In this document: piece after piece, positions 1 to 64,000 of the stretch
Layout: each line of letters starts with the position of its first letter
Numbering within the stretch: position 1 is the first letter of the stretch
From: Cellulosimicrobium funkei
GTDB lineage: Bacteria > Actinomycetota > Actinomycetes > Actinomycetales > Cellulomonadaceae
Length of the DNA: 64,000 nt
Assembly (NCBI RefSeq): GCF_004519295.1
Contig: NZ_SOZH01000005.1
Span: forward strand, 310,001 to 374,000
Direction: 5' to 3'
Position numbers and translations under genes: made by a program
The notes under the pieces: generated by a model
The model's input: the letters and a program-made list of their open reading frames with translations, nothing else
Database searches by the model: none
Told to the model about the DNA's origin: nothing

Positions 1-540
1 GAGGCGACGCTCGCGGTCCTCGAACGCGGCGACCGGCGAGCCCGACGACGTCGCGAGGACCTCGAAGCCCTCGGGCGCGCGGTGCACGGCGTCGCCGTGG
101 CTCATCCACGTGGTCTGGTTCTGCGGCGTGCCGTCGAGCAGCACGCCCGCGGCGCACACCTCGACCTCGGTGCCGCCGTACTCGCGCAGGCCCGTCTGGG
201 CGACCTCGCCGCCGAGGGCCTTCGCCATGGCCTGGAAGCCGTAGCAGATGCCCATGACGGGCACGCCGGCCTCGAACAGCGCCGGGTCGACGAACGGGGC
301 ACCCGTGGCGTACACGGACGAGGGACCGCCCGAGAGGATGATCGCGGCCGGGTCCTTGGCGAGCATCTGCTCGACCGTGAAGGTGTGCGGCACGATCTCG
401 GAGTAGACCTTGGCCTCGCGCACGCGGCGCGCGATGAGCTGCGCGTACTGGGCGCCGAAGTCGACGACGAGCACGGGCCGCGGGGTCGAGGCCACCTCGG
501 CGGTGGTGGGGGTGTCGGGAGCGGTGGCGGGTGACGTCAC
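1..540 (-). CDS. guaA: GMP synthase (glutamine-hydrolysing), N-terminal part, cut by window edge
   Basis: This is the first 180 codons of GMP synthase, which aminates XMP to GMP using glutamine-derived ammonia. The visible part is the class I glutamine amidotransferase domain. It opens with [20 protein letters not shown] at about residues 21-40, has the ILSGGP oxyanion motif, and has the nucleophile Cys in MGICYGFQ. The catalytic His and the ATP-pyrophosphatase domain lie beyond the left edge. The GTG start at 540 is chosen because a -10 hexamer TATCCT lies 6 bases upstream, implying a leaderless mRNA. About 20 disordered residues precede the conserved domain. The window also holds guaB and guaB3, so much of guanylate synthesis is nearby. 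Confidence 0.95.
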
Positions 541-546
541 CCGTCC

Positions 547-552
547 AGGATA
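547..552 (-). promoter_or_regulatory. -10 hexamer of leaderless guaA promoter
   Basis: TATCCT on the minus strand ends 6 bases before the guaA GTG, so transcription should begin at or very near the start codon. No -35 box is obvious. Confidence 0.6.
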
Positions 553-582
553 GTCGCCGTGCGGCGGGGCTCGTCCCGCGTC

Positions 583-1296
583 TCAGGCGTCGGTGCGCAC
601 CTCGGCGCGCGCCGCGACGCGCTCGCGCAGGGCGCGGGCGGCCGCCTCCGGGTCGCTCGCCGCCGTGATCGCGCGCACCACCACGATCCGGGTCGCGCCG
701 GCGTCGAGGACCGCGTCGAGCCGGTCCGCGTCGATCCCGCCGATCGCGAACCACGGCGTCGCGGGCCGGGTCGCCGCGACGTCGCGCAGCAGGTCCAGGC
801 CGACGGCGGCCCGCCCCGGCTTCGTCGGGGTCGCCCACAGCGGGCCCACGCAGAAGTAGTCCACCGCCGGGTCGGCCTCCGCCGCGGCCGCCTGCGCGGC
901 CGAGTGCGTGGACCGGCCGAGCACGGGCCCCGCGCCGAGCAGCGCCCGCACGGCCGGGACCGGCAGGTCGCCCTGGCCCATGTGCACGACCGGCGCGCCC
1001 GTGACCGACGCCACGTCCGCCCGGTCGTTCACGGCCCACAGCGCGCCGTGCTCCGTCGCGACGCGCGCGACGAGCTCCTGGAGCTCGAGCTCGCGCGCGA
1101 CGTCGAGCGTCTTGTCGCGGAGCTGCACGACGTCCACCCCGCCCGCGAGCGCCGCCCGCAGGAAGTCCTCGAGGTCGCCGCGCTCCTCGCGCGCGTCCGT
1201 GCAGAGGTAGAGCCGCGCGTCGGCGAGCCGGGCGCGTGCGGCGTCCGCCGCCGACGGGGCGGGAGTGGCCGGGGTGGTGGAGGTCTCGGAGCTCAC
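583..1296 (-). CDS. thiE: Thiamine-phosphate synthase ThiE
   Basis: ThiE joins HMP-pyrophosphate to the thiazole phosphate carboxylate to give thiamine phosphate. The 237-residue protein has the TIM-barrel motifs [53 protein letters not shown] and WFAIGGI. The GTG at 1296 is selected because TAGGCT lies 7 bases upstream, giving a leaderless transcript. It is divergent from thiO-thiS-thiG and is therefore not behind the TPP riboswitch that precedes those genes. The first 25 residues are Ala/Thr/Pro-rich and poorly conserved, so a later start is possible. Confidence 0.94.
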
Positions 1297-1303
1297 CCGC
1301 GGG

Positions 1304-1309
1304 AGCCTA
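1304..1309 (-). promoter_or_regulatory. -10 hexamer of leaderless thiE promoter
   Basis: TAGGCT on the minus strand ends 7 bases before the thiE GTG. Confidence 0.55.
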
Positions 1310-1334
1310 ACCTCGGCGGGCCCACGGCAGGAGG

Positions 1335-1340
1335 TACTGT
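1335..1340 (+). promoter_or_regulatory. Possible -10 hexamer of the thiO-thiS-thiG riboswitch transcript
   Basis: TACTGT lies about 10 bases before the first conserved TPP-aptamer bases. No convincing -35 box is seen. The assignment rests on position only. Confidence 0.4.
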
Positions 1341-1347
1341 GGCCGAC

Positions 1348-1429
1348 AGCACGGGAGCCCCGCACGGGGCTGAGAGGGCGTCGCCGCCGACCGTCGAACC
1401 TGATCTGGGTCATGCCAGCGAAGGGAGCG
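1348..1429 (+). promoter_or_regulatory. TPP (THI-box) riboswitch
   Basis: The conserved aptamer strings are present in order: ACGGGAGCC, GGCTGAGAGGG, then GAACCTGATCTGGGTCATGC and CAGCGAAGGGAGC. These match the canonical CUGAGA, ACCUGAUC-GGGU and GCGAAGGGA blocks of thiamine-pyrophosphate riboswitches. The last block contains AAGGGAG, which lies 5 bases before the thiO ATG and is the only Shine-Dalgarno for it. TPP binding would therefore be expected to hide the ribosome binding site directly. No separate terminator hairpin is visible between the aptamer and thiO. Confidence 0.93.
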
Positions 1430-1432
1430 CAC

Positions 1433-2707
1433 ATGAGCCTGTCCGTCCACCCGTCCGCGGGTGGCTCCGTCGTGCCCGACGGCGCGCGTGACGTCGTCGT
1501 CGTGGGGGGCGGGATCGTGGGTCTCGCCGTCGCGTGGCGCGCGGCGCGCGCGGGCCTGACCGTCACGGTGCTCGACCCGGCGCCGGGCGCGGGCGCGACG
1601 CATGCCGCCGCGGGGATGCTGGCGCCGGTGACCGAGGCCGACTTCGGGGAGGAGGCCGCCCTGCGGCTCCACCTCGCGGCCGCCGCGGCGTGGCCGGCGT
1701 TCGCCGCGGACCTGCGCGCGGCGACGGGGGCGGACGTCGGGCTGCGGACCGCCGGGACGCTCACCCTCGCCTACGACGCGGACGACCTCGCGCTGCTCCG
1801 CCGCGTCCTCGCGCTGCACGCCGCACACGGTCTCGCGTCGCACGAGCTCACCGTCGCCGACGCGCGCCGCCGCGAGCCGTACCTGGGCCCGCGCGTCGCC
1901 GGGGCGGCGTGGGCCCCCGCGGACCACGCGGTCGACCCGCGCGCGACGCACGCCGCGCTGCTCTCGGCGGTCGGCGGGCGCGACGCCGCGGGTGCGGGCT
2001 CGGCCACCGGGGCGCGCGTCGTCCGCGCGTCCGCGACCCGGCTCGCGCTCGATGCCGGGCGCGTGGTCGGCGTGCACGACGACGCCGGCCGGCTCCACCG
2101 CGCGGGTGCGGTCGTCGTCGCGGCGGGCTGGCAGTCGGGCGCCCTCCTCGCGGACGTGCCGGGCGTCGTCGTGCCCACGCGCCCGGTGAAGGGTCAGACG
2201 CTGCGGCTCGACGCCGGCCCGGACCTCGCGCTGGAGCACGTCGTGCGCGGGCTCGTGCAGGGCCGGCCGGTGTACGTCGTGCCGCGCGACGCCGAGCCGG
2301 CGGGGCCGCGCGCGGGTCACCGGGAGGTCGTCGTCGGGGCCACCACCGAGGAGAACCCGGACGACCGCCGCGCCACCGCCGGCGGGGTCTTCGCGCTCCT
2401 GCGGGACGCGCGCGCCCTCCTGCCGGGGATCGACGAGGCCGCGCTGGTCGAGGTGACGCCGCGGGGGCGCCCCGCGACCCCGGACAACCTCCCGCTCGTC
2501 GGGCCGACGGACGTCCCGGGGCTGCACCTCGCGACGGGCCACGGCCGCAACGGCATCCTGCTCGCCCCGCTCACGGCCGACGCCGTCGTCGCCGGGCTCG
2601 GCGGGCTCCCCGCGCTCGGCGGGACCGAGCACGGCGACGACGTCGCGACCGCCCTCGCCACCGCCCGCACCGACCGCTTCGCCCGCACCGCCACGACACC
2701 GAGGTGA
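1433..2707 (+). CDS. thiO: Glycine oxidase ThiO
   Basis: This FAD-dependent amine oxidase makes iminoacetate from glycine for thiazole synthesis, the oxygen-dependent alternative to ThiH. The 424-residue protein begins its Rossmann fold near residue 21 with [15 protein letters not shown] and has [10 protein letters not shown]. Late motifs are [16 protein letters not shown] and [13 protein letters not shown], which contact FAD in DAO-family enzymes. The ATG at 1433 is chosen because AAGGGAG from the TPP aptamer lies 5 bases upstream. The next gene, thiS, begins 5 bases after the stop, so thiO-thiS-thiG form one riboswitch-controlled operon. Confidence 0.94.
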
Positions 2708-2712
2708 GACCC

Positions 2713-2946
2713 GTGACCGCACCCGCACCCACCGCGCTCGTCAACGGCGAGCCGTACCCGCTCGACGGCGACGTCGACCTGGAGCGGCTCGTCGCCGCGC
2801 TCGTCCCCGCCTACGTCGCCGACGGCACGCCGCAGGGCGTCGCGGTGGCCGTCGGGGACGCCGTCGTGCCGCGCGGCGCCTGGGCGACGACCGTCGTCGT
2901 GCCCGGGGACCGCATCGAGATCGTCACCGCCGTCCAGGGCGGCTGA
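2713..2946 (+). CDS. thiS: Sulfur carrier protein ThiS
   Basis: ThiS is a small ubiquitin-like protein whose C-terminal glycine is adenylated and converted to a thiocarboxylate, the sulfur source for the thiazole. The 77-residue protein starts TALVNGEPYPL, has VAVAVGDAVVPRGAW and ends TAVQGG, with the required terminal Gly-Gly. The GTG start lies 5 bases after the thiO stop, and thiG begins 9 bases after the thiS stop. No ThiF is in this operon. The convergent MoeB-rhodanese protein downstream of thiG is the likely activating enzyme. Confidence 0.93.
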   Translation: MTAPAPTALVNGEPYPLDGDVDLERLVAALVPAYVADGTPQGVAVAVGDAVVPRGAWATTVVVPGDRIEIVTAVQGG

Positions 2947-3798
<852 letters not shown>

Positions 3799-3824
3799 CC
3801 TCGTCCACCAGGCCGTCCCGGCGG

Positions 3825-3885
3825 GCCGAGCAGGCCATCCCGGCTCGTCCGTCGACCAGGACGCGCCACGACCACCTGGTCGACG
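3825..3885 (+). repeat. Palindromic intergenic repeat, copy A (degenerate)
   Basis: The sequence between convergent thiG and the MoeB gene resembles the repeats at 19265, 46582 and 48156. It starts GCCGAGCAGG and carries CTCGTCC, CCAGGAC and ACCACCTGGTCGACG. A perfect 10-bp inverted repeat, GTCGACCAGG/CCTGGTCGAC, occupies 3851-3860 and 3875-3884 around a 14-base loop. Just upstream, CAGGCC-TCCCGGC is duplicated. The position between two gene 3' ends fits a bidirectional terminator or a REP-like element. Confidence 0.6.
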
Positions 3886-3895
3886 TGCAGGGGGG

Positions 3896-5212
3896 CTAGA
3901 GGGTGGGGGTCTTCAGGGCGTCGAGGAGGGCCTGGACGCCGCCGACGACGGAGCGGGCGTCGAGGCCCGCGGCGCGGGCGGCATCGGCGACGCGGGCCGA
4001 CCGGCCGCCGACCGCGCACACCACGAGCACCGGGCGGTCGGCGGGCAGGTCCGCGAGCGCCGCGGCGGCACCGGGGTCCTGCGTGCCGCCGAGGAACGCG
4101 CCGCTCGGGACGAGCGTCGACCCGGGGAGCGGGCGCACCTGCGCCTCCCAGTCCTCGCGGACGTCGAGCAGGAAGGGTGCGGCGTCGTCGGCCCGCAGCA
4201 GGGCGGCCGCGTCAGGGGCGGACACGTCGCGCGGCGCGGGCCCCGCTGCCCCGGTCGGCCCCGCCCCGGCACCGGGCGTCGCCACGGCCTGCGCCGCGGG
4301 CCGGAGCCCGCAGAACGCGGCGTAGGCGTCGTCGCCCGGCAGGAGCGCGGTGACGGGCTCGCGCGTCGGGTCGGCGCGCACGGTGAGCTGGCGCCACGAG
4401 AGGTCGAGGGCGTCGTAGACGGCGAGGCGGCCCAGCAGCGTGGTGCCGGCGCCGGTGACGAGCTTGATCGCCTCGGTCGCCATGACGGAGCCGACGGTGC
4501 CGCACATCGCGCCGAACACGCCGCCGGTCGCGCAGTCGGGTGCCGCGCCCGGGGGCGGCGGGACGGGGAACACGTCGCGGTAGGTGACCCCGCGCGGGCC
4601 CTGCTCCCCCGACCCCGCCGCGGGATCGGGACCCGCGGCGTCCGGGTGCGGGGCGTCGTCGGGCACGGCGAACCGGGGCGCGGCCCAGAAGACGCTGACC
4701 TGTCCCTGGAAGCGGTAGATCGAGCCCCAGACGACGGGCAGGCCGAGGACCTCGGCCGCGTCGGAGACGAGGTAGCGGGTCGGGAAGTTGTCGGCGCCGT
4801 CGAGCACGACGTCGTAGCCGCGCAGCACGTCGAGCGCGTTGTCCGCGTCGAGCCGCAGCGCGTGCTCGACGACCTGGACGTGCGGGTTGACGTCCGCGAT
4901 GCTCTCGCGCGCGGAGTCGACCTTGCGACGTCCGACGTCCGACCCGCCGTGGATGACCTGGCGCTGGAGGTTGGACGTGTCGACGGCGTCGTCGTCGACG
5001 ATGCCGATCGTGCCGACGCCCGCGGCGGCGAGGTAGAGCAGCGCGGGGCTGCCGAGGCCGCCCGCGCCGACGACGAGCACGCGCGCGGCCGCGAGCCGCC
5101 GCTGGCCCTCGGTACCGACGCCCGGCAGCGCGAGGTGGCGCGCGTAGCGCTCGAGCTCCGGCGTCGAGAGCTCGGGACCGGGCGCGACGAGGGGCGCGAG
5201 CGGCGTGGTCAT
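3896..5212 (-). CDS. moeB: MoeB/ThiF-type adenylyltransferase with C-terminal rhodanese domain
   Basis: An E1-like enzyme that adenylates the C-terminal glycine of ubiquitin-like sulfur carriers (ThiS, MoaD or CysO types), fused to a sulfurtransferase. The 438-residue protein has the nucleotide-binding loop VLVVGAGGLGSPALLYLAAA near residues 45-64, the Arg motif TSNLQRQVIH, and the Asp in DGADNFPTRYL. GVFGAMCGTVGSVMATEAIK follows. The C-terminal rhodanese part, from about residue 335, carries its active cysteine in VCAVGGRSARV. The CxxC zinc ligands of classical MoeB are not obvious. The ATG overlaps the DUF3817 stop. Convergence with thiO-thiS-thiG suggests service to ThiS, but the true partner cannot be read from sequence. 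Confidence 0.92.
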   Translation of the reverse strand: MTTPLAPLVAPGPELSTPELERYARHLALPGVGTEGQRRLAAARVLVVGAGGLGSPALLYLAAAGVGTIGIVDDDAVDTSNLQRQVIHGGSDVGRRKVDSARESIADVNPHVQVVEHALRLDADNALDVLRGYDVVLDGADNFPTRYLVSDAAEVLGLPVVWGSIYRFQGQVSVFWAAPRFAVPDDAPHPDAAGPDPAAGSGEQGPRGVTYRDVFPVPPPPGAAPDCATGGVFGAMCGTVGSVMATEAIKLVTGAGTTLLGRLAVYDALDLSWRQLTVRADPTREPVTALLPGDDAYAAFCGLRPAAQAVATPGAGAGPTGAAGPAPRDVSAPDAAALLRADDAAPFLLDVREDWEAQVRPLPGSTLVPSGAFLGGTQDPGAAAALADLPADRPVLVVCAVGGRSARVADAARAAGLDARSVVGGVQALLDALKTPTL

Positions 5213-5655
5213 GCCGCGTACTGCTCCTCCAGCGCGACGAGCTTCGCGTCGGCCTCGGCGTGCACCTTCTTCTCGAGGATGAACGACATGACCGGGACGA
5301 CGCCGGCGAACACCATCGTCGTGAGGCGGCCCCAGCCCCAACGCATCTTGGTCCACAGGTCGAGCACGGTGACGAGGTACACGACGTAGATCCAGCCGTG
5401 CGCGAAGGGGATCCAGGACACGTACCGCATGACCCCGTCGACGTCGACGAACTGGCCCACGCCGTACTTGACGAGCATCTCGACGCACAGGATCAGCAGC
5501 ATCACACCGGTGATGATCGCGAGGACCCGGTAGCGCGCGAGCGCGCCGCGCGCCTTGCCGATCGCGGTGCGCGCGGCCTCCGCGCTGGGGGCCGCCGCGT
5601 CGGCGGGGGCGACGACGGGCGCGTCGGTGGGGGTGGCCGGGTCCTGCGTGGTCAT
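5209..5655 (-). CDS. DUF3817 membrane protein
   Basis: A 148-residue protein with an Ala/Pro-rich cytosolic N-terminus and three hydrophobic segments. These are at about residues 43-62 (VLAIITGVMLLILCVEMLVK), 83-102 (around IPFAHGWIYVVYLVTVLDL) and 111-128 (LTTMVFAGVVPVMSFIL). The arrangement, including KYGVG and the PFAHGW motif between segments, is that of the actinobacterial DUF3817 family (the YdzA-like C-terminal region). No biochemical role is known to me. Its stop codon overlaps the MoeB-rhodanese start (ATGA), so the two are cotranscribed. Confidence 0.85.
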   Translation of the reverse strand: MTTQDPATPTDAPVVAPADAAAPSAEAARTAIGKARGALARYRVLAIITGVMLLILCVEMLVKYGVGQFVDVDGVMRYVSWIPFAHGWIYVVYLVTVLDLWTKMRWGWGRLTTMVFAGVVPVMSFILEKKVHAEADAKLVALEEQYAA

Positions 5656-5762
5656 GGGAGAGGTCCTCGTTCCGGGCGAGACGGCCGCGGCGGTCTCCGC
5701 CGCGTGCGGTGGCGTGACGCGGTCGCCGCGTTAAACCGTCGCCGCGTGTCGGACGCCGAACC

Positions 5763-5768
5763 TAGGGT
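5763..5768 (+). promoter_or_regulatory. -10 hexamer of leaderless ABC exporter operon promoter
   Basis: TAGGGT ends 8 bases before the GTG at 5777. No Shine-Dalgarno precedes that codon. Confidence 0.55.
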
Positions 5769-5776
5769 AGAACACC

Positions 5777-7573
5777 GTGCGACCCCTCCCCCTCCCCGAC
5801 CCGGGGACCCCCGACCTGCGCGGACCGTCCCGCTACCTCCTCTGGATCGCCCGGCGCCAGTGGACGGTGCTCACGGTGTCCGTGCTGCTCGGCCTCGTGA
5901 ACTTCGCGTGCCAGGCGTTCCAGCCGTACATGCTCGGCCGCGCGCTCGACGAGGGGCTCACCGCCGGGTTCGGTGCCGAGCTGTGGCGCTGGGCGGGCCT
6001 CCTGCTCGCGCTGGGCCTGGGCATCGTCGTCACGGGCGTGACGCAGCACCGGTTCGACATCGCGAACTGGCTGCGCTCGGCGCTCACGACGTCGCAGCTC
6101 GTGGGCGACGTCACGGCCCGCTCGGGCGACGCGATCACCGAGGAGCTCCCGACGGGCGAGGTCGTGTCCACCGTCGCGAGCGACGCGATGCGCGTCGGCC
6201 AGCTCTTCTCGATGATGGGCCAGTTCCTCGGCGCGCTCGGCGCGTACGTCGTCGTGGCGGTCATCATGCTCTCGACGTCGCTCCAGCTCGGGCTCGTCGT
6301 CGTGCTGGGTCTGCCGGTCGTCGCCGCGGTGCTCGCGCTGCTCGTCAAACCGCTCCAGCAGCGCCAGGCCGCGCAGCGCGAGGCGCAGGGCCGCCTGACG
6401 ACGCTCGGCGCGGACACCGTCTCGGGCCTGCGCATCCTGCGCGGGATCGGCGGCGAGGGCGTGTTCGTGGGCCGCTACGCGCGGCAGTCGCAGAAGGTCC
6501 GCGAGGCCGGCGTGAAGGTCGCGCACACCCAGGCCACGCTCGACGCGCTCCAGGTGCTCCTGCCCGGCCTGCTCGTCGTGCTCGTCGTCTACCTCGGCGC
6601 GACGGCGGCCCTGCGCGGCGAGATCACGCCCGGGCAGCTCGTCGCGTTCTACGGGTACGCGGCGTTCCTCGGCTGGCCGCTGCAGGTCGCGACGCAGATG
6701 CTCAACATCGCGACGCGCGCCCACGTCGCCGCGCGCAAGATCGTGCGCGTCCTCGCGGTCGAACCGGCCGCGGGCGCGACCCCGGCCACCGCGCCCATGC
6801 CGCCCGAGGGCAGCCCCCTGGTCGACGAGACGAGCGGCCTGGTGCTCGAGCCGGGGCGCGTCGTCGCGCTCGTCTCGGCGGACCCGGACGCGTCGGCGGC
6901 CGTCGCGACCCGGCTGGGTCGGTTCGACGACGCCGCGGAGGCGGCCACGCCCGTGCGGCTCGGCGGGACGCCGCTCGCCGCGCTCGACAAGCACGCGCTC
7001 CGGCGCCGCGTCGTCGTCGCCGAGGCGACGCCCCAGCTCTTCTCGGGCGCGCTGCGCGACGAGCTCGACGCGCGCGGCACCGCGACGGAGGCCGAGGTGC
7101 TCGCCGCGGTGAGCACGGCCGACGCGCACGACGTGCTCGACTCCGTGCCCGACGGCCTCGCGGGCGAGCTGCCCGAGAAGGGGCGGTCGCTCTCGGGCGG
7201 CCAGCGCCAGCGCGTCGCGCTCGCCCGGGCGCTCCTCACGGACCCGGAGATCCTCGTCCTCGTCGAGCCGACGAGCGCCGTCGACGCGCACACCGAGGCG
7301 CGGATCGCCGCGAGCCTCGCGCAGGCCCGCCGCGGGCGCACGACCCTCGTCGTCACGGCGTCGCCGCTCGTGCTCGAGCACGTCGACGAGGTGCTGCTCC
7401 TCGAGGACGGCCGGGTCACGGCGCGCGGCACGCACCGCGACCTCGTCGACCGCGCCCACTCCCCCGCGACCGCACCGGACGACGACGCGGCCCGGTACCT
7501 GCGCGTCGTCGGGCGCTCGCTCGACGACACCCCCGCCCTCGCCCGCACCGCACCCGAAGGAGGCCAGGCATGA
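5777..7573 (+). CDS. ABC exporter half-transporter with degenerate Walker A (subunit 1 of heterodimer)
   Basis: A 598-residue type IV ABC half-transporter with an N-terminal six-helix transmembrane domain (about residues 20-330) and a C-terminal ATPase domain. The signature LSGGQRQRVALARALL is intact. The P-loop is lost, with ALVSADPDASAAVATRLG where GxxGxGKST is expected, and the Walker B aspartate is replaced in ILVLVEPTSAVD. It should therefore supply the signature motif for the partner's ATP site but bind nucleotide poorly itself. The GTG start is leaderless behind TAGGGT, and the stop overlaps the next ATG. Substrate unknown; multidrug or lipid export is typical of the family. Confidence 0.9.
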   Translation: MRPLPLPDPGTPDLRGPSRYLLWIARRQWTVLTVSVLLGLVNFACQAFQPYMLGRALDEGLTAGFGAELWRWAGLLLALGLGIVVTGVTQHRFDIANWLRSALTTSQLVGDVTARSGDAITEELPTGEVVSTVASDAMRVGQLFSMMGQFLGALGAYVVVAVIMLSTSLQLGLVVVLGLPVVAAVLALLVKPLQQRQAAQREAQGRLTTLGADTVSGLRILRGIGGEGVFVGRYARQSQKVREAGVKVAHTQATLDALQVLLPGLLVVLVVYLGATAALRGEITPGQLVAFYGYAAFLGWPLQVATQMLNIATRAHVAARKIVRVLAVEPAAGATPATAPMPPEGSPLVDETSGLVLEPGRVVALVSADPDASAAVATRLGRFDDAAEAATPVRLGGTPLAALDKHALRRRVVVAEATPQLFSGALRDELDARGTATEAEVLAAVSTADAHDVLDSVPDGLAGELPEKGRSLSGGQRQRVALARALLTDPEILVLVEPTSAVDAHTEARIAASLAQARRGRTTLVVTASPLVLEHVDEVLLLEDGRVTARGTHRDLVDRAHSPATAPDDDAARYLRVVGRSLDDTPALARTAPEGGQA

Positions 7574-9303
7574 GGCTCCCCGTCGCCGACGGCCCCGCCG
7601 TCCGCGCCGCCGCCGGTCGCCTGTTCGCCCGGCACCGCGGCACGTTCGTGCTCATCGCCGTCCTCCACACCCTGGCCGCGGTCGCGGGTCTCGTGGGGCC
7701 GTGGCTCCTCGGCCGGCTCGTCGACGCCGTCACGGAGGGCACCACGTCGTCGTACGTGACGACCGTCGTCGCCGTGGGCGCGGGCGCGGTCCTCGCGCAG
7801 GCCGTCCTGCGCCGGTACGCGCAGCGCCTGTCCATGGTGTTCGGCGAGACGGTGTTCGCCGAGCTGCGCGAGGACCTCGTCGAGACGGTGACGTCGCTGC
7901 CGCTGTCCACGGTCGAGCGCGCGGGCACGGGCGACCTCGTGGCACGCACGACGAACGACATCGACCGCATCCAGCACGCCGTGCGGTTCGGCGTGCCGCA
8001 GCTCCTCGTCGCGGTCGTCACGCTCGTGCTCACGGCCGTGGCAGCCGTCGTGGTCGCACCCCTCGTCGCGCTCGCGCTGTTCGTGGGCGTGCCGCTGCTC
8101 GTCGTCGTGTCGCGGTGGTACCTCAAGCGCGCGTCGGCCGGCTACCAGCGCGAGGCCGCCGCCTACGCGACGCTCAACGGCACCATCACCGAGAGCGTCG
8201 AGGGCGCGCGCACGGTCGACGCGCTCTCGCTCACCGAGCGCCGCCAGGCGCGCGTGCGCGCCGACCTCACCGAGGCGTTCGAGGCGGAGCGGTACACCCT
8301 CGGGCTGCGCACCGTGCTGTTCCCGGGCATCGACCTGGCCATCGCGATCGCGCCCGTCGCGGCGCTCGTGTGGGGCGCGTGGCTGCTCTCGCAGGGCCAG
8401 ACGACGCTCGGCGCCGTGGCCACGGTGACGACCTACGCGTTCCAGCTCGCCGGGCCGGTGTGGAACCTCATCTTCTGGCTCGACGAGATCCAGGTGGCCG
8501 CGGCGTCGTACGCGCGCATCGTCGGCGTCGCGCAGGTGCCCGGCGACCGCACCCCGACGGGCGACGTGCCCGACGGCGACCGCCTCGTCGCGCGCGACGT
8601 CGAGTACGCCTACCGCGAGGGCCACCCCGTGCTGCACGGCGTCTCGCTCGACCTCGAGCCGGGCGAGCGGCTCGCCGTCGTCGGGCCGTCGGGCGCGGGC
8701 AAGTCGACCCTCGGACGCATGCTCGCGGGCATCCACCCTCCGACGGCGGGCTCCGTCCGCTCCGGCGGCGTGCGGCTCGTCGACCTGCCGCTCGAGGACC
8801 TGCGGCGCGAGGTCGCGCTCGTCACGCAGGAGCACCACGTGTTCGTCGGCACGCTCGCGGACAACCTGCGCCTCGCGAAGGTCGACGCGGAGGAGGCCGA
8901 GCTGCTCGACGCGCTCGACGCCGTCGACGCGCGTGGGTGGGCCGAGTCGCTGCCCGAGGGCCTCGCGACGACCGTGGGGTCGGGCGGGCACGTGCTCACC
9001 CCGGCGCAGGCGCAGCAGCTCGCGCTCGCGCGCCTCGTGCTGCTCGACCCGCACACGCTCGTGCTCGACGAGGCGACGTCGCTCCTCGACCCCCGGGCGG
9101 CTCGCCACCTCGAGCGCTCGCTCGACGCCGTGCTGGCCGGCCGGACGGTCGTCGCGATCGCACACCGCCTGCACACCGCGCACGACGCCGACCGCGTCGC
9201 CGTGGTCGACGGCGGCCGCATCAGCGAGATCGGCCCGCACGACGAGCTCGTCGCCGCGGGCGGCGACTACGCGCGGCTGTGGCACTCCTGGCAGCAGGAG
9301 TAG
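7570..9303 (+). CDS. ABC exporter half-transporter with intact Walker A/B and degenerate signature (subunit 2)
   Basis: A 577-residue partner of the preceding subunit. The transmembrane domain spans about residues 20-310. The ATPase domain has Walker A VVGPSGAGKSTLGRML, a Q-loop in LVTQEHHVFVGTLADNL, Walker B TLVLDEATSLLD and a switch histidine in VVAIAHRLHT. The signature LSGGQ is replaced by LTPAQAQQLALARLVL. Together the two proteins form one complete ATP site (Walker A/B here, LSGGQ from the partner) and one dead site. The ATG overlaps the upstream stop (ATGA), consistent with tight stoichiometry. Confidence 0.92.
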   Translation: MRLPVADGPAVRAAAGRLFARHRGTFVLIAVLHTLAAVAGLVGPWLLGRLVDAVTEGTTSSYVTTVVAVGAGAVLAQAVLRRYAQRLSMVFGETVFAELREDLVETVTSLPLSTVERAGTGDLVARTTNDIDRIQHAVRFGVPQLLVAVVTLVLTAVAAVVVAPLVALALFVGVPLLVVVSRWYLKRASAGYQREAAAYATLNGTITESVEGARTVDALSLTERRQARVRADLTEAFEAERYTLGLRTVLFPGIDLAIAIAPVAALVWGAWLLSQGQTTLGAVATVTTYAFQLAGPVWNLIFWLDEIQVAAASYARIVGVAQVPGDRTPTGDVPDGDRLVARDVEYAYREGHPVLHGVSLDLEPGERLAVVGPSGAGKSTLGRMLAGIHPPTAGSVRSGGVRLVDLPLEDLRREVALVTQEHHVFVGTLADNLRLAKVDAEEAELLDALDAVDARGWAESLPEGLATTVGSGGHVLTPAQAQQLALARLVLLDPHTLVLDEATSLLDPRAARHLERSLDAVLAGRTVVAIAHRLHTAHDADRVAVVDGGRISEIGPHDELVAAGGDYARLWHSWQQE

Positions 9304-9329
9304 CGCCGGTCGGTGCCAAGATGGTGCCG

Positions 9330-10367
9330 ATGCCTGGAACCACGAGCGCCACCCCGCACGACCTCCCGACCCTCCCGAGCCCCTGGCGGGCCCGGGTCCC
9401 CGGCTACGCCGACATCGACGCGCTCGTCCGGCTGCGGCGCCTGGACGAGCTCCAGGGGACGGGCTCGACGCACGTCGACCCCGCCGGGATCGAGTCCGAG
9501 GTCGCGGGGCTGGCCTCCTGGACGCGGCGCCAGCTGGTCGCCGTCGGGCCCGACGACGTCCCCCGCGCCTGGGTGACCGTGCACGACCGCGCCGCCGGGA
9601 GGGCCACCGTCTGGGGCTACTTCGACCGCGACGTGGCCGAGGTCGACGCGATCGCGGACGCGTTCTACCGCTGGGCGGAGCGCACCGCGGTCGCGATGGC
9701 GCGCCTGCGCGGCGTGACGGCGACGCGCCTCGACGAGAGCCCGTTCGCCGACGACGCGCGCCAGGCGCAGTGGCTGACCCGGGCCGGGTACGCGCGGCGG
9801 CGGAGCTGGCTGCACATGACGCGCCCCGTCGTCCCGGACGAGGCCGCGCTCGCCCCGCGCGCCGGGGTCACGGTCCGCCCGGTCGAGCGGCACGAGAACG
9901 GGATGCCCGTCGCGGCCGACCTCCAGGTCGTGCACCAGATGCTGGAGACGTCCTTCCAGGACCACTTCAACTCCTACCGGGAGAGCTTCTCGGAGTTCGT
10001 GCAGCGGCTCCGCGAGGACCCGGGCCACAGCTGGGACCACTGGTGGCTCGCGTACGTGGACACCGACGATGGCCACCGCGTCCCCGCGGGCACGGTCGTG
10101 TGCTCGTCGATCGCCGCGGGCGAGAGCGGCGCGCCGGGCACCTACGTCGAGTACATCGGGGTGACGCGCGCCGCCCGCGGCCGCGGCGTGGCGAAGTCGC
10201 TGCTCGCGACGGTGATCGCGGACGCCGCCCGGGACGGTCGCGACCGCGTGGCGCTCGAGGTCGACGCCGACTCCCCCACGAAGGCCGACCAGCTCTACCG
10301 CTCGCTCGGCTGGGAGACGGACTACGTCACCGAGTCGTGGTTCAAGGACCTGGACCTCGACGACTGA
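9330..10367 (+). CDS. Tandem-GNAT N-acetyltransferase family protein
   Basis: A 345-residue protein with two GNAT-like halves. The C-terminal half has a good acetyl-CoA motif A, YIGVTRAARGRGVAKSLLAT, followed by VALEVDADSPTKADQLYRSL and GWETDYVTES. The N-terminal half is degenerate and lacks the R/Q-x-x-G-x-G/A loop. The layout resembles mycothiol synthase MshD and related two-domain acetyltransferases, but I cannot assign a substrate. Of two in-frame ATGs (9321, 9330) the second is preferred because CAAGAT lies 7 bases before it as a weak leaderless -10. It starts 26 bases after the ABC exporter and may be partly cotranscribed. Confidence 0.78.
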   Translation: MPGTTSATPHDLPTLPSPWRARVPGYADIDALVRLRRLDELQGTGSTHVDPAGIESEVAGLASWTRRQLVAVGPDDVPRAWVTVHDRAAGRATVWGYFDRDVAEVDAIADAFYRWAERTAVAMARLRGVTATRLDESPFADDARQAQWLTRAGYARRRSWLHMTRPVVPDEAALAPRAGVTVRPVERHENGMPVAADLQVVHQMLETSFQDHFNSYRESFSEFVQRLREDPGHSWDHWWLAYVDTDDGHRVPAGTVVCSSIAAGESGAPGTYVEYIGVTRAARGRGVAKSLLATVIADAARDGRDRVALEVDADSPTKADQLYRSLGWETDYVTESWFKDLDLDD

Positions 10368-10454
10368 CCGCGGGCGGCCGGGACGCGCAGCCGGGTCGGG
10401 GGCCCGGGCCCGGACTCGGGGCCGGGCCCGGTCGCGGGGCCGGGGCCGGACGCG

Positions 10455-10492
10455 CCGGTGCCCGGCCGTCGCGGACGACGACCGGGCACCGG
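10455..10492 (+). terminator. Hairpin downstream of the tandem-GNAT gene
   Basis: CCGGTGCCCGG (10455-10465) and CCGGGCACCGG (10482-10492) form a perfect 11-bp stem with a 16-base loop. It lies between the tandem-GNAT gene and the convergent small secreted protein gene and could serve both. The preceding 80 bases are a GC-rich run of GGGCC/CCGGG repeats without coding signs. Confidence 0.5.
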
Positions 10493-10547
10493 GTGACGCC
10501 GCGTCGGGTGGCCTGACGGAGTCAGCCGACCCGACGGGACGAGCGCG

Positions 10548-10841
10548 TCAGAAGCACGAGACGTGGATCGCCACCGACGCGTCGGTCGACGTCGCGTAGG
10601 CGGTGCCCTGGCCGTCGTAGTCGTACATCGTCACCGCCGCGCCCGCGCTGTTGCGCGCGCTGTTGGTCGTCCCGTTGACCCGGAGCGACACGTTCGTCGG
10701 CGCGCTCGCCGTGATCTTCGCGTCGCGGGTGCCGCAGTTGTACGGCGTGGTCCTGCTCGCCGCGCTCGCGCTCGCCGCCGGGGCGAGGACCAGACCGATC
10801 GTGACCGCTGCCACCGCGAACGGTGCAAGACGCTTCTTCAT
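10548..10841 (-). CDS. Small secreted protein of unknown function
   Basis: A 97-residue protein with a classic Sec signal peptide: MKKR, a hydrophobic core AVAAVTIGLVLAP, and Ala-x-Ala sites around residues 23-28. The mature part is about 69 residues, rich in Thr/Ser/Ala/Asn, and has exactly two cysteines, in PYNCGT near its start and HVSCF at its end. A disulfide joining the two termini of a small beta-rich domain is plausible. I do not recognise the family. It is divided from the SURF1-like gene by 182 bases and is monocistronic. A near-palindrome around ACATATGT lies 88 bases upstream. Confidence 0.7.
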   Translation of the reverse strand: MKKRLAPFAVAAVTIGLVLAPAASASAASRTTPYNCGTRDAKITASAPTNVSLRVNGTTNSARNSAGAAVTMYDYDGQGTAYATSTDASVAIHVSCF

Positions 10842-10928
10842 GGAGTACCCCCGTGTCTCTCCGACCGCCGGGCGACGTCGACCGGCGGACCGCCCGGACG
10901 CTCTGTCCGGGCGGGATAAGACTGAGGT

Positions 10929-10944
10929 CCGTACATATGTCCGG
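10929..10944. promoter_or_regulatory. AT-containing near-palindrome upstream of the secreted-protein gene
   Basis: CCGTACATATGTCCGG contains the perfect palindrome ACATATGT flanked by CCG/CGG. Such an AT-rich symmetrical word is rare in this GC-rich background. It may be an operator, but no promoter boxes can be fixed around it. Confidence 0.25.
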
Positions 10945-11023
10945 CAAGCGCTGTGTCACGTGGTGAGACGGCGGTCCGTTCGCTCCTGGCCCGGGACGCG
11001 GCGCGTGCGCTCCCGGCCCGCTC

Positions 11024-11917
11024 TCAGGGGGTCGTTCGCGGGCCCGTCGCGTCGGCGTCGGCCGGCCCGGGGAGGCCGGCGATCCCGGCGTCCTCCCCGC
11101 GCGCGCGGCGCTTGCCACCCGCCGCCTCGTCACGCACGAGCCGGACCCACAGCAGCACGGCGAACCCGCCGAACACCCACCACTGGAGCGCGTAGAACAG
11201 GTTCTGCAGGTTGAGCCCCGTGCCGCCCTCGATCGTCGGGCGCGGAAGCTGGGCCGGGCCGCCGTCGGCCGCCGACGGCTGCGCCGGGTCCGAGGACAGC
11301 AGCACGAGGTAGCCCGAGTAGATCGGTCCGCCCCACGCGTTGACCAGCTCGCCCGTGGAGATCGCGTCGGTGCGGCCGGGGGCGGAGCCGCCCTGCCCGG
11401 CGGCCTCGGACGCCTGGAGGTAGCCGGTGAGGCGCACGACGCCGTCCGGCGGGTCGAGCGCGGCGCTCGCGTCGGGCGACTCGACCCAGCCCCGCACGAC
11501 AGGCAGGACCGGGGCGCCCGAGAGGTCGGCCCACGACGCGCCCTGGGTGCCGTCGTCGGTCACGTGGAGCGGGGTGAGCACGAGGTAGCCGGTGCGGCCG
11601 TCGAGCGCGCGGCCCTCGACGAGGAGCTGCCCCTCCGCGTCGTACTCGCCCTCGACCCAGGCCTGCCGCCCGACGAGCTCGCCGGGGAACGTGGACTGCG
11701 GCGGGAGCAGCACGCCGACGCCCTCGGGGCCGGCGGCCTCGAGCTCGGCGGCCTCGTGCTGCGCCGCGAGCTCGGCACGCTGCTGGGCGCGGTCGAGCTG
11801 CCAGACGCCGAGCCGCGCGCACACGGCCGCGGCGACGAGGAGGAGCACGAGCAGCCCGACGACCCGGGGCTGGCGGGCGACCGCCCAGAACGAGCGGGGC
11901 GCGGTGGGCTCGGGCAC
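11024..11917 (-). CDS. SURF1-family cytochrome oxidase biogenesis protein
   Basis: A 297-residue protein with a transmembrane helix near residues 16-37, followed by the family motif LGVWQLDRAQQR. It has a large extracytoplasmic domain, then NLQNLFYALQWWVFGGFAVL as the second helix and a basic cytoplasmic tail. This two-helix topology and the QxxNxxYAxQWW motif define SURF1/Shy1 proteins, which help insert heme into cytochrome aa3 oxidase. The GTG start at 11917 is supported by TACCGT 6 bases upstream (leaderless). No oxidase genes are adjacent, so the role rests on family resemblance alone. Confidence 0.88.
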   Translation of the reverse strand: MPEPTAPRSFWAVARQPRVVGLLVLLLVAAAVCARLGVWQLDRAQQRAELAAQHEAAELEAAGPEGVGVLLPPQSTFPGELVGRQAWVEGEYDAEGQLLVEGRALDGRTGYLVLTPLHVTDDGTQGASWADLSGAPVLPVVRGWVESPDASAALDPPDGVVRLTGYLQASEAAGQGGSAPGRTDAISTGELVNAWGGPIYSGYLVLLSSDPAQPSAADGGPAQLPRPTIEGGTGLNLQNLFYALQWWVFGGFAVLLWVRLVRDEAAGGKRRARGEDAGIAGLPGPADADATGPRTTP

Positions 11918-11923
11918 GACCCC

Positions 11924-11929
11924 ACGGTA
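11924..11929 (-). promoter_or_regulatory. -10 hexamer of leaderless SURF1-like gene promoter
   Basis: TACCGT on the minus strand ends 6 bases before the GTG at 11917. Confidence 0.5.
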
Positions 11930-12177
11930 TCCGGGGCGCGGGCGGGTCCCCGCATCCGGACCGCCTGGCGGGCGAACGTCACACGCCGCCCACCGGCCCT
12001 CGGGGCCGGGGACAACGTCCTCGGCCGTGGTTCCCGGGCGCGGGACCTTGGACCTTTTGTGCCGTCGTGGGCGCAGGTCACACCGCCGGGCGGCAGGAGG
12101 AATAGTGCAGGCCCCCGGTCGATGGGGTTGTATGAAGCCGTAGTCGTTCACGGACCCTTCCCCCGCAGGAGCGTGAG

Positions 12178-14679
12178 ATGAGCACGACCACCGTCACCGA
12201 GTCCACCGCCTGGCAGCCCGCCGAGATCGCACCGCTCGACGACAACACCCTGCGTCGGGTCGACGCCTGGTGGCGCGCGGCGAACTACCTCTCGGTCGGC
12301 CAGATCTACCTGCTCGACAACCCGCTGCTGCGCACGCCGCTGGACCGCGAGGACGTCAAGCCGCGCCTCCTGGGCCACTGGGGCACCACGCCGGGCCTCA
12401 ACTTCCTCTACGCGCACCTCAACCGCGCGATCGCGCAGCGCCGCCAGTCGACGATCTACGTCGCCGGCCCCGGCCACGGCGGCCCCGGCCTCGTGGCGAA
12501 CGCGTACCTCGAGGGCACGTACTCCGAGACCTACTCGGACGTCACCCAGGACACCGAGGGCCTGCGTCGGCTGTTCCGCCAGTTCTCCTTCCCGGGCGGC
12601 ATCCCGAGCCACGTCGCGCCGGAGACGCCCGGGTCGATCCACGAGGGCGGTGAGCTGGGCTACGCGCTCTCCCACGCGTACGGCGCCGCGTTCGACAACC
12701 CCGACCTGCTCGTCGCCGCGGTCGTCGGCGACGGCGAGGCGGAGACGGGCCCGCTCGCGACGAGCTGGCACTCGAACAAGTTCGTCAACGCGCGCAACGA
12801 CGGCGTCGTCCTGCCGATCCTGCACCTCAACGGCTACAAGATCGCCAACCCGACGGTGCTCGCGCGCATCAGCGACGACGAGCTGCGCGACCTCATGATC
12901 GGCTACGGCCACACGCCCTACTTCTTCACGGGCGGGTTCGACGGCGAGGACCACTTCGAGGTGCACCGCCGCTTCGCGCAGCTCCTCGACGAGGTGCTCA
13001 ACCACATCGCGCAGATCAAGGCCGACGCCGCGGCGGGGAACGACGAGCGTCCCGCGTGGCCGATGATCGTGTTCCGCACGCCGAAGGGCTGGACGTGCCC
13101 GCCGGTCATCGACGGCAAGAAGACCGAGGACTCGTGGCGCGCGCACCAGGTGCCGCTCGCGAGCGCCCGGGACACGCCGGAGCACCTCGAGGTGCTGCGC
13201 GGCTGGCTCGAGTCCTACCGGGCCGACGAGCTGTTCGACGAGGACGGCCGCCTGGTCGACGACGTCGCCGCGCTCGCCCCCGAGGGCACGCTCCGCATGA
13301 GCGACAACCCGCACGCGAACGGCGGCCTCCTGCTCAAGGACCTCCGCCTGCCGGACTTCCGCGACTACGCCGTGGACGTCACGGGGCCGGGCAGCAGCAT
13401 CGCCGAGTCGACGCGCGTCCTCGGCCAGTGGCTCACCGACGTCGTGCGGAAGAACCCGGACAACTTCCGGATCTTCGGCCCCGACGAGACGGCGTCGAAC
13501 CGCCTCCAGGCCGTGTACGAGGTCACGGACAAGCAGTGGAACGCCGACTTCTTCGGGCCCGACGTCGACGAGCACCTCGCGCGCGCCGGCCGCGTCATGG
13601 AGATGCTGTCGGAGCACCAGTGCCAGGGCTGGCTGGAGGGCTACCTGCTCACCGGGCGGCACGGCCTGTTCACGAGCTACGAGGCCTTCATCCACATCGT
13701 CGACTCGATGTTCAACCAGCACGCGAAGTGGCTCAAGGTCACGAACCACATCCCGTGGCGGCGCCCGGTCGCGAGCCTCAACTACCTGCTGTCGAGCCAC
13801 GTGTGGCGCCAGGACCACAACGGCTTCAGCCACCAGGACCCGGGCTTCATCGACCACGTCGTGAACAAGAAGGCCGAGATCGTCCGCGTCTACCTGCCGC
13901 CGGACGCGAACACGCTGCTCTCGACGTACGACCACTGCCTGCGCTCGCGCCAGTACGTGAACGTCGTCGTGGCGGGCAAGCAGCCCGCGCCGCAGTTCCT
14001 GTCGATGGACCAGGCGATCGCGCACTGCTCGCGCGGCCTCGGCATCTGGGACTGGGCCGGCACCGAGGTCGAGGGCGAGGACCCGGACGTCGTGCTCGGC
14101 GCCGCGGGCGACGTGCCCACGCTCGAGGTGCTCGCCGCAGCGGACATCCTGCGCCGGCGCATCCCCGACCTCAAGGTCCGGGTCGTCAACGTCGTGGACC
14201 TCATGCGGCTCCAGGACGAGAAGGAGCACCCGCACGGCCTGTCGGACAAGGACTTCGACACGCTCTTCACGACGGACCGGCCGGTCATCTTCAACTACCA
14301 CGGCTACCCGTGGCTCATCCACCGCCTCACGTACCGCCGCACGAACCACGCGAACATCCACGTGCGCGGCTACAAGGAGGAGGGCACCACCACCACCCCG
14401 TTCGACATGGCCATGCTCAACGACATCGACCGCTACCACCTGGTGATCGACGTCATCGACCGTGTGCCGTCCCTGCGCTCGACCTACGCGGGCCTGCGCC
14501 AGGAGATGGTCGACGCGCGGCTGACGGCCCGCCAGTACACCCGCGAGCACGGGGAGGACATCCCCGAGGTGCGCGACTGGGTGTGGCCGGACGTCGGCGA
14601 GACGGCGACCGAGGAGGGTGGCCCGCAGTACAACGGCGCGAGCGCCGCCGTGCAGGACACCGGAGGAGACAACGAGTGA
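12178..14679 (+). CDS. xfp: Phosphoketolase (xylulose 5-phosphate/fructose 6-phosphate)
   Basis: A thiamine-diphosphate enzyme that cleaves xylulose 5-phosphate or fructose 6-phosphate with phosphate to acetyl phosphate plus a shorter sugar phosphate. The 833-residue length is normal for the family. Visible motifs are [40 protein letters not shown] and the ThDP-binding [27 protein letters not shown] and, near the C-terminus, [20 protein letters not shown] follow. AGGAG 6-10 bases before the ATG is the ribosome binding site. Its stop overlaps pta, giving an xfp-pta-ackA operon that converts acetyl phosphate to acetyl-CoA and to acetate plus ATP. Its 260-base leader lacks a clear promoter. Confidence 0.96.
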
Positions 14680-16865
14680 GCGACACCGCTCGCAGCATCT
14701 ACATCACCTCGCCCGAGGGCGAGACGGGCAAGTCCACGATCGCGCTGGGGGTCCTCGACCTGCTGGTCCGCAAGGTCCAGCGGGTCGGGGTCTTCCGGCC
14801 GGTCACCCGGGCCGCCGGCCCGGACGTGCAGGACTACGTGCTCGAGCTCCTGCTCGCGCACGACGGCGTGGACGTCACCGCCGAGCAGGCGATCGGCGTC
14901 ACGTACGAGGACGTCCACGCCGACCAGGAGGCCGCGCTCTCGCGGATCGTGGCCCGGTACCACGAGGTCGCGAGCCAGTGCGACTTCGTGGTCGTCGTGG
15001 GCACGGACTACACCGACGTCGCCGGGCCGACCGAGCTGTCGTTCAACGCGCGCGTCGCGGCGAACCTCGGCGCACCGGTCCTCCTCGTCGTCTCCGGCAA
15101 GGGCCGCACGCCCGACGCCGTGGGCAACCTCATCGAGGTGAGCGTCGCCGAGCTGCGCTCGCAGCACGCGCAGCCCATCGGCGTCGTCGCGAACCGCGTG
15201 CAGCCGGACGACCTCGACGCGGTGCGCGCGCTGCTCGGGTCGCTGGGACCGGACGGCGAGCCGCTCGCGGGCGGGACGTCGTCGGGCCCGACGGCGCAGC
15301 CCGCCCCGGGTACGCGGCTGCCGGGCTGGGCGGTGCCCGAGGACCCGTTCCTCGACGCGCCGACCGTGCGGATCCTCATGGAGGCCGTGGGCGGGACGCT
15401 CGCGTTCGGCGAGGAGGAGCTCCTCGCGCGCGAGGCGACCGACCTGCTCGTCGGTGCGATGTCGTTCGAGCACCTGCTCGACCGGCTCACCGACGGCGCC
15501 GTCGTCATCACGCCCGGCGACCGGGTGGACATCCTCATCGGGCTGCTCGCGGCGCACTCGGCGTCGGGCTTCCCGTCGCTCGCGGGCGTCATCCTCAACG
15601 GCGGGTTCTTCCCGCCCGAGTCGACGGCGCGCCTCGTCGCGGACCTCGACCCGAGCCTGCCGATCATCCGCACCGACCTCGGGACGTTCCGCTCGGCGAG
15701 CGCCGCCGCGAGCGCCCGGGGCCGCGTGACCAAGGAGTCGCAGCGCAAGGTCGACACGGCGCTCGCGCTGTTCGAGCAGAGCGTCGACGGCGCGGCGCTC
15801 CTCGCGGGGCTCGACGTGCCCCGGCCCGAGGTCGTCACGCCGCTGATGTTCGAGTACGAGCTGCTCTCGCGTGCCCGCGCGGACCGCAAGCACGTCGTGC
15901 TGCCCGAGGGCGACGACGACCGCATCCTGCGCGCCGCGTCCACGCTGCTCGGCCGTCAGGTCGCGGAGCTGACGATCCTCGGCGAGGAGCAGAAGGTCCG
16001 CGCCCGCGCGGCGGAGCTCGGCCTCGACATCGACGCCGCGCACGTCGTCAGCCCGCACGACCCGGAGCTCGTGGAGCGGTTCGCCGCGGAGTACCAGCGG
16101 CTGCGCGCGCACAAGGGCATGACGCTCGAGGAGGCGCGCGAGCGCGTCCAGGACGTGTCCTACTTCGGCACGATGATGGTCCACCTCGGGCTCGCGGACG
16201 GCATGGTGTCGGGCGCCAAGCACACGACGGCGCACACCATCAAGCCGTCGTTCGAGATCATCAAGACCCAGCCGGGCGTGTCCGTCGTCTCGTCCGTGTT
16301 CCTCATGTGCCTGCAGGACCGCGTGCTCGTCTACGGCGACTGCGCGGTCATCCCCGACCCGACGGCCGAGCAGCTTGCGGACATCGCGATCTCCTCGGCG
16401 GCGACGGCGCAGCAGTTCGGCGTCGACCAGCGGGTCGCGATGCTGTCGTACTCGACCGGCGAGTCCGGCTCGGGGGCCGACGTGGACAAGGTGCGCCGGG
16501 GCACCGCGCTCGTGCGCGAGCGGCGCCCCGACCTGTTCGTCGAGGGCCCGATCCAGTACGACGCGGCCGTGGACGCGTCCGTCGCGGCGTCGAAGATGCC
16601 AGGCTCGGACGTCGCGGGGCGCGCGACCGTGTTCATCTTCCCGGACCTCAACACGGGCAACAACACCTACAAGGCGGTCCAGCGCTCGGCGGGCGCCGTC
16701 GCGGTGGGCCCGGTCCTCCAGGGCCTCAACAAGCCGGTGAACGACCTCTCGCGCGGCGCGCTCGTGCAGGACATCGTCAACACCGTCGCGATCACCGCGA
16801 TCCAGGCGCAGGCCCCGGCCGACGCCGTCGACCCCACCTCTGACTCCCAGGGAGCCACGTCATGA
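14676..16865 (+). CDS. pta: Phosphate acetyltransferase (long form)
   Basis: Interconverts acetyl phosphate and acetyl-CoA. The 729-residue long form has an N-terminal P-loop/dethiobiotin-synthetase-like domain ([20 protein letters not shown]), a central DRTGG regulatory domain, and a C-terminal catalytic PTA_PTB domain from about residue 400. The catalytic domain carries [35 protein letters not shown] and [16 protein letters not shown], then [19 protein letters not shown]. The GTG start overlaps the xfp stop (GTGA) and the stop overlaps the ackA ATG, so translation of all three genes is coupled. Confidence 0.95.
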
Positions 16866-18121
16866 CGATCCTGCCCGAGGGCGAGCGCCCCAACCCCTAC
16901 AGCGCGTACGGCGCGCACGGGTCCGTGCTCGTCATGAACTCGGGGTCGTCCTCGCTCAAGTACCAGCTCGTCAACCCCGTCGGCGGCGAGGCGATCGCCG
17001 CGGGCACGATCGAGCGCATCGGCGAGGAGTCCGGGATCATCAAGCACCGGTTTGCCGGGAACACGACGACGCGCGAGGAGCCCGTCGCGGACCACGGGCA
17101 CGCGCTGCGCATCGCGCTGAGCATGTTCGACGAGGTCGGCCCGACGCTCTCGGACGCCGACGTGTACGCGGTGGGGCACCGCGTCGTGCAGGGCGGCTCG
17201 CTGTTCGCCGACCCGGTCCTCGTCGACGACGGCGTGCTCGAGCGGATCCGCTCGCTGTCCCCGCTCGCGCCGCTGCACAACCCGGCGAACGTCAAGGGCA
17301 TCGAGGTCGCGCGGTCGCTGCTCGGCGACGTGCCGCACGTCGCGGTGTTCGACACCGCGTTCTTCCAGCGGCTGCCGCAGCACGTCGCGACGTACGCCCT
17401 GGACGCCGAAGTCGCCGAGAGGTACGCGATCCGGCGCTACGGCGCCCACGGCACGAGCCACCAGTACGTGTCCGGGAAGGTCGCGCGCGTCCTCGGGCGC
17501 CGGATCGAGGGTCTCAACACGATCGTGCTGCACCTCGGCAACGGCGCCTCGGCGTCGGCCGTCAAGGGCGGCGTGCCGGTCGAGACCTCGATGGGCCTCA
17601 CCCCGCTCGAGGGCCTCGTCATGGGCACGCGCACGGGCGACATCGACCCTGCGGTCGTGTTCCACCTCGCGCGCAACGCGGGCATGAGCATCGACGAGAT
17701 CGACGACCTGTTCAACAAGCGCTCGGGCGTCAAGGGGCTGTCCGGCGTGAACGACTTCCGCGAGCTGCACCGGCTCATGGAGGCCGGCCACGAGGGCGCC
17801 CGCCTCGCGTTCGACGTGTACATCCACCGGCTGCGCAAGTACGTCGGCGCGTACGCCGCCGTGCTCGGCCGCGTGGACGTCGTCGCCTTCACCGCGGGCG
17901 TCGGCGAGCACGACGCCGAGGTGCGCGCCGCCGTCGTCGAGGGGCTCGAGCCGCTCGGCCTCGCGGTCGACCCGGACCGCAACGCCGTCGACTCCGGTGA
18001 GCCGCGCGTCATCTCGCCGGACTGGACGAGCACGCTCGTCATGGTGGTCCCGACGATGGAGGAGCTCGCCATCGCGCGCCAGTCGGTCGAGGTCGTCGAG
18101 GCGGCCTCGCGCGCGGGCTGA
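16862..18121 (+). CDS. ackA: Acetate kinase
   Basis: Makes ATP and acetate from acetyl phosphate and ADP. The 419-residue protein has the ASKHA phosphate loop VLVMNSGSSSLKYQLVNP, the DTAFFQRLP motif, and YGAHGTSHQYVSGKVA. LHLGNGASASAVKGG and FTAGVGEH at the adenosine site follow. The N-terminus has a short extension of about 20 residues before the core. It is the last gene of xfp-pta-ackA and is followed by a strong hairpin. Confidence 0.96.
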   Translation: MTILPEGERPNPYSAYGAHGSVLVMNSGSSSLKYQLVNPVGGEAIAAGTIERIGEESGIIKHRFAGNTTTREEPVADHGHALRIALSMFDEVGPTLSDADVYAVGHRVVQGGSLFADPVLVDDGVLERIRSLSPLAPLHNPANVKGIEVARSLLGDVPHVAVFDTAFFQRLPQHVATYALDAEVAERYAIRRYGAHGTSHQYVSGKVARVLGRRIEGLNTIVLHLGNGASASAVKGGVPVETSMGLTPLEGLVMGTRTGDIDPAVVFHLARNAGMSIDEIDDLFNKRSGVKGLSGVNDFRELHRLMEAGHEGARLAFDVYIHRLRKYVGAYAAVLGRVDVVAFTAGVGEHDAEVRAAVVEGLEPLGLAVDPDRNAVDSGEPRVISPDWTSTLVMVVPTMEELAIARQSVEVVEAASRAG

Positions 18122-18189
18122 GGCTCGCACGCCGGGATCCCGCCCGGACCCCTCCGGGTGCTGCCCACCCGGCTCAGCCCGCTCCCCGG

Positions 18190-18223
18190 CCGGTGAGCCG
18201 ACGCCCGCGCGTCGGCTCACCGG
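18190..18223 (+). terminator. Terminator hairpin of the xfp-pta-ackA operon
   Basis: CCGGTGAGCCGACGC and GCGTCGGCTCACCGG form a perfect 15-bp stem with a 4-base loop, 69 bases after the ackA stop. No U tract follows, as is usual in high-GC actinobacteria. Confidence 0.75.
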
Positions 18224-18242
18224 TCGGTGGCATGCTCGGGCG

Positions 18243-19235
18243 GTGACCGTTCTCATCGACCCGCCCGCGTGGCCCGCGCACGGGACGCTGTTCAGCCATC
18301 TCGTGTCCGACGCGTCGCTCGCGGAGCTGCACGCGTTCGCGGCGTCGATCGGCGTGAGCCCGCGGGCGTTCGACCTCGACCACTACGACGTCGCCGCCGA
18401 GCGGTACGACGTCGCGGTCGCCGCGGGCGCGGTGCCCGTCGGGGGGCGCGAGCTCGCCCGGCGCCTCGGCGCCTCCGGCCTGCGCGTGCCCGGCCGGGCG
18501 CGGCGCGCGGCGAAGGCCGACGCGCTCCTCGCACGCTGGGACGCGCTCCTCCCGGGCGCGCGCGACGTCGGCGTCGAGCTCGTCGAGCGCTGGCACGAGC
18601 CGCACCGCGTCTACCACGGGCCCGAGCACCTGGTGCACGCCCTCGACTCCCTCGCGCTCCTCGAGGGACGCCCGCCCGGCGTGCCCGACGCCGCCCGGCC
18701 CCCAGGCCGCGCAGGTACCGCCGCGTCGCCGGGCGGCGCCTCGGGCGGCGCGGTGTCGGACGGCGCGGCGTCGGTCACGGGCTCGATGCCTGCGGTGACG
18801 CAGCTCGCGCTGTGGTTCCACGACGCCGTGCACGACGGCGAGGCGGGCCGCGACGAGGAGCGGTCGGCCGAGCTCGCGGACGCCCGGCTGACGGGCCACC
18901 TCGGCGCCCGCGAGGTCGAGGAGGTCGTGCGGCTCGTGCTCGTGACGACCGACCACGCCCCGGCGCCGGGCGACGCACCCGGGGCGCTCGTCTCGGACGC
19001 CGACCTCGCCGTCCTCGGGTCCGCGCCGGACCGGTACGCCCGCTACGCCCGCCAGGTGCGCGCCGAGTACGCCCACGTGCCCGACGACGCCTTCCGGGCC
19101 GGGCGCGCCGCCGTCCTGCGCGCGCTGCTCGAGGGCGGCACGCTGTTCCGCACCCCGCAGGCCGCCGCGCTCTGGGAGGACCGCGCCCGCGCCAACCTCA
19201 CCGCCGAGCTCACGACCCTCACCTCCCCCACCTGA
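18243..19235 (+). CDS. DUF4031 domain fused to an HD-type domain
   Basis: A 330-residue two-part protein. Residues 1-85 (VTVLIDPPAWPAHGTLFSHL, then SPRAFDLDHYDVAAERYDVA) match the short DUF4031 family, usually a stand-alone protein of about 90 residues. From about residue 115 onward an HD-like metal-dependent hydrolase follows, with HRVYHGPEHLVHALD, the HD pair in LALWFHDAVHDG, and a late LVTTDHAP. A Gly/Ala-rich insert at about residues 145-180 interrupts the HD part. CATGCT lies 6 bases before the GTG, a weak leaderless -10. The substrate is unknown. Confidence 0.8.
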   Translation: MTVLIDPPAWPAHGTLFSHLVSDASLAELHAFAASIGVSPRAFDLDHYDVAAERYDVAVAAGAVPVGGRELARRLGASGLRVPGRARRAAKADALLARWDALLPGARDVGVELVERWHEPHRVYHGPEHLVHALDSLALLEGRPPGVPDAARPPGRAGTAASPGGASGGAVSDGAASVTGSMPAVTQLALWFHDAVHDGEAGRDEERSAELADARLTGHLGAREVEEVVRLVLVTTDHAPAPGDAPGALVSDADLAVLGSAPDRYARYARQVRAEYAHVPDDAFRAGRAAVLRALLEGGTLFRTPQAAALWEDRARANLTAELTTLTSPT

Positions 19236-19264
19236 CCCTCTTCCCTTCCTCTCCACCCCAACCC

Positions 19265-19325
19265 GCCGAACAGGCGGTCTTGGTCCGTCCCGGACGGCGG
19301 ACGGACCAGGACCACCTGCTCGGCC
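19265..19325 (+). repeat. Palindromic intergenic repeat, copy B
   Basis: The left arm GCCGAACAGGCGGTCTTGG (19265-19283) pairs with CCAGGACCACCTGCTCGGC (19306-19324) across exactly 22 bases. Those 22 bases contain a second stem, TCCGTCC/GGACGGA. The same 22-base spacing recurs in the copies at 46582 and 48156. This copy lies 30 bases after the stop of the DUF4031-HD gene and before the YdcF promoter, where it could act as a terminator. Confidence 0.75.
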
Positions 19326-19359
19326 AGCCAGGAGCGCCTGGTCGACGCGGCGGCGAGGT

Positions 19360-19365
19360 TAGGGT
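19360..19365 (+). promoter_or_regulatory. -10 hexamer of leaderless YdcF-family gene promoter
   Basis: TAGGGT ends 6 bases before the GTG at 19372. Confidence 0.6.
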
Positions 19366-19371
19366 CGGGGC

Positions 19372-20058
19372 GTGACCGACGATCCGGCGTCGCCGCCCGC
19401 CACCACGGCGTCAGCAGCAGGCCCAACAGCACCGTCGTCCGACAGGTCCTCGTCGGGGCGTCCGCGCCGGTCCCGACGGCGGCGCCTGACCCTCGGGACG
19501 GCCGCCGGGCTCGTGGTGCTCGTGCTGGCGCCGTTCGTCGTCGTGCAGGCCGTGGGGCGCGCGCACGTCGCCGACCCCGCGCACGTGCCGCCGAGCGACG
19601 CGATCGTCGTCCCGGGGGCGGGGCTGCGGCCGGACGGGACGCCGTCCACGTACCTGCGCCGTCGGCTCGACGCGGCGGCCGAGCTCTACGACCGGGGCGT
19701 CGCGCCCGTCGTCCTCGTGAGCGGCGACGCGCACGACGACTACGACGAGCCCGGCTCGATGCGCGCGTGGCTGCTGGGCCGCGGCGTGCCCGACGACGCG
19801 ATCCTGCTCGACCGCGAGGGCTTCGACACCCACGCGACGTGCACGCGCGCGGCGTCGGAGTTCGGCGTCGGCACGGCGGTGGTCGTCACGCAGGGGTACC
19901 ACCTGCCGCGCACGCTGTTCTCGTGCCGCGTCGCAGGTCTCGACGCCGTGGGGGTCGGCGTCAGCGCGGCGAGCGTGGAGCCGTGGAAGGCCGTGCTCTA
20001 CCGCGCCCGCGAGGTTCCCGCGGCGACGAAGGCCGTGCTCGACGCCGTGCTCCGCTGA
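19372..20058 (+). CDS. YdcF/SanA-family (DUF218) membrane-anchored protein
   Basis: A 228-residue protein: a Ser/Pro/Arg-rich cytosolic N-terminus, one transmembrane helix at about residues 39-58 (GTAAGLVVLVLAPFVVVQAV), then an extracytoplasmic DUF218 domain. Family motifs are SDAIVVPGAGLRPDGTPS, RRRLDAAAELYDRGVAP, LVSGD, DREGFDTHATCTRA and VVVTQGYHLPRTLFSCR. This is the SanA type, linked in enterobacteria to envelope barrier function; the activity here is unknown. The GTG start is leaderless behind TAGGGT. The stop is 10 bases from the stop of the convergent aldehyde dehydrogenase gene, with no room for a terminator. Confidence 0.88.
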   Translation: MTDDPASPPATTASAAGPTAPSSDRSSSGRPRRSRRRRLTLGTAAGLVVLVLAPFVVVQAVGRAHVADPAHVPPSDAIVVPGAGLRPDGTPSTYLRRRLDAAAELYDRGVAPVVLVSGDAHDDYDEPGSMRAWLLGRGVPDDAILLDREGFDTHATCTRAASEFGVGTAVVVTQGYHLPRTLFSCRVAGLDAVGVGVSAASVEPWKAVLYRAREVPAATKAVLDAVLR

Positions 20059-20068
20059 GCGGGCTCCG

Positions 20069-21712
20069 TCAGGGCAGCCGCAGGCGGCGCATGACGTCGA
20101 GCGCCGACGTGAGGACCTTGCTCGGCAGCTCCCCGCCGAGCTGGTAGAGCGTGTCGAGCGTGAGGCCCTGGTTCGCGCCGCGCTGCACGGAGATCGTCTG
20201 CGCCTCGGTGAGGGCCTCGATCCCCTCGCGCCCGTGGCGGCGCCCGAGGCCCGACGCCTTGAACCCGCCCATCGGCGCCCCGACGGAGCCCCACGTCGCG
20301 GAGTAGCCGTCGTTGACGTTGACCGTCCCGGCCTCGACGCGGGCCGCGATCCGGCGGCCCCGGGCGGCGTCGCGCGTCCACACGCTCGCGTTGAGCCCGT
20401 ACTCGGTGTCGTTCATGACCTCGACGGCCTCGTCGTCGCTCGCGACCCGGCGCACGGAGACGACCGGGCCGAACGTCTCCTCGCGCGCGCACGCCGCGTC
20501 GTCGGGCACGTCGTCGAGGACGGTGGGCGCGTAGAACCACGGGCCGATGTCCGCCCGGTGCACGCCGCCCGCGAGGACGCGCGCGCCGCGCGCGATGGCG
20601 TCCTCGACGTGGGCGACCACGCGGTCGAGCTGCGCCTGCGACGTGAGCGACCCCATGTCCGCCGAGTAGTCGAGCCCGGCGCCGAGGCGCATCTCGCGCA
20701 CGAGGGGCACGAACTCGTCGAGGAACGCGTCCGCGACGTCCTCGTGCAGCACGAGCCGCTCGATCGACACGCAGAGCTGGCCGGAGTTGGAGAAGCACGC
20801 GCGCACGGCGCCACGCGCGGCGGCGCGCACGTCGGCGTCGGCCGCGACGTAGAGCGGGTTCTTGCCGCCGAGCTCGAGCGTCGCGCCGATGAGGCGCTCC
20901 CCCGCCCGTGCGGCGACCTTGCGGCCGGTGGCCGTCGAGCCCGTGAACGCGATGTGGTCCACGTGGTCGGTCACCGCGGCGCCGACGTCTCCCCCGCCCG
21001 CCACGACGAGGAACAGGTCCGCGGGCAGCCCCGCCTCCTCGAGCAGCTCCGCTCCCCACAGCGCGGTGAGCGTCGTCTGCGGGTCCGGCTTGAGCACGAC
21101 GGCGTTCCCCGCCACGAGGGCGGGCACGGCCTCGGCGAACGCGAGCGTCAGCGGGTAGTTCCACGGCGCGATGACGCCGACGACGCCCACGGGACGGCGG
21201 TGCACGCGCGTGCCGGTGAGCACGGGCAGCATCCCCGGCGCCCGCCGGTCGGCGAGGTAGCGCGGGCCGCGCTGGGCGTAGTGGCGCGTGAGGATCGCGA
21301 CGTCCGCGACCTCCTCGAACGCGCTGCGCCGCGACTTGCCGGACTCCATCTGGATGAGGTCGAGGCCGTCGGACTGGCGCGCGAGCACGAGCTCGCCGAA
21401 GCGCCGCAGCACCGCCGCGCGCTCGCGCACGGAGCGGGCGGCCCAGGCCGGCTGCGCGGCCCGCGCGCGTGCCACGGCACGGGCGACGTCCTCGACGGAC
21501 GAGACGGGGACCGCGGCGAGCGGGGCTCCCGTGGACGGCAGGACGGAGCGGTGCATGCCCGCCTCGTTGCTCGTGACGACGCGCTGCGCGAGGGGGGCCA
21601 CGACCTCCGGCTCGAGGACGTAGGTCGCGGCCGGGTTCTCGGGGTCGATCAGGCCGTCCAGCGCGGCGCCGTCGCCGCGCCCGGAGCCGGGTGTGCCGGA
21701 TGAGCTCGTCAT
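20069..21712 (-). CDS. Aldehyde dehydrogenase, probable succinate-semialdehyde dehydrogenase
   Basis: A 547-residue NAD(P)-dependent aldehyde dehydrogenase. It has the substrate/cofactor region VGVIAPWNYPLTLAFAEAVP, the cofactor loop HIAFTGSTATGRKVAARAGE, the general base Glu in LELGGKNPLYV and the nucleophile Cys in FSNSGQLCVSIERL. EETFGPVVSVRRV follows. Overall it resembles GabD2-type succinate-semialdehyde dehydrogenases of actinobacteria, but substrate specificity cannot be settled from sequence. It ends the guaB3-ypeA-GNAT-dehydrogenase run; its ATG overlaps the stop of the upstream GNAT gene. Confidence 0.88.
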   Translation of the reverse strand: MTSSSGTPGSGRGDGAALDGLIDPENPAATYVLEPEVVAPLAQRVVTSNEAGMHRSVLPSTGAPLAAVPVSSVEDVARAVARARAAQPAWAARSVRERAAVLRRFGELVLARQSDGLDLIQMESGKSRRSAFEEVADVAILTRHYAQRGPRYLADRRAPGMLPVLTGTRVHRRPVGVVGVIAPWNYPLTLAFAEAVPALVAGNAVVLKPDPQTTLTALWGAELLEEAGLPADLFLVVAGGGDVGAAVTDHVDHIAFTGSTATGRKVAARAGERLIGATLELGGKNPLYVAADADVRAAARGAVRACFSNSGQLCVSIERLVLHEDVADAFLDEFVPLVREMRLGAGLDYSADMGSLTSQAQLDRVVAHVEDAIARGARVLAGGVHRADIGPWFYAPTVLDDVPDDAACAREETFGPVVSVRRVASDDEAVEVMNDTEYGLNASVWTRDAARGRRIAARVEAGTVNVNDGYSATWGSVGAPMGGFKASGLGRRHGREGIEALTEAQTISVQRGANQGLTLDTLYQLGGELPSKVLTSALDVMRRLRLP

Positions 21713-22764
21713 GGGGACAGGCTACGTCGTGGCGCTGACAGCGCGTCGACGGGCTGCTCCCACGTGGTGAGCGCGGGACGGAACCCCTGCCGCGCCCAGA
21801 AGGGCGCGGACAGCGGGTTGAGCACGCCGTGGTGCAGCACGACGACGGCGCCCGGCCCGGCCTGCTCGTGCACGCGCGCGAGCGCCGCGTCGACGAGCGC
21901 CCCGCCGACCCCGGTACCGCGCGCGCTGCCCGTCACGTGCAGCAGGACGAGGTAGGCGACCGGCCCCGTCGTGACGGTCCCGGCCACGGCCCCGGAGCGC
22001 TCCGGCGGCTCGACCGCGACGACACCCACGACCTCGCCCGTCCGCTCCCCCGGCCCCTGGCGGCGCGCCACGAGGACCGTGGTGCGCGGGTGCTCGACGG
22101 CGGCGGCGACCTGGGCGGCGAGGTGCTCGGCCGCGAGCGGCCGGACGCGGGCCGCGCCCACGAGCTCGTCGTACGCGAGCTCGGCGCGCTGGTGCTCGAC
22201 GACGGCGGCTACGTCGTCCGGGCCGGCGTCGGTCAGCACGAGCCCGGGGAGGTCCGTGCGGGGCCGGGCCGACGGGGCGCCGCGGCGCGCGGCGAGGTGC
22301 ACGGTGGGGCGCAGGCCGCTCGCCGCGAGGGCGCCCACGGCCTCGACGTCGCGGCTCGGCCACAGGAGCGCCAGGCCGTGGTCGCGGGGTGCAGGGCCCC
22401 GCTCGGGCAGCCCGTCGCCCGCCGGTGCGCTGCCCGGGTCGCGCCCGACGCGCGCCGTCCAGGCCGCGACGAGCGCGCGGACCGCGCCGCCCACGTCCGG
22501 TCCCGCCGCGCGCGCCCGCAGCCGGTGCTCGCGCAGCGCGCGGAACCCCGCCGCCGCGGAGCCGGGTCCGACGTCCCCCACCCCGAGGAGCGCTGCGGCC
22601 CGGGAACCGTCCGGGAGCCGCACGGCGAGGAGACGCTCGTCGTCCGCGGTGGCACCGAGAGCGGGGACCGCGACGAGCGGGTCGAGCGCGGCGACGCGCG
22701 CGCGGTGCTCGGTCTCGAGGGCGGCGAGCTTGTCGTCGTCCGGCCGCCACGCGGCGGGGGTCAT
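21709..22764 (-). CDS. Two-domain GNAT-like acetyltransferase
   Basis: A 351-residue protein. The C-terminal half (about 190-350) has a GNAT fold with YLVLLHVTGSARGTGVGGAL as motif A, then VVVLHHGVLNPLSAPFWARQ and GFRPALTTWE. The N-terminal half looks like a degenerate second GNAT domain. The substrate is unknown. The start overlaps the ypeA stop and the stop overlaps the aldehyde dehydrogenase start (both ATGA), so translation is coupled across three genes. Confidence 0.78.
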   Translation of the reverse strand: MTPAAWRPDDDKLAALETEHRARVAALDPLVAVPALGATADDERLLAVRLPDGSRAAALLGVGDVGPGSAAAGFRALREHRLRARAAGPDVGGAVRALVAAWTARVGRDPGSAPAGDGLPERGPAPRDHGLALLWPSRDVEAVGALAASGLRPTVHLAARRGAPSARPRTDLPGLVLTDAGPDDVAAVVEHQRAELAYDELVGAARVRPLAAEHLAAQVAAAVEHPRTTVLVARRQGPGERTGEVVGVVAVEPPERSGAVAGTVTTGPVAYLVLLHVTGSARGTGVGGALVDAALARVHEQAGPGAVVVLHHGVLNPLSAPFWARQGFRPALTTWEQPVDALSAPRRSLSP

Positions 22765-23399
22765 CGTCCGGCGTCGCGGGCGTCCGGGGCTCCGAGCGGG
22801 CGGCCGAGCACGACGCACTCCTGGTCCGCGTACCCCAGGCGCTCGTAGAAGCCGCGCACCGCGTCGTTCGTCGCGCGCACCATGAGGCGCACGGCCCGCG
22901 CGCCCTGCGCGGCGAGCCACGCCTCCGCCGCGACGACCGTCGCACGGCCCGCGCCGCGCCCCTGGACGCGCGGGTCGACCGCTACGTAATAGAGCCAGCC
23001 ACGGTGCCCGTCCACGCCGGCCATCGCCGTCGCGACGATCTCCCCCGCCGCGACCCCAGGCGCCTCGGGAGCACCGTCCGGGGCCACCGTGGGCAGGTCG
23101 CGCGTCGCACGGCCCACGAGCACCGTCGAGGTCTCCCCCAGGCGGGCGTCGGCGAGGTCGCGGTACGGGTCGTTCCAGGGCCGGGTGAGCCCGCACTCCC
23201 GCCACAGCGCGACGACCGCCTCGACATCGACGTCCTCGACCTCCGTGAAGACCAGGTCGGTGGAGGCCTCCGACGAGGCCGTGTCCGCGACGTCCGCCTC
23301 CGGGCGGGCCGCGCCCGCGGCGGGCACGGAGCCGTTGCCGCCCGGCGCGCCGTCGCCGGCGTGCGTCAGGCGCGGACCGTCGGCGATGCGTCCGGCCAC
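22761..23399 (-). CDS. ypeA: YpeA-like GNAT N-acetyltransferase
   Basis: A 212-residue protein whose last 160 residues match the YpeA family: VVALWRECGLTRPWNDPYRD is the family hallmark. LYYVAVDPRVQGRGAGRATV is the acetyl-CoA loop, followed by LMVRATNDAVRGFYERLGY. The first 50 residues are low-complexity and the real start may be later. The GTG used here lies 7 bases after the guaB3 stop. The natural substrate of YpeA proteins is not established to my knowledge. Confidence 0.82.
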   Translation of the reverse strand: MAGRIADGPRLTHAGDGAPGGNGSVPAAGAARPEADVADTASSEASTDLVFTEVEDVDVEAVVALWRECGLTRPWNDPYRDLADARLGETSTVLVGRATRDLPTVAPDGAPEAPGVAAGEIVATAMAGVDGHRGWLYYVAVDPRVQGRGAGRATVVAAEAWLAAQGARAVRLMVRATNDAVRGFYERLGYADQECVVLGRPLGAPDARDAGR

Positions 23400-23406
23400 G
23401 GCGGGC

Positions 23407-24531
23407 TCAGCGAGGCTGGTACGGGGAGACGACGACCTCGACGCGCTGGAACTCCTTGAGGTCCGAGTAGCCGGTCGTCGCCATGGCCCGGCGGAGCGCC
23501 CCGACGAGGTTGAGCGTGCCGTCCGCCTGGCGGCCCGGCCCGAAGAGGATCTCCTCGAGCGTGCCGGCCGTGCCGACGCGCACGCGCTCGCCGCGCGGGA
23601 GCTGGGCGTGGTGGGCCTCCGAGCCCCAGTGCCAGCCCTTGCCCGGCGCCTCCTCGGCCCGCGCGAGCGCCGCGCCGAGCATCACCGCGTCGGCGCCGCA
23701 CGCGACCGCCTTGACGAGGTCGCCCGAGCGGCCGACGCCGCCGTCCGCGATGACGTGCACGTAGCGGCCGCCCGACTCGTCGAGGTAGTCGCGGCGGGCC
23801 GCCGCGACGTCCGCGACCGCGGTCGCCATGGGCGCGTGGATGCCGAGCGAGACCCGCGTGGTGTGGGCGGCGCCGCCGCCGAAGCCGACGAGGACGCCCG
23901 CGGCGCCCGTGCGCATGAGGTGCAGCGCCGCGGTGTACGTGGACGCGCCACCCACGACGACCGGGACGTCGAGCTCGTAGATGAAGCGCTTGAGGTTGAG
24001 CGGCTCGGCGACGCCGGACACGTGCTCGGCGGAGACCGTCGTGCCGCGGATGACGAACAGGTCGACGCCCGCGTCGACCACCGTCTGGTAGTGCTCCTGG
24101 GTGCGCTGCGGCGACAGGGCCGCGGCGACGGTGACGCCCGCCGCGCGGATCTCCTTGAGGCGCTGCGTGATGAGGTCGGCCTTGATGGGCTCGGCGTAGA
24201 TCTCCTGCATGCGGCGCGTCGCCTCGAGCGGCTCGAGCCCGGCGATCTCCTCGAGGAGCGCGGTCGGGTCGTCGTAGCGCGTCCACAGGCCCTCGAGGTC
24301 GAGGACACCGAGGCCGCCGTGGTTGCCGAGCGCGACCGCGGTCGCCGGGCTCATGACCGAGTCCATGGGCGCCGCGAGGATCGGCAGGTCGAAGTGGTAG
24401 GCGTCGATCTGCCAGCCGACCGACACCTCCTCCGGGTCGCGCGTGCGCCGCGAGGGCACGACGGCGACGTCGTCGAAGGAGAACGCGCGCCGACCGCGCT
24501 TGCCACGTCCGATCTCGATCTCGTTGCTCAC
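23407..24531 (-). CDS. guaB3: GuaB3-family IMP dehydrogenase-related protein
   Basis: A 374-residue TIM barrel of the IMPDH/GMP reductase superfamily without a CBS module. It starts KRGRRAFSFDDVAVVPSRRT and has LPILAAPMDSVMSPATAVAL, PVVVGGASTYTAALHLM, VIADGGVGRSGDLVKAVACG and VMLGAALARAEEAPGKGWHW. At the position of the IMPDH catalytic loop (GSICTT in guaB of this window) it has GGGAAHTTRVSLGI, with no cysteine. Classical IMPDH chemistry is therefore unlikely. GuaB3 proteins have been proposed as GMP reductases, but I cannot confirm that here. TAGGCT 6 bases before the GTG marks a leaderless promoter. Confidence 0.9.
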   Translation of the reverse strand: MSNEIEIGRGKRGRRAFSFDDVAVVPSRRTRDPEEVSVGWQIDAYHFDLPILAAPMDSVMSPATAVALGNHGGLGVLDLEGLWTRYDDPTALLEEIAGLEPLEATRRMQEIYAEPIKADLITQRLKEIRAAGVTVAAALSPQRTQEHYQTVVDAGVDLFVIRGTTVSAEHVSGVAEPLNLKRFIYELDVPVVVGGASTYTAALHLMRTGAAGVLVGFGGGAAHTTRVSLGIHAPMATAVADVAAARRDYLDESGGRYVHVIADGGVGRSGDLVKAVACGADAVMLGAALARAEEAPGKGWHWGSEAHHAQLPRGERVRVGTAGTLEEILFGPGRQADGTLNLVGALRRAMATTGYSDLKEFQRVEVVVSPYQPR

Positions 24532-24537
24532 CGGGTC

Positions 24538-24543
24538 AGCCTA
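24538..24543 (-). promoter_or_regulatory. -10 hexamer of leaderless guaB3 operon promoter
   Basis: TAGGCT on the minus strand ends 6 bases before the guaB3 GTG. It would drive guaB3, ypeA, the two-domain GNAT gene and the aldehyde dehydrogenase gene. Confidence 0.6.
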
Positions 24544-24679
24544 CCGGCGGGCCGTGCCCGTCACCTGCACCGACCACCGTGTGGGTGGGCGCTGGCAGGG
24601 TGACGCTCGTCGCCGGGACGTCCGGCGACGACGGGAGCGCCGGGCGCCCCGGGCCCCGACCGGACGGCAGAGGTGGACC

Positions 24680-25381
24680 ATGACGACGACGCCCTGGACG
24701 GCGGGACCGCTGCTCGGTCTCGACACCGAGACCACGGGCCTCGACGTCGACGTCGACCGCGTCGTCACCGCCGCGCTCGTGCTCCGCGAGCCGGGCGCCA
24801 CGCACGTGCGCACGTGGCTCCTCGACCCCGGCGTCGAGATCCCGGCGGAGGCGACGGGGATCCACGGCATCACGACCGCGCACGCCACGGCGCACGGGTC
24901 GGCCCCCGCCGTCGCGCTCGACGAGATCGCGACGCTCGTCGTCGACGCCCAGCGCGACGGCGTCCCCCTCGTCGCCTACAACGCCGCGTTCGACCTCGCG
25001 ATCCTCGACACCGAGCTCGTGCGGCACGGCCTGCCGACGCTCGCCGCGCGCCTCGGGCGGCCCGTGCGGCCGGTGCTCGACCCGCTCGTGCTCGACCGGG
25101 CGTGGGACCCGGCCCGCGAGGGCAAGCGCAGGCTCGTCGACCTGTGCGCGCGCTACGAGGTGCTCGACGTCGGGCCCCTGCACACGGCGGACGGGGACGT
25201 GCTCGCGACGCTCGACCTGCTCGACGCGCTTGCGCGCGCGTACCCGGACCTGGCCGGGCTCGGCCCGGTCGCGCTGCACGACCTGCAGGTCGTCGCGCAC
25301 CGGCAGTGGGTCGACGCCCTGGACCCGGACCGCGACCAGCCCTACGTCGGCGCCGGCGCGGACGGCCGCTGGCCGGGCTGA
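24680..25381 (+). CDS. DnaQ-like 3'-5' exonuclease
   Basis: A 233-residue DEDDh exonuclease. ExoI is GLDTETTGLDVD near residues 13-24, ExoII is VAYNAAFDLAILD, and ExoIII carries the catalytic His and Asp in PLHTADGDVLATLDLLDA. It is a stand-alone protein, like actinobacterial epsilon-type exonucleases annotated as DNA polymerase III epsilon; association with a polymerase is not shown. AGAGGTGG just before the ATG is the ribosome binding site. The C-terminal ~30 residues (YVGAGADGRWPG) are not part of the fold. Confidence 0.9.
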   Translation: MTTTPWTAGPLLGLDTETTGLDVDVDRVVTAALVLREPGATHVRTWLLDPGVEIPAEATGIHGITTAHATAHGSAPAVALDEIATLVVDAQRDGVPLVAYNAAFDLAILDTELVRHGLPTLAARLGRPVRPVLDPLVLDRAWDPAREGKRRLVDLCARYEVLDVGPLHTADGDVLATLDLLDALARAYPDLAGLGPVALHDLQVVAHRQWVDALDPDRDQPYVGAGADGRWPG

Positions 25382-25414
25382 CCCGGGCGCACGCCCGCGT
25401 CGCCACCTGCGGGC

Positions 25415-25423
25415 ATATCTCAT
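25415..25423 (+). promoter_or_regulatory. Possible upstream half-site for the HTH-MurA regulator
   Basis: ATATCTCAT here repeats the left half of the palindrome at 25488-25509. The two copies start 74 bases apart, about seven DNA turns, so they face the same side of the helix. Confidence 0.4.
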
Positions 25424-25487
25424 GGTGCGGGTGAAGGTCGTGTGATGGAGGCATGATGGCGGACCGCACGCGCCCCTTCGCCGCGTC

Positions 25488-25509
25488 GATATCTCATCCA
25501 TGAGTTATC
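25488..25509 (+). promoter_or_regulatory. 22-bp palindromic operator candidate overlapping the HTH-MurA promoter
   Basis: GATATCTCAT (25488-25497), CC, ATGAGTTATC (25500-25509) form an inverted repeat with 9 of 10 positions matching. Such AT-rich symmetry is exceptional in this sequence. The right arm overlaps TATCGT (25506-25511), which lies 7 bases before the ATG at 25519 and looks like a leaderless -10 box. Occupancy would block RNA polymerase. Autoregulation by the N-terminal XRE domain encoded just downstream is inferred. Confidence 0.6.
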
Positions 25510-25518
25510 GTCGCTCTC

Positions 25519-27054
25519 ATGACAGCGATCGACGACGCACCTCTCACGCAGGTCGGCGCGCTCATCCGCGGCGCCCGCCAGAACCGGGGTCTCACCCAGA
25601 CACAGCTCGCGGAGCGGCTCGGCACGAGCCAGAGCGCCGTGCACCGCATCGAGCAGGGCTCGCAGAACCTCAGCCTGGAGATGCTCAACCGCATCGGCCT
25701 CGCGCTCGACTCCGAGATCATCAGCCTCGGCGGCCCCAAGCACGCGCACCTGCGCGTCCAGGGCGGCCAGACCCTCTCCGGCCGCATCGAGGTGAACTCC
25801 TCCAAGAACGGCGCGGTCGCGCTGCTGTGCGCCTCGCTCCTCAACCGCGGTCGCACCACCCTGCGCGGCGTGGCCCGCATCGTCGAGGTCGACCGGATCG
25901 TCGACGTGCTGCGCTCCATCGGCGTGCGGGCGACCTGGACGACGGGCGGCCGGGACCTCGAGATCGTCGTGCCGGAGCGCCTCGACCTCGCCGCGATCGA
26001 CGTCGACGCCGCGCGCCGCACGCGCTCGATCATCATGTTCCTCGGGCCGCTGCTCGGGCTGCGGGACACGTTCGAGCTCCCGTACGCGGGCGGCTGCGAC
26101 CTCGGGACCCGCACCGTCGAGCCGCACATGATCGCCCTGCGGCCCTTCGGCCTGGCCGTCACCGCGACGGGCGGGAACTACCACGCGACCGTCGCCCCGG
26201 CGTCGGGCACGGACCTGTCGGTCGTGCTCACCGAGCGCGGCGACACCGTCACCGAGAACGCGCTCATGGCCGCGGCCCGCCGCGAGGGCGTGACGACGAT
26301 CCGCAACGCCAGCTCGAACTACATGGTGCAGGACCTGTGCTTCTACCTCGAGCTGCTCGGCGTGCAGGTCGAGGGGATCGGCACGACGACCCTGCGCGTG
26401 CACGGCCGCACCGACATCGACGTGGACGTGGAGTACGCCGTCTCGGAGGACCCGGTCGAGGCGATGAGCCTGCTCACGGCGGGCATCGTCACGGGCTCGG
26501 AGATCACCGTGGCCCGCGTCCCGATCGAGTTCATGGAGATCGAGCTCGCGACGCTCGCCGAGATGGGGCTGCGGTACACGCAGAGCACCGAGTACGTGGC
26601 GCGCAACGGCCGCACGCGCCTGGTCGACGTCACGGTGCACCCCAGCGAGCTGCACGCGCCGATCGACAAGATCCACCCCATGCCGTTCCCCGGCCTCAAC
26701 ATCGACAACCTGCCGTTCTTCGCGGTCATCGCCGCGAACGCGCAGGGCACGACGCTCATCCACGACTGGGTCTACGAGGGGCGCGCCATCCACCTCACCG
26801 ACCTCACGCGGCTCGGCGCCGACGTGCGGCTCCTGGACGCCCACCGGCTCCAGGTGACGGGCCCCACGCGCTGGTCGGGCGCCGAGGTGAGCTGCCCGCC
26901 CGCCCTGCGCCCCGCCGTCGTCATCCTGCTCGCGATGCTCGCCGCGAAGGGCACCTCCGTCCTGCGCGGCGTCGACATCATCGCGCGCGGCTACGAGGGC
27001 CTCACCGAGCGCCTGCGCGAGCTCGGCGCCAACATCGAGACGTTCCGCGACTGA
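25519..27054 (+). CDS. XRE-type HTH domain fused to a MurA-like enolpyruvyl transferase
   Basis: A 511-residue fusion. Residues 9-68 are a Cro/C1 HTH (IRGARQNRGLTQTQLAERLG, then SQSAVHRIEQGSQNLSLEML). From about 75 to the end is a full EPSP-synthase/MurA fold. MurA landmarks are kept: the Lys-Asn pair in VNSSKNGAVALLCASLL, the loop cysteine in YAGGCDLGTRTVEPH (site of fosfomycin attack in MurA), FPGLNIDNLPFFAVIAANAQ and YEGRAIHLTDLTRLGAD. It could be an active UDP-GlcNAc enolpyruvyl transferase that also binds DNA, or a repressor using a MurA fold to sense UDP-GlcNAc or PEP. A normal murA would be expected elsewhere. The ATG is leaderless behind TATCGT. Confidence 0.85.
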   Translation: MTAIDDAPLTQVGALIRGARQNRGLTQTQLAERLGTSQSAVHRIEQGSQNLSLEMLNRIGLALDSEIISLGGPKHAHLRVQGGQTLSGRIEVNSSKNGAVALLCASLLNRGRTTLRGVARIVEVDRIVDVLRSIGVRATWTTGGRDLEIVVPERLDLAAIDVDAARRTRSIIMFLGPLLGLRDTFELPYAGGCDLGTRTVEPHMIALRPFGLAVTATGGNYHATVAPASGTDLSVVLTERGDTVTENALMAAARREGVTTIRNASSNYMVQDLCFYLELLGVQVEGIGTTTLRVHGRTDIDVDVEYAVSEDPVEAMSLLTAGIVTGSEITVARVPIEFMEIELATLAEMGLRYTQSTEYVARNGRTRLVDVTVHPSELHAPIDKIHPMPFPGLNIDNLPFFAVIAANAQGTTLIHDWVYEGRAIHLTDLTRLGADVRLLDAHRLQVTGPTRWSGAEVSCPPALRPAVVILLAMLAAKGTSVLRGVDIIARGYEGLTERLRELGANIETFRD

Positions 27055-27120
27055 CCCCTCGGCACCCTCGGCGCCCACGGGCCCTCGAGCCCTCGGTGCC
27101 CACGACGCCGGCACGACCAC

Positions 27121-27154
27121 GACGGGCCGCCCTCCTGCGGGAGGGCGGCCCGTC
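27121..27154. terminator. Bidirectional terminator between the HTH-MurA and RidA genes
   Basis: GACGGGCCGCCCTCC and GGAGGGCGGCCCGTC form a perfect 15-bp stem around TGCG. It sits between two convergent 3' ends, 67 bases after one stop and 5 bases from the other. Confidence 0.85.
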
Positions 27155-27158
27155 GCCG

Positions 27159-27797
27159 TCACTTCGGGTAGACGGCGTCGACCTCCACCTCGACGAGCCA
27201 GCCGTCGACCGGCAGGTTCTCGATCTCGAGCGCGAAGCGCGACGGCCGGGCCGCGTTGACCACCATGGGCGCCGTCCGGGCCGAGCCGAGCTGGACCTCG
27301 AGCGTCGCGCCGGTCGCGAGGTTCGTGTTCGCGAAGAACTGGCGGTAGGCGCGGTTCCAGCCGGCGAAGTCCATCTTCTCCTGGCCCGCGGGATTCTGGA
27401 GGAACACCCGCATGGAGACGACGTCGTCGTAGGAGAGCCCGGCCCGCTCGAGGTTCTCGCCGATCCGCATGAGGACGTTGATGCCCTGCGCCTCCGTGAT
27501 CGTCACGCCGGCCGGCAGGACGCCGCCGGGGAAGACGTCGGTCGGGACGTAGCGCTGCTCGGCCGTCGCGCCGGGCGTCGTGTTCATCGCGGCGGGACCG
27601 AGGCCGGACGACTTGTACCAGGAGACGTTCTTCCCGATCGCGACGCCGTCGGCGATGGACGGGGTGTCGCCGGTGACGAAGGAGTGGGCCTCGGTCGGCC
27701 TCGGCTCGAAGAGCTTCCCGGCGGCGACGGCGGTGCCGGGGACGGAGACGGCGGCGGTGAGGGCGACGGCGACGACGACCTTGGTGCGGTTCTTCAT
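27159..27797 (-). CDS. Exported RidA/YjgF-family protein
   Basis: A 212-residue protein with a Sec signal peptide (MKNRTKVVVAVALTAAVSVP, cleavage near AVA-AG at about residue 26). The mature part is a RidA-like fold: NVLMRIGENLERAGLSYDDV, VVSMRVFLQN, FAGWNRAYRQFFANTNLATG and a C-terminal VEVEVDAVYP strand. In cytosolic RidA an Arg in the R-x-E segment near the end binds the substrate carboxylate. Here that stretch reads RSTAPM-like without it (QLGSARTAPMVV), so strict imine deaminase activity is uncertain. GGGAGG precedes the ATG by 5 bases. It is divergent from a Tat-exported amine oxidase whose imine products would be natural substrates. Confidence 0.82.
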   Translation of the reverse strand: MKNRTKVVVAVALTAAVSVPGTAVAAGKLFEPRPTEAHSFVTGDTPSIADGVAIGKNVSWYKSSGLGPAAMNTTPGATAEQRYVPTDVFPGGVLPAGVTITEAQGINVLMRIGENLERAGLSYDDVVSMRVFLQNPAGQEKMDFAGWNRAYRQFFANTNLATGATLEVQLGSARTAPMVVNAARPSRFALEIENLPVDGWLVEVEVDAVYPK

Positions 27798-28156
27798 GCA
27801 TGCCTCCCAGGGGGACGACGGGCGCCACCCTGGCGCCCGGGCTCCGGCCGGTCGCGAGGACCGCCGGGGCCGCGACGCTAGCCAGCCTCCGTTTCCGCGC
27901 CGTGACCGCCACGTGTCGGGTCGTCGCCGGTGCCACCGCGCGCCCGGACGCCGCGGCGCGCCGTCCCGCGGGCGCCGCCGAGGGCCGCGACACGAGACGT
28001 TTACGAGAGCCGCGAACCGTTGACCGACGCGAAACGCGCCGGACCCGTGCTCGCGACGACACGTCCCTAGCGTCGGGCCCGGTGCTGACGGCGGCACCCG
28101 GCATCGTGGGCCGGGCTCGCCGCCCGTCAGGCCGTGGACGAGAGGGCTCCAGCCAC
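27798..28156. promoter_or_regulatory. 359-bp divergent promoter region between the RidA and amine oxidase genes
   Basis: No gene is seen here. Each direction contains the word CTAGCGTCG: on the minus strand the TAGCGT is at 27875-27880 toward ridA, and on the plus strand at 28068-28073 toward the amine oxidase. Both fit -10 boxes with 5' leaders of about 75-85 bases. A TTGACC at 28020-28025 lies too far from the plus-strand hexamer to be its -35 at normal spacing. ACACGT words sit upstream of both hexamers. The shared layout suggests coordinated expression of the two genes. Confidence 0.4.
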
Positions 28157-29770
28157 ATGGTCACTGACGAGAAGACGACCGGCGTCTCGCGCCGCAACTT
28201 CCTCCAGGCCGTCGGGGTCGGCTCCAGCGCCGGCGTCATGTTCGCGACGATGGGCGCGGTCGGCCTCGCCCCGACGGCCGCCGCCCAGCCGCGGAACGAG
28301 TCGTGGACACCGCCGCGGGGCAGCGACTTCAGCCTCACGGGCCGCTCCGCGAAGAAGGTCGTCGTCGTCGGCGCCGGGCCGGCGGGCCTGGCCACGGCGT
28401 ACGAGCTGCAGAAGGCCGGCTACCGCGTCACGGTCCTCGAGGCGCGGCACCGCGTCGGCGGCCGGACGCTGACGATACGCGGCGGCGACGCGGAGACCGA
28501 TGTCAACGGCGTCACGCAGAAGGCGCAGTTCGCCGACGGCGTCTACATGAACGCGGGCGCGGGGCGCATCGCCCAGTGGATGGTCACCATGGACTACCTG
28601 CGCGAGCTCGGAGTCCCCTACGAGGTGTTCACGAACGCCAACGCGGACGCCTACCTCTACAACGAGCGCTCCGGCGCGACCCCCGGCAACCCGGTCCGAT
28701 ACCGCACCGCGAAGGCCGACGTGTTCGGCTATACGTCCGAGCTGCTCGGCTATGCGACCGACCAGGGTGCGCTCGACCAGAAGCTCACCGCCGCGGACAA
28801 GGAGAACCTGCGCGCGTTCCTCCGGTCGTGGGGGTCGCTCCAGGCCGACGGGAGCTACCGGGGCGGGAGCAACCGCGGGTACGCGGTCTACCCGTCCGCG
28901 TGGAACGAGCACGGCACGCCCCTGCCCGGCCCGGGCTCGGTGTCGGAGGTGCTCGCCTCGAAGGTCGGGCAGTACTTCCCGTTCGAGATCAACTGGGAGC
29001 AGTCGATGCTCATGTTCCAGCCCAAGGGCGGCATGGACACCACCTACGACTACTTCGTCAAGGCGATCGGCAAGCAGAACGTCCAGCTCAGCTCGCCCGT
29101 CACCGCGGTGAAGAACACGCCGCGCGGCGTCTCGGTCACGTACACCGCCCCCAACGGCAAGGCGCGGCAGATCGACGCCGACTTCGCCGTCGTCTCGGCG
29201 CCCGCGGGGCTCATGCGCCGCTGGGACACGAACTGGGGGCCCGACGTCGACGCCGCGCTCGGCGAGTTCGCCGTCGGGTCGCCCGCGGGCAAGATCGGGC
29301 TCCAGTACCGGTCGCGGTTCTGGGAGGACGACCACCGGATCTACGGCGGCATCACCGAGACCGACATGGACCTCGCCCACGTCTGGTACCCGTCCTACGG
29401 CTACGGGGAGCGCCGCGGGCTCGTCGTGGGCTACTACAACACCGGCGCGAACGCGCGCGCCTACGCGGACATGACGCCGCGGCAGCGGGAGATGCGCGCC
29501 GTCGAGCAGGGCGTGAAGATCCACGGCGAGAAGTACCGGACGGAGCTCGAGAGCTCGTTCTCCATCGCGTGGCACAAGGTGCCCTACATCGAGGGCGCCT
29601 GGGCCTACCCGAACACGCAGTCGTCGCGCTTCAAGCTCCTGCAGCAGGGCGCCGGGAACGTGTACTTCGCGGGCGACTGGATGTCCGAGATCTCGGCCTG
29701 GCAGCACGGCGCGTTCTGGGCCGCGCGCTACGCCGTCCAGGCGCTGCACGCGCGCGTCATGGCGTCGTGA
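28157..29770 (+). CDS. Tat-exported flavin monoamine/L-amino-acid oxidase
   Basis: A 537-residue FAD amine oxidase. The N-terminus is a twin-arginine signal: SRRNFLQAVGVGSSAGVMFA, then a hydrophobic run ending TAAAQ near residue 45. The FAD Rossmann motif is VVVVGAGPAGLATAYELQKA with EARHRVGGRTLT. The C-terminal flavin-binding segment is VYFAGDWMSEISAWQHGAFW. It should oxidise an amine or amino acid outside the membrane to an imine, giving H2O2. Folding with FAD before export explains the Tat signal. The neighbouring exported RidA could hydrolyse the imine. The Shine-Dalgarno is weak (GAGAGGG, 10 bases away). Confidence 0.88.
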   Translation: MVTDEKTTGVSRRNFLQAVGVGSSAGVMFATMGAVGLAPTAAAQPRNESWTPPRGSDFSLTGRSAKKVVVVGAGPAGLATAYELQKAGYRVTVLEARHRVGGRTLTIRGGDAETDVNGVTQKAQFADGVYMNAGAGRIAQWMVTMDYLRELGVPYEVFTNANADAYLYNERSGATPGNPVRYRTAKADVFGYTSELLGYATDQGALDQKLTAADKENLRAFLRSWGSLQADGSYRGGSNRGYAVYPSAWNEHGTPLPGPGSVSEVLASKVGQYFPFEINWEQSMLMFQPKGGMDTTYDYFVKAIGKQNVQLSSPVTAVKNTPRGVSVTYTAPNGKARQIDADFAVVSAPAGLMRRWDTNWGPDVDAALGEFAVGSPAGKIGLQYRSRFWEDDHRIYGGITETDMDLAHVWYPSYGYGERRGLVVGYYNTGANARAYADMTPRQREMRAVEQGVKIHGEKYRTELESSFSIAWHKVPYIEGAWAYPNTQSSRFKLLQQGAGNVYFAGDWMSEISAWQHGAFWAARYAVQALHARVMAS

Positions 29771-29800
29771 CCGCCGACCGCACGCAGCGCTGACGGGACG

Positions 29801-29838
29801 ACGGCCCGGCGCCACCCGCGAGGGTGGTGCCGGGCCGT
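29801..29838. terminator. Bidirectional terminator between the amine oxidase gene and guaB
   Basis: ACGGCCCGGCGCCACCC and GGGTGGTGCCGGGCCGT form a 17-bp stem with one mismatch-like G-T position around a GCGA loop, between two convergent stops. Confidence 0.85.
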
Positions 29839-29857
29839 CGGTCGTGGTGCTGCGCGC

Positions 29858-31399
<1,542 letters not shown>

Positions 31400-31526
31400 C
31401 GCCGGGGGCCCTCGCCGTATTCCCGCCCGGTCCCCGCCCGCCCGGGGCCCGGGAGGCACGGACGGGCGGGAGGCACGTGGGCGTGCAGGCGCGCGCCGCA
31501 CCCGGCCGGGCGGCCCCGCGGACGGC

Positions 31527-32660
31527 TCAGCGCACGACGGCGAGGAGCTCGTGCAGGAGGCCCGTGAAGCTGCGCACCCGGTGGACGGTCGCGGCGAGCG
31601 GGAGCTCCTCCGCGGCCTGGTCGCTCGGGAGACCGACGAAGAACGGCAGGCTCGGGTTCGCGTCGTGCGCGGCGTGCACGATGCCCAGGTCGGGACGCGC
31701 CTGCGTGGTCACCATCGCCACCGCGGACGGCCGCACCATCGTCACGATCTCCAGCGTGCGGTGCACGTTCGCGGGCCCGGTGACGATCCGCGCCATCGCG
31801 CCGTGCGAGGCGAGCGACGCGGCGAGCGCGTGCGCGGCCAGCGGGAGCGGCTCGTCGGGCGCAGCGAAGACGAGGACGATCCGCCGCATGCGGCTCGGGT
31901 GGTTCCGGGGCGGCCCCCCGGCGGCCACGATCGCGTCCTCGCTCGCCTGCGTGTACTCGCGCAGCGCGACGAGCGTCGCGTTGGCGAGCACGACCTCGGG
32001 CACCTCGCCCGGGCCGGCGAGCACGGTGCGCTCGGCCAGGCGCTCGAGCGCGGGCTCGACGAGGTCGGACCACCACGCGGCCGGGTCGCCGCCCGTCGGG
32101 ATGCGTAGCAGCCGGTCGCACGCGCGCTGGTCGTAGGCGATCGCCGCGTCGACGACGTCGGAGACGCGCGTGGGCCGCGGTCCCTCACGGACGCCGACCG
32201 GACGGGGACCGGCGGCCCGTGCGGGCTCGCCACCCGGGACGGCGCGCAGGAACGGGCGCGACGGCGGCGGCTCGGGCGCCTCGTCGTCGGCCTCGGGCTC
32301 GTCGGCGTCGAGGTCGCCCGCGCCGTCGGCGCCGCGGTCGTCGAAGGAGATCGCCCCACGGTTCGCGGCGAGCTCCTCCTCGTCGGCGGCGAGCGCGGCG
32401 CGGGCCGCGTCGGCGGGCGCGACGCCGTCGAGCGTGAGGCGGCGCATCACGACGAGGCGAGCGACGTCGTCGTCGGTGTAGCGCCGGTGGGAGCCGGCCC
32501 GGTGCTGCGAGGGGCCGAGGCCGTAGCGACGGTCCCAGGTGCGCAGGGTCGCGGGCGCGACGCCGAGCCGGCGCGCGACGGCGGCGACGGCGAGGCCGGG
32601 GGACGAGGTCATGCTCGGTCGGGCTCCCTCGGGGTCGGGGGCGGACCGGACTGAGGTCAT
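31527..32660 (-). CDS. MerR-type regulator with cobalamin-domain-like C-terminus
   Basis: A 377-residue regulator. The MerR winged helix ([20 protein letters not shown], then DRRYGLGPSQHRAGSHRRYT) spans about residues 22-90. It is followed by an acidic linker (about 110-135), a helical region (WWSDLVEPALERLAERTVLA) and a Rossmann-like domain (RRIVLVFAAPDEPLPLAAHA to the end). The order matches CarH/LitR-type light-sensing repressors. The cobalamin-ligand histidine motif (E/DxHxxG) is not present, so B12 binding is doubtful. The ATG at 32660 is chosen because CAGAAT lies 6 bases upstream. A second ATG at 32612 would drop a non-conserved leader. Confidence 0.8.
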   Translation of the reverse strand: MTSVRSAPDPEGARPSMTSSPGLAVAAVARRLGVAPATLRTWDRRYGLGPSQHRAGSHRRYTDDDVARLVVMRRLTLDGVAPADAARAALAADEEELAANRGAISFDDRGADGAGDLDADEPEADDEAPEPPPSRPFLRAVPGGEPARAAGPRPVGVREGPRPTRVSDVVDAAIAYDQRACDRLLRIPTGGDPAAWWSDLVEPALERLAERTVLAGPGEVPEVVLANATLVALREYTQASEDAIVAAGGPPRNHPSRMRRIVLVFAAPDEPLPLAAHALAASLASHGAMARIVTGPANVHRTLEIVTMVRPSAVAMVTTQARPDLGIVHAAHDANPSLPFFVGLPSDQAAEELPLAATVHRVRSFTGLLHELLAVVR

Positions 32661-32666
32661 GGATCG

Positions 32667-32672
32667 ATTCTG
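32667..32672 (-). promoter_or_regulatory. -10 hexamer candidate for the MerR-type regulator gene
   Basis: CAGAAT on the minus strand ends 6 bases before the ATG at 32660. Confidence 0.4.
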
Positions 32673-32881
32673 CCGAGCGGGCACCCGTCTCGCCACCTCG
32701 TAGAGGTCACAGTCGTGCACCCTTCGCGCCAGACCCGTGCCGTATTTGTTCGCTGCACGCGCAAACGCGCCGGGCGCCGCCGATCGCGTCAGCGCGGCAG
32801 GACCAGCCGACGCGGTTGAGCAGACCCGCACCGCTCCACGAGCGGTTCAACCTGCTCGTTCACTTTTTCCTCACAGGGGAC

Positions 32882-32910
32882 TTGAACAACCCTTGCAACG
32901 CTTGTAGGTT
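32882..32910 (+). promoter_or_regulatory. whiB3 promoter (-35 and -10), leaderless
   Basis: TTGAAC (32882-32887), a 17-base spacer and TAGGTT (32905-32910) form one of the best consensus promoters in the window. The -10 ends 7 bases before the whiB3 ATG, so the mRNA is leaderless. The surrounding sequence is unusually AT-rich. Confidence 0.8.
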
Positions 32911-32917
32911 GTTCGGC

Positions 32918-33208
32918 ATGGCAGAGATCTCGAGGCTCCCCGGGCCCGTCATGGAGCTGTGGGAATGGCAGTACCAGGGTTCGTGCCGCGACGCGGACGA
33001 CACGTTGTTCTTCCACCCCGAGGGTGAACGCGGCTCGACGCGACGACGGCGAGCGGAGGCCGCGAAGGCGATCTGCCACTCGTGCCCCGTGATGATGCAG
33101 TGCCGCGAGCAGTCGCTCCGCGTGCGTGAGCCGTACGGGGTGTGGGGCGGCCTGAGCGAGGACGAGCGCGCCGCCATCCTCGCGGGCGGCGCCCGCCGCA
33201 CCGGCTGA
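32918..33208 (+). CDS. whiB3: WhiB-family iron-sulfur transcription regulator, WhiB3/WhiD type
   Basis: A 96-residue Wbl protein. It carries four cluster cysteines: one in QGSCRDADDTLFFHPEGERG and three in AICHSCPVMMQC. The turn VREPYGVWGGLSEDER binds sigma factor region 4. The N-terminus AEISRLPGPVMELWEWQ and the HPEGERG segment resemble Streptomyces WhiD and mycobacterial WhiB3. Its position opposite groES and near guaB matches the whiB3 locus as I recall it. An upstream in-frame GTG exists, but the ATG at 32918 follows a consensus promoter by 7 bases and is preferred. Expected function: redox-responsive control of transcription. Confidence 0.93.
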   Translation: MAEISRLPGPVMELWEWQYQGSCRDADDTLFFHPEGERGSTRRRRAEAAKAICHSCPVMMQCREQSLRVREPYGVWGGLSEDERAAILAGGARRTG

Positions 33209-33343
33209 CGCACCCCTCCCTCCGGGCACCGTCCTCGGTGCCTCCGCGCCACCAGCAGACCTGCACGGCCCCGGTCCGACGTCGTACCGGGCGCACGTGC
33301 GCACGACCCGTGGGACCACCGGTGGGGCGACCGGCCACGGAAC

Positions 33344-33384
33344 GCAGCAGGGCCCCGCGACCGACGGTCGCGGGGCCCTGCTGC
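33344..33384. terminator. Bidirectional terminator between whiB3 and groES
   Basis: GCAGCAGGGCCCCGCGACC and GGTCGCGGGGCCCTGCTGC form a perfect 19-bp stem with a 3-base loop, between two convergent 3' ends. Confidence 0.9.
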
Positions 33385-33399
33385 TGAACCGGGTCGGCG

Positions 33400-33696
33400 T
33401 CAGCCGACCACCACGGCGAGGATGTCGCGCGCGGACAGGACGAGGTAGTCCTCGCCGCCGTACTTGACCTCGGTGCCGCCGTACTTGCTGTAGATGACCT
33501 TGTCGCCGACGGTCACGTCGAGCGGGACGCGGTTGCCGTTGTCGTCGACACGGCCCGGACCGACAGCCAGGACCTCGCCCTCCTGGGGCTTCTCCTTGGC
33601 GGTGTCCGGGATGACCAGGCCGGATGCGGTCGTGGTCTCGGCCTCGAGGGCCTTCACGACGATCCGGTCCTCGAGCGGCTTGATGGGGACCGACAC
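33400..33696 (-). CDS. groES: Co-chaperonin GroES
   Basis: The 98-residue lid of the GroEL chamber. It has [20 protein letters not shown], the mobile loop with [30 protein letters not shown] and the C-terminal [13 protein letters not shown]. The GTG at 33696 follows AGGGGAGG by about 6 bases. No groEL follows: a terminator and the convergent whiB3 lie downstream, so groEL must be elsewhere. A CIRCE operator and a consensus promoter lie about 130-170 bases upstream, giving HrcA-type heat-shock control. Confidence 0.96.
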
Positions 33697-33825
33697 GTCG
33701 GACCTCCCCTTTCGCGGTGAGAACTGCAACGGATGGGTCGAGCGCACCGGCTGGCCGTCGTCGCGGGTGCCGGACAGCCTGGTCGCACGTGGCGCCGCCT
33801 CCGCGAGCGGTGGCGGCACGTCTCA

Positions 33826-33854
33826 AATCTAGGTCCCGGTTAGCACTCGGTCAA
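33826..33854 (-). promoter_or_regulatory. groES promoter (-35/-10)
   Basis: On the minus strand TTGACC (33849-33854), a 17-base spacer and TAGATT (33826-33831) form a near-consensus vegetative promoter. The -35 box lies inside the CIRCE element. The leader to groES is about 125 bases. Confidence 0.8.
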
Positions 33855-33866
33855 GGCGAGTGCCAA
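33840..33866. promoter_or_regulatory. CIRCE operator (HrcA binding site) upstream of groES
   Basis: TTAGCACTC, 9 bases, GAGTGCCAA: the canonical CIRCE inverted repeat with one change from GAGTGCTAA. It covers the groES -35 box, so HrcA binding would block initiation. hrcA itself is not in the window. Confidence 0.93.
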
Positions 33867-33935
33867 CGTCCGCCCTGCGGACGATCCGGGCTCCGGCTGC
33901 GCGTGGTCCCCGGCCCCCGTGGAAGGATCGACGCC

Positions 33936-35213
33936 ATGGACGCCGCCACGCTCACCAAGCTGCTCAGCCCCGAGGGCTGGGCCCTGCTCGGCGCGCTCCC
34001 GCCGTACGACGAGCAGCAGGCGCTCGTGCTCGCGGCAGGGCTGCGCGCGAAGGGCGTCGACCCCGACCTGGCCGCCGCGGCCCTCACCCAGTCCCGGCTG
34101 CGCGCCGCGGCGCACGGCAAGCTCGGCGCGTTCGCCGACGGCATGCTCTTCACGCAGGCGGGGCTGGAGCAGGCGAGCCGGCTCGTCGTCGCGGGCCTGC
34201 ACGCCCGGCGGTACCAGGAGGCGGGGATCCGGCGCGTCGCGGACCTCACGAGCGGGATCGGCGTCGACGCGCTCGCGTTCGCCGCCGCGGAGCTCGAAGT
34301 GCTCGCGACCGACGTCGACGAGCTCACCGCGGCGATCGCGACCGTCAACCTGCGCCACTTCCCCGAGGCCGAGGTGCGCCACGGCGACGGGCTCGCGCTC
34401 GACCTGGAGGGCGAGCGGATCGAGGGCGTGTACGCCGACCCGGCGCGCCGCACGCGCGCCGGCGCGCGCGTGTTCGACCCGAAGGCCTACGCCCCGCCGC
34501 TCGACGCGGTGTGGGCGCTGCGCGAGCGCGTGCCCGCGGTCGGGATCAAGGTCGGCCCGGGCATCCCGCACGCGGGTCTGCCCGAGGACGCCGAGACCGA
34601 GTGGGTGTCGGTCGACGGGGACGTCGTGGAGGCCGGGCTCTGGTTCGGCCCGCTGGCGCCCGAGGGACCGGGCCGGTCGGCGCTCGTCCTGTCGTCGTGG
34701 ACCGGGCCCGACGGGACCGCGCGCACCACCACGCGCCGGATCGCCCACCGCCCGGGCGACGCAGACGTGGTGCCCGAGGTGGGCGCCGTCGGGCAGTACC
34801 TCTACGAGCCCGACGGCGCCGTGATCCGCGCGGGGCTCGTCGCCCACGCGGCGCGCGGGCTGGGCGGTCGCCTGCTCGACCGGACCATCGCGTACGTGAC
34901 CACCGACTCCCCCGCGCCGCTCGACGCGACGGGGCTCGCGGACGGGCTCGCGCGCGGCTACCGCGTGCTCGACACCATGCCGTTCGGCCTCAAGCGGCTG
35001 CGCTCCTACCTGCGCGAGCGCGGCGTGGGTCGTCTGACGATCAAGAAGCGGGGCACCGCCGTCACGCCGGAGCAGCTCCGCCGGCAGCTCGCCCTCACGG
35101 GCGACGCGACCGCCACGATAGTCCTCACGCGCGTCGGCGGCTCCCAGCAGGTGCTCGTCGTCGAGCCGCTCTCTGCTTCCCCGGCCGGCGCCGGGCAGGA
35201 CGGGCACCGGTGA
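33936..35213 (+). CDS. Class I SAM-dependent methyltransferase with THUMP-like C-terminal domain
   Basis: A 425-residue protein. The N-terminal helical part (LSPEGWALLGALPPYDEQQA) is followed by a methyltransferase core with RRVADLTSGIGVDALAFAAA (SAM loop), LEVLATDVDELTAAIATVNL and GVYADPARRTRAGARVFDPK. The C-terminus (MPFGLKRLRSYLRERGVGRL, then IKKRGTAVTPEQLRRQL) matches a THUMP-like RNA-binding module. An RNA substrate is inferred. The ATG at 33936 has GGAAGGA 8 bases upstream. The stop overlaps the next gene's GTG. Confidence 0.83.
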   Translation: MDAATLTKLLSPEGWALLGALPPYDEQQALVLAAGLRAKGVDPDLAAAALTQSRLRAAAHGKLGAFADGMLFTQAGLEQASRLVVAGLHARRYQEAGIRRVADLTSGIGVDALAFAAAELEVLATDVDELTAAIATVNLRHFPEAEVRHGDGLALDLEGERIEGVYADPARRTRAGARVFDPKAYAPPLDAVWALRERVPAVGIKVGPGIPHAGLPEDAETEWVSVDGDVVEAGLWFGPLAPEGPGRSALVLSSWTGPDGTARTTTRRIAHRPGDADVVPEVGAVGQYLYEPDGAVIRAGLVAHAARGLGGRLLDRTIAYVTTDSPAPLDATGLADGLARGYRVLDTMPFGLKRLRSYLRERGVGRLTIKKRGTAVTPEQLRRQLALTGDATATIVLTRVGGSQQVLVVEPLSASPAGAGQDGHR

Positions 35214-36367
35214 GCGCCCTGCCGCGCCGCACGGCGATCCCCTTCGCCCGCTCGGAGCGCTCGACCGTCGGGCTCGAGTGGGAGCTCGCACTCGTCGACG
35301 CCGACTCGGGCGACCTGCGGCAGGTCGCGCAGACCGTGCTCGACGCCGTGCGCCCGGCCGACGGCGGGCCGCACCCGTCGATCAAGCAGGAGCTCCTGCT
35401 CAACACCGTCGAGGTCGTGAGCGGCGTGTGCCGCACGGTGGGCGAGGCCGGCCGCGACCTGCAGCGTTCGGTCGAGGAGCTGCGCGCCGTGACGGACCCG
35501 CTGCGCGTCGAGCTCATGAGCGCGGGCACGCACCCGTTCGCGCGCTGGGCGCAGCAGAAGGTCACCGACAAGCAGCGCTACACCACGCTCATCGACCGCA
35601 CCCAGTGGTGGGGGCGGCAGATGCTCATCTACGGCGTGCACGTGCACGTCGGCATCGAGGACCGCGCCAAGGTGCTGCCGATCCAGCGCGCGATGCTCAC
35701 GACGTTCGCCCACCTTCAGTCGCTCTCGGCGAGCTCGCCGTTCTGGGGCGGCAAGGACACCGGCTACGCGTCGAACCGCGCGTTGATGTTCCAGCAGCTG
35801 CCGACCGCGGGCCTGCCGTTCCCGTTCGGGACGTGGGAGGAGCTCGAGGGCTACGTCGCCGACATGCTGCACACCGGCGTCATCGACGCGTTCGACGAGG
35901 TCCGGTGGGACCTGCGGCCCGCGCCGCAGTTCGGCACGCTCGAGACGCGCATCTGCGACGGCGTCACGAACATCTCCGAGCTCCTGGCGCTGGCCGCCCT
36001 CACGCACTGCCTCGTCGAGCACTTCTCGACGATGCTCGACGAGGGACGCGAGCTGCCGAGCATCCCACCGTGGTACGCGCAGGAGAACAAGTGGCGCTCG
36101 GCGCGCTACGGCATGGACGCGATCATCATCCTCGACCGCGAGGGCAACGAGGAGCTCGTGACCGACGCCGTGGGGGGGCTGCTCGTCGAGCTCGAGCCCG
36201 TCGCGGCGCGCCTCGGCTGCCTCGACGAGCTCGACGGCGTGCGCACCATCGTGCGGCGCGGCGCGTCCTACCAGCGGCAGCGCGCGGTGGCGCGGCGCCA
36301 CGGGGGCGAGCTGGACGCCGTCGTGCGCTCGCTCGTCGCCGAGATGCGGGCCGGCCGGCCCCTGTGA
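35210..36367 (+). CDS. Carboxylate-amine ligase, YbdK-type glutamate-cysteine ligase family
   Basis: A 385-residue ATP-dependent carboxylate-amine ligase of the GCS2 family. Motifs are STVGLEWELALVDADSGDL at the N-terminus, IKQELLLNTVEVVSGVC, MSAGTHPFARW, YGVHVHVGIEDRAKVLPIQR and PQFGTLETRICDGVTNISEL. YbdK proteins have weak gamma-glutamylcysteine ligase activity in vitro. An actinomycete would rely on mycothiol, so the natural product is uncertain. The GTG overlaps the methyltransferase stop (GTGA), so the two are cotranscribed. The stop lies 13 bases from the convergent tsaD stop. Confidence 0.88.
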   Translation: MSALPRRTAIPFARSERSTVGLEWELALVDADSGDLRQVAQTVLDAVRPADGGPHPSIKQELLLNTVEVVSGVCRTVGEAGRDLQRSVEELRAVTDPLRVELMSAGTHPFARWAQQKVTDKQRYTTLIDRTQWWGRQMLIYGVHVHVGIEDRAKVLPIQRAMLTTFAHLQSLSASSPFWGGKDTGYASNRALMFQQLPTAGLPFPFGTWEELEGYVADMLHTGVIDAFDEVRWDLRPAPQFGTLETRICDGVTNISELLALAALTHCLVEHFSTMLDEGRELPSIPPWYAQENKWRSARYGMDAIIILDREGNEELVTDAVGGLLVELEPVAARLGCLDELDGVRTIVRRGASYQRQRAVARRHGGELDAVVRSLVAEMRAGRPL

Positions 36368-36380
36368 CCCGGCCGGGCCG

Positions 36381-37448
36381 TCACACGTGCGTGACGGTGA
36401 GCGGCATCGACGAGTCGACGCCGATGTCCAGGCTCGACGGCGCGACGCCCGCCCGCACGACGGCCGAGCCGAGCGCGGCGATCATCGCCCCGTTGTCGGT
36501 GCAGTAGCGGATCGGCGGGATGCGCAGCTCGATGCCCGCCTCCGCGCAGCGCTCCGCGGCCATGTCGCGCAGCTGGGAGTTCGCGCTGAACCCGCCGCCG
36601 ACGACGAGCGTCGAGACGCCGTGCCGCTCGCACGCGGCGATGGTCTTCGCGGTGAGCACGTCGGCGACGGACTCCGCGAAGGAGGCGGCGACGTCGTGCA
36701 CGGGGATCTCCTCCCCCGCGTCCTGGCGGGCCTCGACCCAGCGCGCGACGGCCGTCTTGAGGCCGGAGAAGGAGAAGTCGTACGCGTGCTTCTCCTGGTC
36801 CTTGCGTGCGGTGAGGCCCCGCGGGAACCGGATCGCCGTGGGGTCGCCCTCGCGCGCGAGGCGGTCGATGTGCGGGCCGCCGGGGTACGGCAGGCCGAGC
36901 AGGCGCCCGACCTTGTCGAACGCCTCGCCCGCGGCGTCGTCGAGCGTCGAGCCGAGCTCGGTGACGGACGTCGCGACGTCGTCCACGAGCAGGAGCGAGC
37001 TGTGCCCGCCGGACACGACGAGCGCCATGACGCGCTCGGGGAACGCGCCGTGCACGAGCTCGTCGACGGCCGCGTGGCCGATGACGTGGTTCACGCCGTA
37101 GAGCGGCTTGCCGAGCGCGAGCGCGAGGGCCTTCGCGGCGGAGGCGCCGATGGTCAGCGGGCCGACGAGGCCCGGCCCGGCGGTCACAGCGATCGCGTCG
37201 ACCTCGGAGAGGTCGACGTCGGCCGTGCCGAGCGTGCGCTCGAGCGTGGGGATCATCGCCTCGAGGTGGGCGCGCGACGCGACCTCGGGGATGATCCCGC
37301 CGTAGCGCGCGTGCTCGTCCATGGAGCTCGCGACCGTGTCGACGAGCAGCTCGCGACCGCGGACGAGCGCCACGCCCGTCTCGTCGCAGGACGTCTCGAT
37401 GCCGAGCACCAGGGGCTCGCCGGAGCTCGCGGGAGCAGTGGGGACCAT
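36381..37448 (-). CDS. tsaD: tRNA N6-threonylcarbamoyladenosine transferase TsaD
   Basis: Transfers threonylcarbamoyl to A37 of ANN-decoding tRNAs, with TsaB and TsaE. The 355-residue ASKHA protein has [36 protein letters not shown], the metal-binding pair in [52 protein letters not shown] and [13 protein letters not shown]. The ATG at 37448 is chosen because TACCCT lies 7 bases upstream; a longer frame reaching 37526 runs through the promoter. It is separated from tsaE-tsaB by a nitroreductase gene and the sulfurtransferase/rimI genes. Confidence 0.96.
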
Positions 37449-37455
37449 GGCGTCC

Positions 37456-37461
37456 AGGGTA
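37456..37461 (-). promoter_or_regulatory. -10 hexamer of leaderless tsaD promoter
   Basis: TACCCT on the minus strand ends 7 bases before the tsaD ATG. Confidence 0.55.
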
Positions 37462-37549
37462 GTCGCGCGCGGGGGCCGGACCGTCCGTGTCGCGCACGTC
37501 ACACCGTCTGTTCGGAAGATGATCAAGGGTTCAACTGTTTGTCCCAGTC

Positions 37550-38197
37550 ATGAGCACCGACACCCTCATCGAGTCCTCTGCCGCGCCGAGCGAGCAGGCC
37601 GACCAGCTCGCGATCGACGCGCAGGCCGCGGACCGCCTGTTCCGCGCGGCGCACACCACGCACGCGTTCTCGGACGAGCCCGTCACCGACGCGCAGATCC
37701 AGGCCGCCTGGGACCTCGTCCGCTGGGCGCCCACCGCGATGAACACCCTCCCGCTGCGGCTGCTCGTCGTCCGCACGCCCGAGGCGAAGCAGCGCCTCGG
37801 CGCGCACATGGCGGACTTCAACCGCGACAAGACGCTCGCCGCGCCGGTGACGATCGTCGCCGCCGCCGACCCGTCGTTCCACCAGCACCTCGGCACGCTC
37901 GCGCCGTTCCGCGAGGGCATCGCCGAGCAGCTCGACCCGCAGGCGGACCTGCGTGAGGGTATGGCCCGCACCAACGCCCTCATCCAGATCGGCTACCTCA
38001 TCGTCGGGCTGCGCGCCGCCGGCCTGTCCGTGGGCCCCATGACGGGCTTCGACGCCGCCGGGATCGACGCCGAGTTCTTCGGCGAGTCCGGCTGGCGCAC
38101 GCTGGTCGCGATCAACGTGGGCTACCCGGCCGACGAGGGCGCGCACTTCCCGCGCCAGGCGCGCCTCGACTTCCACCAGGTCGCCGAGGTCCTCTGA
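37550..38197 (+). CDS. Nitroreductase-family protein, malonic semialdehyde reductase RutE type
   Basis: A 215-residue FMN-dependent nitroreductase. It has AADRLFRAAHTTHAFSDEPV, LVRWAPTAMNTLPLRLLVVR, ARTNALIQIGYLIVGLRAAG, LSVGPMTGFDAAGID and TLVAINVGYP. This pattern is that of the RutE/HadB-like subgroup, which reduces malonic semialdehyde to 3-hydroxypropionate during uracil breakdown. No other rut genes are present, so the physiological substrate is open. Its leader is AT-rich for this genome (GATGATCAAGGGTTCAACTG). A strong terminator follows. Confidence 0.85.
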   Translation: MSTDTLIESSAAPSEQADQLAIDAQAADRLFRAAHTTHAFSDEPVTDAQIQAAWDLVRWAPTAMNTLPLRLLVVRTPEAKQRLGAHMADFNRDKTLAAPVTIVAAADPSFHQHLGTLAPFREGIAEQLDPQADLREGMARTNALIQIGYLIVGLRAAGLSVGPMTGFDAAGIDAEFFGESGWRTLVAINVGYPADEGAHFPRQARLDFHQVAEVL

Positions 38198-38220
38198 GCC
38201 CGTCCCGCACCGTCCGCGCC

Positions 38221-38249
38221 GAGGCGGCACCCCACCGGGGTGCCGCCTC
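38221..38249. terminator. Bidirectional terminator between nitroreductase and sulfurtransferase genes
   Basis: GAGGCGGCACCCC and GGGGTGCCGCCTC form a perfect 13-bp stem with a 3-base loop, 23 bases after the nitroreductase stop. Confidence 0.85.
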
Positions 38250-38300
38250 GTCGCGTCCGGGGGCTGCGCGCGCTCCTCCGTCCGGGAGGCGCGGCGTGCG

Positions 38301-39194
38301 TCAGGTCGCGACGGGGCGGCCGGGGTCGTTCGACCACTGCGACCACGACCCCGCGTAGAGCGCCGCGTCGACGCCGAGCGTCGCGAGCGCGGCGACCTCG
38401 TGCGCGGCGGTGACGCCCGAGCCGCAGTACACCCCGACGGAACGGGACGCCGCGCTGTCCCCGGCGGCGCCCTCGGTCGTGCTCCCAGGCTGCGTGGCCA
38501 CCCCGAGCGCGACGAAGCGCGCGCGGAGCGCCTCCGGGTCGAGGAACGTCCCGTCGGCGGCGAGGTTGCCGGTCGTCGGGGCGCTCACCGCGCCCGGGAC
38601 GTGGCCGGCCCGCGGGTCGACGGGCTCGACCTCCCCGCGGTACCGCTCGCCCGCGCGCGCGTCGAGCAGCACGCCCGACGCCGCGAGCCCGGCCGCGCCG
38701 TCCGCGTCGAGCACCGGCATCCCGCCCGGGGAGACGACGACGTCGCCAGGCTCGGGCCGCACGTCGCCCTCCTCGGTCGGGTACCCCGCCGCGCGCCACG
38801 CGGGCAGGCCGCCGTCGAGGAGGCGGACGTCGTCGTGGCCCGCCCAGCGCAGCAGCCACCACGCGCGCGCGGCCGACGTGCCGCCCACGGCGTCGTACAC
38901 GACGACGCCCCGGTCGGCGCGGACGCCCCAGCGCCGGGCCGCCGCCTGCAGGTCGCCCGCCTCCGGCAGCGGGTGGCGGCCCGCGGCGGGCGACGGCGGC
39001 GCCGCGAGCTCGGTCTCCAGGTCCACGTACACCGCGCCCGGCACGTGCGCGGCGCGGTGCTGCTCGCGCCCGTCGGTGACGCCCAGCGCCCACCGCACGT
39101 CGAGCACGACGGGCGGGCGGTCGCCCGCGAGCGCCGCGGCGAGGCCGCGCGCGTCGACGAGCACGCGGTCGCGCCGCGCGAGGTCGCCCGTCAC
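38301..39194 (-). CDS. Thiosulfate/3-mercaptopyruvate sulfurtransferase (two rhodanese domains)
   Basis: A 297-residue tandem rhodanese. The N-terminal inactive domain has VLDVRWALG, HVPGAVYVDLETELAA and GVVVYDAVGGTSAARAWWLL. The C-terminal catalytic domain has LLDARAGERYRGEVEPVDPR, HVPGAVSAPT and the active-site loop VYCGSGVTAAHEV. The loop type CGSGVTA is typical of actinobacterial SseA-like sulfurtransferases. The GTG start overlaps the rimI stop (GTGA), placing it at the end of the alr-tsaE-tsaB-rimI transcript. Confidence 0.9.
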   Translation of the reverse strand: MTGDLARRDRVLVDARGLAAALAGDRPPVVLDVRWALGVTDGREQHRAAHVPGAVYVDLETELAAPPSPAAGRHPLPEAGDLQAAARRWGVRADRGVVVYDAVGGTSAARAWWLLRWAGHDDVRLLDGGLPAWRAAGYPTEEGDVRPEPGDVVVSPGGMPVLDADGAAGLAASGVLLDARAGERYRGEVEPVDPRAGHVPGAVSAPTTGNLAADGTFLDPEALRARFVALGVATQPGSTTEGAAGDSAASRSVGVYCGSGVTAAHEVAALATLGVDAALYAGSWSQWSNDPGRPVAT

Positions 39195-39730
39195 GCGACC
39201 ACGTCGGCGGACGCCGTCCCGTAGTCCGGCTCGTCGCGCGGCGGCGGGGCGCCCAGCTCGAGCCGCATCGTGTACGCGTCCACGTCCTCGGGCTGGTAGT
39301 ACCGCTTGCGGATGCCGAGCTGCTCGAACCCGTGCTTCGCGTAGAGCCCGAGCGCCGCGTCGTTGTCGACGCGCACCTCGAGCAGCACGGCGCTCGCCCC
39401 GAGCTCGCGCGACCGCTCGACCAGCGCCTCCAGGAGCACCGAGCCCACGCCCTGGTGCTGGAACGCCGGGTCGACGCCGATGGTCATGACCTGGGTGACG
39501 TCGCCGTCGAACCACAGGCCCGCGTACCCGACGAGCGGCTGGGGCCCCGCGGCGTAGAGCCGCACGGGCTCGGCGGCGACGTACCACCGCCCGAACCCGG
39601 CGAGCTCGTCGGCGAGCATCCCGTAGGTCCACGCGCCGCGCCCGAACAGCTCACGCTCGAGCTCGACGACCCGGTCGAGGTCCGCGGCCTTGAGGGGCCG
39701 CAGCCGGATCTCGTACGACCGCGTGCTCAT
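39191..39730 (-). CDS. rimI: Ribosomal protein S18-alanine N-acetyltransferase RimI
   Basis: A 179-residue GNAT protein. Features are IRLRPLKAADLDRVVELERE, TIGVDPAFQHQGVGSVLLEA as the acetyl-CoA loop, VLLEVRVDNDAALGLYAKHG, and FEQLGIRKRYYQPEDVDAYT, the typical RimI C-terminus. Linkage to tsaB is a conserved arrangement. The ATG overlaps the tsaB stop (ATGA). Confidence 0.92.
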   Translation of the reverse strand: MSTRSYEIRLRPLKAADLDRVVELERELFGRGAWTYGMLADELAGFGRWYVAAEPVRLYAAGPQPLVGYAGLWFDGDVTQVMTIGVDPAFQHQGVGSVLLEALVERSRELGASAVLLEVRVDNDAALGLYAKHGFEQLGIRKRYYQPEDVDAYTMRLELGAPPPRDEPDYGTASADVVA

Positions 39731-40446
39731 CGCGACCGCTCCGGCGACGCGTCGCTCACGCGCTTGCGCGCCGCGGCCTCCTGGACGTCGGGGCGGCGCA
39801 GGTACAGCGGCTCGGTCGGCTGCTCGAGCCCGGCCGCCCGGCGCGCGATCGCCAGGCGCGCGAGCACGGCGGCGTCGGGGACCTGCGGCGCGTCCTGCGC
39901 GACGTCGAGCGCGTCGGGGTACAGCTCGGCGCCCTCCCCGACCACGACGGCGCCCGCGGCGTGCGTCGCGACGTCGGCGGCGGGGCCGACGTCGGGCCCC
40001 GCGACGGTCTCGAGCACGGGGACCGCGTGCGGCCCCTCGTGCGCGACGACGCGGTACCGCGCCCAGTAGACCTCGCGACGGCGGGCGTCGGTCGCGACGA
40101 GGAGCTCGTCGTCGGGCGCGAGGCCGAGGTCGCTCACGGCCTGCACGGCGACGGCGTCGAGGCTCGGGACGCCCAGCACGGGGACGCCGAGCGCGAAGCC
40201 CAGGGCCCGGGCGGTGACGAGCCCGACCCGCAGGCCGGTGAACGGCGCCGGGCCCGTCCCGACGGCGACGGCCGTGAGGTCGCGGCGGTCGACGCCGGCC
40301 TCGGCGAGCGCCGCCTCGACGAGCGGGGCGAGCGCCTCGGCGTGCCGGCGACGCTCGGGCGCGTCGCGGCGGGCGAGACGAGCGCCGTCGTCGGAGACGA
40401 CGGCGACGGTGACGGAGGCGGAGGTGTCGAGCGCGAGAACAGCCAC
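39727..40446 (-). CDS. tsaB: tRNA threonylcarbamoyladenosine biosynthesis protein TsaB
   Basis: A 239-residue catalytically inactive ASKHA partner of TsaD. It has VLALDTSASVTVAVVSDDG, RHAEALAPLVEAALAEAG, VGTGPAPFTGLRVGLVTARA and LGVPSLDAVA. The GTG at 40446 is preceded at 6 bases by TAGGCT, so tsaB-rimI-sulfurtransferase can start from their own promoter as well as by read-through from tsaE, 46 bases upstream. Confidence 0.94.
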   Translation of the reverse strand: MAVLALDTSASVTVAVVSDDGARLARRDAPERRRHAEALAPLVEAALAEAGVDRRDLTAVAVGTGPAPFTGLRVGLVTARALGFALGVPVLGVPSLDAVAVQAVSDLGLAPDDELLVATDARRREVYWARYRVVAHEGPHAVPVLETVAGPDVGPAADVATHAAGAVVVGEGAELYPDALDVAQDAPQVPDAAVLARLAIARRAAGLEQPTEPLYLRRPDVQEAAARKRVSDASPERSR

Positions 40447-40452
40447 GGCTCC

Positions 40453-40458
40453 AGCCTA
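40453..40458 (-). promoter_or_regulatory. -10 hexamer of leaderless tsaB promoter
   Basis: TAGGCT on the minus strand ends 6 bases before the tsaB GTG. Confidence 0.6.
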
Positions 40459-40492
40459 CGGCCGGGAGCGGGGCCGTCCTCGTCGCCGGGCG

Positions 40493-41071
40493 CTACCGGG
40501 TGAGCGCGGCGACGTCGAGGCCGGCCCAGCGCGCCCCCACGCCGCGCACGGTCACGCGCCGCTCCCCCGCCTCGGGGGCGTCGTCGTCCGGGCCCTGCTC
40601 CGCGCCGACCCCGCCGCGCGGGCGCTCGAGCACGATCTCCAGGCGGTCGCCCGCGAGCGCCTCGACGAGGCCGCTGCCCCACTCGACGACCGTCACCGAC
40701 TCGTCCAGGCTCGAGTCGAGGTCGAGCGCGTCGACCTCGTCGAGCGACCCCAGGCGGTACGCGTCCACGTGCACGAGGGCCGGGCCCCCGACGACGGACG
40801 GGTGCTCGCGCGCGACGATGAACGTCGGGGACGCGACCTGGCCGCGCACGCCGAGCCCCGCCCCGATCCCCTGCGTGAGCGTCGTCTTCCCCGCCCCGAG
40901 GTCGCCCGTGAGGATCACCAGGTCCCCCGCGCGCAGCACCGCGGCGAGGGCGCGGCCGAACGCGCGGGTCGCCTCGGCGTCGGGCAGCACGACGACGCCG
41001 CCCGGGGCGTCGTCGGACGCAGTCCCCCCTGCGGCGGGCGCCGGGGTCGAGTGGTTCGGGTCGTCGCTCAC
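40493..41071 (-). CDS. tsaE: tRNA threonylcarbamoyladenosine biosynthesis ATPase TsaE
   Basis: A 192-residue P-loop ATPase that drives t6A synthesis with TsaB/TsaD. It has Walker A LTGDLGAGKTTLTQGIGAGL, SPTFIVAREH, the HVDAYRL segment and VVEWGSGL. An N-terminal extension of about 30 residues and a C-terminal tail of about 40 residues are not conserved. The GTG overlaps the alr stop (GTGA). Confidence 0.94.
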   Translation of the reverse strand: MSDDPNHSTPAPAAGGTASDDAPGGVVVLPDAEATRAFGRALAAVLRAGDLVILTGDLGAGKTTLTQGIGAGLGVRGQVASPTFIVAREHPSVVGGPALVHVDAYRLGSLDEVDALDLDSSLDESVTVVEWGSGLVEALAGDRLEIVLERPRGGVGAEQGPDDDAPEAGERRVTVRGVGARWAGLDVAALTR

Positions 41072-42492
41072 GCGCGGACCGTCCTTTCCGTGCTGTCGTG
41101 CGGGCTCGGGTCGCGCGCCAGGAGCGCCCGCGCGCCGTCGTCGAGCACGTGCGTCCCCACGTGCTCGCGCGGCACGCGCGCACCGAGGCGCGTCGTGATC
41201 TCGTAGCTGATGGTGCCCGCGGCCTGCGCCCAGTCCTCGGCCGTGGGGAACCCGGCGCGCGCCACGCCGTCGCCCGCGCCGAACAGCGTGACGACGTCGC
41301 CCGCGCGCTCGGTCGCGTCCGGGCCGAGGTCGAGCACGAGCTGGTCCATGCAGACCCGGCCCGCGACGCGCACGACGCGCCCGCCGGGCTCTCCCGGGCG
41401 GGCGCCGACGAGTACCGGCCCGCCCGGCGCGCCCGCGGGCCCGCCGCCCGACGCGTGGCGCGGGATCCCGTCGCCGTAGCCGAGCGGCACGACGCCGAGC
41501 GTCGTGTCCTGCGGCGTCGTGTAGTGGTGCGAGTAGGAGACGCCGTGACCGCCGGGCACGCGCTTGACCGTCGCGAGGCGCGCCTCGAGCGTCATCGCGG
41601 GGCGCAGTCCGAACCGCGACGGCGGCCCGAGCTGCGGCACGGGCGTCATCCCGTACGCGGCCAGGCCCGGGCGCACGAGGTCGTAGTGGGTGCGGGGGGC
41701 CGTGAGCGTCGCGGCGGAGTTCGCGAGGTGGCGCAGCTCCGGCACGACGCCCGCCCGCGCGGCCCCGCGCACGGCCTCGTCGAAGACGTCGGCCTGCGCG
41801 ACGACGGTCGGGTGGCCGGGCTCGTCCGCGAACGCCAGGTGCGACCACATGCCGACGACGCGCACGGCACCCTCCGCCTCGGCGCGCGCCACGGCGTCGA
41901 GCACGTCCGGCAGGTCCGCCGGCATGATCCCGTTGCGGCCCAGGCCCGTGTCGACCGCGAGGTGCACCCGCGCGGTCCGGCCCGCGGCCCGCGCCGCGGC
42001 GACGACCTCGTCCACGGCCCAGCGCGCCGCGAGCGACACGTCGACGTCCGCCTCCACGAGGTCGCGCAGCGGCGCGCCCGGCGGGTACAGCCACGTGAGC
42101 ACGCGCGCCCGGTCCGGGCCGACGCCCGCCGCCCGCAGCGCGAGCGCCTCGCCCGGCTGCGCCGTCCCGAGCCACGTCGCACCGCCCGCGAGCGCCCCGA
42201 GCGCGCTCGCGACGAGCCCGTGCCCGTACGCGTCCGCCTTGACCACGGCCATCACCTCGGACGCCGGCGCGAGGTCCGCGAGCGCGCGCACGTTGTCACG
42301 GACCGCCGCCAGGTCGACGACGGCGCGGGCCGGGTAGGCGCGGGGGTCCGGGCCGTCGGAGCCGCTCGCGCGGGACGTCGGGGCGGGGCCCGCGAGGGAG
42401 CCCGCCCGGGCGCCGGTGGGGACGGTGCCGGGGGCGCCGGCGGGTGTGCCGGGATGTGTGCCGGGAGAGGTCGTGCGCTGGGTGTCGCTCAC
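41068..42492 (-). CDS. alr: Alanine racemase
   Basis: A PLP enzyme supplying D-alanine for peptidoglycan. The roughly 474-residue protein has the PLP lysine in VMAVVKADAYGHGLVASALG, HLAVDTGLGRNGIMPADLPD, HLANSAATLTAPRTHYDLVR and the second catalytic tyrosine in GVSYSHHYTTP. GRVCMDQLVLDLGPDATERA follows. The first ~60 residues are Pro/Gly/Thr-rich and variable. GTG 42492 is used because GAGAAT lies 8 bases upstream; GTG 42510 is an alternative. The Gly/Pro insert SGGGPAGAPGGPVLVGARPG is not typical. Confidence 0.94.
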   Translation of the reverse strand: MSDTQRTTSPGTHPGTPAGAPGTVPTGARAGSLAGPAPTSRASGSDGPDPRAYPARAVVDLAAVRDNVRALADLAPASEVMAVVKADAYGHGLVASALGALAGGATWLGTAQPGEALALRAAGVGPDRARVLTWLYPPGAPLRDLVEADVDVSLAARWAVDEVVAAARAAGRTARVHLAVDTGLGRNGIMPADLPDVLDAVARAEAEGAVRVVGMWSHLAFADEPGHPTVVAQADVFDEAVRGAARAGVVPELRHLANSAATLTAPRTHYDLVRPGLAAYGMTPVPQLGPPSRFGLRPAMTLEARLATVKRVPGGHGVSYSHHYTTPQDTTLGVVPLGYGDGIPRHASGGGPAGAPGGPVLVGARPGEPGGRVVRVAGRVCMDQLVLDLGPDATERAGDVVTLFGAGDGVARAGFPTAEDWAQAAGTISYEITTRLGARVPREHVGTHVLDDGARALLARDPSPHDSTERTVRA

Positions 42493-42517
42493 GGTCGTCG
42501 ATTCTCTCACCCGCGCG

Positions 42518-43426
42518 TCACCACGCGGAGAGCGCGCGGTCCGTCGCGAAGCGGCGCTCGCGGCCGGTGAACGGGTCCGTGAACGCGAGCGACCGCGACA
42601 CGAGCTGGAGAGGGCGCGAGTAGTCCTCGGGCGAGACGTCGTACGGCTCGGGGTAGAAGTTGTCGTGCACGATCGGCACGCCGAGCCGCGCCATGTGCAG
42701 GCGGAGCTGGTGCGTCCTGCCGCTGTGCGGCTCGAGCCGGTACCGCGCGAGCCCGCGTGCCGGGTCGGTCTCGACGACGTCGACGCGGCTCTCCGCGTTG
42801 GGCTCGCCGTCCACCTCCTCGGCCCGCATGACGCCGCGGCGCTTGACGATGCGGCTGCGCACGGTCGCGGGGAGGTCGAGCGACGGGTCCCACGGCGCGA
42901 CCGCCTCGTAGGTCTTGCGCACCTCGCGGCGCGCGAAGAGCTCCTGGTACGCCCCGCGCACCTGCGGGCGCAGCGTGAGCAGCAGGACGCCCGCGGTCAC
43001 GCGGTCGAGGCGGTGCGCCGGGCTGAGCTCGGGCAGGTCGAGGTCGCGGCGCAGCCGCACCAGCACCGACCGCGCGACGTACGCCCCGCGCGGGATGGTC
43101 GCGAGGAAGTGCGGCTTGTCGACGACCAGCAGGTCCCGGTCGCGGTGCAGCACGCGGACCTCGAACGGCACGTCCGGCTCGACGGGCGGGTCGCGGTAGA
43201 GGAACACGAACCCGCGCGGCTCGTACGGCGTGCGCGCGTCCACCGGGCGCCCGCGGCCGTCGACGACCTCCCCCGCCGCGACCTTCTCCGCGAGGCGCGC
43301 GGCGTCGTCGGGGAAGCGGTGGCGCACGTAGTCGAGGGTGCGCGGGTACCGCGCGACGCTCTCGGCGTCGTGCGGCAGCACGAGGCGCGTCGGGTTGAGG
43401 CCGTCGCGCACGGGGAGGGGGACCAC
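42518..43426 (-). CDS. RluA-family 23S rRNA/tRNA pseudouridine synthase
   Basis: A 302-residue RluA-type pseudouridine synthase. It has LLVVDKPHFLATIPRG, the catalytic aspartate in LSPAHRLDRVTAGVLLLTLR, and RLEPHSGRTHQLRLHMARLG. There is no S4 domain. The GTG at 43426 is chosen because TACCGT lies 7 bases upstream. A longer frame reaches upstream, but that extension is low-complexity. The exact target uridine cannot be told. Confidence 0.9.
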   Translation of the reverse strand: MVPLPVRDGLNPTRLVLPHDAESVARYPRTLDYVRHRFPDDAARLAEKVAAGEVVDGRGRPVDARTPYEPRGFVFLYRDPPVEPDVPFEVRVLHRDRDLLVVDKPHFLATIPRGAYVARSVLVRLRRDLDLPELSPAHRLDRVTAGVLLLTLRPQVRGAYQELFARREVRKTYEAVAPWDPSLDLPATVRSRIVKRRGVMRAEEVDGEPNAESRVDVVETDPARGLARYRLEPHSGRTHQLRLHMARLGVPIVHDNFYPEPYDVSPEDYSRPLQLVSRSLAFTDPFTGRERRFATDRALSAW

Positions 43427-43433
43427 GCCCTCC

Positions 43434-43439
43434 ACGGTA
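43434..43439 (-). promoter_or_regulatory. -10 hexamer of leaderless pseudouridine synthase promoter
   Basis: TACCGT on the minus strand ends 7 bases before the GTG at 43426. Confidence 0.45.
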
Positions 43440-43561
43440 CCGGCGGCGTCCCCGCGGTCGGTGCGGGTCGCGCGTGGGTGCGGTGGGGTGCGCGGCGGCG
43501 CGGTCGGCACGCGGGCGCAACCGGCGCGGTCGGCGCGTGGTGCGGCACGCCGTGGGCGCGG

Positions 43562-45355
43562 TCAGCGCGCGGCGAGCAGCTCCGCGACGACGCCCGGGAC
43601 CGCGTCCGCGACGTCGAGCGCCGCGACGGGACCGCCCGGGTTCGCGCGCTCGGCGGCGAGACCGTGCACGACGGCGGCCGCCGCAGCAAGCCGCGCGGCG
43701 AGGCCCGGCTCCCGCACGACGCGCTCCGCGTGCGCCGCGAGCAGCGTGCCGAGGATGCCGGCGAGGACGTCGCCCGCCCCGGCGGTCGCGAGCCACGCAG
43801 GCGCGTCCGCCTGCGACCACGCGCCCTCCGGCCCGACGACGACCGTCGCCGACCCCTTGAGCAGCACCGTCGCGCCGGTGGCGTCGTGCGCGCGGCGCGC
43901 CCAGCGCAGCGGCTCGGCCTCGACGTCGGTCCGCGTCACGTCGTCGCCGCGCGCCCGCAGGAGCGTCGCGAGCTCCCCGGCGTGCGGGGTCAGGACGACC
44001 GACGGCGGGCAGCGCTCGGGCAGCAGGGACAGAGCGCCCGCGTCGACGACCGCGGGCACGCGCTCCGGCGTCGCGTCGGTGGTCGTGGCGTCGGTGGTCG
44101 TCGCGTCGGTCGCCGTCGCGGCAGCGAGCGCGGTCCGCACGCGCTCGTGCTGGCCGCCGTCGTCGACCGGGTCGTCGCCCGGGCCGGGGACCGCCGGGAC
44201 GCCCGGGCCCAGCACCCAGGACTGGACGCGGCCCGCGGCGGGCACCACCTCGGGGCGGGCCGCGAGGACGGCGCGCGTGGCGTCGTCGGGCCCGCCGTAG
44301 CGCACCATGCCCGGACCCGTGCGGACGGCCGCGGTCGTGACGAGCACCGCCGCGCCCGGGAAGGTCGGCGTGCCCGCCACGACGCCGACGACGCCGCGCG
44401 TGTACTTGTGGTCGGTCGCGCCGGGCACGGACCAGAGCGCCGCGACGTCCGCCGGCTCGAGCCGACGCACGACCGGTGTCGTCTTCCCCCGGTCCGGGGC
44501 GGGCGCGTCGGGGCCGGCGACGCCGGGGCCCGGTGCGCCGAGGCCGGGTGCGTCAGCGCCGGGTGCGTCAGGGACGGGTGCGCCGAGGCGCAGCCCGATG
44601 TCGACGACCGCGCCGTGCCCCGCGAGGTGCGTCGCGGGCGGCAGGAGCAGCCCCGGCTTGGCGGCGCCGAACGTCACCGTGCGGTCGGCGCGCAGCACCG
44701 GGCCCGGCACCGTGCCGTCGTCGACGCCGATGCCGCTCGGCGCGTCCACCGCGACGACCCACGGCCGACCGGGGCCTTCGGGACCGTGCGCGGGGCCGCC
44801 GTCGAGCACCGCTGTCAGCCGCTCCACGAGGTCCGCCGCGACCCCGCGCAGCGCGCCCCGGGCGCCGATCCCGACGAGGCCGTCGAGCACGACGTCGGCG
44901 CGCGCCGCCTGGGCAGCGACCCGGTCGGCGACGTGCGGGTCGAGGTGGTCGCGGTGGCGGTCGTCGTGACCGTCGCCGTACGCCGCGCCGTCCGGGCTGC
45001 CCACGAGCACCTCGACGCGCCCGCCCGCGTCCCGGAGCGCGGCGAGACCACCGGCGTGCGCGTGCTCGCCCGTGAGCACCGCCAGCACCTCGACGCCGCG
45101 GCGCGCGAGGTACGCGCCCGCGTACAGCGTGTCCCCGCCGTTGTTGCCCGAGCCGACGAGCAGGACCGCCCGGGCGCCGGTGACGCGCCCGTCGCGGCGG
45201 CCGCCGTCGGGCAGTGCGACCGACCGGCGTCGGGCGAGGTCGCGCGCGACGACGGTGGCGAGCGCGAACGACGCCCGCTCCATGAGCGGGACGCCCGCGG
45301 CGAGCAGGGGCTCCTCGGCGGCGCGGACGTCGGCGACGGACCAGGCTTCGATCAT
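43562..45355 (-). CDS. nnr: Bifunctional NAD(P)H-hydrate epimerase/ADP-dependent dehydratase
   Basis: Repairs hydrated NAD(P)H. The 597-residue fusion has an N-terminal epimerase (YjeF_N) with LMERASFALA, LLVGSGNNGGDTLYAGAYLA, VVLDGLVGIGARG and VAVDAPSGIGVDDGTVPGPV. The C-terminal dehydratase, from about residue 300, has KYTRGVVGVVAGTPTFPGAA, VVLTPHAGELATLL, TVLLKGSATVVVGPEG and WLATAGAGDVLAGILGTLLA. The linker and one dehydratase loop are repetitive (DAPG/GAPG units and DATTTDATTTDAT). CAGGAT 6 bases before the ATG may be a leaderless -10. Confidence 0.95.
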   Translation of the reverse strand: MIEAWSVADVRAAEEPLLAAGVPLMERASFALATVVARDLARRRSVALPDGGRRDGRVTGARAVLLVGSGNNGGDTLYAGAYLARRGVEVLAVLTGEHAHAGGLAALRDAGGRVEVLVGSPDGAAYGDGHDDRHRDHLDPHVADRVAAQAARADVVLDGLVGIGARGALRGVAADLVERLTAVLDGGPAHGPEGPGRPWVVAVDAPSGIGVDDGTVPGPVLRADRTVTFGAAKPGLLLPPATHLAGHGAVVDIGLRLGAPVPDAPGADAPGLGAPGPGVAGPDAPAPDRGKTTPVVRRLEPADVAALWSVPGATDHKYTRGVVGVVAGTPTFPGAAVLVTTAAVRTGPGMVRYGGPDDATRAVLAARPEVVPAAGRVQSWVLGPGVPAVPGPGDDPVDDGGQHERVRTALAAATATDATTTDATTTDATPERVPAVVDAGALSLLPERCPPSVVLTPHAGELATLLRARGDDVTRTDVEAEPLRWARRAHDATGATVLLKGSATVVVGPEGAWSQADAPAWLATAGAGDVLAGILGTLLAAHAERVVREPGLAARLAAAAAVVHGLAAERANPGGPVAALDVADAVPGVVAELLAAR

Positions 45356-45489
45356 GACCTCATCCTGCCCACCGGGCGCCGAGGCCGCCTGCGCGGCGCC
45401 CGCGCCGAGCCGGCCGGGGCGACGACCGCCGGGACGGCCGAGGGCTGAGACGGTCCCCACGGGCGCGCTGCGGGCCGCGCGGACCCGCA

Positions 45490-45495
45490 TAGGGT
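45490..45495 (+). promoter_or_regulatory. -10 hexamer of leaderless luciferase-like monooxygenase gene
   Basis: TAGGGT ends 7 bases before the ATG at 45503. It overlaps an in-frame GTG at 45494, which is therefore unlikely to be the start. Confidence 0.6.
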
Positions 45496-45502
45496 GACGA
45501 GC

Positions 45503-46552
45503 ATGCGATTCGGACTCTTCATCCCGCAGGGCTGGCGCTACGACCTCGTCGACGTCGCGCCCGAGGACCACTGGAAGACCATGCTCTCCCTGCTCCACTA
45601 CGCCGACAACGCGGCGGCGGGCGAGCCCCTGCCCGGCGGCGAGTTCGCGTGGGACGGGGTGTGGGTCTACGACCACTTCCACACGACGCCGACCCCGAGC
45701 ACCGAGGCGACCCACGAGGCGTGGACGCTCATGGCGGCGTTCGCCGCGGCGTCGCAGCGCGTGCGCCTGGGCCAGATGTGCACGTGCATGGCGTACCGCG
45801 AGCCGACCTACCTCGCGAAGGTCGCCGCGACGGTCGACCACGTCTCGGGCGGCCGCCTCGAGATGGGCATCGGCGCGGGCTGGTACGAGCACGAGTGGCG
45901 CGCCTACGGGTACGGCTTCCCCAGCGCTGGCGAGCGCCTGCGCGCGCTCGACGAGGGCGTGCAGATCATGGCGCGCATGTGGCGCACGGGGTCGTCGGGC
46001 ACGTTCGAGGGCCGGCGCTACCAGGTGGACGGCGCGCTGTGCTACCCGCAGCCGCTGCAGCGCGTGGCGGTCGACGGCGAGGGTGCCGTGCCGAGCATCC
46101 CCCTGTGGATCGCGGGCGGCGGCGAGAAGAAGACGCTGCGCATCGCGGCTCAGCACGCCCAGTACACGAACTTCGACGGGTCGCCGGAGGGCTTCGCCCG
46201 CAAGTCCGCCGTGCTCGAGCAGCACTGCCGCGACCTGGGCCGCGACTTCGGGGAGATCACGCGGTCGGCCAACTACAACGTCGTCATCGGCGAGACCGAG
46301 CGGGACGTCGCGGACCGCCTCGCCCGCGTCGAGGAGCACGCCCGCCGGTACTTCCCCGAGAAGGCGGACGACAGCATCGCGTCGTGGCGCAACGGCCCCC
46401 TCGTCGGGACACCGGAGCAGATCGTCGAGACCCTCACGGTGCTGCGCGCCCAGGGCCTCGGCTACGCGATCGGCTACTTCCCCTTCGCCGCGACCGACCG
46501 CGACCAGCTCGAGCTCTTCCAGCGCCAGGTCATCCCGGCCCTCCAGCGCTGA
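45503..46552 (+). CDS. Luciferase-like (LLM class) F420- or flavin-dependent oxidoreductase
   Basis: A 349-residue bacterial luciferase-fold protein. It has RFGLFIPQGWRYDLVDVAPE, WVYDHFHTTPTPSTEATHEA, RVRLGQMCTCMAYREPTYLA, KVAATVDHVSGGRLEMGIGA, GWYEHEWRAYGYGFPSAGER and LVGTPEQIVE. Such proteins in actinomycetes often use coenzyme F420, but the cofactor cannot be read directly. The substrate is unknown. The ATG at 45503 follows a TAGGGT by 7 bases. The gene ends 29 bases before a large palindrome shared with the convergent AbiEi-type gene. Confidence 0.87.
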   Translation: MRFGLFIPQGWRYDLVDVAPEDHWKTMLSLLHYADNAAAGEPLPGGEFAWDGVWVYDHFHTTPTPSTEATHEAWTLMAAFAAASQRVRLGQMCTCMAYREPTYLAKVAATVDHVSGGRLEMGIGAGWYEHEWRAYGYGFPSAGERLRALDEGVQIMARMWRTGSSGTFEGRRYQVDGALCYPQPLQRVAVDGEGAVPSIPLWIAGGGEKKTLRIAAQHAQYTNFDGSPEGFARKSAVLEQHCRDLGRDFGEITRSANYNVVIGETERDVADRLARVEEHARRYFPEKADDSIASWRNGPLVGTPEQIVETLTVLRAQGLGYAIGYFPFAATDRDQLELFQRQVIPALQR

Positions 46553-46581
46553 CTCTCTCCCCTTCCCCCTCCTCGGGCAGT

Positions 46582-46645
46582 CCGCCGAGCATGGGGTCGT
46601 GGCCTGTCAGAGCGACCCGACGGGCCACGACCCCATGCTCGGCGG
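46582..46645. repeat. Palindromic intergenic repeat, copy D
   Basis: Two perfect 23-base arms (46582-46604 and 46623-46645) surround an 18-base loop. The outer arm begins CCGCCGAGCATGGGGTCGTG. It aligns with copies B and C: GAGCA-n-G-n-GGTC-n-TGG, 22 bases, CCA-n-GACC-n-C-n-TG-CTCGGC. At positions where the sequence differs from copy C, the opposite arm changes to keep the pair. The element terminates the monooxygenase gene and its right arm encodes the last residues of the AbiEi-type protein. Confidence 0.8.
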
Positions 46646-47596
46646 GGGCCTTCCGCCGTTTCTGTGCAGAGCCACCCGGACAGTACGGCCGATCGTCCCG
46701 ACGTCGCGACCTGTGAAGCGCAGGACGTCGATCCTTCCCGTCGCGACCAGAGTGTTCTGCCGGGTTCGGTCTGAGAACACCGCATGCGGAGTGCTGTGGA
46801 CATCCTGACCGTCCAGCTCGGCGACGAGCCACCGACCGTCGCGGTAGCGCCAGGCCAGGTCGCCCCGTGCGACGACCCTCCCGCCGTGGTCGTGGACGGG
46901 AAGCTGCAGCGTGTGCGGCGGCACGCCCTCGTCGATGCAGTCGAGCCGGGCGAAGGACTCGAGGGGTGACTCGGCCCGCGCGTCGGCCATCTCCCACAGC
47001 GTGTGTCGACTGGCGACACCGCGTCTCCCGCGCGCGTGCTCGTGCGCGCGGCGCAGCCCGTCCGCGTCGATGAGGTCCTGGTGGAGGGCGGAGTCGAGCA
47101 CGGCGAGGCCGTTCGCGCGCGGGAGCTCGGGGACAGCCTGCGCGAGCGCCCAGTCGAGCGTCACGACCCGCCTGCCCCGAATCTCGACGGCCGTCATGCC
47201 TGCGTCGAACTGCCGTAGCGCGATCCCGTCGCGGTCGAGCCGGTTGCGCCCACGAGGGACGGCTGCCTCGGGCCGGAGGGTCGGCGGCAGCCCACGGACG
47301 CCGTGGAGGACGAGCGCACAGGGCCCGCCCGCCACCGCGTCCTCGCCGAAGGCGAGCAGGCCCGTCCACGCGGCCCGGGCTCGGCGCTCGTCCCACGACC
47401 GGTCGGCGAGCGGCGCGGTACTGACGTCGTAGACGCCGCGCGTCACGCGCACGAGGGTCGCCCGGCGCGTCAGGCCGGCCACGTCCTTGTCGCTCAGGCC
47501 GTGCCCTCGGCACTGGACGATGGAGACGAGACCGCCCTGGACCGCGGCGACGGAGAGCAGTGACGGGGGAATCTGAGCACGACGCACGGGTGCCAC
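46607..47596 (-). CDS. Solitary AbiEi-type antitoxin-like protein with DUF559-like C-terminus
   Basis: A 329-residue protein. The N-terminal part has an AbiEi-antitoxin-like winged helix: VQCRGHGLSDKDVAGLTRRA, then LVRVTRGVYDVSTAPLA. The C-terminal part (about 215-310) looks like a DUF559/Vsr-type nuclease fold: ESPLESFARLDCIDEG, WRYRDGRWLVAELDGQDVHS and ATGRIDVLRFTGRDV. No AbiEii toxin gene is adjacent. The last ~14 residues (RPPPSMGSWPVGSL) are encoded by one arm of palindrome D, so the C-terminus was probably altered by repeat insertion. The start is uncertain (GTG at 47596 or 47587). Function unknown. Confidence 0.72.
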   Translation of the reverse strand: MAPVRRAQIPPSLLSVAAVQGGLVSIVQCRGHGLSDKDVAGLTRRATLVRVTRGVYDVSTAPLADRSWDERRARAAWTGLLAFGEDAVAGGPCALVLHGVRGLPPTLRPEAAVPRGRNRLDRDGIALRQFDAGMTAVEIRGRRVVTLDWALAQAVPELPRANGLAVLDSALHQDLIDADGLRRAHEHARGRRGVASRHTLWEMADARAESPLESFARLDCIDEGVPPHTLQLPVHDHGGRVVARGDLAWRYRDGRWLVAELDGQDVHSTPHAVFSDRTRQNTLVATGRIDVLRFTGRDVGTIGRTVRVALHRNGGRPPPSMGSWPVGSL

Positions 47597-47640
47597 CCCA
47601 CCGCACGAGGACCCGTCGTCGTCGGGCCAGGCGACTGACC

Positions 47641-47677
47641 TGTGGACAACGACCCGACGTCGCGTCCTGTGGACGAC
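47641..47677 (-). other. Two DnaA-box-like 9-mers upstream of the AbiEi-type gene
   Basis: TTGTCCACA (minus strand, 47641-47649) equals the actinobacterial DnaA box consensus; 28 bases on, TCGTCCACA (47669-47677) differs by one base. Two boxes do not make an origin, but DnaA also regulates transcription, and the pair lies 45-80 bases upstream of the AbiEi-type start. Confidence 0.35.
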
Positions 47678-47740
47678 GCCGAGACCCCACGGCCGCCGTT
47701 CACCATGCGGTGGGAGCCCGTCCGGCTTCGTTGACGGGCG

Positions 47741-47765
47741 GCAACGGCATGTTCGGCGGGATGGG
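47741..47765 (+). repeat. Possible remnant half-copy of the palindromic repeat
   Basis: GGCATGTTCGGCGGG followed by ATGGGGTC resembles both arm ends of copy D (CCATGCTCGGCGGG and ATGGGGTC). With copy D it brackets the AbiEi-type gene. Confidence 0.3.
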
Positions 47766-47766
47766 G

Positions 47767-48117
47767 TCAGCCCTCTGCGACGACCATCGCTGAGGCGATC
47801 CCGGCGTCGTGCGAGATGCTCAGGTGCCAGGCCGTGATGCCGAGCGCGTCCGCACGTGCCGCGACCGTGCCGGTGATCTCGACCTCCGGCGGGCCGCCGA
47901 CGACGCGGTGCACCGTCGCGTCGTGCCAGCGCATGCCCGCGGGGGCACCCAGCGCCTTGGCGATGGCTTCCTTCGCCGCGAACCGCGCGGCGAGCGACGC
48001 GGGAGGCAGGTCACGCTCGGCCTCGGTGAACAGCTTCTCGCGGAGCCGGGGCGTGCGCTCCAGGGTCTCCATGAACCGCGCGACGTCCACGACGTCGATC
48101 CCCACGCCCTTGATCAT
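47767..48117 (-). CDS. acpS: Holo-[acyl-carrier-protein] synthase AcpS
   Basis: Attaches phosphopantetheine to acyl carrier proteins. The 116-residue protein has [20 protein letters not shown] with the Mg-binding Asp, [20 protein letters not shown] with the catalytic Glu, WHDATVHR, and [20 protein letters not shown] at the end. The ATG is leaderless behind TAGGGT. Confidence 0.96.
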
Positions 48118-48123
48118 GCGTCC

Positions 48124-48129
48124 ACCCTA
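48124..48129 (-). promoter_or_regulatory. -10 hexamer of leaderless acpS promoter
   Basis: TAGGGT on the minus strand ends 6 bases before the acpS ATG. Confidence 0.65.
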
Positions 48130-48155
48130 CGGTGGTGACCAGGCCTCCCCGCCTC

Positions 48156-48216
48156 CACGAGCAGGTGGTCCTGGTTCGTCCGGGAGACCGGACGAACCAG
48201 GACCACCTGGTCGGCG
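48156..48216 (+). repeat. Palindromic intergenic repeat, copy C
   Basis: Arms 48159-48183 and 48188-48212 pair almost perfectly around a GAGA loop, with a single mismatch near the base. The arm contains GAGCAGGTGGTCCTGG, then TTCGTCCGG. The distance between the conserved TGG and CCA ends is 22 bases, as in copies B and D. It sits between the 3' end of glmS and the acpS promoter and could terminate glmS antisense transcription or act as a REP-like element. Confidence 0.8.
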
Positions 48217-48242
48217 CGTGGGCGGGGGCGGGGCCGGGAGGG

Positions 48243-50120
48243 CTACTCGACCGTGACCGACTTCGCGAGGTTGCGCGGCTGGTCGACGTCGAGGCCCTTC
48301 GCCGTCGCGAGCGCCATCGCGAAGATCTGCAGCGGCACGACGGCCAGCAGCGGCGAGAGCAGCGTCGGGGACTCGGGGATCCAGAAGATCTCGTCCGCGT
48401 AGGGACGCACGGCGTCGTCCCCGTCCTCGGCGATGACGAGCGTGCGTGCGCCGCGCGCCCGGATCTCCTGGATGTTCGAGATGACCTTGGAGTGCAGGCC
48501 CTCGCGGCCCTTCGGCGACGGCACGACGACGAACACCGGCTGGCCCTCGTCGATCAGCGCGATCGGCCCGTGCTTGAGCTCGCCGGCCGCGAAGCCCTCC
48601 GCGTGGATGTACGCCAGCTCCTTGAGCTTGAGCGCGCCCTCGAGCGCGACGGGGAACCCGACGTGGCGCCCGAGGAACAGCACGGACGAGGCGTCCTTCA
48701 TCGACCGGGCGGTCGCGCGCACGTACTCGCCGCGCTCGATGACGGTCTGGATCTTGCGCGGCATCTCGCGCAGGTCCTCGAGGATCGCCGCGATCTCGTC
48801 GGGGAACTTGTTCCCGCGCAGCTGCGCGAGGTAGAGGCCCAGGAGGTACGCGGCGGTGATCTGCGACAGGAAGGCCTTCGTCGAGGCGACGGCGATCTCC
48901 GGGCCGGCGTGCGTGTAGAGCACGGCGTCGGACTCGCGCGGGATCGTCGACCCGTGCGTGTTGACGATCGAGATGACCTTCGCGCCCTGCTCGCGCGCGT
49001 GGCGCACGGCCATGAGCGTGTCCATGGTCTCGCCGGACTGGGTCACGGCGACGACGAGCGTCTTCTCGTCGACGATCGGGTCGCGGTAGCGGAACTCGTG
49101 CGCGAGCTCGACCTCGACCGGGATGCGGCACCAGTGCTCGATCGCGTACTTCGCGACGTGGCCCGAGTAGGCCGCCGTGCCGCACGCGACGACGATGATC
49201 TTGTCGACCGAGCGCAGCACGGCCTCGTCGATGCGCAGGTCGTCGAGCACGAGCTTGCCCGACGGGTCGGTGCGGCCGAGCAGGGTGTCGGCGACGGCGT
49301 GCGGCTGGTCGTGGATCTCCTTGTCCATGAAGGACGAGAAGCCGCCCTTCTCCGCGGCGGCCGCGTCCCAGTCGACCGTGTAGCGCTTCGCCTCGGCCGG
49401 GTTGCCGTCGAAGTCGGTCACCTCGACCGACGTCGGGGTGATCGTGACGATCTGGTCCTGCCCGAGCTCGAGCGCCTCCTTGGTGTGGGAGATGAACGCC
49501 GCGACGTCGGAGCCCAGGAAGTTCTCGCCCTCGCCCAGCCCGACGACGAGCGGCGAGTCGTGCCGCGCACCCACGACCGTGTCGGGGGCGTCGGCGTGCA
49601 CGGCGAGGAGCGTGAAGGTGCCCTCGAGCCGCCGCGCCACCTGCCCCATCGCGAGCGTGAGGTCCTTCGTGTCGCGGTACGCCCGCGCGAGGAGCTGCGC
49701 CGCGACCTCGGTGTCGGTCTCGGACCGGAACGTCACGCCCTCGGCGAGGAGCTCGGCCTTGAGGGTCGCGAAGTTCTCGACGATGCCGTTGTGGATCACG
49801 GCGAGGCGGTCGTCGTCCGCGAGGTGGGGGTGCGCGTTGGTGTCCGTCGGGCCGCCGTGCGTCGCCCACCGCGTGTGCCCGATCGACGCGGTCGCCGCGG
49901 GCAGCGGGTGCGTCTCGATCTCCTGCACGAGGTTCGCGAGCTTGCCGGACTTCTTCGCGAACGCGACGGCGTCGACGCCGGGCGCGACGAGCGCGACCCC
50001 GGCCGAGTCGTAGCCGCGGTACTCGAGCCGTCCGAGTCCTTCGAGAGCGACGTCGAGGGGTCGCCCCGAGGCCTCTCCGACCATGGTTCCAGGGCCTACG
50101 TAGCCCACGATTCCGCACAT
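48243..50120 (-). CDS. glmS: Glutamine-fructose-6-phosphate aminotransferase GlmS
   Basis: First enzyme of UDP-GlcNAc synthesis. The 625-residue protein starts MCGIVGYVGPG, with Cys2 as the glutaminase nucleophile. It has GYDSAGVALV, GHTRWATHGGPTDTNAHPHL and VVGARHDSPLVVGLGEGENF. Two SIS domains follow (VVACGTAAYSGHVAKYAIEH; VVAVTQSGETMDTLMAVRHA; VLFLGRHVGFPVALEGALKL), and it ends with the conserved QPRNLAKSVTVE. TAGACT lies 8 bases before the ATG, so the mRNA is leaderless and cannot carry a glmS ribozyme. Confidence 0.97.
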   Translation of the reverse strand: MCGIVGYVGPGTMVGEASGRPLDVALEGLGRLEYRGYDSAGVALVAPGVDAVAFAKKSGKLANLVQEIETHPLPAATASIGHTRWATHGGPTDTNAHPHLADDDRLAVIHNGIVENFATLKAELLAEGVTFRSETDTEVAAQLLARAYRDTKDLTLAMGQVARRLEGTFTLLAVHADAPDTVVGARHDSPLVVGLGEGENFLGSDVAAFISHTKEALELGQDQIVTITPTSVEVTDFDGNPAEAKRYTVDWDAAAAEKGGFSSFMDKEIHDQPHAVADTLLGRTDPSGKLVLDDLRIDEAVLRSVDKIIVVACGTAAYSGHVAKYAIEHWCRIPVEVELAHEFRYRDPIVDEKTLVVAVTQSGETMDTLMAVRHAREQGAKVISIVNTHGSTIPRESDAVLYTHAGPEIAVASTKAFLSQITAAYLLGLYLAQLRGNKFPDEIAAILEDLREMPRKIQTVIERGEYVRATARSMKDASSVLFLGRHVGFPVALEGALKLKELAYIHAEGFAAGELKHGPIALIDEGQPVFVVVPSPKGREGLHSKVISNIQEIRARGARTLVIAEDGDDAVRPYADEIFWIPESPTLLSPLLAVVPLQIFAMALATAKGLDVDQPRNLAKSVTVE

Positions 50121-50128
50121 GGTGATCG

Positions 50129-50134
50129 AGTCTA
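50129..50134 (-). promoter_or_regulatory. -10 hexamer of leaderless glmS promoter
   Basis: TAGACT on the minus strand ends 8 bases before the glmS ATG. Confidence 0.6.
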
Positions 50135-50309
50135 GCCACGGACCCGCGGCGCTTCGGGGCCGCGCGATCCCGCGGTTCTTCGTGAGGTCCGCTGCCTAAT
50201 CGGGGCCCCCGCGGCGCGCGAGCCGTCCTCGCGCCCGCGGCCTCGTCGTGTCCCGGCCCGTGGCGCGTTCGCCGGGCGTGGGACGCGCGGCACCGCGAGG
50301 CTGGTGCTC

Positions 50310-51206
50310 GTGCCCACCGTCCGGATCGGTCTCTCGGGGTGGCGGTACGCCGACTGGCGCGGACCGTTCTACCCCGCGGGGCTCCCCCAGCGCCGCGAGC
50401 TCGAGCACGTCGCCTCGCTCTTCCCCGCCGTCGAGCTCAACGGGTCGTTCTACTCGTTGCAGCGGCCGTCGTCGTTCGTCGCGTGGCGCGACCAGACTCC
50501 CGAGGGCTTCACGTTCGCGGTCAAGGGACCGCGCTTCGTCACCCACATGAAGCGGCTGCGGGACGTGCGGACGCCGGTCGCCAACTTCCTCGCGAGCGGC
50601 GTCCTCGCGCTCAGCAGCAGGCTCGGGCCCGTCCTGTGGCAGCTCCCCGCGCGCACCACCTTCGACCACGACCTGCTCGACGCGTTCCTCACGCTCCTGC
50701 CGCGCACCACCGGCGAGGCGGCGCGGCTCGCGCACGAGCACGACGACCGCCTGCGCGCGCCCGCCTGGACGGAGACCGACGCGGACCGCCCGCTCGTGCA
50801 CGCGCTCGAGCCGCGGCACGCGTCGTTCGCCACGCCGGAGGCGCTCGACCTCCTGCGCCGGCACGGGGTGGCGTTCGCCGTGTCGGACGGCGCGGGCCGG
50901 TGGCCGCTCGTCGAGGCGGTCACGAGCCCGCTCGTGTACGTGCGCCTGCACGGGGACCAGGAGCTCTACCGCAGCGGCTACCGGCCGCACGTGCTCGACG
51001 CGTGGGCCGAGCGCGTGCGCGCCTGGCACGCCGCGGGCCACGACGTCGAGGTCTACTTCGACAACGACGTGGACGCCCACGCCCCGGCCGACGCGCTCGC
51101 CCTCATGGCCCGCCTGCCCGACCTCGCGCTCCCCGGCCCGGGGCCCGCCGTCGAGCCGGCGCCGCGCCGTCGTCGGGCCGCGCGCGGGGCGGACGACGCC
51201 CGCTGA
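50310..51206 (+). CDS. DUF72 family protein
   Basis: A 298-residue TIM-barrel-like DUF72 protein (YecE family). It has [79 protein letters not shown] and [20 protein letters not shown]. The biochemical function of the family is not established. GTG 50310 (GAGG 9 bases upstream) is preferred to GTG 50304, where spacing would be too short. The tail is Arg-rich (PRRRRAARG). Confidence 0.88.
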
Positions 51207-51287
51207 GACGACCCGCGGAGGGCGGCCTCGCGGTGCCCTCGTCGGGACGCGAAGCCGCCCCGTGCACCGGCACGGGCGCGCATCCGG

Positions 51288-51293
51288 CAGAAT
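51288..51293 (+). promoter_or_regulatory. -10 hexamer candidate of leaderless coaA promoter
   Basis: CAGAAT ends 7 bases before the coaA GTG at 51301. Confidence 0.45.
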
Positions 51294-51300
51294 CGGGCGG

Positions 51301-52290
51301 GTGTCCTCCCCCGCCGACGACCCGTCCGACCTCCTGCGGGCCCACCTGGCCGCGCCGTCGTCCTCGCCGTACGTCGATCTCGACCGGGCCGTGTGGAGCC
51401 GGCTGTCGGAGTCGACGCCGCTGCCGCTGACCGACGACGACGTCGCGCGCCTGCGCGGCCTCGGTGACCCGATCGACCTCGCCGAGGTCGACGCCGTCTA
51501 CCGGCCGCTCTCGCGCCTGCTCAACCTCTACGTCACCGCGACGTCCGGCCTGCACGAGGCGACGTCGACGTTCCTGCGCGAGGAGACCGGCAACACGCCG
51601 TACGTCATCGGCGTGGCCGGCTCCGTGGCCGTCGGGAAGTCGACGACGGCGCGCGTGCTGCGCGAGATGCTGGCCCGCTGGCCGGAGACGCCGCGCGTCG
51701 AGCTCATCACGACCGACGGCTTCCTCTACCCCAACGCGGAGCTCGCGCGCCGCGGCCTCATGGACCGCAAGGGCTTCCCCGAGTCCTACGACCGTCGCGC
51801 GCTCATCCGGTTCCTGTCCAAGGTCAAGGCGGGGCACGCCGAGGTGCGGGCCCCCGTCTACGACCACCTCACGTACGACATCGTGCCGGGGGCCGAGGCC
51901 GTCGTCCGCAAGCCCGACGTCCTCGTCGTCGAGGGCCTCAACGTGCTCCAGCCGGCGCGCCCGAGCGCGCACGACGAGTCGACCGTCGCCGTGTCGGACT
52001 TCTTCGACTTCTCGATCTACGTGGACGCCCGCACGCGCAACATCCGCCAGTGGTACGTCGACCGGTTCCTCGCGCTGCGCCGCACCGCGTTCGCGCGCCC
52101 CGAGTCGTACTTCCGCCGCTACGCCGACCTCACGGACGAGCAGGCGGTGGAGCGGGCGAAGTCGATCTGGGACGCGATCAACGCGCCGAACCTCGAGCAG
52201 AACATCCTGCCGACGCGCGGCCGCGCGACCCTCGTCCTCACGAAGGGCTCGGACCACTCGGTCCAGCGCGTCCGCCTGCGCAAGCTCTGA
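51301..52290 (+). CDS. coaA: Type I pantothenate kinase
   Basis: Phosphorylates pantothenate, first step of coenzyme A synthesis. The 329-residue protein has [20 protein letters not shown] (Walker A), [62 protein letters not shown] and the feedback/substrate region [20 protein letters not shown]. It ends [20 protein letters not shown]. The GTG at 51301 is chosen from position and length. A longer in-frame start (51262) would add non-conserved residues. Confidence 0.96.
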
Positions 52291-52316
52291 GGCGGCACGC
52301 TCAGCACAGGGCAGGG

Positions 52317-53186
52317 TCAGGTCGCGCGGGGCGGCGTGCCCGACGACGTCGCCCCCGACGACCCGGGCGGCACCGTCCCGGAGGCGTCCGCCGCGCGCGG
52401 ACGGGGCGCGGGCGCGCCGGTCACCGGCCCGGTCGCGGGGTTCCCGCCGGCCGTCGCGCCCCCGCCGGGCGCGGTCGCGGCCGGCGTCCCGCCGGTCGTC
52501 GGCGCGGCCCCGGCCGGGTCGGTCGCATCCTCTCCGACAGGCACCCGCGCCGTCGGCGGCAGCTCGCCGCGCTGGCGCGCGCGCATCATGAGCACGCGGT
52601 CGATGACGAACCCGCTCCCGACGCCCAGCACGATGCCCACGACCATCGCGAGCAGCGGCTCGTGGCCCAGCCAGCGGGCGGCGACGAGCCCGATGAGCAC
52701 CGAGTAGACGGCCCACGTCACCGCCGCGATGCCGGAGAACGCCATGAACCGACGCCGCGGGTACCCGACGGCGCCGGCCGTCATGTTCACCGCGACGCGG
52801 CCCACGGGGATGTAGCGCGCCGCGAGGATGAACGACGCCCCGCGGTGCGCGAGGGCGCGCTCGGCCCACCCCACGGCGCGCCGCCCGCGGGGCGTGCGCA
52901 GGATGCGCAGACGCTCCGTGCCGACGGCGCGACCGATCGCGAACGCGATCTGGTCCCCGGTCCAGGCACCCAGGGCCGCGACGAGGAGCACGAGGACGAG
53001 GTTCGGCTCGCCGGTCGCGTGCGCGGAGACCGCGAGCGTGATGACGACCGACTCGCTGGGGACCGGCGGGAAGAACCCGTCGATCGTCGCGAAGCCGAAC
53101 AGGGCGGGATAGATCCACGCGGACGCCGCGAGGGCGAGAATCCAGTGCTCGAGATTCTCCAGGAAGGTCGACACGGCGTCCGGCAA
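52317..53186 (-). CDS. DedA-family membrane protein
   Basis: A 289-residue polytopic protein of the DedA/VTT family. It has YPALFGFATIDGFFPPVPSE at the first re-entrant region, VVITLAVSAHATGEP, GAWTGDQIAFAIGRAVG and the conserved ILAARYIPVGRVAVNMTAGA (R-x-x-P-x-x-R). Further transmembrane segments lie at about 140-160 and 165-190. The last 85 residues are a Pro/Gly/Ala/Thr-rich tail. DedA proteins flip undecaprenyl phosphate or phospholipids, but this subgroup is not assigned. The TTG start is chosen because GAGGA lies 5 bases upstream; GTG 53174 is an alternative. Confidence 0.88.
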   Translation of the reverse strand: MPDAVSTFLENLEHWILALAASAWIYPALFGFATIDGFFPPVPSESVVITLAVSAHATGEPNLVLVLLVAALGAWTGDQIAFAIGRAVGTERLRILRTPRGRRAVGWAERALAHRGASFILAARYIPVGRVAVNMTAGAVGYPRRRFMAFSGIAAVTWAVYSVLIGLVAARWLGHEPLLAMVVGIVLGVGSGFVIDRVLMMRARQRGELPPTARVPVGEDATDPAGAAPTTGGTPAATAPGGGATAGGNPATGPVTGAPAPRPRAADASGTVPPGSSGATSSGTPPRAT

Positions 53187-53261
53187 CGGCGTCCTCGTTC
53201 GTCTGCTGGCGGGGAGGCCAGGCGGGCGGTGGCGGCAGGTCGGTCGTCCTGCACCAGGACA

Positions 53262-53267
53262 AGCCTA
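53262..53267 (-). promoter_or_regulatory. -10 hexamer candidate for the DedA gene
   Basis: TAGGCT on the minus strand, giving a leader of about 70 bases that contains the GAGGA ribosome site. The rest of the 265-base gap to def shows no gene. Confidence 0.35.
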
Positions 53268-53451
53268 CGGAGCGCGAGGACGACGACCATCAGGGAGACC
53301 CCCGGTTCACCCCTGAGGACCCCGGGCGCGACGGTGCCGCGCCCGTGACGATTCTGCCGTGCCCGCCGCGGCAGGGTCGTCATCCCGGCGGACGACTTCC
53401 CGCGGCGGGCCCGTACGTCGTGAGGACCAGGGGCCGCGGACGCCCGGTGGG

Positions 53452-54096
53452 CTAGTTCCCGGCGCCCGGGAGCCGCGCGACCCCGAGGGTCGAGGACAGC
53501 GTGCGCAGGTCGGCGGCGTCGAGGTAGAGCTCGCCCCGCAGGTGGTCCGTCTCGTGCTGGACGATGCGCGCGGGCCACCCGGTCAGCACGTCGTCGAACG
53601 GCTCGCCGGCCTCGTCCTGGCCCGTGAGCCGGACGGCGTGGGCGCGCGTCCGCTCGGCCTGCCAGCCGTGCACGGAGAGGCAGCCCTCGAAGAACGTGCG
53701 GGTCTCCTCGCCGACGACCTCGTAGCGCGGGTTCACGAGCACCCGGTACTCCAGGGGGCTTCGCTCCCGGTCGTCGTCGACGTCCGGGGCACCCGGGTCC
53801 TCGACCACGGCCACCGCGAGGCCGAGGCCGACCTGCGGCGCGGCGAGCCCCACTCCGGGCGCCGCGCGCATGGTCGCGCGCATCGCGTCGAGGAAGCTCG
53901 GCAGCGCGTCGCCGAGCTGGCCCGCGTACGGCACGGCCGGCGTGCGCAGCACGGGGTGGCCGGCCTGCACGATCGGCAGGACGCCGTCGGGGTAGGCGGC
54001 GAGGAGCGCGAGCACGTGCTCGCGCAGCGCCTCGTCGACCCCCTGCCGCACGCTCGTGCCCGCCTCGCGTCCCGTCGGCCGTCCCGACGCGCTCAC
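53452..54096 (-). CDS. def: Peptide deformylase
   Basis: Removes the N-formyl group from nascent proteins. The 214-residue metalloenzyme has motif 1 [20 protein letters not shown], motif 2 [13 protein letters not shown] with the metal cysteine, and motif 3 [17 protein letters not shown] with the HExxH histidines. About 30 extra residues precede the fold. The GTG overlaps the glmM stop (GTGA), so def is cotranscribed with glmM. Confidence 0.95.
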
Positions 54097-55454
54097 AGGG
54101 CGAGCCGCTCGCGCACGACGCCCGCGAGCTGCCCGGCGACCGCGTCGGCCTGCTGCTGCGTCGCCGCCTCGACCATGACCCGGACGAGCGGCTCGGTGCC
54201 CGACGGCCGCAGGAGCACCCGCCCCGTCTCGCCGAGCGAGCGCTCCGCACCGGCGACCGCGGCCAGCAGCGCCTCGTCGGTCGACGCGCGCGCCTTGTCC
54301 ACGCCCGGGACGTTGAGGAGGGTCTGCGGGAGCCGCTGCACGACACCCGCGAGGTCCGCGAGCTTCTGGCCCGTCGCGCGCACCCGCGCCGCGAGCTGGA
54401 GGGCCGTGAGCACGCCGTCGCCCGTCGTCGCGTAGCGCGACATGACGATGTGGCCTGACTGCTCGCCGCCCAGGCCGTAGCCGTGGGCGCGCATCTCCTC
54501 GAGCACGTACCGGTCGCCGACCGCCGTCTGGACGGTGCTGATCCCCGCCGCGCGCATCGCGAGGAGGAGCCCCAGGTTGCTCATGACCGTCACGACGAGC
54601 GTGTCGTGCGGGAGCGCGCCCTCGTCCTTGAGCGCGAGGGCGAGGACGCCCATGATCTGGTCGCCGTCGACGACGGTGCCCCCGTGGTCGACCGCGATGC
54701 AGCGGTCCGCGTCGCCGTCGAACGCGACGCCGAAGTCGGCCTCGGACGCGACGACGACGGCCTGGAGCTGCTCCGGGTGGTTCGAGCCGCACGCCGCGTT
54801 GATGTTGCGGCCGTCGGGGCTCGCGTTGATGACGACGACGTCCGCCCCGGCCGCACGCAGCGCCGCGGGCCCGACGTCGCTCGCCGCGCCGTTCGCGCAG
54901 TCGACCGCGATCCGCAGGCCGGCCAGCGGCTTGTGGTCCTCGTCGGCGCCGATGCTCGACATGAGGTGCTCGACGTACGCGCCGCCCGCGCGGCCCGAGT
55001 CCGGGGAGATGCGGCCGACGACGCCGTGCGTCGGGCGCTCCCACTCCTGGCCCAGGAGGCTCTCGATGCGGTCCTCGACCGCGTCGTCGAGCTTCACGCC
55101 GCCGCGCGCGAGGAACTTGATCCCGTTGTCCTGCATGGGGTTGTGCGACGCCGAGATGACGACGCCGAAGTCGACGTCCATGGTGCTCGTCAGGTAGGCG
55201 ACCGCCGGGGTCGGCAGGACTCCGACGTCCTTCACGTCGACGCCCGCGCTCGCGAGCCCCGCGATGAGCGCCGCGCCGAGGAACTCCCCGGACACGCGCG
55301 TGTCGCGCCCGACGACCGCGCGCGGGCGGTGCCCTTCCTCCTGACCGCTCGCGAGCACGCGGGCCGCGGCGACGCCGAGGTCCAGCGCGAGCTCCGCCGT
55401 CACGTTGCCGTTCGCGAGACCGCGCACCCCGTCGGTGCCGAAAAGCCGTCCCAT
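54093..55454 (-). CDS. glmM: Phosphoglucosamine mutase GlmM
   Basis: Converts glucosamine 6-phosphate to glucosamine 1-phosphate for UDP-GlcNAc. The 453-residue protein starts [19 protein letters not shown]. The phosphoserine loop is [20 protein letters not shown], metal binding is [20 protein letters not shown], sugar recognition is [19 protein letters not shown], and the phosphate site is [27 protein letters not shown] lies 5 bases before the ATG. Confidence 0.97.
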
Positions 55455-55551
55455 GGAAGTCCTTCCCCTCGTACCGGCCGTACGCCGACCGTACGACCGT
55501 CAGCCGCTGCCCGCCGTCGACGGGTCTTGGTCACCGCTCCTCACAAACGCC

Positions 55552-55586
55552 GTCGGCCCCGGTGGACGAGGTCCACCGGGGCCGAC
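55552..55586 (-). terminator. Terminator downstream of rplM-rpsI
   Basis: GTCGGCCCCGGTGGAC and GTCCACCGGGGCCGAC form a perfect 16-bp stem with a GAG loop, 18 bases after the rpsI stop and before glmM. Confidence 0.9.
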
Positions 55587-55603
55587 GAGCGCACAGCGCA
55601 GGA

Positions 55604-56092
55604 TCAGCGCTTGGAGTACTGCGGTGCCTTGCGGGCCTTCTTGAGACCGGCCTTCTTGCGCTCGACGACGCGGGCGTCGCGAGTGAGGAAGCCGGCCTTC
55701 TTCAGCGCGGGGCGGTTGTGCTCGGCGTCGATCGCGTTGAGCGCGCGCGCGATCGCCAGGCGCAGCGCGCCGGCCTGGCCCGAGGAGCCGCCGCCCGTGA
55801 TGCGGGCGACGACGTCGAAGCGACCCTCGACGTCGACCAGCTTCAGCGGGGAGTTGACGAGCTGCTGGTGGACCTTGTTCGGGAAGTAGTCCTCGAGCGT
55901 GCGCCCGTTGACCTTCCAGGTGCCGGTGCCGGGGACGAGGCGCACGCGCGCCACGGCCTCCTTGCGGCGGCCCAGGGCCTGGCCGGGGGCGGTGATGCTC
56001 TGGCCGCGGCCCGTGGGGGCGGCGGACTCGGAGGTGTAGGTGCTGGGCGTCTCGTCGCCCAGGGTGTCGGTGTCGACGGTGGTCTCGGCCAC
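55604..56092 (-). CDS. rpsI: 30S ribosomal protein S9
   Basis: A 162-residue S9. The conserved part begins [20 protein letters not shown] and includes [19 protein letters not shown] and the C-terminal [13 protein letters not shown], which reaches the P-site. The first ~38 residues form an acidic/Thr-rich extension seen in many actinobacterial S9 proteins. GTG start; GAGGA lies about 8 bases upstream. It follows rplM by 45 bases. Confidence 0.97.
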
Positions 56093-56137
56093 GGGTGGTG
56101 TCCTCGCGTCTCTCTGTGCGCTACGCCTGGGCGGCGA

Positions 56138-56581
56138 TTACTGCGCGACCTGGGTGATCTCGAACGGCTTCGGCTGCTGAGCGGCGTGCGGGTGCTCGGC
56201 ACCCGCGTAGACCTTCAGCTTGCCGAACTGGGCGCGACCGAGGGTCGTCTTGGGGAGCATGCCCCGGACGGCCTTCTCGACGGCACGCTCGGGGTGCTTG
56301 TCGAGCAGGTCGCCGTAGGCGACGGCACGTAGACCACCCGGGTAACCGGAGTGGTTGTAGGCCATCTTCTGCTCGCGCTTGTTGCCGCTCAGGGCGACCT
56401 TGCCGGCGTTGATGACGATGACGAAGTCACCGCCGTCGACGTGCGGAGCGAAGGTCGGCTTGTGCTTGCCGCGCAGCAGGGTGGCCACGTGGGTGGCCAG
56501 GCGGCCCAGGACGACGTCGGTCGCGTCGATGACGTACCAGTCGCGCTGGACGTCGCCGGGCTTCGGGGTGTACGTACGCAC
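56138..56581 (-). CDS. rplM: 50S ribosomal protein L13
   Basis: A 147-residue L13: [80 protein letters not shown] and [19 protein letters not shown]. The GTG at 56581 has GAAGG 8 bases upstream. It is the first gene of rplM-rpsI, with a leader of at least 120 bases that holds the palindrome CGACACGGGTGTCG (56712-56725). No -10 box is certain. Confidence 0.97.
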
Positions 56582-56751
56582 GGTCGTAGCCTTCGTTTCT
56601 GTCTCAGGATGTCTTCTTCGACCGCTGAAGCGTGCGGCCGAGAGGGCAGGTCGTTGCGCGGCGGGCTCGGTCGACACCCGCTCCTTGGCCGGCAGCGAGT
56701 GGGCGCGCTAGCGACACGGGTGTCGTGAGATGAGCACAACGACTCACCAGA

Positions 56752-57672
56752 CTACCCGCGAGGCAGGCCGCCGGTCAAAGCGGCCGGGCGCTCCCGGACG
56801 CACGTCTCGCAGCGCGTCGAGCGGGCCTCGTGGACGCAGCCGGGGCAGTACAGGCGCAGGGTCCGGCAGCTCGGGTCGGCGCAGTTCTCGTACTTCGCCG
56901 TCGGCGCCCCGCACGCCGTGCACGCGCCGAGCGGCGTCGACCCCGGGCCGAGCTCGACGTGCATGCGCTCGTCGAACACGTAGAGCGACCCCTCCCACAG
57001 CCCCTGCGAGCCGAACACCTCGCCGTAGCGCACGACGCCGCCGTCGAGCTGGTACACCTCCTCGAACCCGCGGGCGCGCAGCAGGGCCGACAGCACCTCG
57101 CACCGCACGCCCCCCGTGCAGTACGTGACGACGGGCCGCCCCTTGAGGTCGTCGTAGCGGCCCGAGTCGATCTCGGCGACGAAGTCCCGCGTGGTCGCGA
57201 CGTCGGGCACGACGGCCCCGCGGAAGCGGCCGATGGCCGCCTCGAACGCGTTGCGGCCGTCGAGCATCACGACGTCGTCGCCGCGCTCCTCGACGAGGTC
57301 GTGCAGGGCCTGCGGGCTCAGCCGCTCCCCGCCGCCGACGACGCCGTGCTCGTCGACCCGGACCTCGTCCGGCACGCCGAACGCGACGAGCTCGGGGCGC
57401 ACCTTGACGGACAGGCGCGGGAAGTCGCGGCCCGTGCCGTCGGACCACTTGACGTCGACGCCCTCGAAGCCCGGGTACCGGCGCGTCGTCTTCACGTACT
57501 GCTTGAGGTCCTCGACCGTCCCGCCGAGGGTCGCGTTGATCCCGTGCTCCGACACGATCACGCGACCCGTGAGGTGCCACCGCTCCCCCAGCGCCTGCTG
57601 CCAGAGCTGCACGGCACGCGGGTCCGGAAGCGGCGTGAAGGCGTAGAAGAGCACGATCTTGTGGACGGCCAT
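56752..57672 (-). CDS. trhO: tRNA uridine(34) hydroxylase TrhO (UPF0176, rhodanese type)
   Basis: Makes 5-hydroxyuridine at tRNA position 34 using oxygen. The 306-residue protein has an N-terminal acylphosphatase-like domain ([40 protein letters not shown]) and a rhodanese domain ([20 protein letters not shown]; active cysteine in [30 protein letters not shown]). The cysteine-rich tail ([20 protein letters not shown], then [18 protein letters not shown]) may bind zinc. TATCCT lies 7 bases before the ATG (leaderless). Confidence 0.93.
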
Positions 57673-57679
57673 GCCCACC

Positions 57680-57685
57680 AGGATA
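57680..57685 (-). promoter_or_regulatory. -10 hexamer of leaderless trhO promoter
   Basis: TATCCT on the minus strand ends 7 bases before the trhO ATG. Confidence 0.6.
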
Positions 57686-57692
57686 GGGAGGG

Positions 57693-59387
57693 CTAGCGCG
57701 CCCGACGGACGCGCTCGACGTCCCAGACCGGCTCCGGTGCCTCGACGACCTCGCCGTCCTCGCGGAACACGAGGAACCGGTCGAAGCCGCGCGCGAACCA
57801 CCGGTCGTGCGTCACCGCGAGCACGGTGCCCTGGAAGGCCGCGAGCCCCGCCTCGAGCGCCTCCGCCGAGTGCAGGTCGAGGTTGTCGGTCGGCTCGTCG
57901 AGCAGGAGCAGCGTCGCGCCGTCGAGCTCGAGGAGCAGGATCTGGAAGCGCGCCTGCTGGCCGCCCGAGAGCGTCTCGAAGCGCTGCTCGGCCTGGCCCA
58001 CGAGCTCGTACCGGTCGAGCGCCCGGCTCGCGCCCTCGCGCCCCATGCCCGCCCGGTGCCCCTCACCGCGGTGGAGGATCTCCAGCAGCGTGCGCCCCCG
58101 CAGCTCCGGGTGGTCGTGGTTCTGCGCGAACCACCCCGGCCGCACCCGCGACCCGAGCACGGCCCGGCCCGTGTGCGCCACGGGAGCGGGCGCCGCCGGG
58201 CTGCCGGCCACGTCGTCGGGCACGGTGCCCGGCTCGGGGTCGCTCCCGCCCGCGGCGAGGAGGCGCAGGAAGTGGGACTTGCCCGAGCCGTTCGAGCCGA
58301 GCACCGCGATGCGCTCGCCGAAGAACACCTCGACGTCGAACGGCTTCATGAGCCCCGTGAGCTCGAGCCGCTCGCACGTCACCGCGCGCTTGGCCGTCCG
58401 CCCGCCCGTGAGCCGCACGGTCACGTTCTGGTCGCGCGCGACCACCTCGGGACGCCCCGCCTCCTCGAACTTGCGCAGGCGGGTGCGCGCGGCCTGGTAC
58501 CGGCTCGCGAGGCCGTCGTTGAACGCGGCCTTCGTCTTGAGCGTCCGCACGAGCTCCTGGAGCTTGGTGTGCTCCTCGTCCCAGCGGCGCGCGAGCTCGG
58601 CGAGCCGGTCGCGCCGGTCCGCACGGGCCTGGGCGTACGTCGCGAAGCCGCCGCCGTGCACCCACACCGTGCCGCCGCCCGGCGTCGGCTCGAGCGTCGC
58701 GACCTGGGTCGCGGTGCGCGACAGCAGCTCGCGGTCGTGGGACACGAAGAGGACCGTCTTGGACGACGCGACGAGCCGCTCCTCGAGCCAGCGCTTCGTC
58801 GGCACGTCGAGGTGGTTGTCCGGCTCGTCGAGCAGCAGGACCTCCTCCGGCCCGCGGAGCAGGGCCGTGAGCGCGAGCCGCTTCTGCTCGCCCCCGGACA
58901 GCGACCGCACGTCGCGCCACTGCGCCTTCTCGAACGGGACCGACAGCACCTCGTCGGTCACCTCGTCCCAGCCGGCCTCGGCGTCGTAGCCGCCCACGTC
59001 CGCCCAGTCCACGAGGGCCTGGGCGTAGCGGAGCTGGGCGGGCTCGTCGTCGACCGTCATGATGTCGTGCTCGGCAGCCGCGAGCTCGAGCGCCGCCTCG
59101 CGGACGGCGGTCGGCGCGAGCCCGACGAGAAGGTCGCGCACCGTGCGGTCGTCGTCGATGCGGCCGACGTCCTGGCGCATCACCCCGAGCCCGCCGCTGC
59201 GCACGACGGCACCGCCGTGCGGGGCGACCTCACCGGTGACGATGCGCAGCAGCGTCGACTTCCCGACGCCGTTGGGCCCCACGAGCGCGACGCGCGCGCC
59301 GTCCGCGACCCGCAGGTCGACGCCGTCGAGCAGGGTGCGCCCGTCGGGCAGGTGATACGTGACGTCGCTGAGGTCGAGGTGTCCCAC
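57693..59387 (-). CDS. ABC-F family ATPase
   Basis: A 564-residue soluble protein with two ABC ATPase domains and no membrane part. Domain 1 has [37 protein letters not shown] and [20 protein letters not shown]. Domain 2 has [38 protein letters not shown] and [20 protein letters not shown]. The linker ([20 protein letters not shown], about residues 255-300) is the helical arm that reaches into the ribosomal E-site. ABC-F proteins act on the ribosome as translation factors or antibiotic-resistance proteins; which applies here is unknown. The start 306 codons upstream of trhO's stop is not coupled to it. GTG at 59387. Confidence 0.92.
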
Positions 59388-59508
59388 CCCGTCATGGTCC
59401 CCGACGTCGGCCGCGCGGTCACGCGCTTTGCGGACCCCGGCGTCCGGCACTTCGGCCGGGCCGACGCCACCCGCCGCCCGGCACCACGGCCGGCGGGCGC
59501 CGAGACGC

Positions 59509-59577
59509 GGGACGCCGGGTGGCGGGATGGCGGGTGGCGGGACGCCGGGATGGCGGGACGCCGGGATGGCGGGACGG
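59509..59577. repeat. Imperfect 15-16-bp tandem repeat downstream of the DUF937 gene
   Basis: About four and a half units of GGCGGGACGCCGGGAT and variants (GGCGGGATGGCGGGT, GCGGGACGCCGGGT) lie head to tail, ending 2 bases before the DUF937 stop. The 191-base gap from here to the ABC-F gene has no other feature apart from that gene's likely promoter region. Confidence 0.75.
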
Positions 59578-59578
59578 C

Positions 59579-60196
59579 TCAGCGCCGGCCGCCGCCGAGG
59601 AGGCCGCCCAGCCCGCCCAGGAGGTCGCCGAGACCGCCGCCGGCGCCCGACCCGCCGCCCAGGAGCCCGCCGAGGACGTCGCCCAGGCCGCCCTCGCCGG
59701 TCTGCGAGGCGCCCGGCCGCTCGCCCGCGCCCTTCCCCGCCGCGGTACCGCCCGCCGTGCCGCCTGAGGTGCCGGTCGGGACGCCGCCCGACGACCCGGC
59801 GCCGCCGAGCTGCTTCGCGAGGAAGGCCAGCGCGATCGGCGCGAGCGCGGGCAGCACCTTCGCGAGCAGGTCCTTGCCGGTGCCCGTCGACCGGGCGAGC
59901 TGCGCGACGACAGCCTGCTCGTTCTGCCCGAACACGTGCCCGACGATCTTGCGGCCGTCGTCGGTGTCGACGTCGTCGAGGTCGACGCCGCCCTCCACGA
60001 GCGCCGGGTCGTGCTGCGCGAGGGCCTCACCGAGCGACGCCGCGCCCGCCGGGTCCTGCGCGTTGGCGCGCAGCCCGCCCAGCAGCGCGGGCAGCGCCGC
60101 GCCCACCGCGCGCTGCGCCGTCGCCTCGTCGACGCCGAGCCGACCGGCGAGCTGGTCGAGCGGGACGGTGGACAGGATGTCGTCGATGCCGGCCAT
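59579..60196 (-). CDS. DUF937 family protein (YidB-like)
   Basis: A 205-residue protein. It begins GIDDILSTVPLDQLAGRLGV, has ATAQRAVGAALPALLGGLRA, and GHVFGQNEQAVVAQLARSTG with LLAKVLPALAPIALAFLAKQ. The helical DUF937 core covers residues 1-125. The rest is a Gly/Ser/Thr-rich tail with repeated GDLLGGLGGLLGG units. Function unknown. GGAGGA 7 bases before the ATG is the ribosome binding site, and TACGGT about 70 bases upstream could be its -10. Confidence 0.85.
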   Translation of the reverse strand: MAGIDDILSTVPLDQLAGRLGVDEATAQRAVGAALPALLGGLRANAQDPAGAASLGEALAQHDPALVEGGVDLDDVDTDDGRKIVGHVFGQNEQAVVAQLARSTGTGKDLLAKVLPALAPIALAFLAKQLGGAGSSGGVPTGTSGGTAGGTAAGKGAGERPGASQTGEGGLGDVLGGLLGGGSGAGGGLGDLLGGLGGLLGGGRR

Positions 60197-60325
60197 GGGG
60201 TCGTCCTCCGGTTCAGGGGTGCTCCAGCGGGTGCGCACCGGGGCGCGGTGCGGCCCCACCGTAGTCCCGGCCGGGCGCCCTCGCAGGCACTCGCGTCCGG
60301 GGCTGCGTCCGTCCCCGTGAGGTGC

Positions 60326-60331
60326 CAGGGT
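60326..60331 (+). promoter_or_regulatory. -10 hexamer candidate for the DUF5709 gene
   Basis: CAGGGT ends 7 bases before the ATG at 60339. Confidence 0.4.
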
Positions 60332-60338
60332 GGGACGC

Positions 60339-60740
60339 ATGAGCGAAGACACCACCGCCACGAGCCCCGACCCGGAGACGGGCGCCGAGGGCGACACCGA
60401 CCAGCTCCAGCCCGAGGAGACGCTCCTCGACCGCGGCGTGGACGACGTGCTCGACGAGGGCTACTCCCCGCCCGAGCGCCCCCGCTCGAACCACTTCGGC
60501 GAGACGCCGTGGGAAGAGGTGCACGGCGAGACGCTCGACCAGCGCCTCGCCGAGGAGGAGCCGGAGGAGTGGGAGCGCGACCCGGCCGAGCGGCCCGACG
60601 AGACCCGCGCGGGCCGCCTCGTCGCGGACCCCGACGCCCTCGACGGGCGCCAGAACGACACGTACGCCGACGACGAGGGGATCTCCGGGGGCGCCGCGGG
60701 CGCCGAGGAGGCCGCCGTCCACGTCGTCGAGGAGCCCTGA
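60339..60740 (+). CDS. DUF5709 family protein
   Basis: A 133-residue very acidic, probably disordered protein. Family motifs are EETLLDRGVDDVLDEGYSPP, ERPRSNHFGETPWEEVHGET, LDQRLAEEEPEEW and DETRAGRLVADPDA, then DTYADDEGISGGAAGAEEAA ending VHVVEEP. Actinobacteria-specific, function unknown. No cysteine, signal or membrane segment. It is convergent with truA, 25 bases apart. Confidence 0.87.
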   Translation: MSEDTTATSPDPETGAEGDTDQLQPEETLLDRGVDDVLDEGYSPPERPRSNHFGETPWEEVHGETLDQRLAEEEPEEWERDPAERPDETRAGRLVADPDALDGRQNDTYADDEGISGGAAGAEEAAVHVVEEP

Positions 60741-60765
60741 GGGCGAGCGCCCGCCCGCGTCCGGC

Positions 60766-61713
60766 TCAGGCCGGCTCGCGGGGCGGCGCGTCCTCCCAGA
60801 CGTCCTCCTCGTTCCGCACGGCGCGGATGCGGTCGGCACGCGCCGCGAGCTCCGCGTCGGGCGGGTAGGTGACCTCCTCGAGCACGAGCCCGTGCGCCGG
60901 CACGACGCCCGCCCCCGCGTCCCGGCGCCGGCTCGCGAGGAGCTCCGCGGGCCACCCGATGTCGCGGCGCCCCTCTCCGACCGCGAGCGACGCGCCGACG
61001 AGCGCGCGCACCATGTTGTGGCAGAACGCGTCCGCGCGGACGTGCGCGACCACGAGCCCCGCGTCGGGCCCGTCCGCCGGGCGCGACCACGACAGGTGCT
61101 GCAGCTCCCGGATGGTCGTCGCGCCGGGTCGCGGCTTGCAGAAGGCCGCGAAGTCCCGCACCCCGAGCAGGGGCCGCACGGCGGCGTCCATCGCCGCGAC
61201 GTCGAGCGGCCGCCGGTTCCACAGCACCCACTCCCGGCGCAGGGGGTCGCGCTGCGCCGGGTCGTCCGCGACGCGGTAGGTGTACGCGCGGTGCAGCGCG
61301 GAGAATCGGGCGTCGAACCCGGCCGGGGCCGGCGCGGCACGGTGCACGACGACGTCCCCCGGCAGCACGCCGCCCAGCCGCGCGACGAGCGCGTCCCCCG
61401 GCGCGCGGTCGGACCGGCCGGGCAGCGCCTCCCACTGCGCCCGCGTGAGGTCGACGTGCGCGACCTGCCCCCGCGCGTGCACGCCCGCGTCCGTGCGCCC
61501 CGCCACCGTGAGCCGCGGCGCCGCGCCCCGCAGGATCGTCGCGAGCCCGTCCTCGAGCGTGCCCTGCACCGTGCGCAGCGTCGGCTGCCGGGCCCAGCCG
61601 GCGAACGCCGTCCCCTGGTAGGCGAGGTCCAGGCGCACGCGCACGACGTCGTCCGGCACGTCGGGTCGCGGGGCGTCGGGGTCCGGGAGGGCGGGGGGCG
61701 GGACGGCGGTCAC
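60766..61713 (-). CDS. truA: tRNA pseudouridine(38-40) synthase TruA
   Basis: A 315-residue pseudouridine synthase. It has VRLDLAYQGTAFAGWARQPT, TVQGTLEDGLATILRG, the catalytic aspartate in VAGRTDAGVHARGQVAHVDL, ARFSALHRAYTYRVAD, FAAFCKPRPGATTIRELQHL and FCHNMVRALVGASLAVGEGR. The GTG start is leaderless behind TACGGT. Its place next to rplQ is the conserved actinobacterial order, although a ROK kinase and a hydrolase gene intervene. Confidence 0.96.
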   Translation of the reverse strand: MTAVPPPALPDPDAPRPDVPDDVVRVRLDLAYQGTAFAGWARQPTLRTVQGTLEDGLATILRGAAPRLTVAGRTDAGVHARGQVAHVDLTRAQWEALPGRSDRAPGDALVARLGGVLPGDVVVHRAAPAPAGFDARFSALHRAYTYRVADDPAQRDPLRREWVLWNRRPLDVAAMDAAVRPLLGVRDFAAFCKPRPGATTIRELQHLSWSRPADGPDAGLVVAHVRADAFCHNMVRALVGASLAVGEGRRDIGWPAELLASRRRDAGAGVVPAHGLVLEEVTYPPDAELAARADRIRAVRNEEDVWEDAPPREPA

Positions 61714-61721
61714 GGGAGTTC

Positions 61722-61727
61722 ACCGTA
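61722..61727 (-). promoter_or_regulatory. -10 hexamer of leaderless truA promoter
   Basis: TACGGT on the minus strand ends 8 bases before the truA GTG. Confidence 0.5.
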
Positions 61728-61762
61728 GTCGCCCGCCCGTGCGCCGCGCGCGCCGCCGTGCC

Positions 61763-61768
61763 TACGCT
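61763..61768 (+). promoter_or_regulatory. -10 hexamer of leaderless ROK kinase promoter
   Basis: TACGCT ends 7 bases before the ATG at 61776. Confidence 0.5.
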
Positions 61769-61775
61769 GCCGCCC

Positions 61776-62546
61776 ATGACCGGCGACCCGCACGACGTCC
61801 GCACCCTCGCCGTCGACTGCGGCGGGGGCGGCATCAAGGCGAACGTGCTCGACGCGTCGGGCACCGCGCACGCCGCGGCGGTGCGCGTCCCCACGCCCTA
61901 CCCCCTCCCGCCCGACCTCCTCGTCGAGACGGTCGCGGGCATCGCGGCCACGCTGCCTCCCGCCGACCGCATCACGGTGGGCATGCCCGGGATGATCCGG
62001 CGCGGCGTCGTCGTGCACACGCCCCACTACGTGACGCTCAGCGGGCCCCGCTCGCGCGTGGACCCCGCGCTCGTCGAGGCCTGGACGAGCTTCGACGTCC
62101 GCGCGGCGGTCGAGCGCCGGCTCGGCGTCCCGGCGCTCGTGCTCAACGACGCCGAGGTGCACGGCGCGGGCGTCGTCGCGGCGTCCGGGCTCGAGCTGGT
62201 GCTGACGCTGGGGACGGGGCTCGGCTCCGCGCTGTTCCACGGGGGCCGGCTCGCGCCGCACCTCGAGTGGTCGCGCGCCCCGGTGCGGCGGGGCACCACG
62301 TACGACGAGTACGTCGGCGAGCCCGAGCGCCGCCGCCTCGGCGACGGGCTCTGGTCGCGCCGCGTCCTCGCGGTCGTCGAGGGGCTGCGGCCCGTGTTCT
62401 GGTGGGACCGCCTCTACCTGGGCGGGGGCAACTCGCGGCGCATCACCCCGAGCGTCCTCGACCGGCTCGGCGACGACGTCGTCGTGGTGCCGAACTCGGC
62501 GGCCCTCGTCGGGGGCGCCCGGGCGTGGGACCTCCCGCCGGCCTGA
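61776..62546 (+). CDS. ROK-family sugar kinase, PPGK-like
   Basis: A 256-residue ASKHA kinase. The phosphate-1 loop is LAVDCGGGGIKANVLDASG (the usual DxGGTxxK has Gly for Thr). VGMPGMIRRGVVVHTPHY, the catalytic-base region VPALVLNDAEVHGAGVVAAS, LVLTLGTGLGSALFHGGRLA and LYLGGGNSRRIT follow. Size and motifs resemble actinobacterial polyphosphate/ATP glucokinases. The ROK zinc-binding CxCGxxGC motif is absent, as in PPGK. Substrate not proven. The stop lies 4 bases from the stop of the convergent hydrolase gene. Confidence 0.85.
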   Translation: MTGDPHDVRTLAVDCGGGGIKANVLDASGTAHAAAVRVPTPYPLPPDLLVETVAGIAATLPPADRITVGMPGMIRRGVVVHTPHYVTLSGPRSRVDPALVEAWTSFDVRAAVERRLGVPALVLNDAEVHGAGVVAASGLELVLTLGTGLGSALFHGGRLAPHLEWSRAPVRRGTTYDEYVGEPERRRLGDGLWSRRVLAVVEGLRPVFWWDRLYLGGGNSRRITPSVLDRLGDDVVVVPNSAALVGGARAWDLPPA

Positions 62547-62550
62547 CGCC

Positions 62551-63420
62551 TCAGCGACCGGCCGTGCCGCGGTCCGGCGCCCCGTCCGCGGTGCGCGGCC
62601 TGGGCGCGGCCGCGGCGGGCTCGAGGAGGCCCGGTGGCGCGCCCTCGTCCCCGCCCCCCGGCGGCGCGCCCGCGGCGAGCGCGCCGTGCGCGTCGAGCAG
62701 GACGCGGTTGAACGCCACGGGCGCGTCCAGGCTCACCAGGTGCCGCGCGCCCGGGACGACGACGAGCCGGGCCGGGCCCCCGCCCGCGCGCGCCGCGGCG
62801 AGGAACCCGCGCTCCCCCAGCCGGAAGTGGTCCCAGCGCCCGTTGACGAGCCAGACCGGCGAGTCCGCCGCCGCGAGGGCCCGGACCGGGTCGACCGACC
62901 CCACCTCGCGCAGGATCGCGCTCATGACGTCGAGGGCGAACCCGCCGGCCGCGAGGTCGGCGGCGGCCTGGGCCGTCATCGCCCGGTCGACGAGCGCCTG
63001 GTTCAGCCCGGCTCCCCCGTCCGGGAGCCGCTCGATCCCGCGCGCGAGGACGAGCCAGCCGCCGCGCAGGCGCGTCGACGGCGGCGTCGAGCACGCGGCG
63101 GCGACGAGCCCCACGACGCGCTCGGGGTGCCGCGCGCGCGTCTCGATCGCGACGTAGCCCCCGAGCGACAGCCCGACGACGAGCGCGCGGCCGCCGACCT
63201 CGTCGATCCCGGACGCGACCGCCTCGACCGCGCCGTCGAGCGTGAACGCCTCGCTGCGCCGCACACCGTGGCCCGGCAGGTCGACCGCGACGGCCCGCAC
63301 ACCGGCGCGACGCAGCGCCGCGAGCTGGTCGCGCCACATCGAGCGCGAGGTGCGCGACCCGTGCACGAGGACGACGGGCGGCCACGTCCCGGTCCCGGGC
63401 GACGCGTCGGTGGAGGTCAC
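62551..63420 (-). CDS. Alpha/beta hydrolase
   Basis: A 289-residue alpha/beta-hydrolase. It has VVLVHGSRTSRSMWRDQLAA with the oxyanion HG motif, VAVDLPGHGVRRSEAFTLDG, the nucleophile serine in ALVVGLSLGGYVAIETRARH, a late aspartate in VWLVNGRWDHFRLGERG, and the histidine in VVPGARHLVSLDAPVAFNRV. A Pro/Gly/Ala-rich tail of about 40 residues follows. The substrate is unknown. The GTG at 63420 is leaderless behind TACGGT (63427-63432), in preference to a longer frame. Confidence 0.87.
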   Translation of the reverse strand: MTSTDASPGTGTWPPVVLVHGSRTSRSMWRDQLAALRRAGVRAVAVDLPGHGVRRSEAFTLDGAVEAVASGIDEVGGRALVVGLSLGGYVAIETRARHPERVVGLVAAACSTPPSTRLRGGWLVLARGIERLPDGGAGLNQALVDRAMTAQAAADLAAGGFALDVMSAILREVGSVDPVRALAAADSPVWLVNGRWDHFRLGERGFLAAARAGGGPARLVVVPGARHLVSLDAPVAFNRVLLDAHGALAAGAPPGGGDEGAPPGLLEPAAAAPRPRTADGAPDRGTAGR

Positions 63421-63426
63421 GTCTCG

Positions 63427-63432
63427 ACCGTA
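63427..63432 (-). promoter_or_regulatory. -10 hexamer of leaderless hydrolase promoter
   Basis: TACGGT on the minus strand ends 6 bases before the GTG at 63420. Confidence 0.5.
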
Positions 63433-63625
63433 GGCCCTGCTCCACGCGAGATCGACCCGAGGGGGCACGAGGCCGACCTCGGGCAGGCCGGTCTCCGCCG
63501 TCCGGGTCGAACCCGGCCGCTCGCTCGGCCCGTCCCGGCCCGACGGTGCCCCTCCCCCGGAGCGGCCGGGACGCGGCAGGCCAGGGACGCGGCAGGGCCG
63601 GAGACTCGGCAGAGCCGGAGACGCA

Positions 63626-63659
63626 GCAGGGCCCGGGACCGTACGGTCCCGGGCCCTGC
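63626..63659 (-). terminator. Terminator downstream of rplQ
   Basis: GCAGGGCCCGGGACC GTAC GGTCCCGGGCCCTGC is a perfect 34-base palindrome, 38 bases after the rplQ stop. Just beyond it, at 63570-63625, are imperfect repeats of GGGACGCGGCAG/GGAGACGCAGCAG. Confidence 0.9.
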
Positions 63660-63697
63660 GCGACGAGCCCCGGAGGGCTCGGGCGGGGAGAGGAGGC

Positions 63698-64000
63698 TCA
63701 GGCCTCCTTCTTCTCCTCCGTGGCGTCCTCGACGGGCGCGTCCTGGACGTCCTCGGCGGGAGCGTCCTCGACGGCGGCGTCCTCGACGGCCGTGTCCTCG
63801 ACCTTGTCGGCCTTCTTGGACGGCTTGTCGGCCTTCTTCTTGCTCGCCTTCTCGGCAGCCTTCTCCGCCTCGCGGACGACGGCCTGCTTCGGGCTGACGG
63901 GCTCGGTCACGAGCTCGATCACCGCGAGGGGCGCGTTGTCGCCCTTGCGCGTGCCGACCTTCGTGATGCGCGTGTAGCCACCCTCACGCTCCGCCATCTG
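63698..64000 (-). CDS. rplQ: 50S ribosomal protein L17, C-terminal part, cut by window edge
   Basis: The last ~100 codons of L17. The conserved end of the fold is [20 protein letters not shown] followed by VIELVTEPV. The start codon lies beyond the right edge; the methionine near 63997 is internal. After the fold comes an extension of about 65 residues: a Lys/Ala-rich stretch ([20 protein letters not shown]), then an acidic run of VEDA/AEDV-type repeats ending EEKKEA. Such charged tails are common in actinobacterial L17. Confidence 0.95.

Follow-up and report, generated by a model that had tools for sequence, protein, structure and literature searches.

A helix-turn-helix–MurA fusion in actinobacteria as a probable self-repressing enzyme with a conserved operator at its own promoter

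The DNA analysed here (the window) is a stretch of 64,000 nucleotides from Cellulosimicrobium funkei. It contains a gene whose product joins an XRE-type helix-turn-helix (HTH) domain to a MurA-like fold, referred to here as HTH-MurA. The gene is preceded by a palindrome (O1) that overlaps a -10 element and by a half-site (O2) further upstream (Table 1). The reading frames flanking six HTH-MurA loci, compared by eye, differed from one another. In the window, the region lies between two genes on the minus strand (23407-24531 and 29858-31387), both of which we take to be IMP-dehydrogenase-like from their motifs. A TPP riboswitch (RF00059; 56.7 bits, gathering score 54.3) is located at window positions 1341-1443; at the HTH-MurA gene itself no RNA family was matched.

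Table 1. Features of the HTH-MurA locus (window coordinates).
Feature	Position	Strand	Evidence or remark
HTH-MurA gene	25519..27054	+	511 aa; open reading frame, domain searches, structure model
XRE-type helix-turn-helix, residues 11-64	25549..25710	+	Pfam HTH_31 E 2.4e-12, HTH_3 E 1.5e-11
MurA fold, residues 75-511	25741..27051	+	Two-domain fold
K96-N97 (E. coli K22-N23)	25804..25809	+	Invariant in 81/81 family members
C193 (E. coli C115, fosfomycin-reactive loop Cys)	26095..26097	+	Invariant in 81/81
P461, aligned with E. coli D369	26899..26901	+	Pro in 81/81; Asp in 8/8 canonical MurA
Primary operator O1 (putative), palindrome GATATCTCATCCATGAGTTATC (core 25490-25507)	25488..25509	+	Sequence, conservation, only good site in genome
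-10 box TATCGT (TANNNT), partly within the 3' arm of O1	25506..25511	+	Sequence; TANNNT in 77/80 listed named loci
ATG start, 7 nt past the -10 element	25519..25521	+	Putative leaderless transcript
Secondary operator O2 (putative), left arm only (TATCTCA 25416-25422), 74 bp from O1	25415..25433	+	Sequence, conservation in the genus

An earlier note on this DNA had described the product as a fusion of an XRE-type HTH and a full-length MurA, and domain searches bore this out: both HTH matches exceeded the Pfam cut-offs, and within the same 511-residue frame an EPSP_synthase match (the MurA/AroA fold; E 1.2e-44) followed the HTH of residues 11-64 and covered residues 80-499. In the predicted structure model helices span residues 7-63, and the C-terminal part has the two-domain fold of MurA; a fold search covering residues 74-511 and the sequence both placed it nearest to MurA, not to NikO or AroA. 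The murA equivalog TIGR01072 was not reached (293 bits against a cut-off of 392.7), and intact HTH-MurA proteins listed across genomes scored 284-318 bits with this model. The cut-off of NCBIfam subfamily PRK09369 (297 bits) was passed with 304.4 bits.

The Lys-Asn pair and loop cysteine that the note had pointed out align with K22-N23 and C115 of E. coli MurA. Equivalents of E. coli residues K22, N23, R91, C115, R120, H125, D231, D305, R331, R371 and R397 were invariant in all 81 HTH-MurA proteins compared. Several positions that are constant in eight canonical MurA proteins were changed in every one of the 81, including those of species in which HTH-MurA is the sole copy: D369 and R232 are replaced by Pro, E188 by Asn, and S162-V163-G164 by Gly-Asp-Thr. 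Next to P461 there is a one-residue insertion, and the local sequence CPPALRP offers no Asp. Among the replaced E. coli residues are some of the nucleotide loop. With D369, R232, E188 and S162-V163-G164 replaced, the substrate of HTH-MurA could differ from that of MurA. In the literature, C115, K22, R120 and R397 of MurA are tied to fosfomycin (PMC4790336), and D369 is described as contacting PEP or fosfomycin (PMC4790336, PMC4062475).

The suspicion that similar fusions exist in other actinobacteria proved right. The gene was found in 64 of 197 sampled genomes of the class, intact in 63 and in two frames in one (G078). In all 63 intact members the match began at residue 11 or earlier, which indicates that the HTH has been kept. 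When 198 genomes sampled across the phylum were searched, E ≤ 1e-80 was reached in 10, every one of them within the class. A second murA without an HTH, for which the earlier note had proposed to look, is present in the window's genome (G000:C16:112411-113706); the two proteins are 33% identical, and the match covers residues 78-507 of HTH-MurA only. A match to this second type was obtained in all 17 Cellulosimicrobium genomes, of which 13 carry HTH-MurA intact and one in pieces. The gene is absent from the other three, so HTH-MurA is dispensable beside canonical MurA.

A different picture emerged elsewhere when 26 selected class genomes were searched with the murA profile. A MurA over the cut-off was present in five, and in 20 (20 of the 64 gene-bearing class genomes) HTH-MurA was the only MurA found; the remaining one, G078, had just its broken copy. 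These 20 genomes are rated 100% complete, and their further profile hits scored at most 43.4 bits and presumably represent AroA. The other 43 intact class genomes had two or more matches at E ≤ 1e-25. Of 32 genomes taken from the 80 named ones and carrying no completeness rating, 19 have a MurA over the cut-off, whereas in 12 the only MurA found was HTH-MurA (four Nocardioides, four Aeromicrobium, Mumia, Serinibacter, Rarobacter and Pseudoclavibacter). The murB gene was detected in all 33 genomes searched, i.e., the window's genome and the 20 class and 12 named sole-copy genomes.

Some individual genomes deserve mention. The gene in two frames (G078:C1:1261843-1263362) reflects a sequencing error or a real break; this genome is rated 100% complete, and no other MurA was found in it. 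In Paraoerskovia sediminicola it is the second MurA that lies in two frames (G218:C1:2515043-2516346) beside an intact HTH-MurA; a canonical copy could be in the course of being lost there, or the split could be a sequencing error. A third MurA-like protein of about 237 bits, below the murA cut-off and not HTH-MurA, is encoded at G181:C24:27082-28344 and, in the Streptomyces of locus L040, at G234:C160:267865-269127.

As no other MurA was found in the sole-copy genomes, HTH-MurA would have to do the job there, and the presence of murB in these genomes argues for UDP-GlcNAc enolpyruvyl transfer as its reaction. HTH-MurA is probably an active and essential enzyme in sole-copy genomes rather than a dead sensor, and its subfamily probably represents a distinct but working MurA. 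Of the two options of the earlier note, an enzyme or an enzyme-derived sensor, the former is favoured by the many actinobacteria in which no other MurA was found, and the latter is disfavoured. A dead enzyme turned sensor, in which, as in BzdR, the MurA fold would do no more than bind a ligand and thereby gate the HTH, seems improbable to us. It would accord with the replacements seen in 81 of 81 proteins, with the canonical MurA of the window's genome and with the precedent of BzdR, whose kinase-like domain has lost its activity (PMC3602430). However, it is at odds with HTH-MurA being the sole MurA found in 20 class genomes (of 64) and 12 named ones (of 32), all with murB, and with the invariance of the catalytic and PEP- or fosfomycin-contacting residues, D369 excepted.

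We see similarly little reason to suppose that HTH-MurA is a self-repressing, active enolpyruvyl transferase that uses another acceptor, and that the walls of sole-copy organisms depend on an unrecognised MurA. The enolpyruvyl transferase NikO reportedly acts on UMP, but the nearest relative of HTH-MurA in fold and sequence is MurA rather than NikO or AroA, and the weak further profile hits in the 20 sole-copy genomes, presumably AroA, offer no candidate for the supposed enzyme.

Upstream of the gene, the palindrome and the -10 box that the earlier note had placed over each other are both there and share positions 25506-25509. O1 measures 22 bp and is imperfect, with one arm pair T/T and the centre CC. 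Its conservation was assessed in at least 80 named orthologues (matched over nearly the whole length, 70-97% identity). In the 300 bp ahead of the gene, each of the 80 listed orthologues had a site agreeing with TATCTCANNNNTGAGATA in 11 or more of its 14 arm letters. Control windows from the same loci, taken on both strands, gave a best score of 10 or less in 1834 of 1853 cases; the 19 higher-scoring ones comprised nine at 13, which equals the number of reverse-oriented loci, and ten at 11-12. O1 was also present in 13 of 13 intact Cellulosimicrobium loci, so that the comparison of orthologous loci suggested in the earlier note found the palindrome conserved, not lost. In a profile built from one locus per genus (27 genera), 11 of 14 arm positions carry 1.5-2 bits; the exceptions, at 0.7-1.1 bits, are the outer T and two positions of the right arm. 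Most flanking positions carry less than 0.5 bits. For class loci, 27 of 29 were oriented for this comparison (L134 and L137 were dropped), and 120 of 122 loci for that of the second operator. Family f22 has a variant left arm: the 17 loci of this family that were read show TAACTCA (16 loci) or GAACTCA (one locus).

Among the matches listed, 77 of 80 named loci have a TANNNT box at the end of the O1 site, and 6-8 nt separate this box from the first in-frame start in 74 of 80, in agreement with the leaderless promoter proposed earlier. Across the named loci profiled no -35 element was conserved, and at the HTH-MurA gene no sigma-70 consensus promoter was matched. The conserved spacing suggests that operator, -10 box and putative leaderless start have been kept as one unit. 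Binding to the operator might activate transcription by a MerR-like action in the spacer, a reading to which the location of O1 between the -35 and -10 regions and the missing conserved -35 lend themselves. We consider this very unlikely, however, because O1 extends into the -10 box, which is a usual place for repression.

A genome scan for the palindrome, another proposal of the earlier note, returned a single place: with up to three mismatches, the 18-bp core of O1 occurs once in the 4.38-Mb genome, at the promoter of HTH-MurA. When TATCTCANNNNTGAGWTA was searched with up to three mismatches in the same genome, O1 and three places at 2-3 mismatches were found. This search gave seven strand-matches compared with five for a reversed control pattern, and the three extra places were rejected as further targets because they are at chance level. 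The operator pattern with one mismatch was too loose, matching 182 of 197 class genomes. The exact core ATCTCANNNNTGAGAT was counted in 62 gene-bearing class genomes (the 64 minus the window's own and G078), and was present in 31 of them. Thirty of the 35 exact sites lay directly upstream of HTH-MurA and five elsewhere, the latter never more than one per genome. In 63 genomes without the gene there were 14 exact sites in 12 genomes, so that stray sites are to be expected. Of the 31 gene-bearing genomes without the exact core, those with f22 loci were missed because the left arm is a variant there, e.g., TAACTCA in the loci read.

From these distributions O1 is judged to be dedicated to the HTH-MurA gene, and the HTH segment TSQSA..RIE is at least 90% conserved; retention of the HTH and conservation of this segment are what one would look for in a protein and a site that form a pair. 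Self-repression, as claimed in the earlier note, appears well supported by the conservation, position and exclusivity of the operator. Its suggestion that other cell-wall genes are controlled found no support, as only the gene's own promoter carries a good site. Less likely still than activation is that the palindrome belongs to another regulator while the HTH binds elsewhere or nowhere: the pairing of O1 with the HTH rests on sequence and Streptomyces murA2 is also bound by BldM-WhiI, but the site tracks the HTH-MurA gene and little else, further targets would be likely for a general regulator, and the BldM-WhiI motif is described as non-palindromic (PMC4125116).

The second half-site reported 74 bases upstream is likewise real, ATATCTCAT recurring at 25415, and it is conserved in the genus: in Cellulosimicrobium the arm lies at 74 bp in 12 of the 13 loci (as TAACTCA in one of these) and at 84 bp in the remaining one. 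Two Cellulomonas possess a more complete palindrome 64 bp from O1. The best matches in Curtobacterium, Schumannella and Mycetocola lie at 63 bp (weak in three of seven Curtobacterium loci, p 0.05-0.3), and that of one Streptomyces at 117 bp. Distances of 64, 63, 74, 84 and 117 bp correspond to 6.1, 6.0, 7.05, 8.0 and 11.1 turns of 10.5 bp. In 31 representatives searched from 20 to 160 bp, strong arms occurred only at 63, 64, 74 and 117 bp and at 57 bp, where the arm overlaps the 64-bp site; the phasing is argued from these strong arms, a post hoc choice with a shuffle p of 0.025, and from the half-site conserved in the genus. Taken alone, O2 of the window's genome is weak (p 0.12, 60 shuffles), and many of the lineages compared showed no clear O2. 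The half-site resembles a worn second operator that the genus has retained, and the one-turn steps between relatives suggest that two dimers must share one helix face. The same helical face claimed in the earlier note thus holds for the window's 74 bp; across lineages the phasing is suggestive, and there are also weak, unphased candidates (e.g., L037, 135 bp, p 0.03; L039, 227 bp, p 0, with 60 letter shuffles each; family f22, 66-69 bp).

Other sequences recur near these sites. The perfect palindrome TATCTCGATGTCGAGATA is shared by three Streptomyces-type loci beside an aconitase motif (L042, L066 and L069) at 96, 263 and 190 bp, also near whole turns; as one shared perfect palindrome, perhaps another regulator's, it was left out of the O2 list. 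Most Cellulosimicrobium loci (25430-25487 in the window; L083-L093) share parts of a block, roughly CGGATGGAGATCGTGTGA...GTGAT, between O2 and O1, and many f22 loci share CCAATGTGACGAATGTGGC ahead of O1. Both blocks are perhaps sites of another regulator.

The locus has the sequence marks of an autoregulated trigger enzyme, i.e., a DNA-binding domain and an enzyme fold in one chain and a conserved operator on its own promoter. We think it likely that HTH-MurA is bifunctional, joining the activity of a UDP-GlcNAc enolpyruvyl transferase (MurA) to an acquired DNA-binding domain with which it represses its own gene. Two HTH domains would bind O1, and the bound operator, spanning the spacer and the -10 box of the leaderless promoter, would shut out RNA polymerase. 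More enzyme would mean less transcription of its gene (negative autoregulation), and HTH-MurA would act as its own gauge of the MurA supply. In some lineages a second dimer on the phased O2 may assist, either through cooperativity or through looping of the short DNA segment. Within this scheme we infer binding of O1 by the protein's own HTH, repression rather than activation, the leaderless start, catalysis and essentiality; that binding of substrate, product or fosfomycin alters the DNA affinity is our guess. Tentatively, the sole MurA of Nocardioides, Aeromicrobium and others might be an essential enzyme and a ligand-gated autorepressor at once: with UDP-GlcNAc/PEP (or fosfomycin) sensed in its active site, it would adjust its own supply from a leaderless promoter, and some lineages would do so with a phased two-operator switch.

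MurA catalyses the committed step of peptidoglycan synthesis and is the target of fosfomycin. If the proposal is true, it would amount to direct feedback from enzyme to promoter at this step, of which we know no other case, and would account for the survival of some actinobacteria that have no canonical MurA. For the Streptomyces developmental gene murA2 it would mean a further level of control, so far unreported. By gene neighbourhood, the Streptomyces orthologue of HTH-MurA is very probably MurA2 (SCO5998; sven5810), because both adjoin an aconitase gene: in 12 of about 31 Streptomyces-type loci the DNA ahead of HTH-MurA encodes, on the opposite strand, what we take to be an aconitase motif. 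SCO5998 adjoins SCO5999 (acnA), goes by the name MurA2 and has been predicted as a target of DmdR1 (PMC12161575); it is reported to be SigB-dependent, from a different promoter whose published sequence lacks an O1-type operator (PMC8346170), which speaks against the present proposal. In S. venezuelae murA2 was footprinted by BldM-WhiI (PMC4125116), and overexpressing it failed to reproduce the whiI phenotype (PMC11005364). In the accessible parts of these four papers the protein is named only as UDP-GlcNAc transferase or MurA2, with no mention of an HTH, an operator or self-control, and among the literature matches listed none referred by title to an HTH-MurA fusion.

With canonical MurA (TIGR01072), HTH-MurA has in common the fold and the catalytic Cys, Lys, Arg and Asp305; it differs in the added HTH and in the replacement of D369, R232, E188 and nucleotide-loop residues. 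The trigger enzymes PutA, BirA and NadR combine an active enzyme with a DNA-binding domain that controls the supply of their pathway, but they belong to other pathways and have known ligands, and to our knowledge no trigger enzyme of this kind is a peptidoglycan enzyme. A second operator at whole helical turns is familiar from lambda CI and other phased operators, whereas cooperative binding or looping at HTH-MurA is deduced from the spacing. The nearest design precedent is BzdR. BzdR/BoxR likewise carry an N-terminal DNA-binding domain on a metabolic enzyme fold, but BzdR has lost its kinase activity and controls benzoate genes (PMC3602430). HTH-MurA lacks their shikimate-kinase-like effector domain and has MurA in its place; its enzyme seems to have been preserved, and its own gene is the only target found. 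Compared with BzdR, where activity was lost, HTH-MurA would, if the proposal is true, represent a transitional form between enzyme and regulator that survives today.
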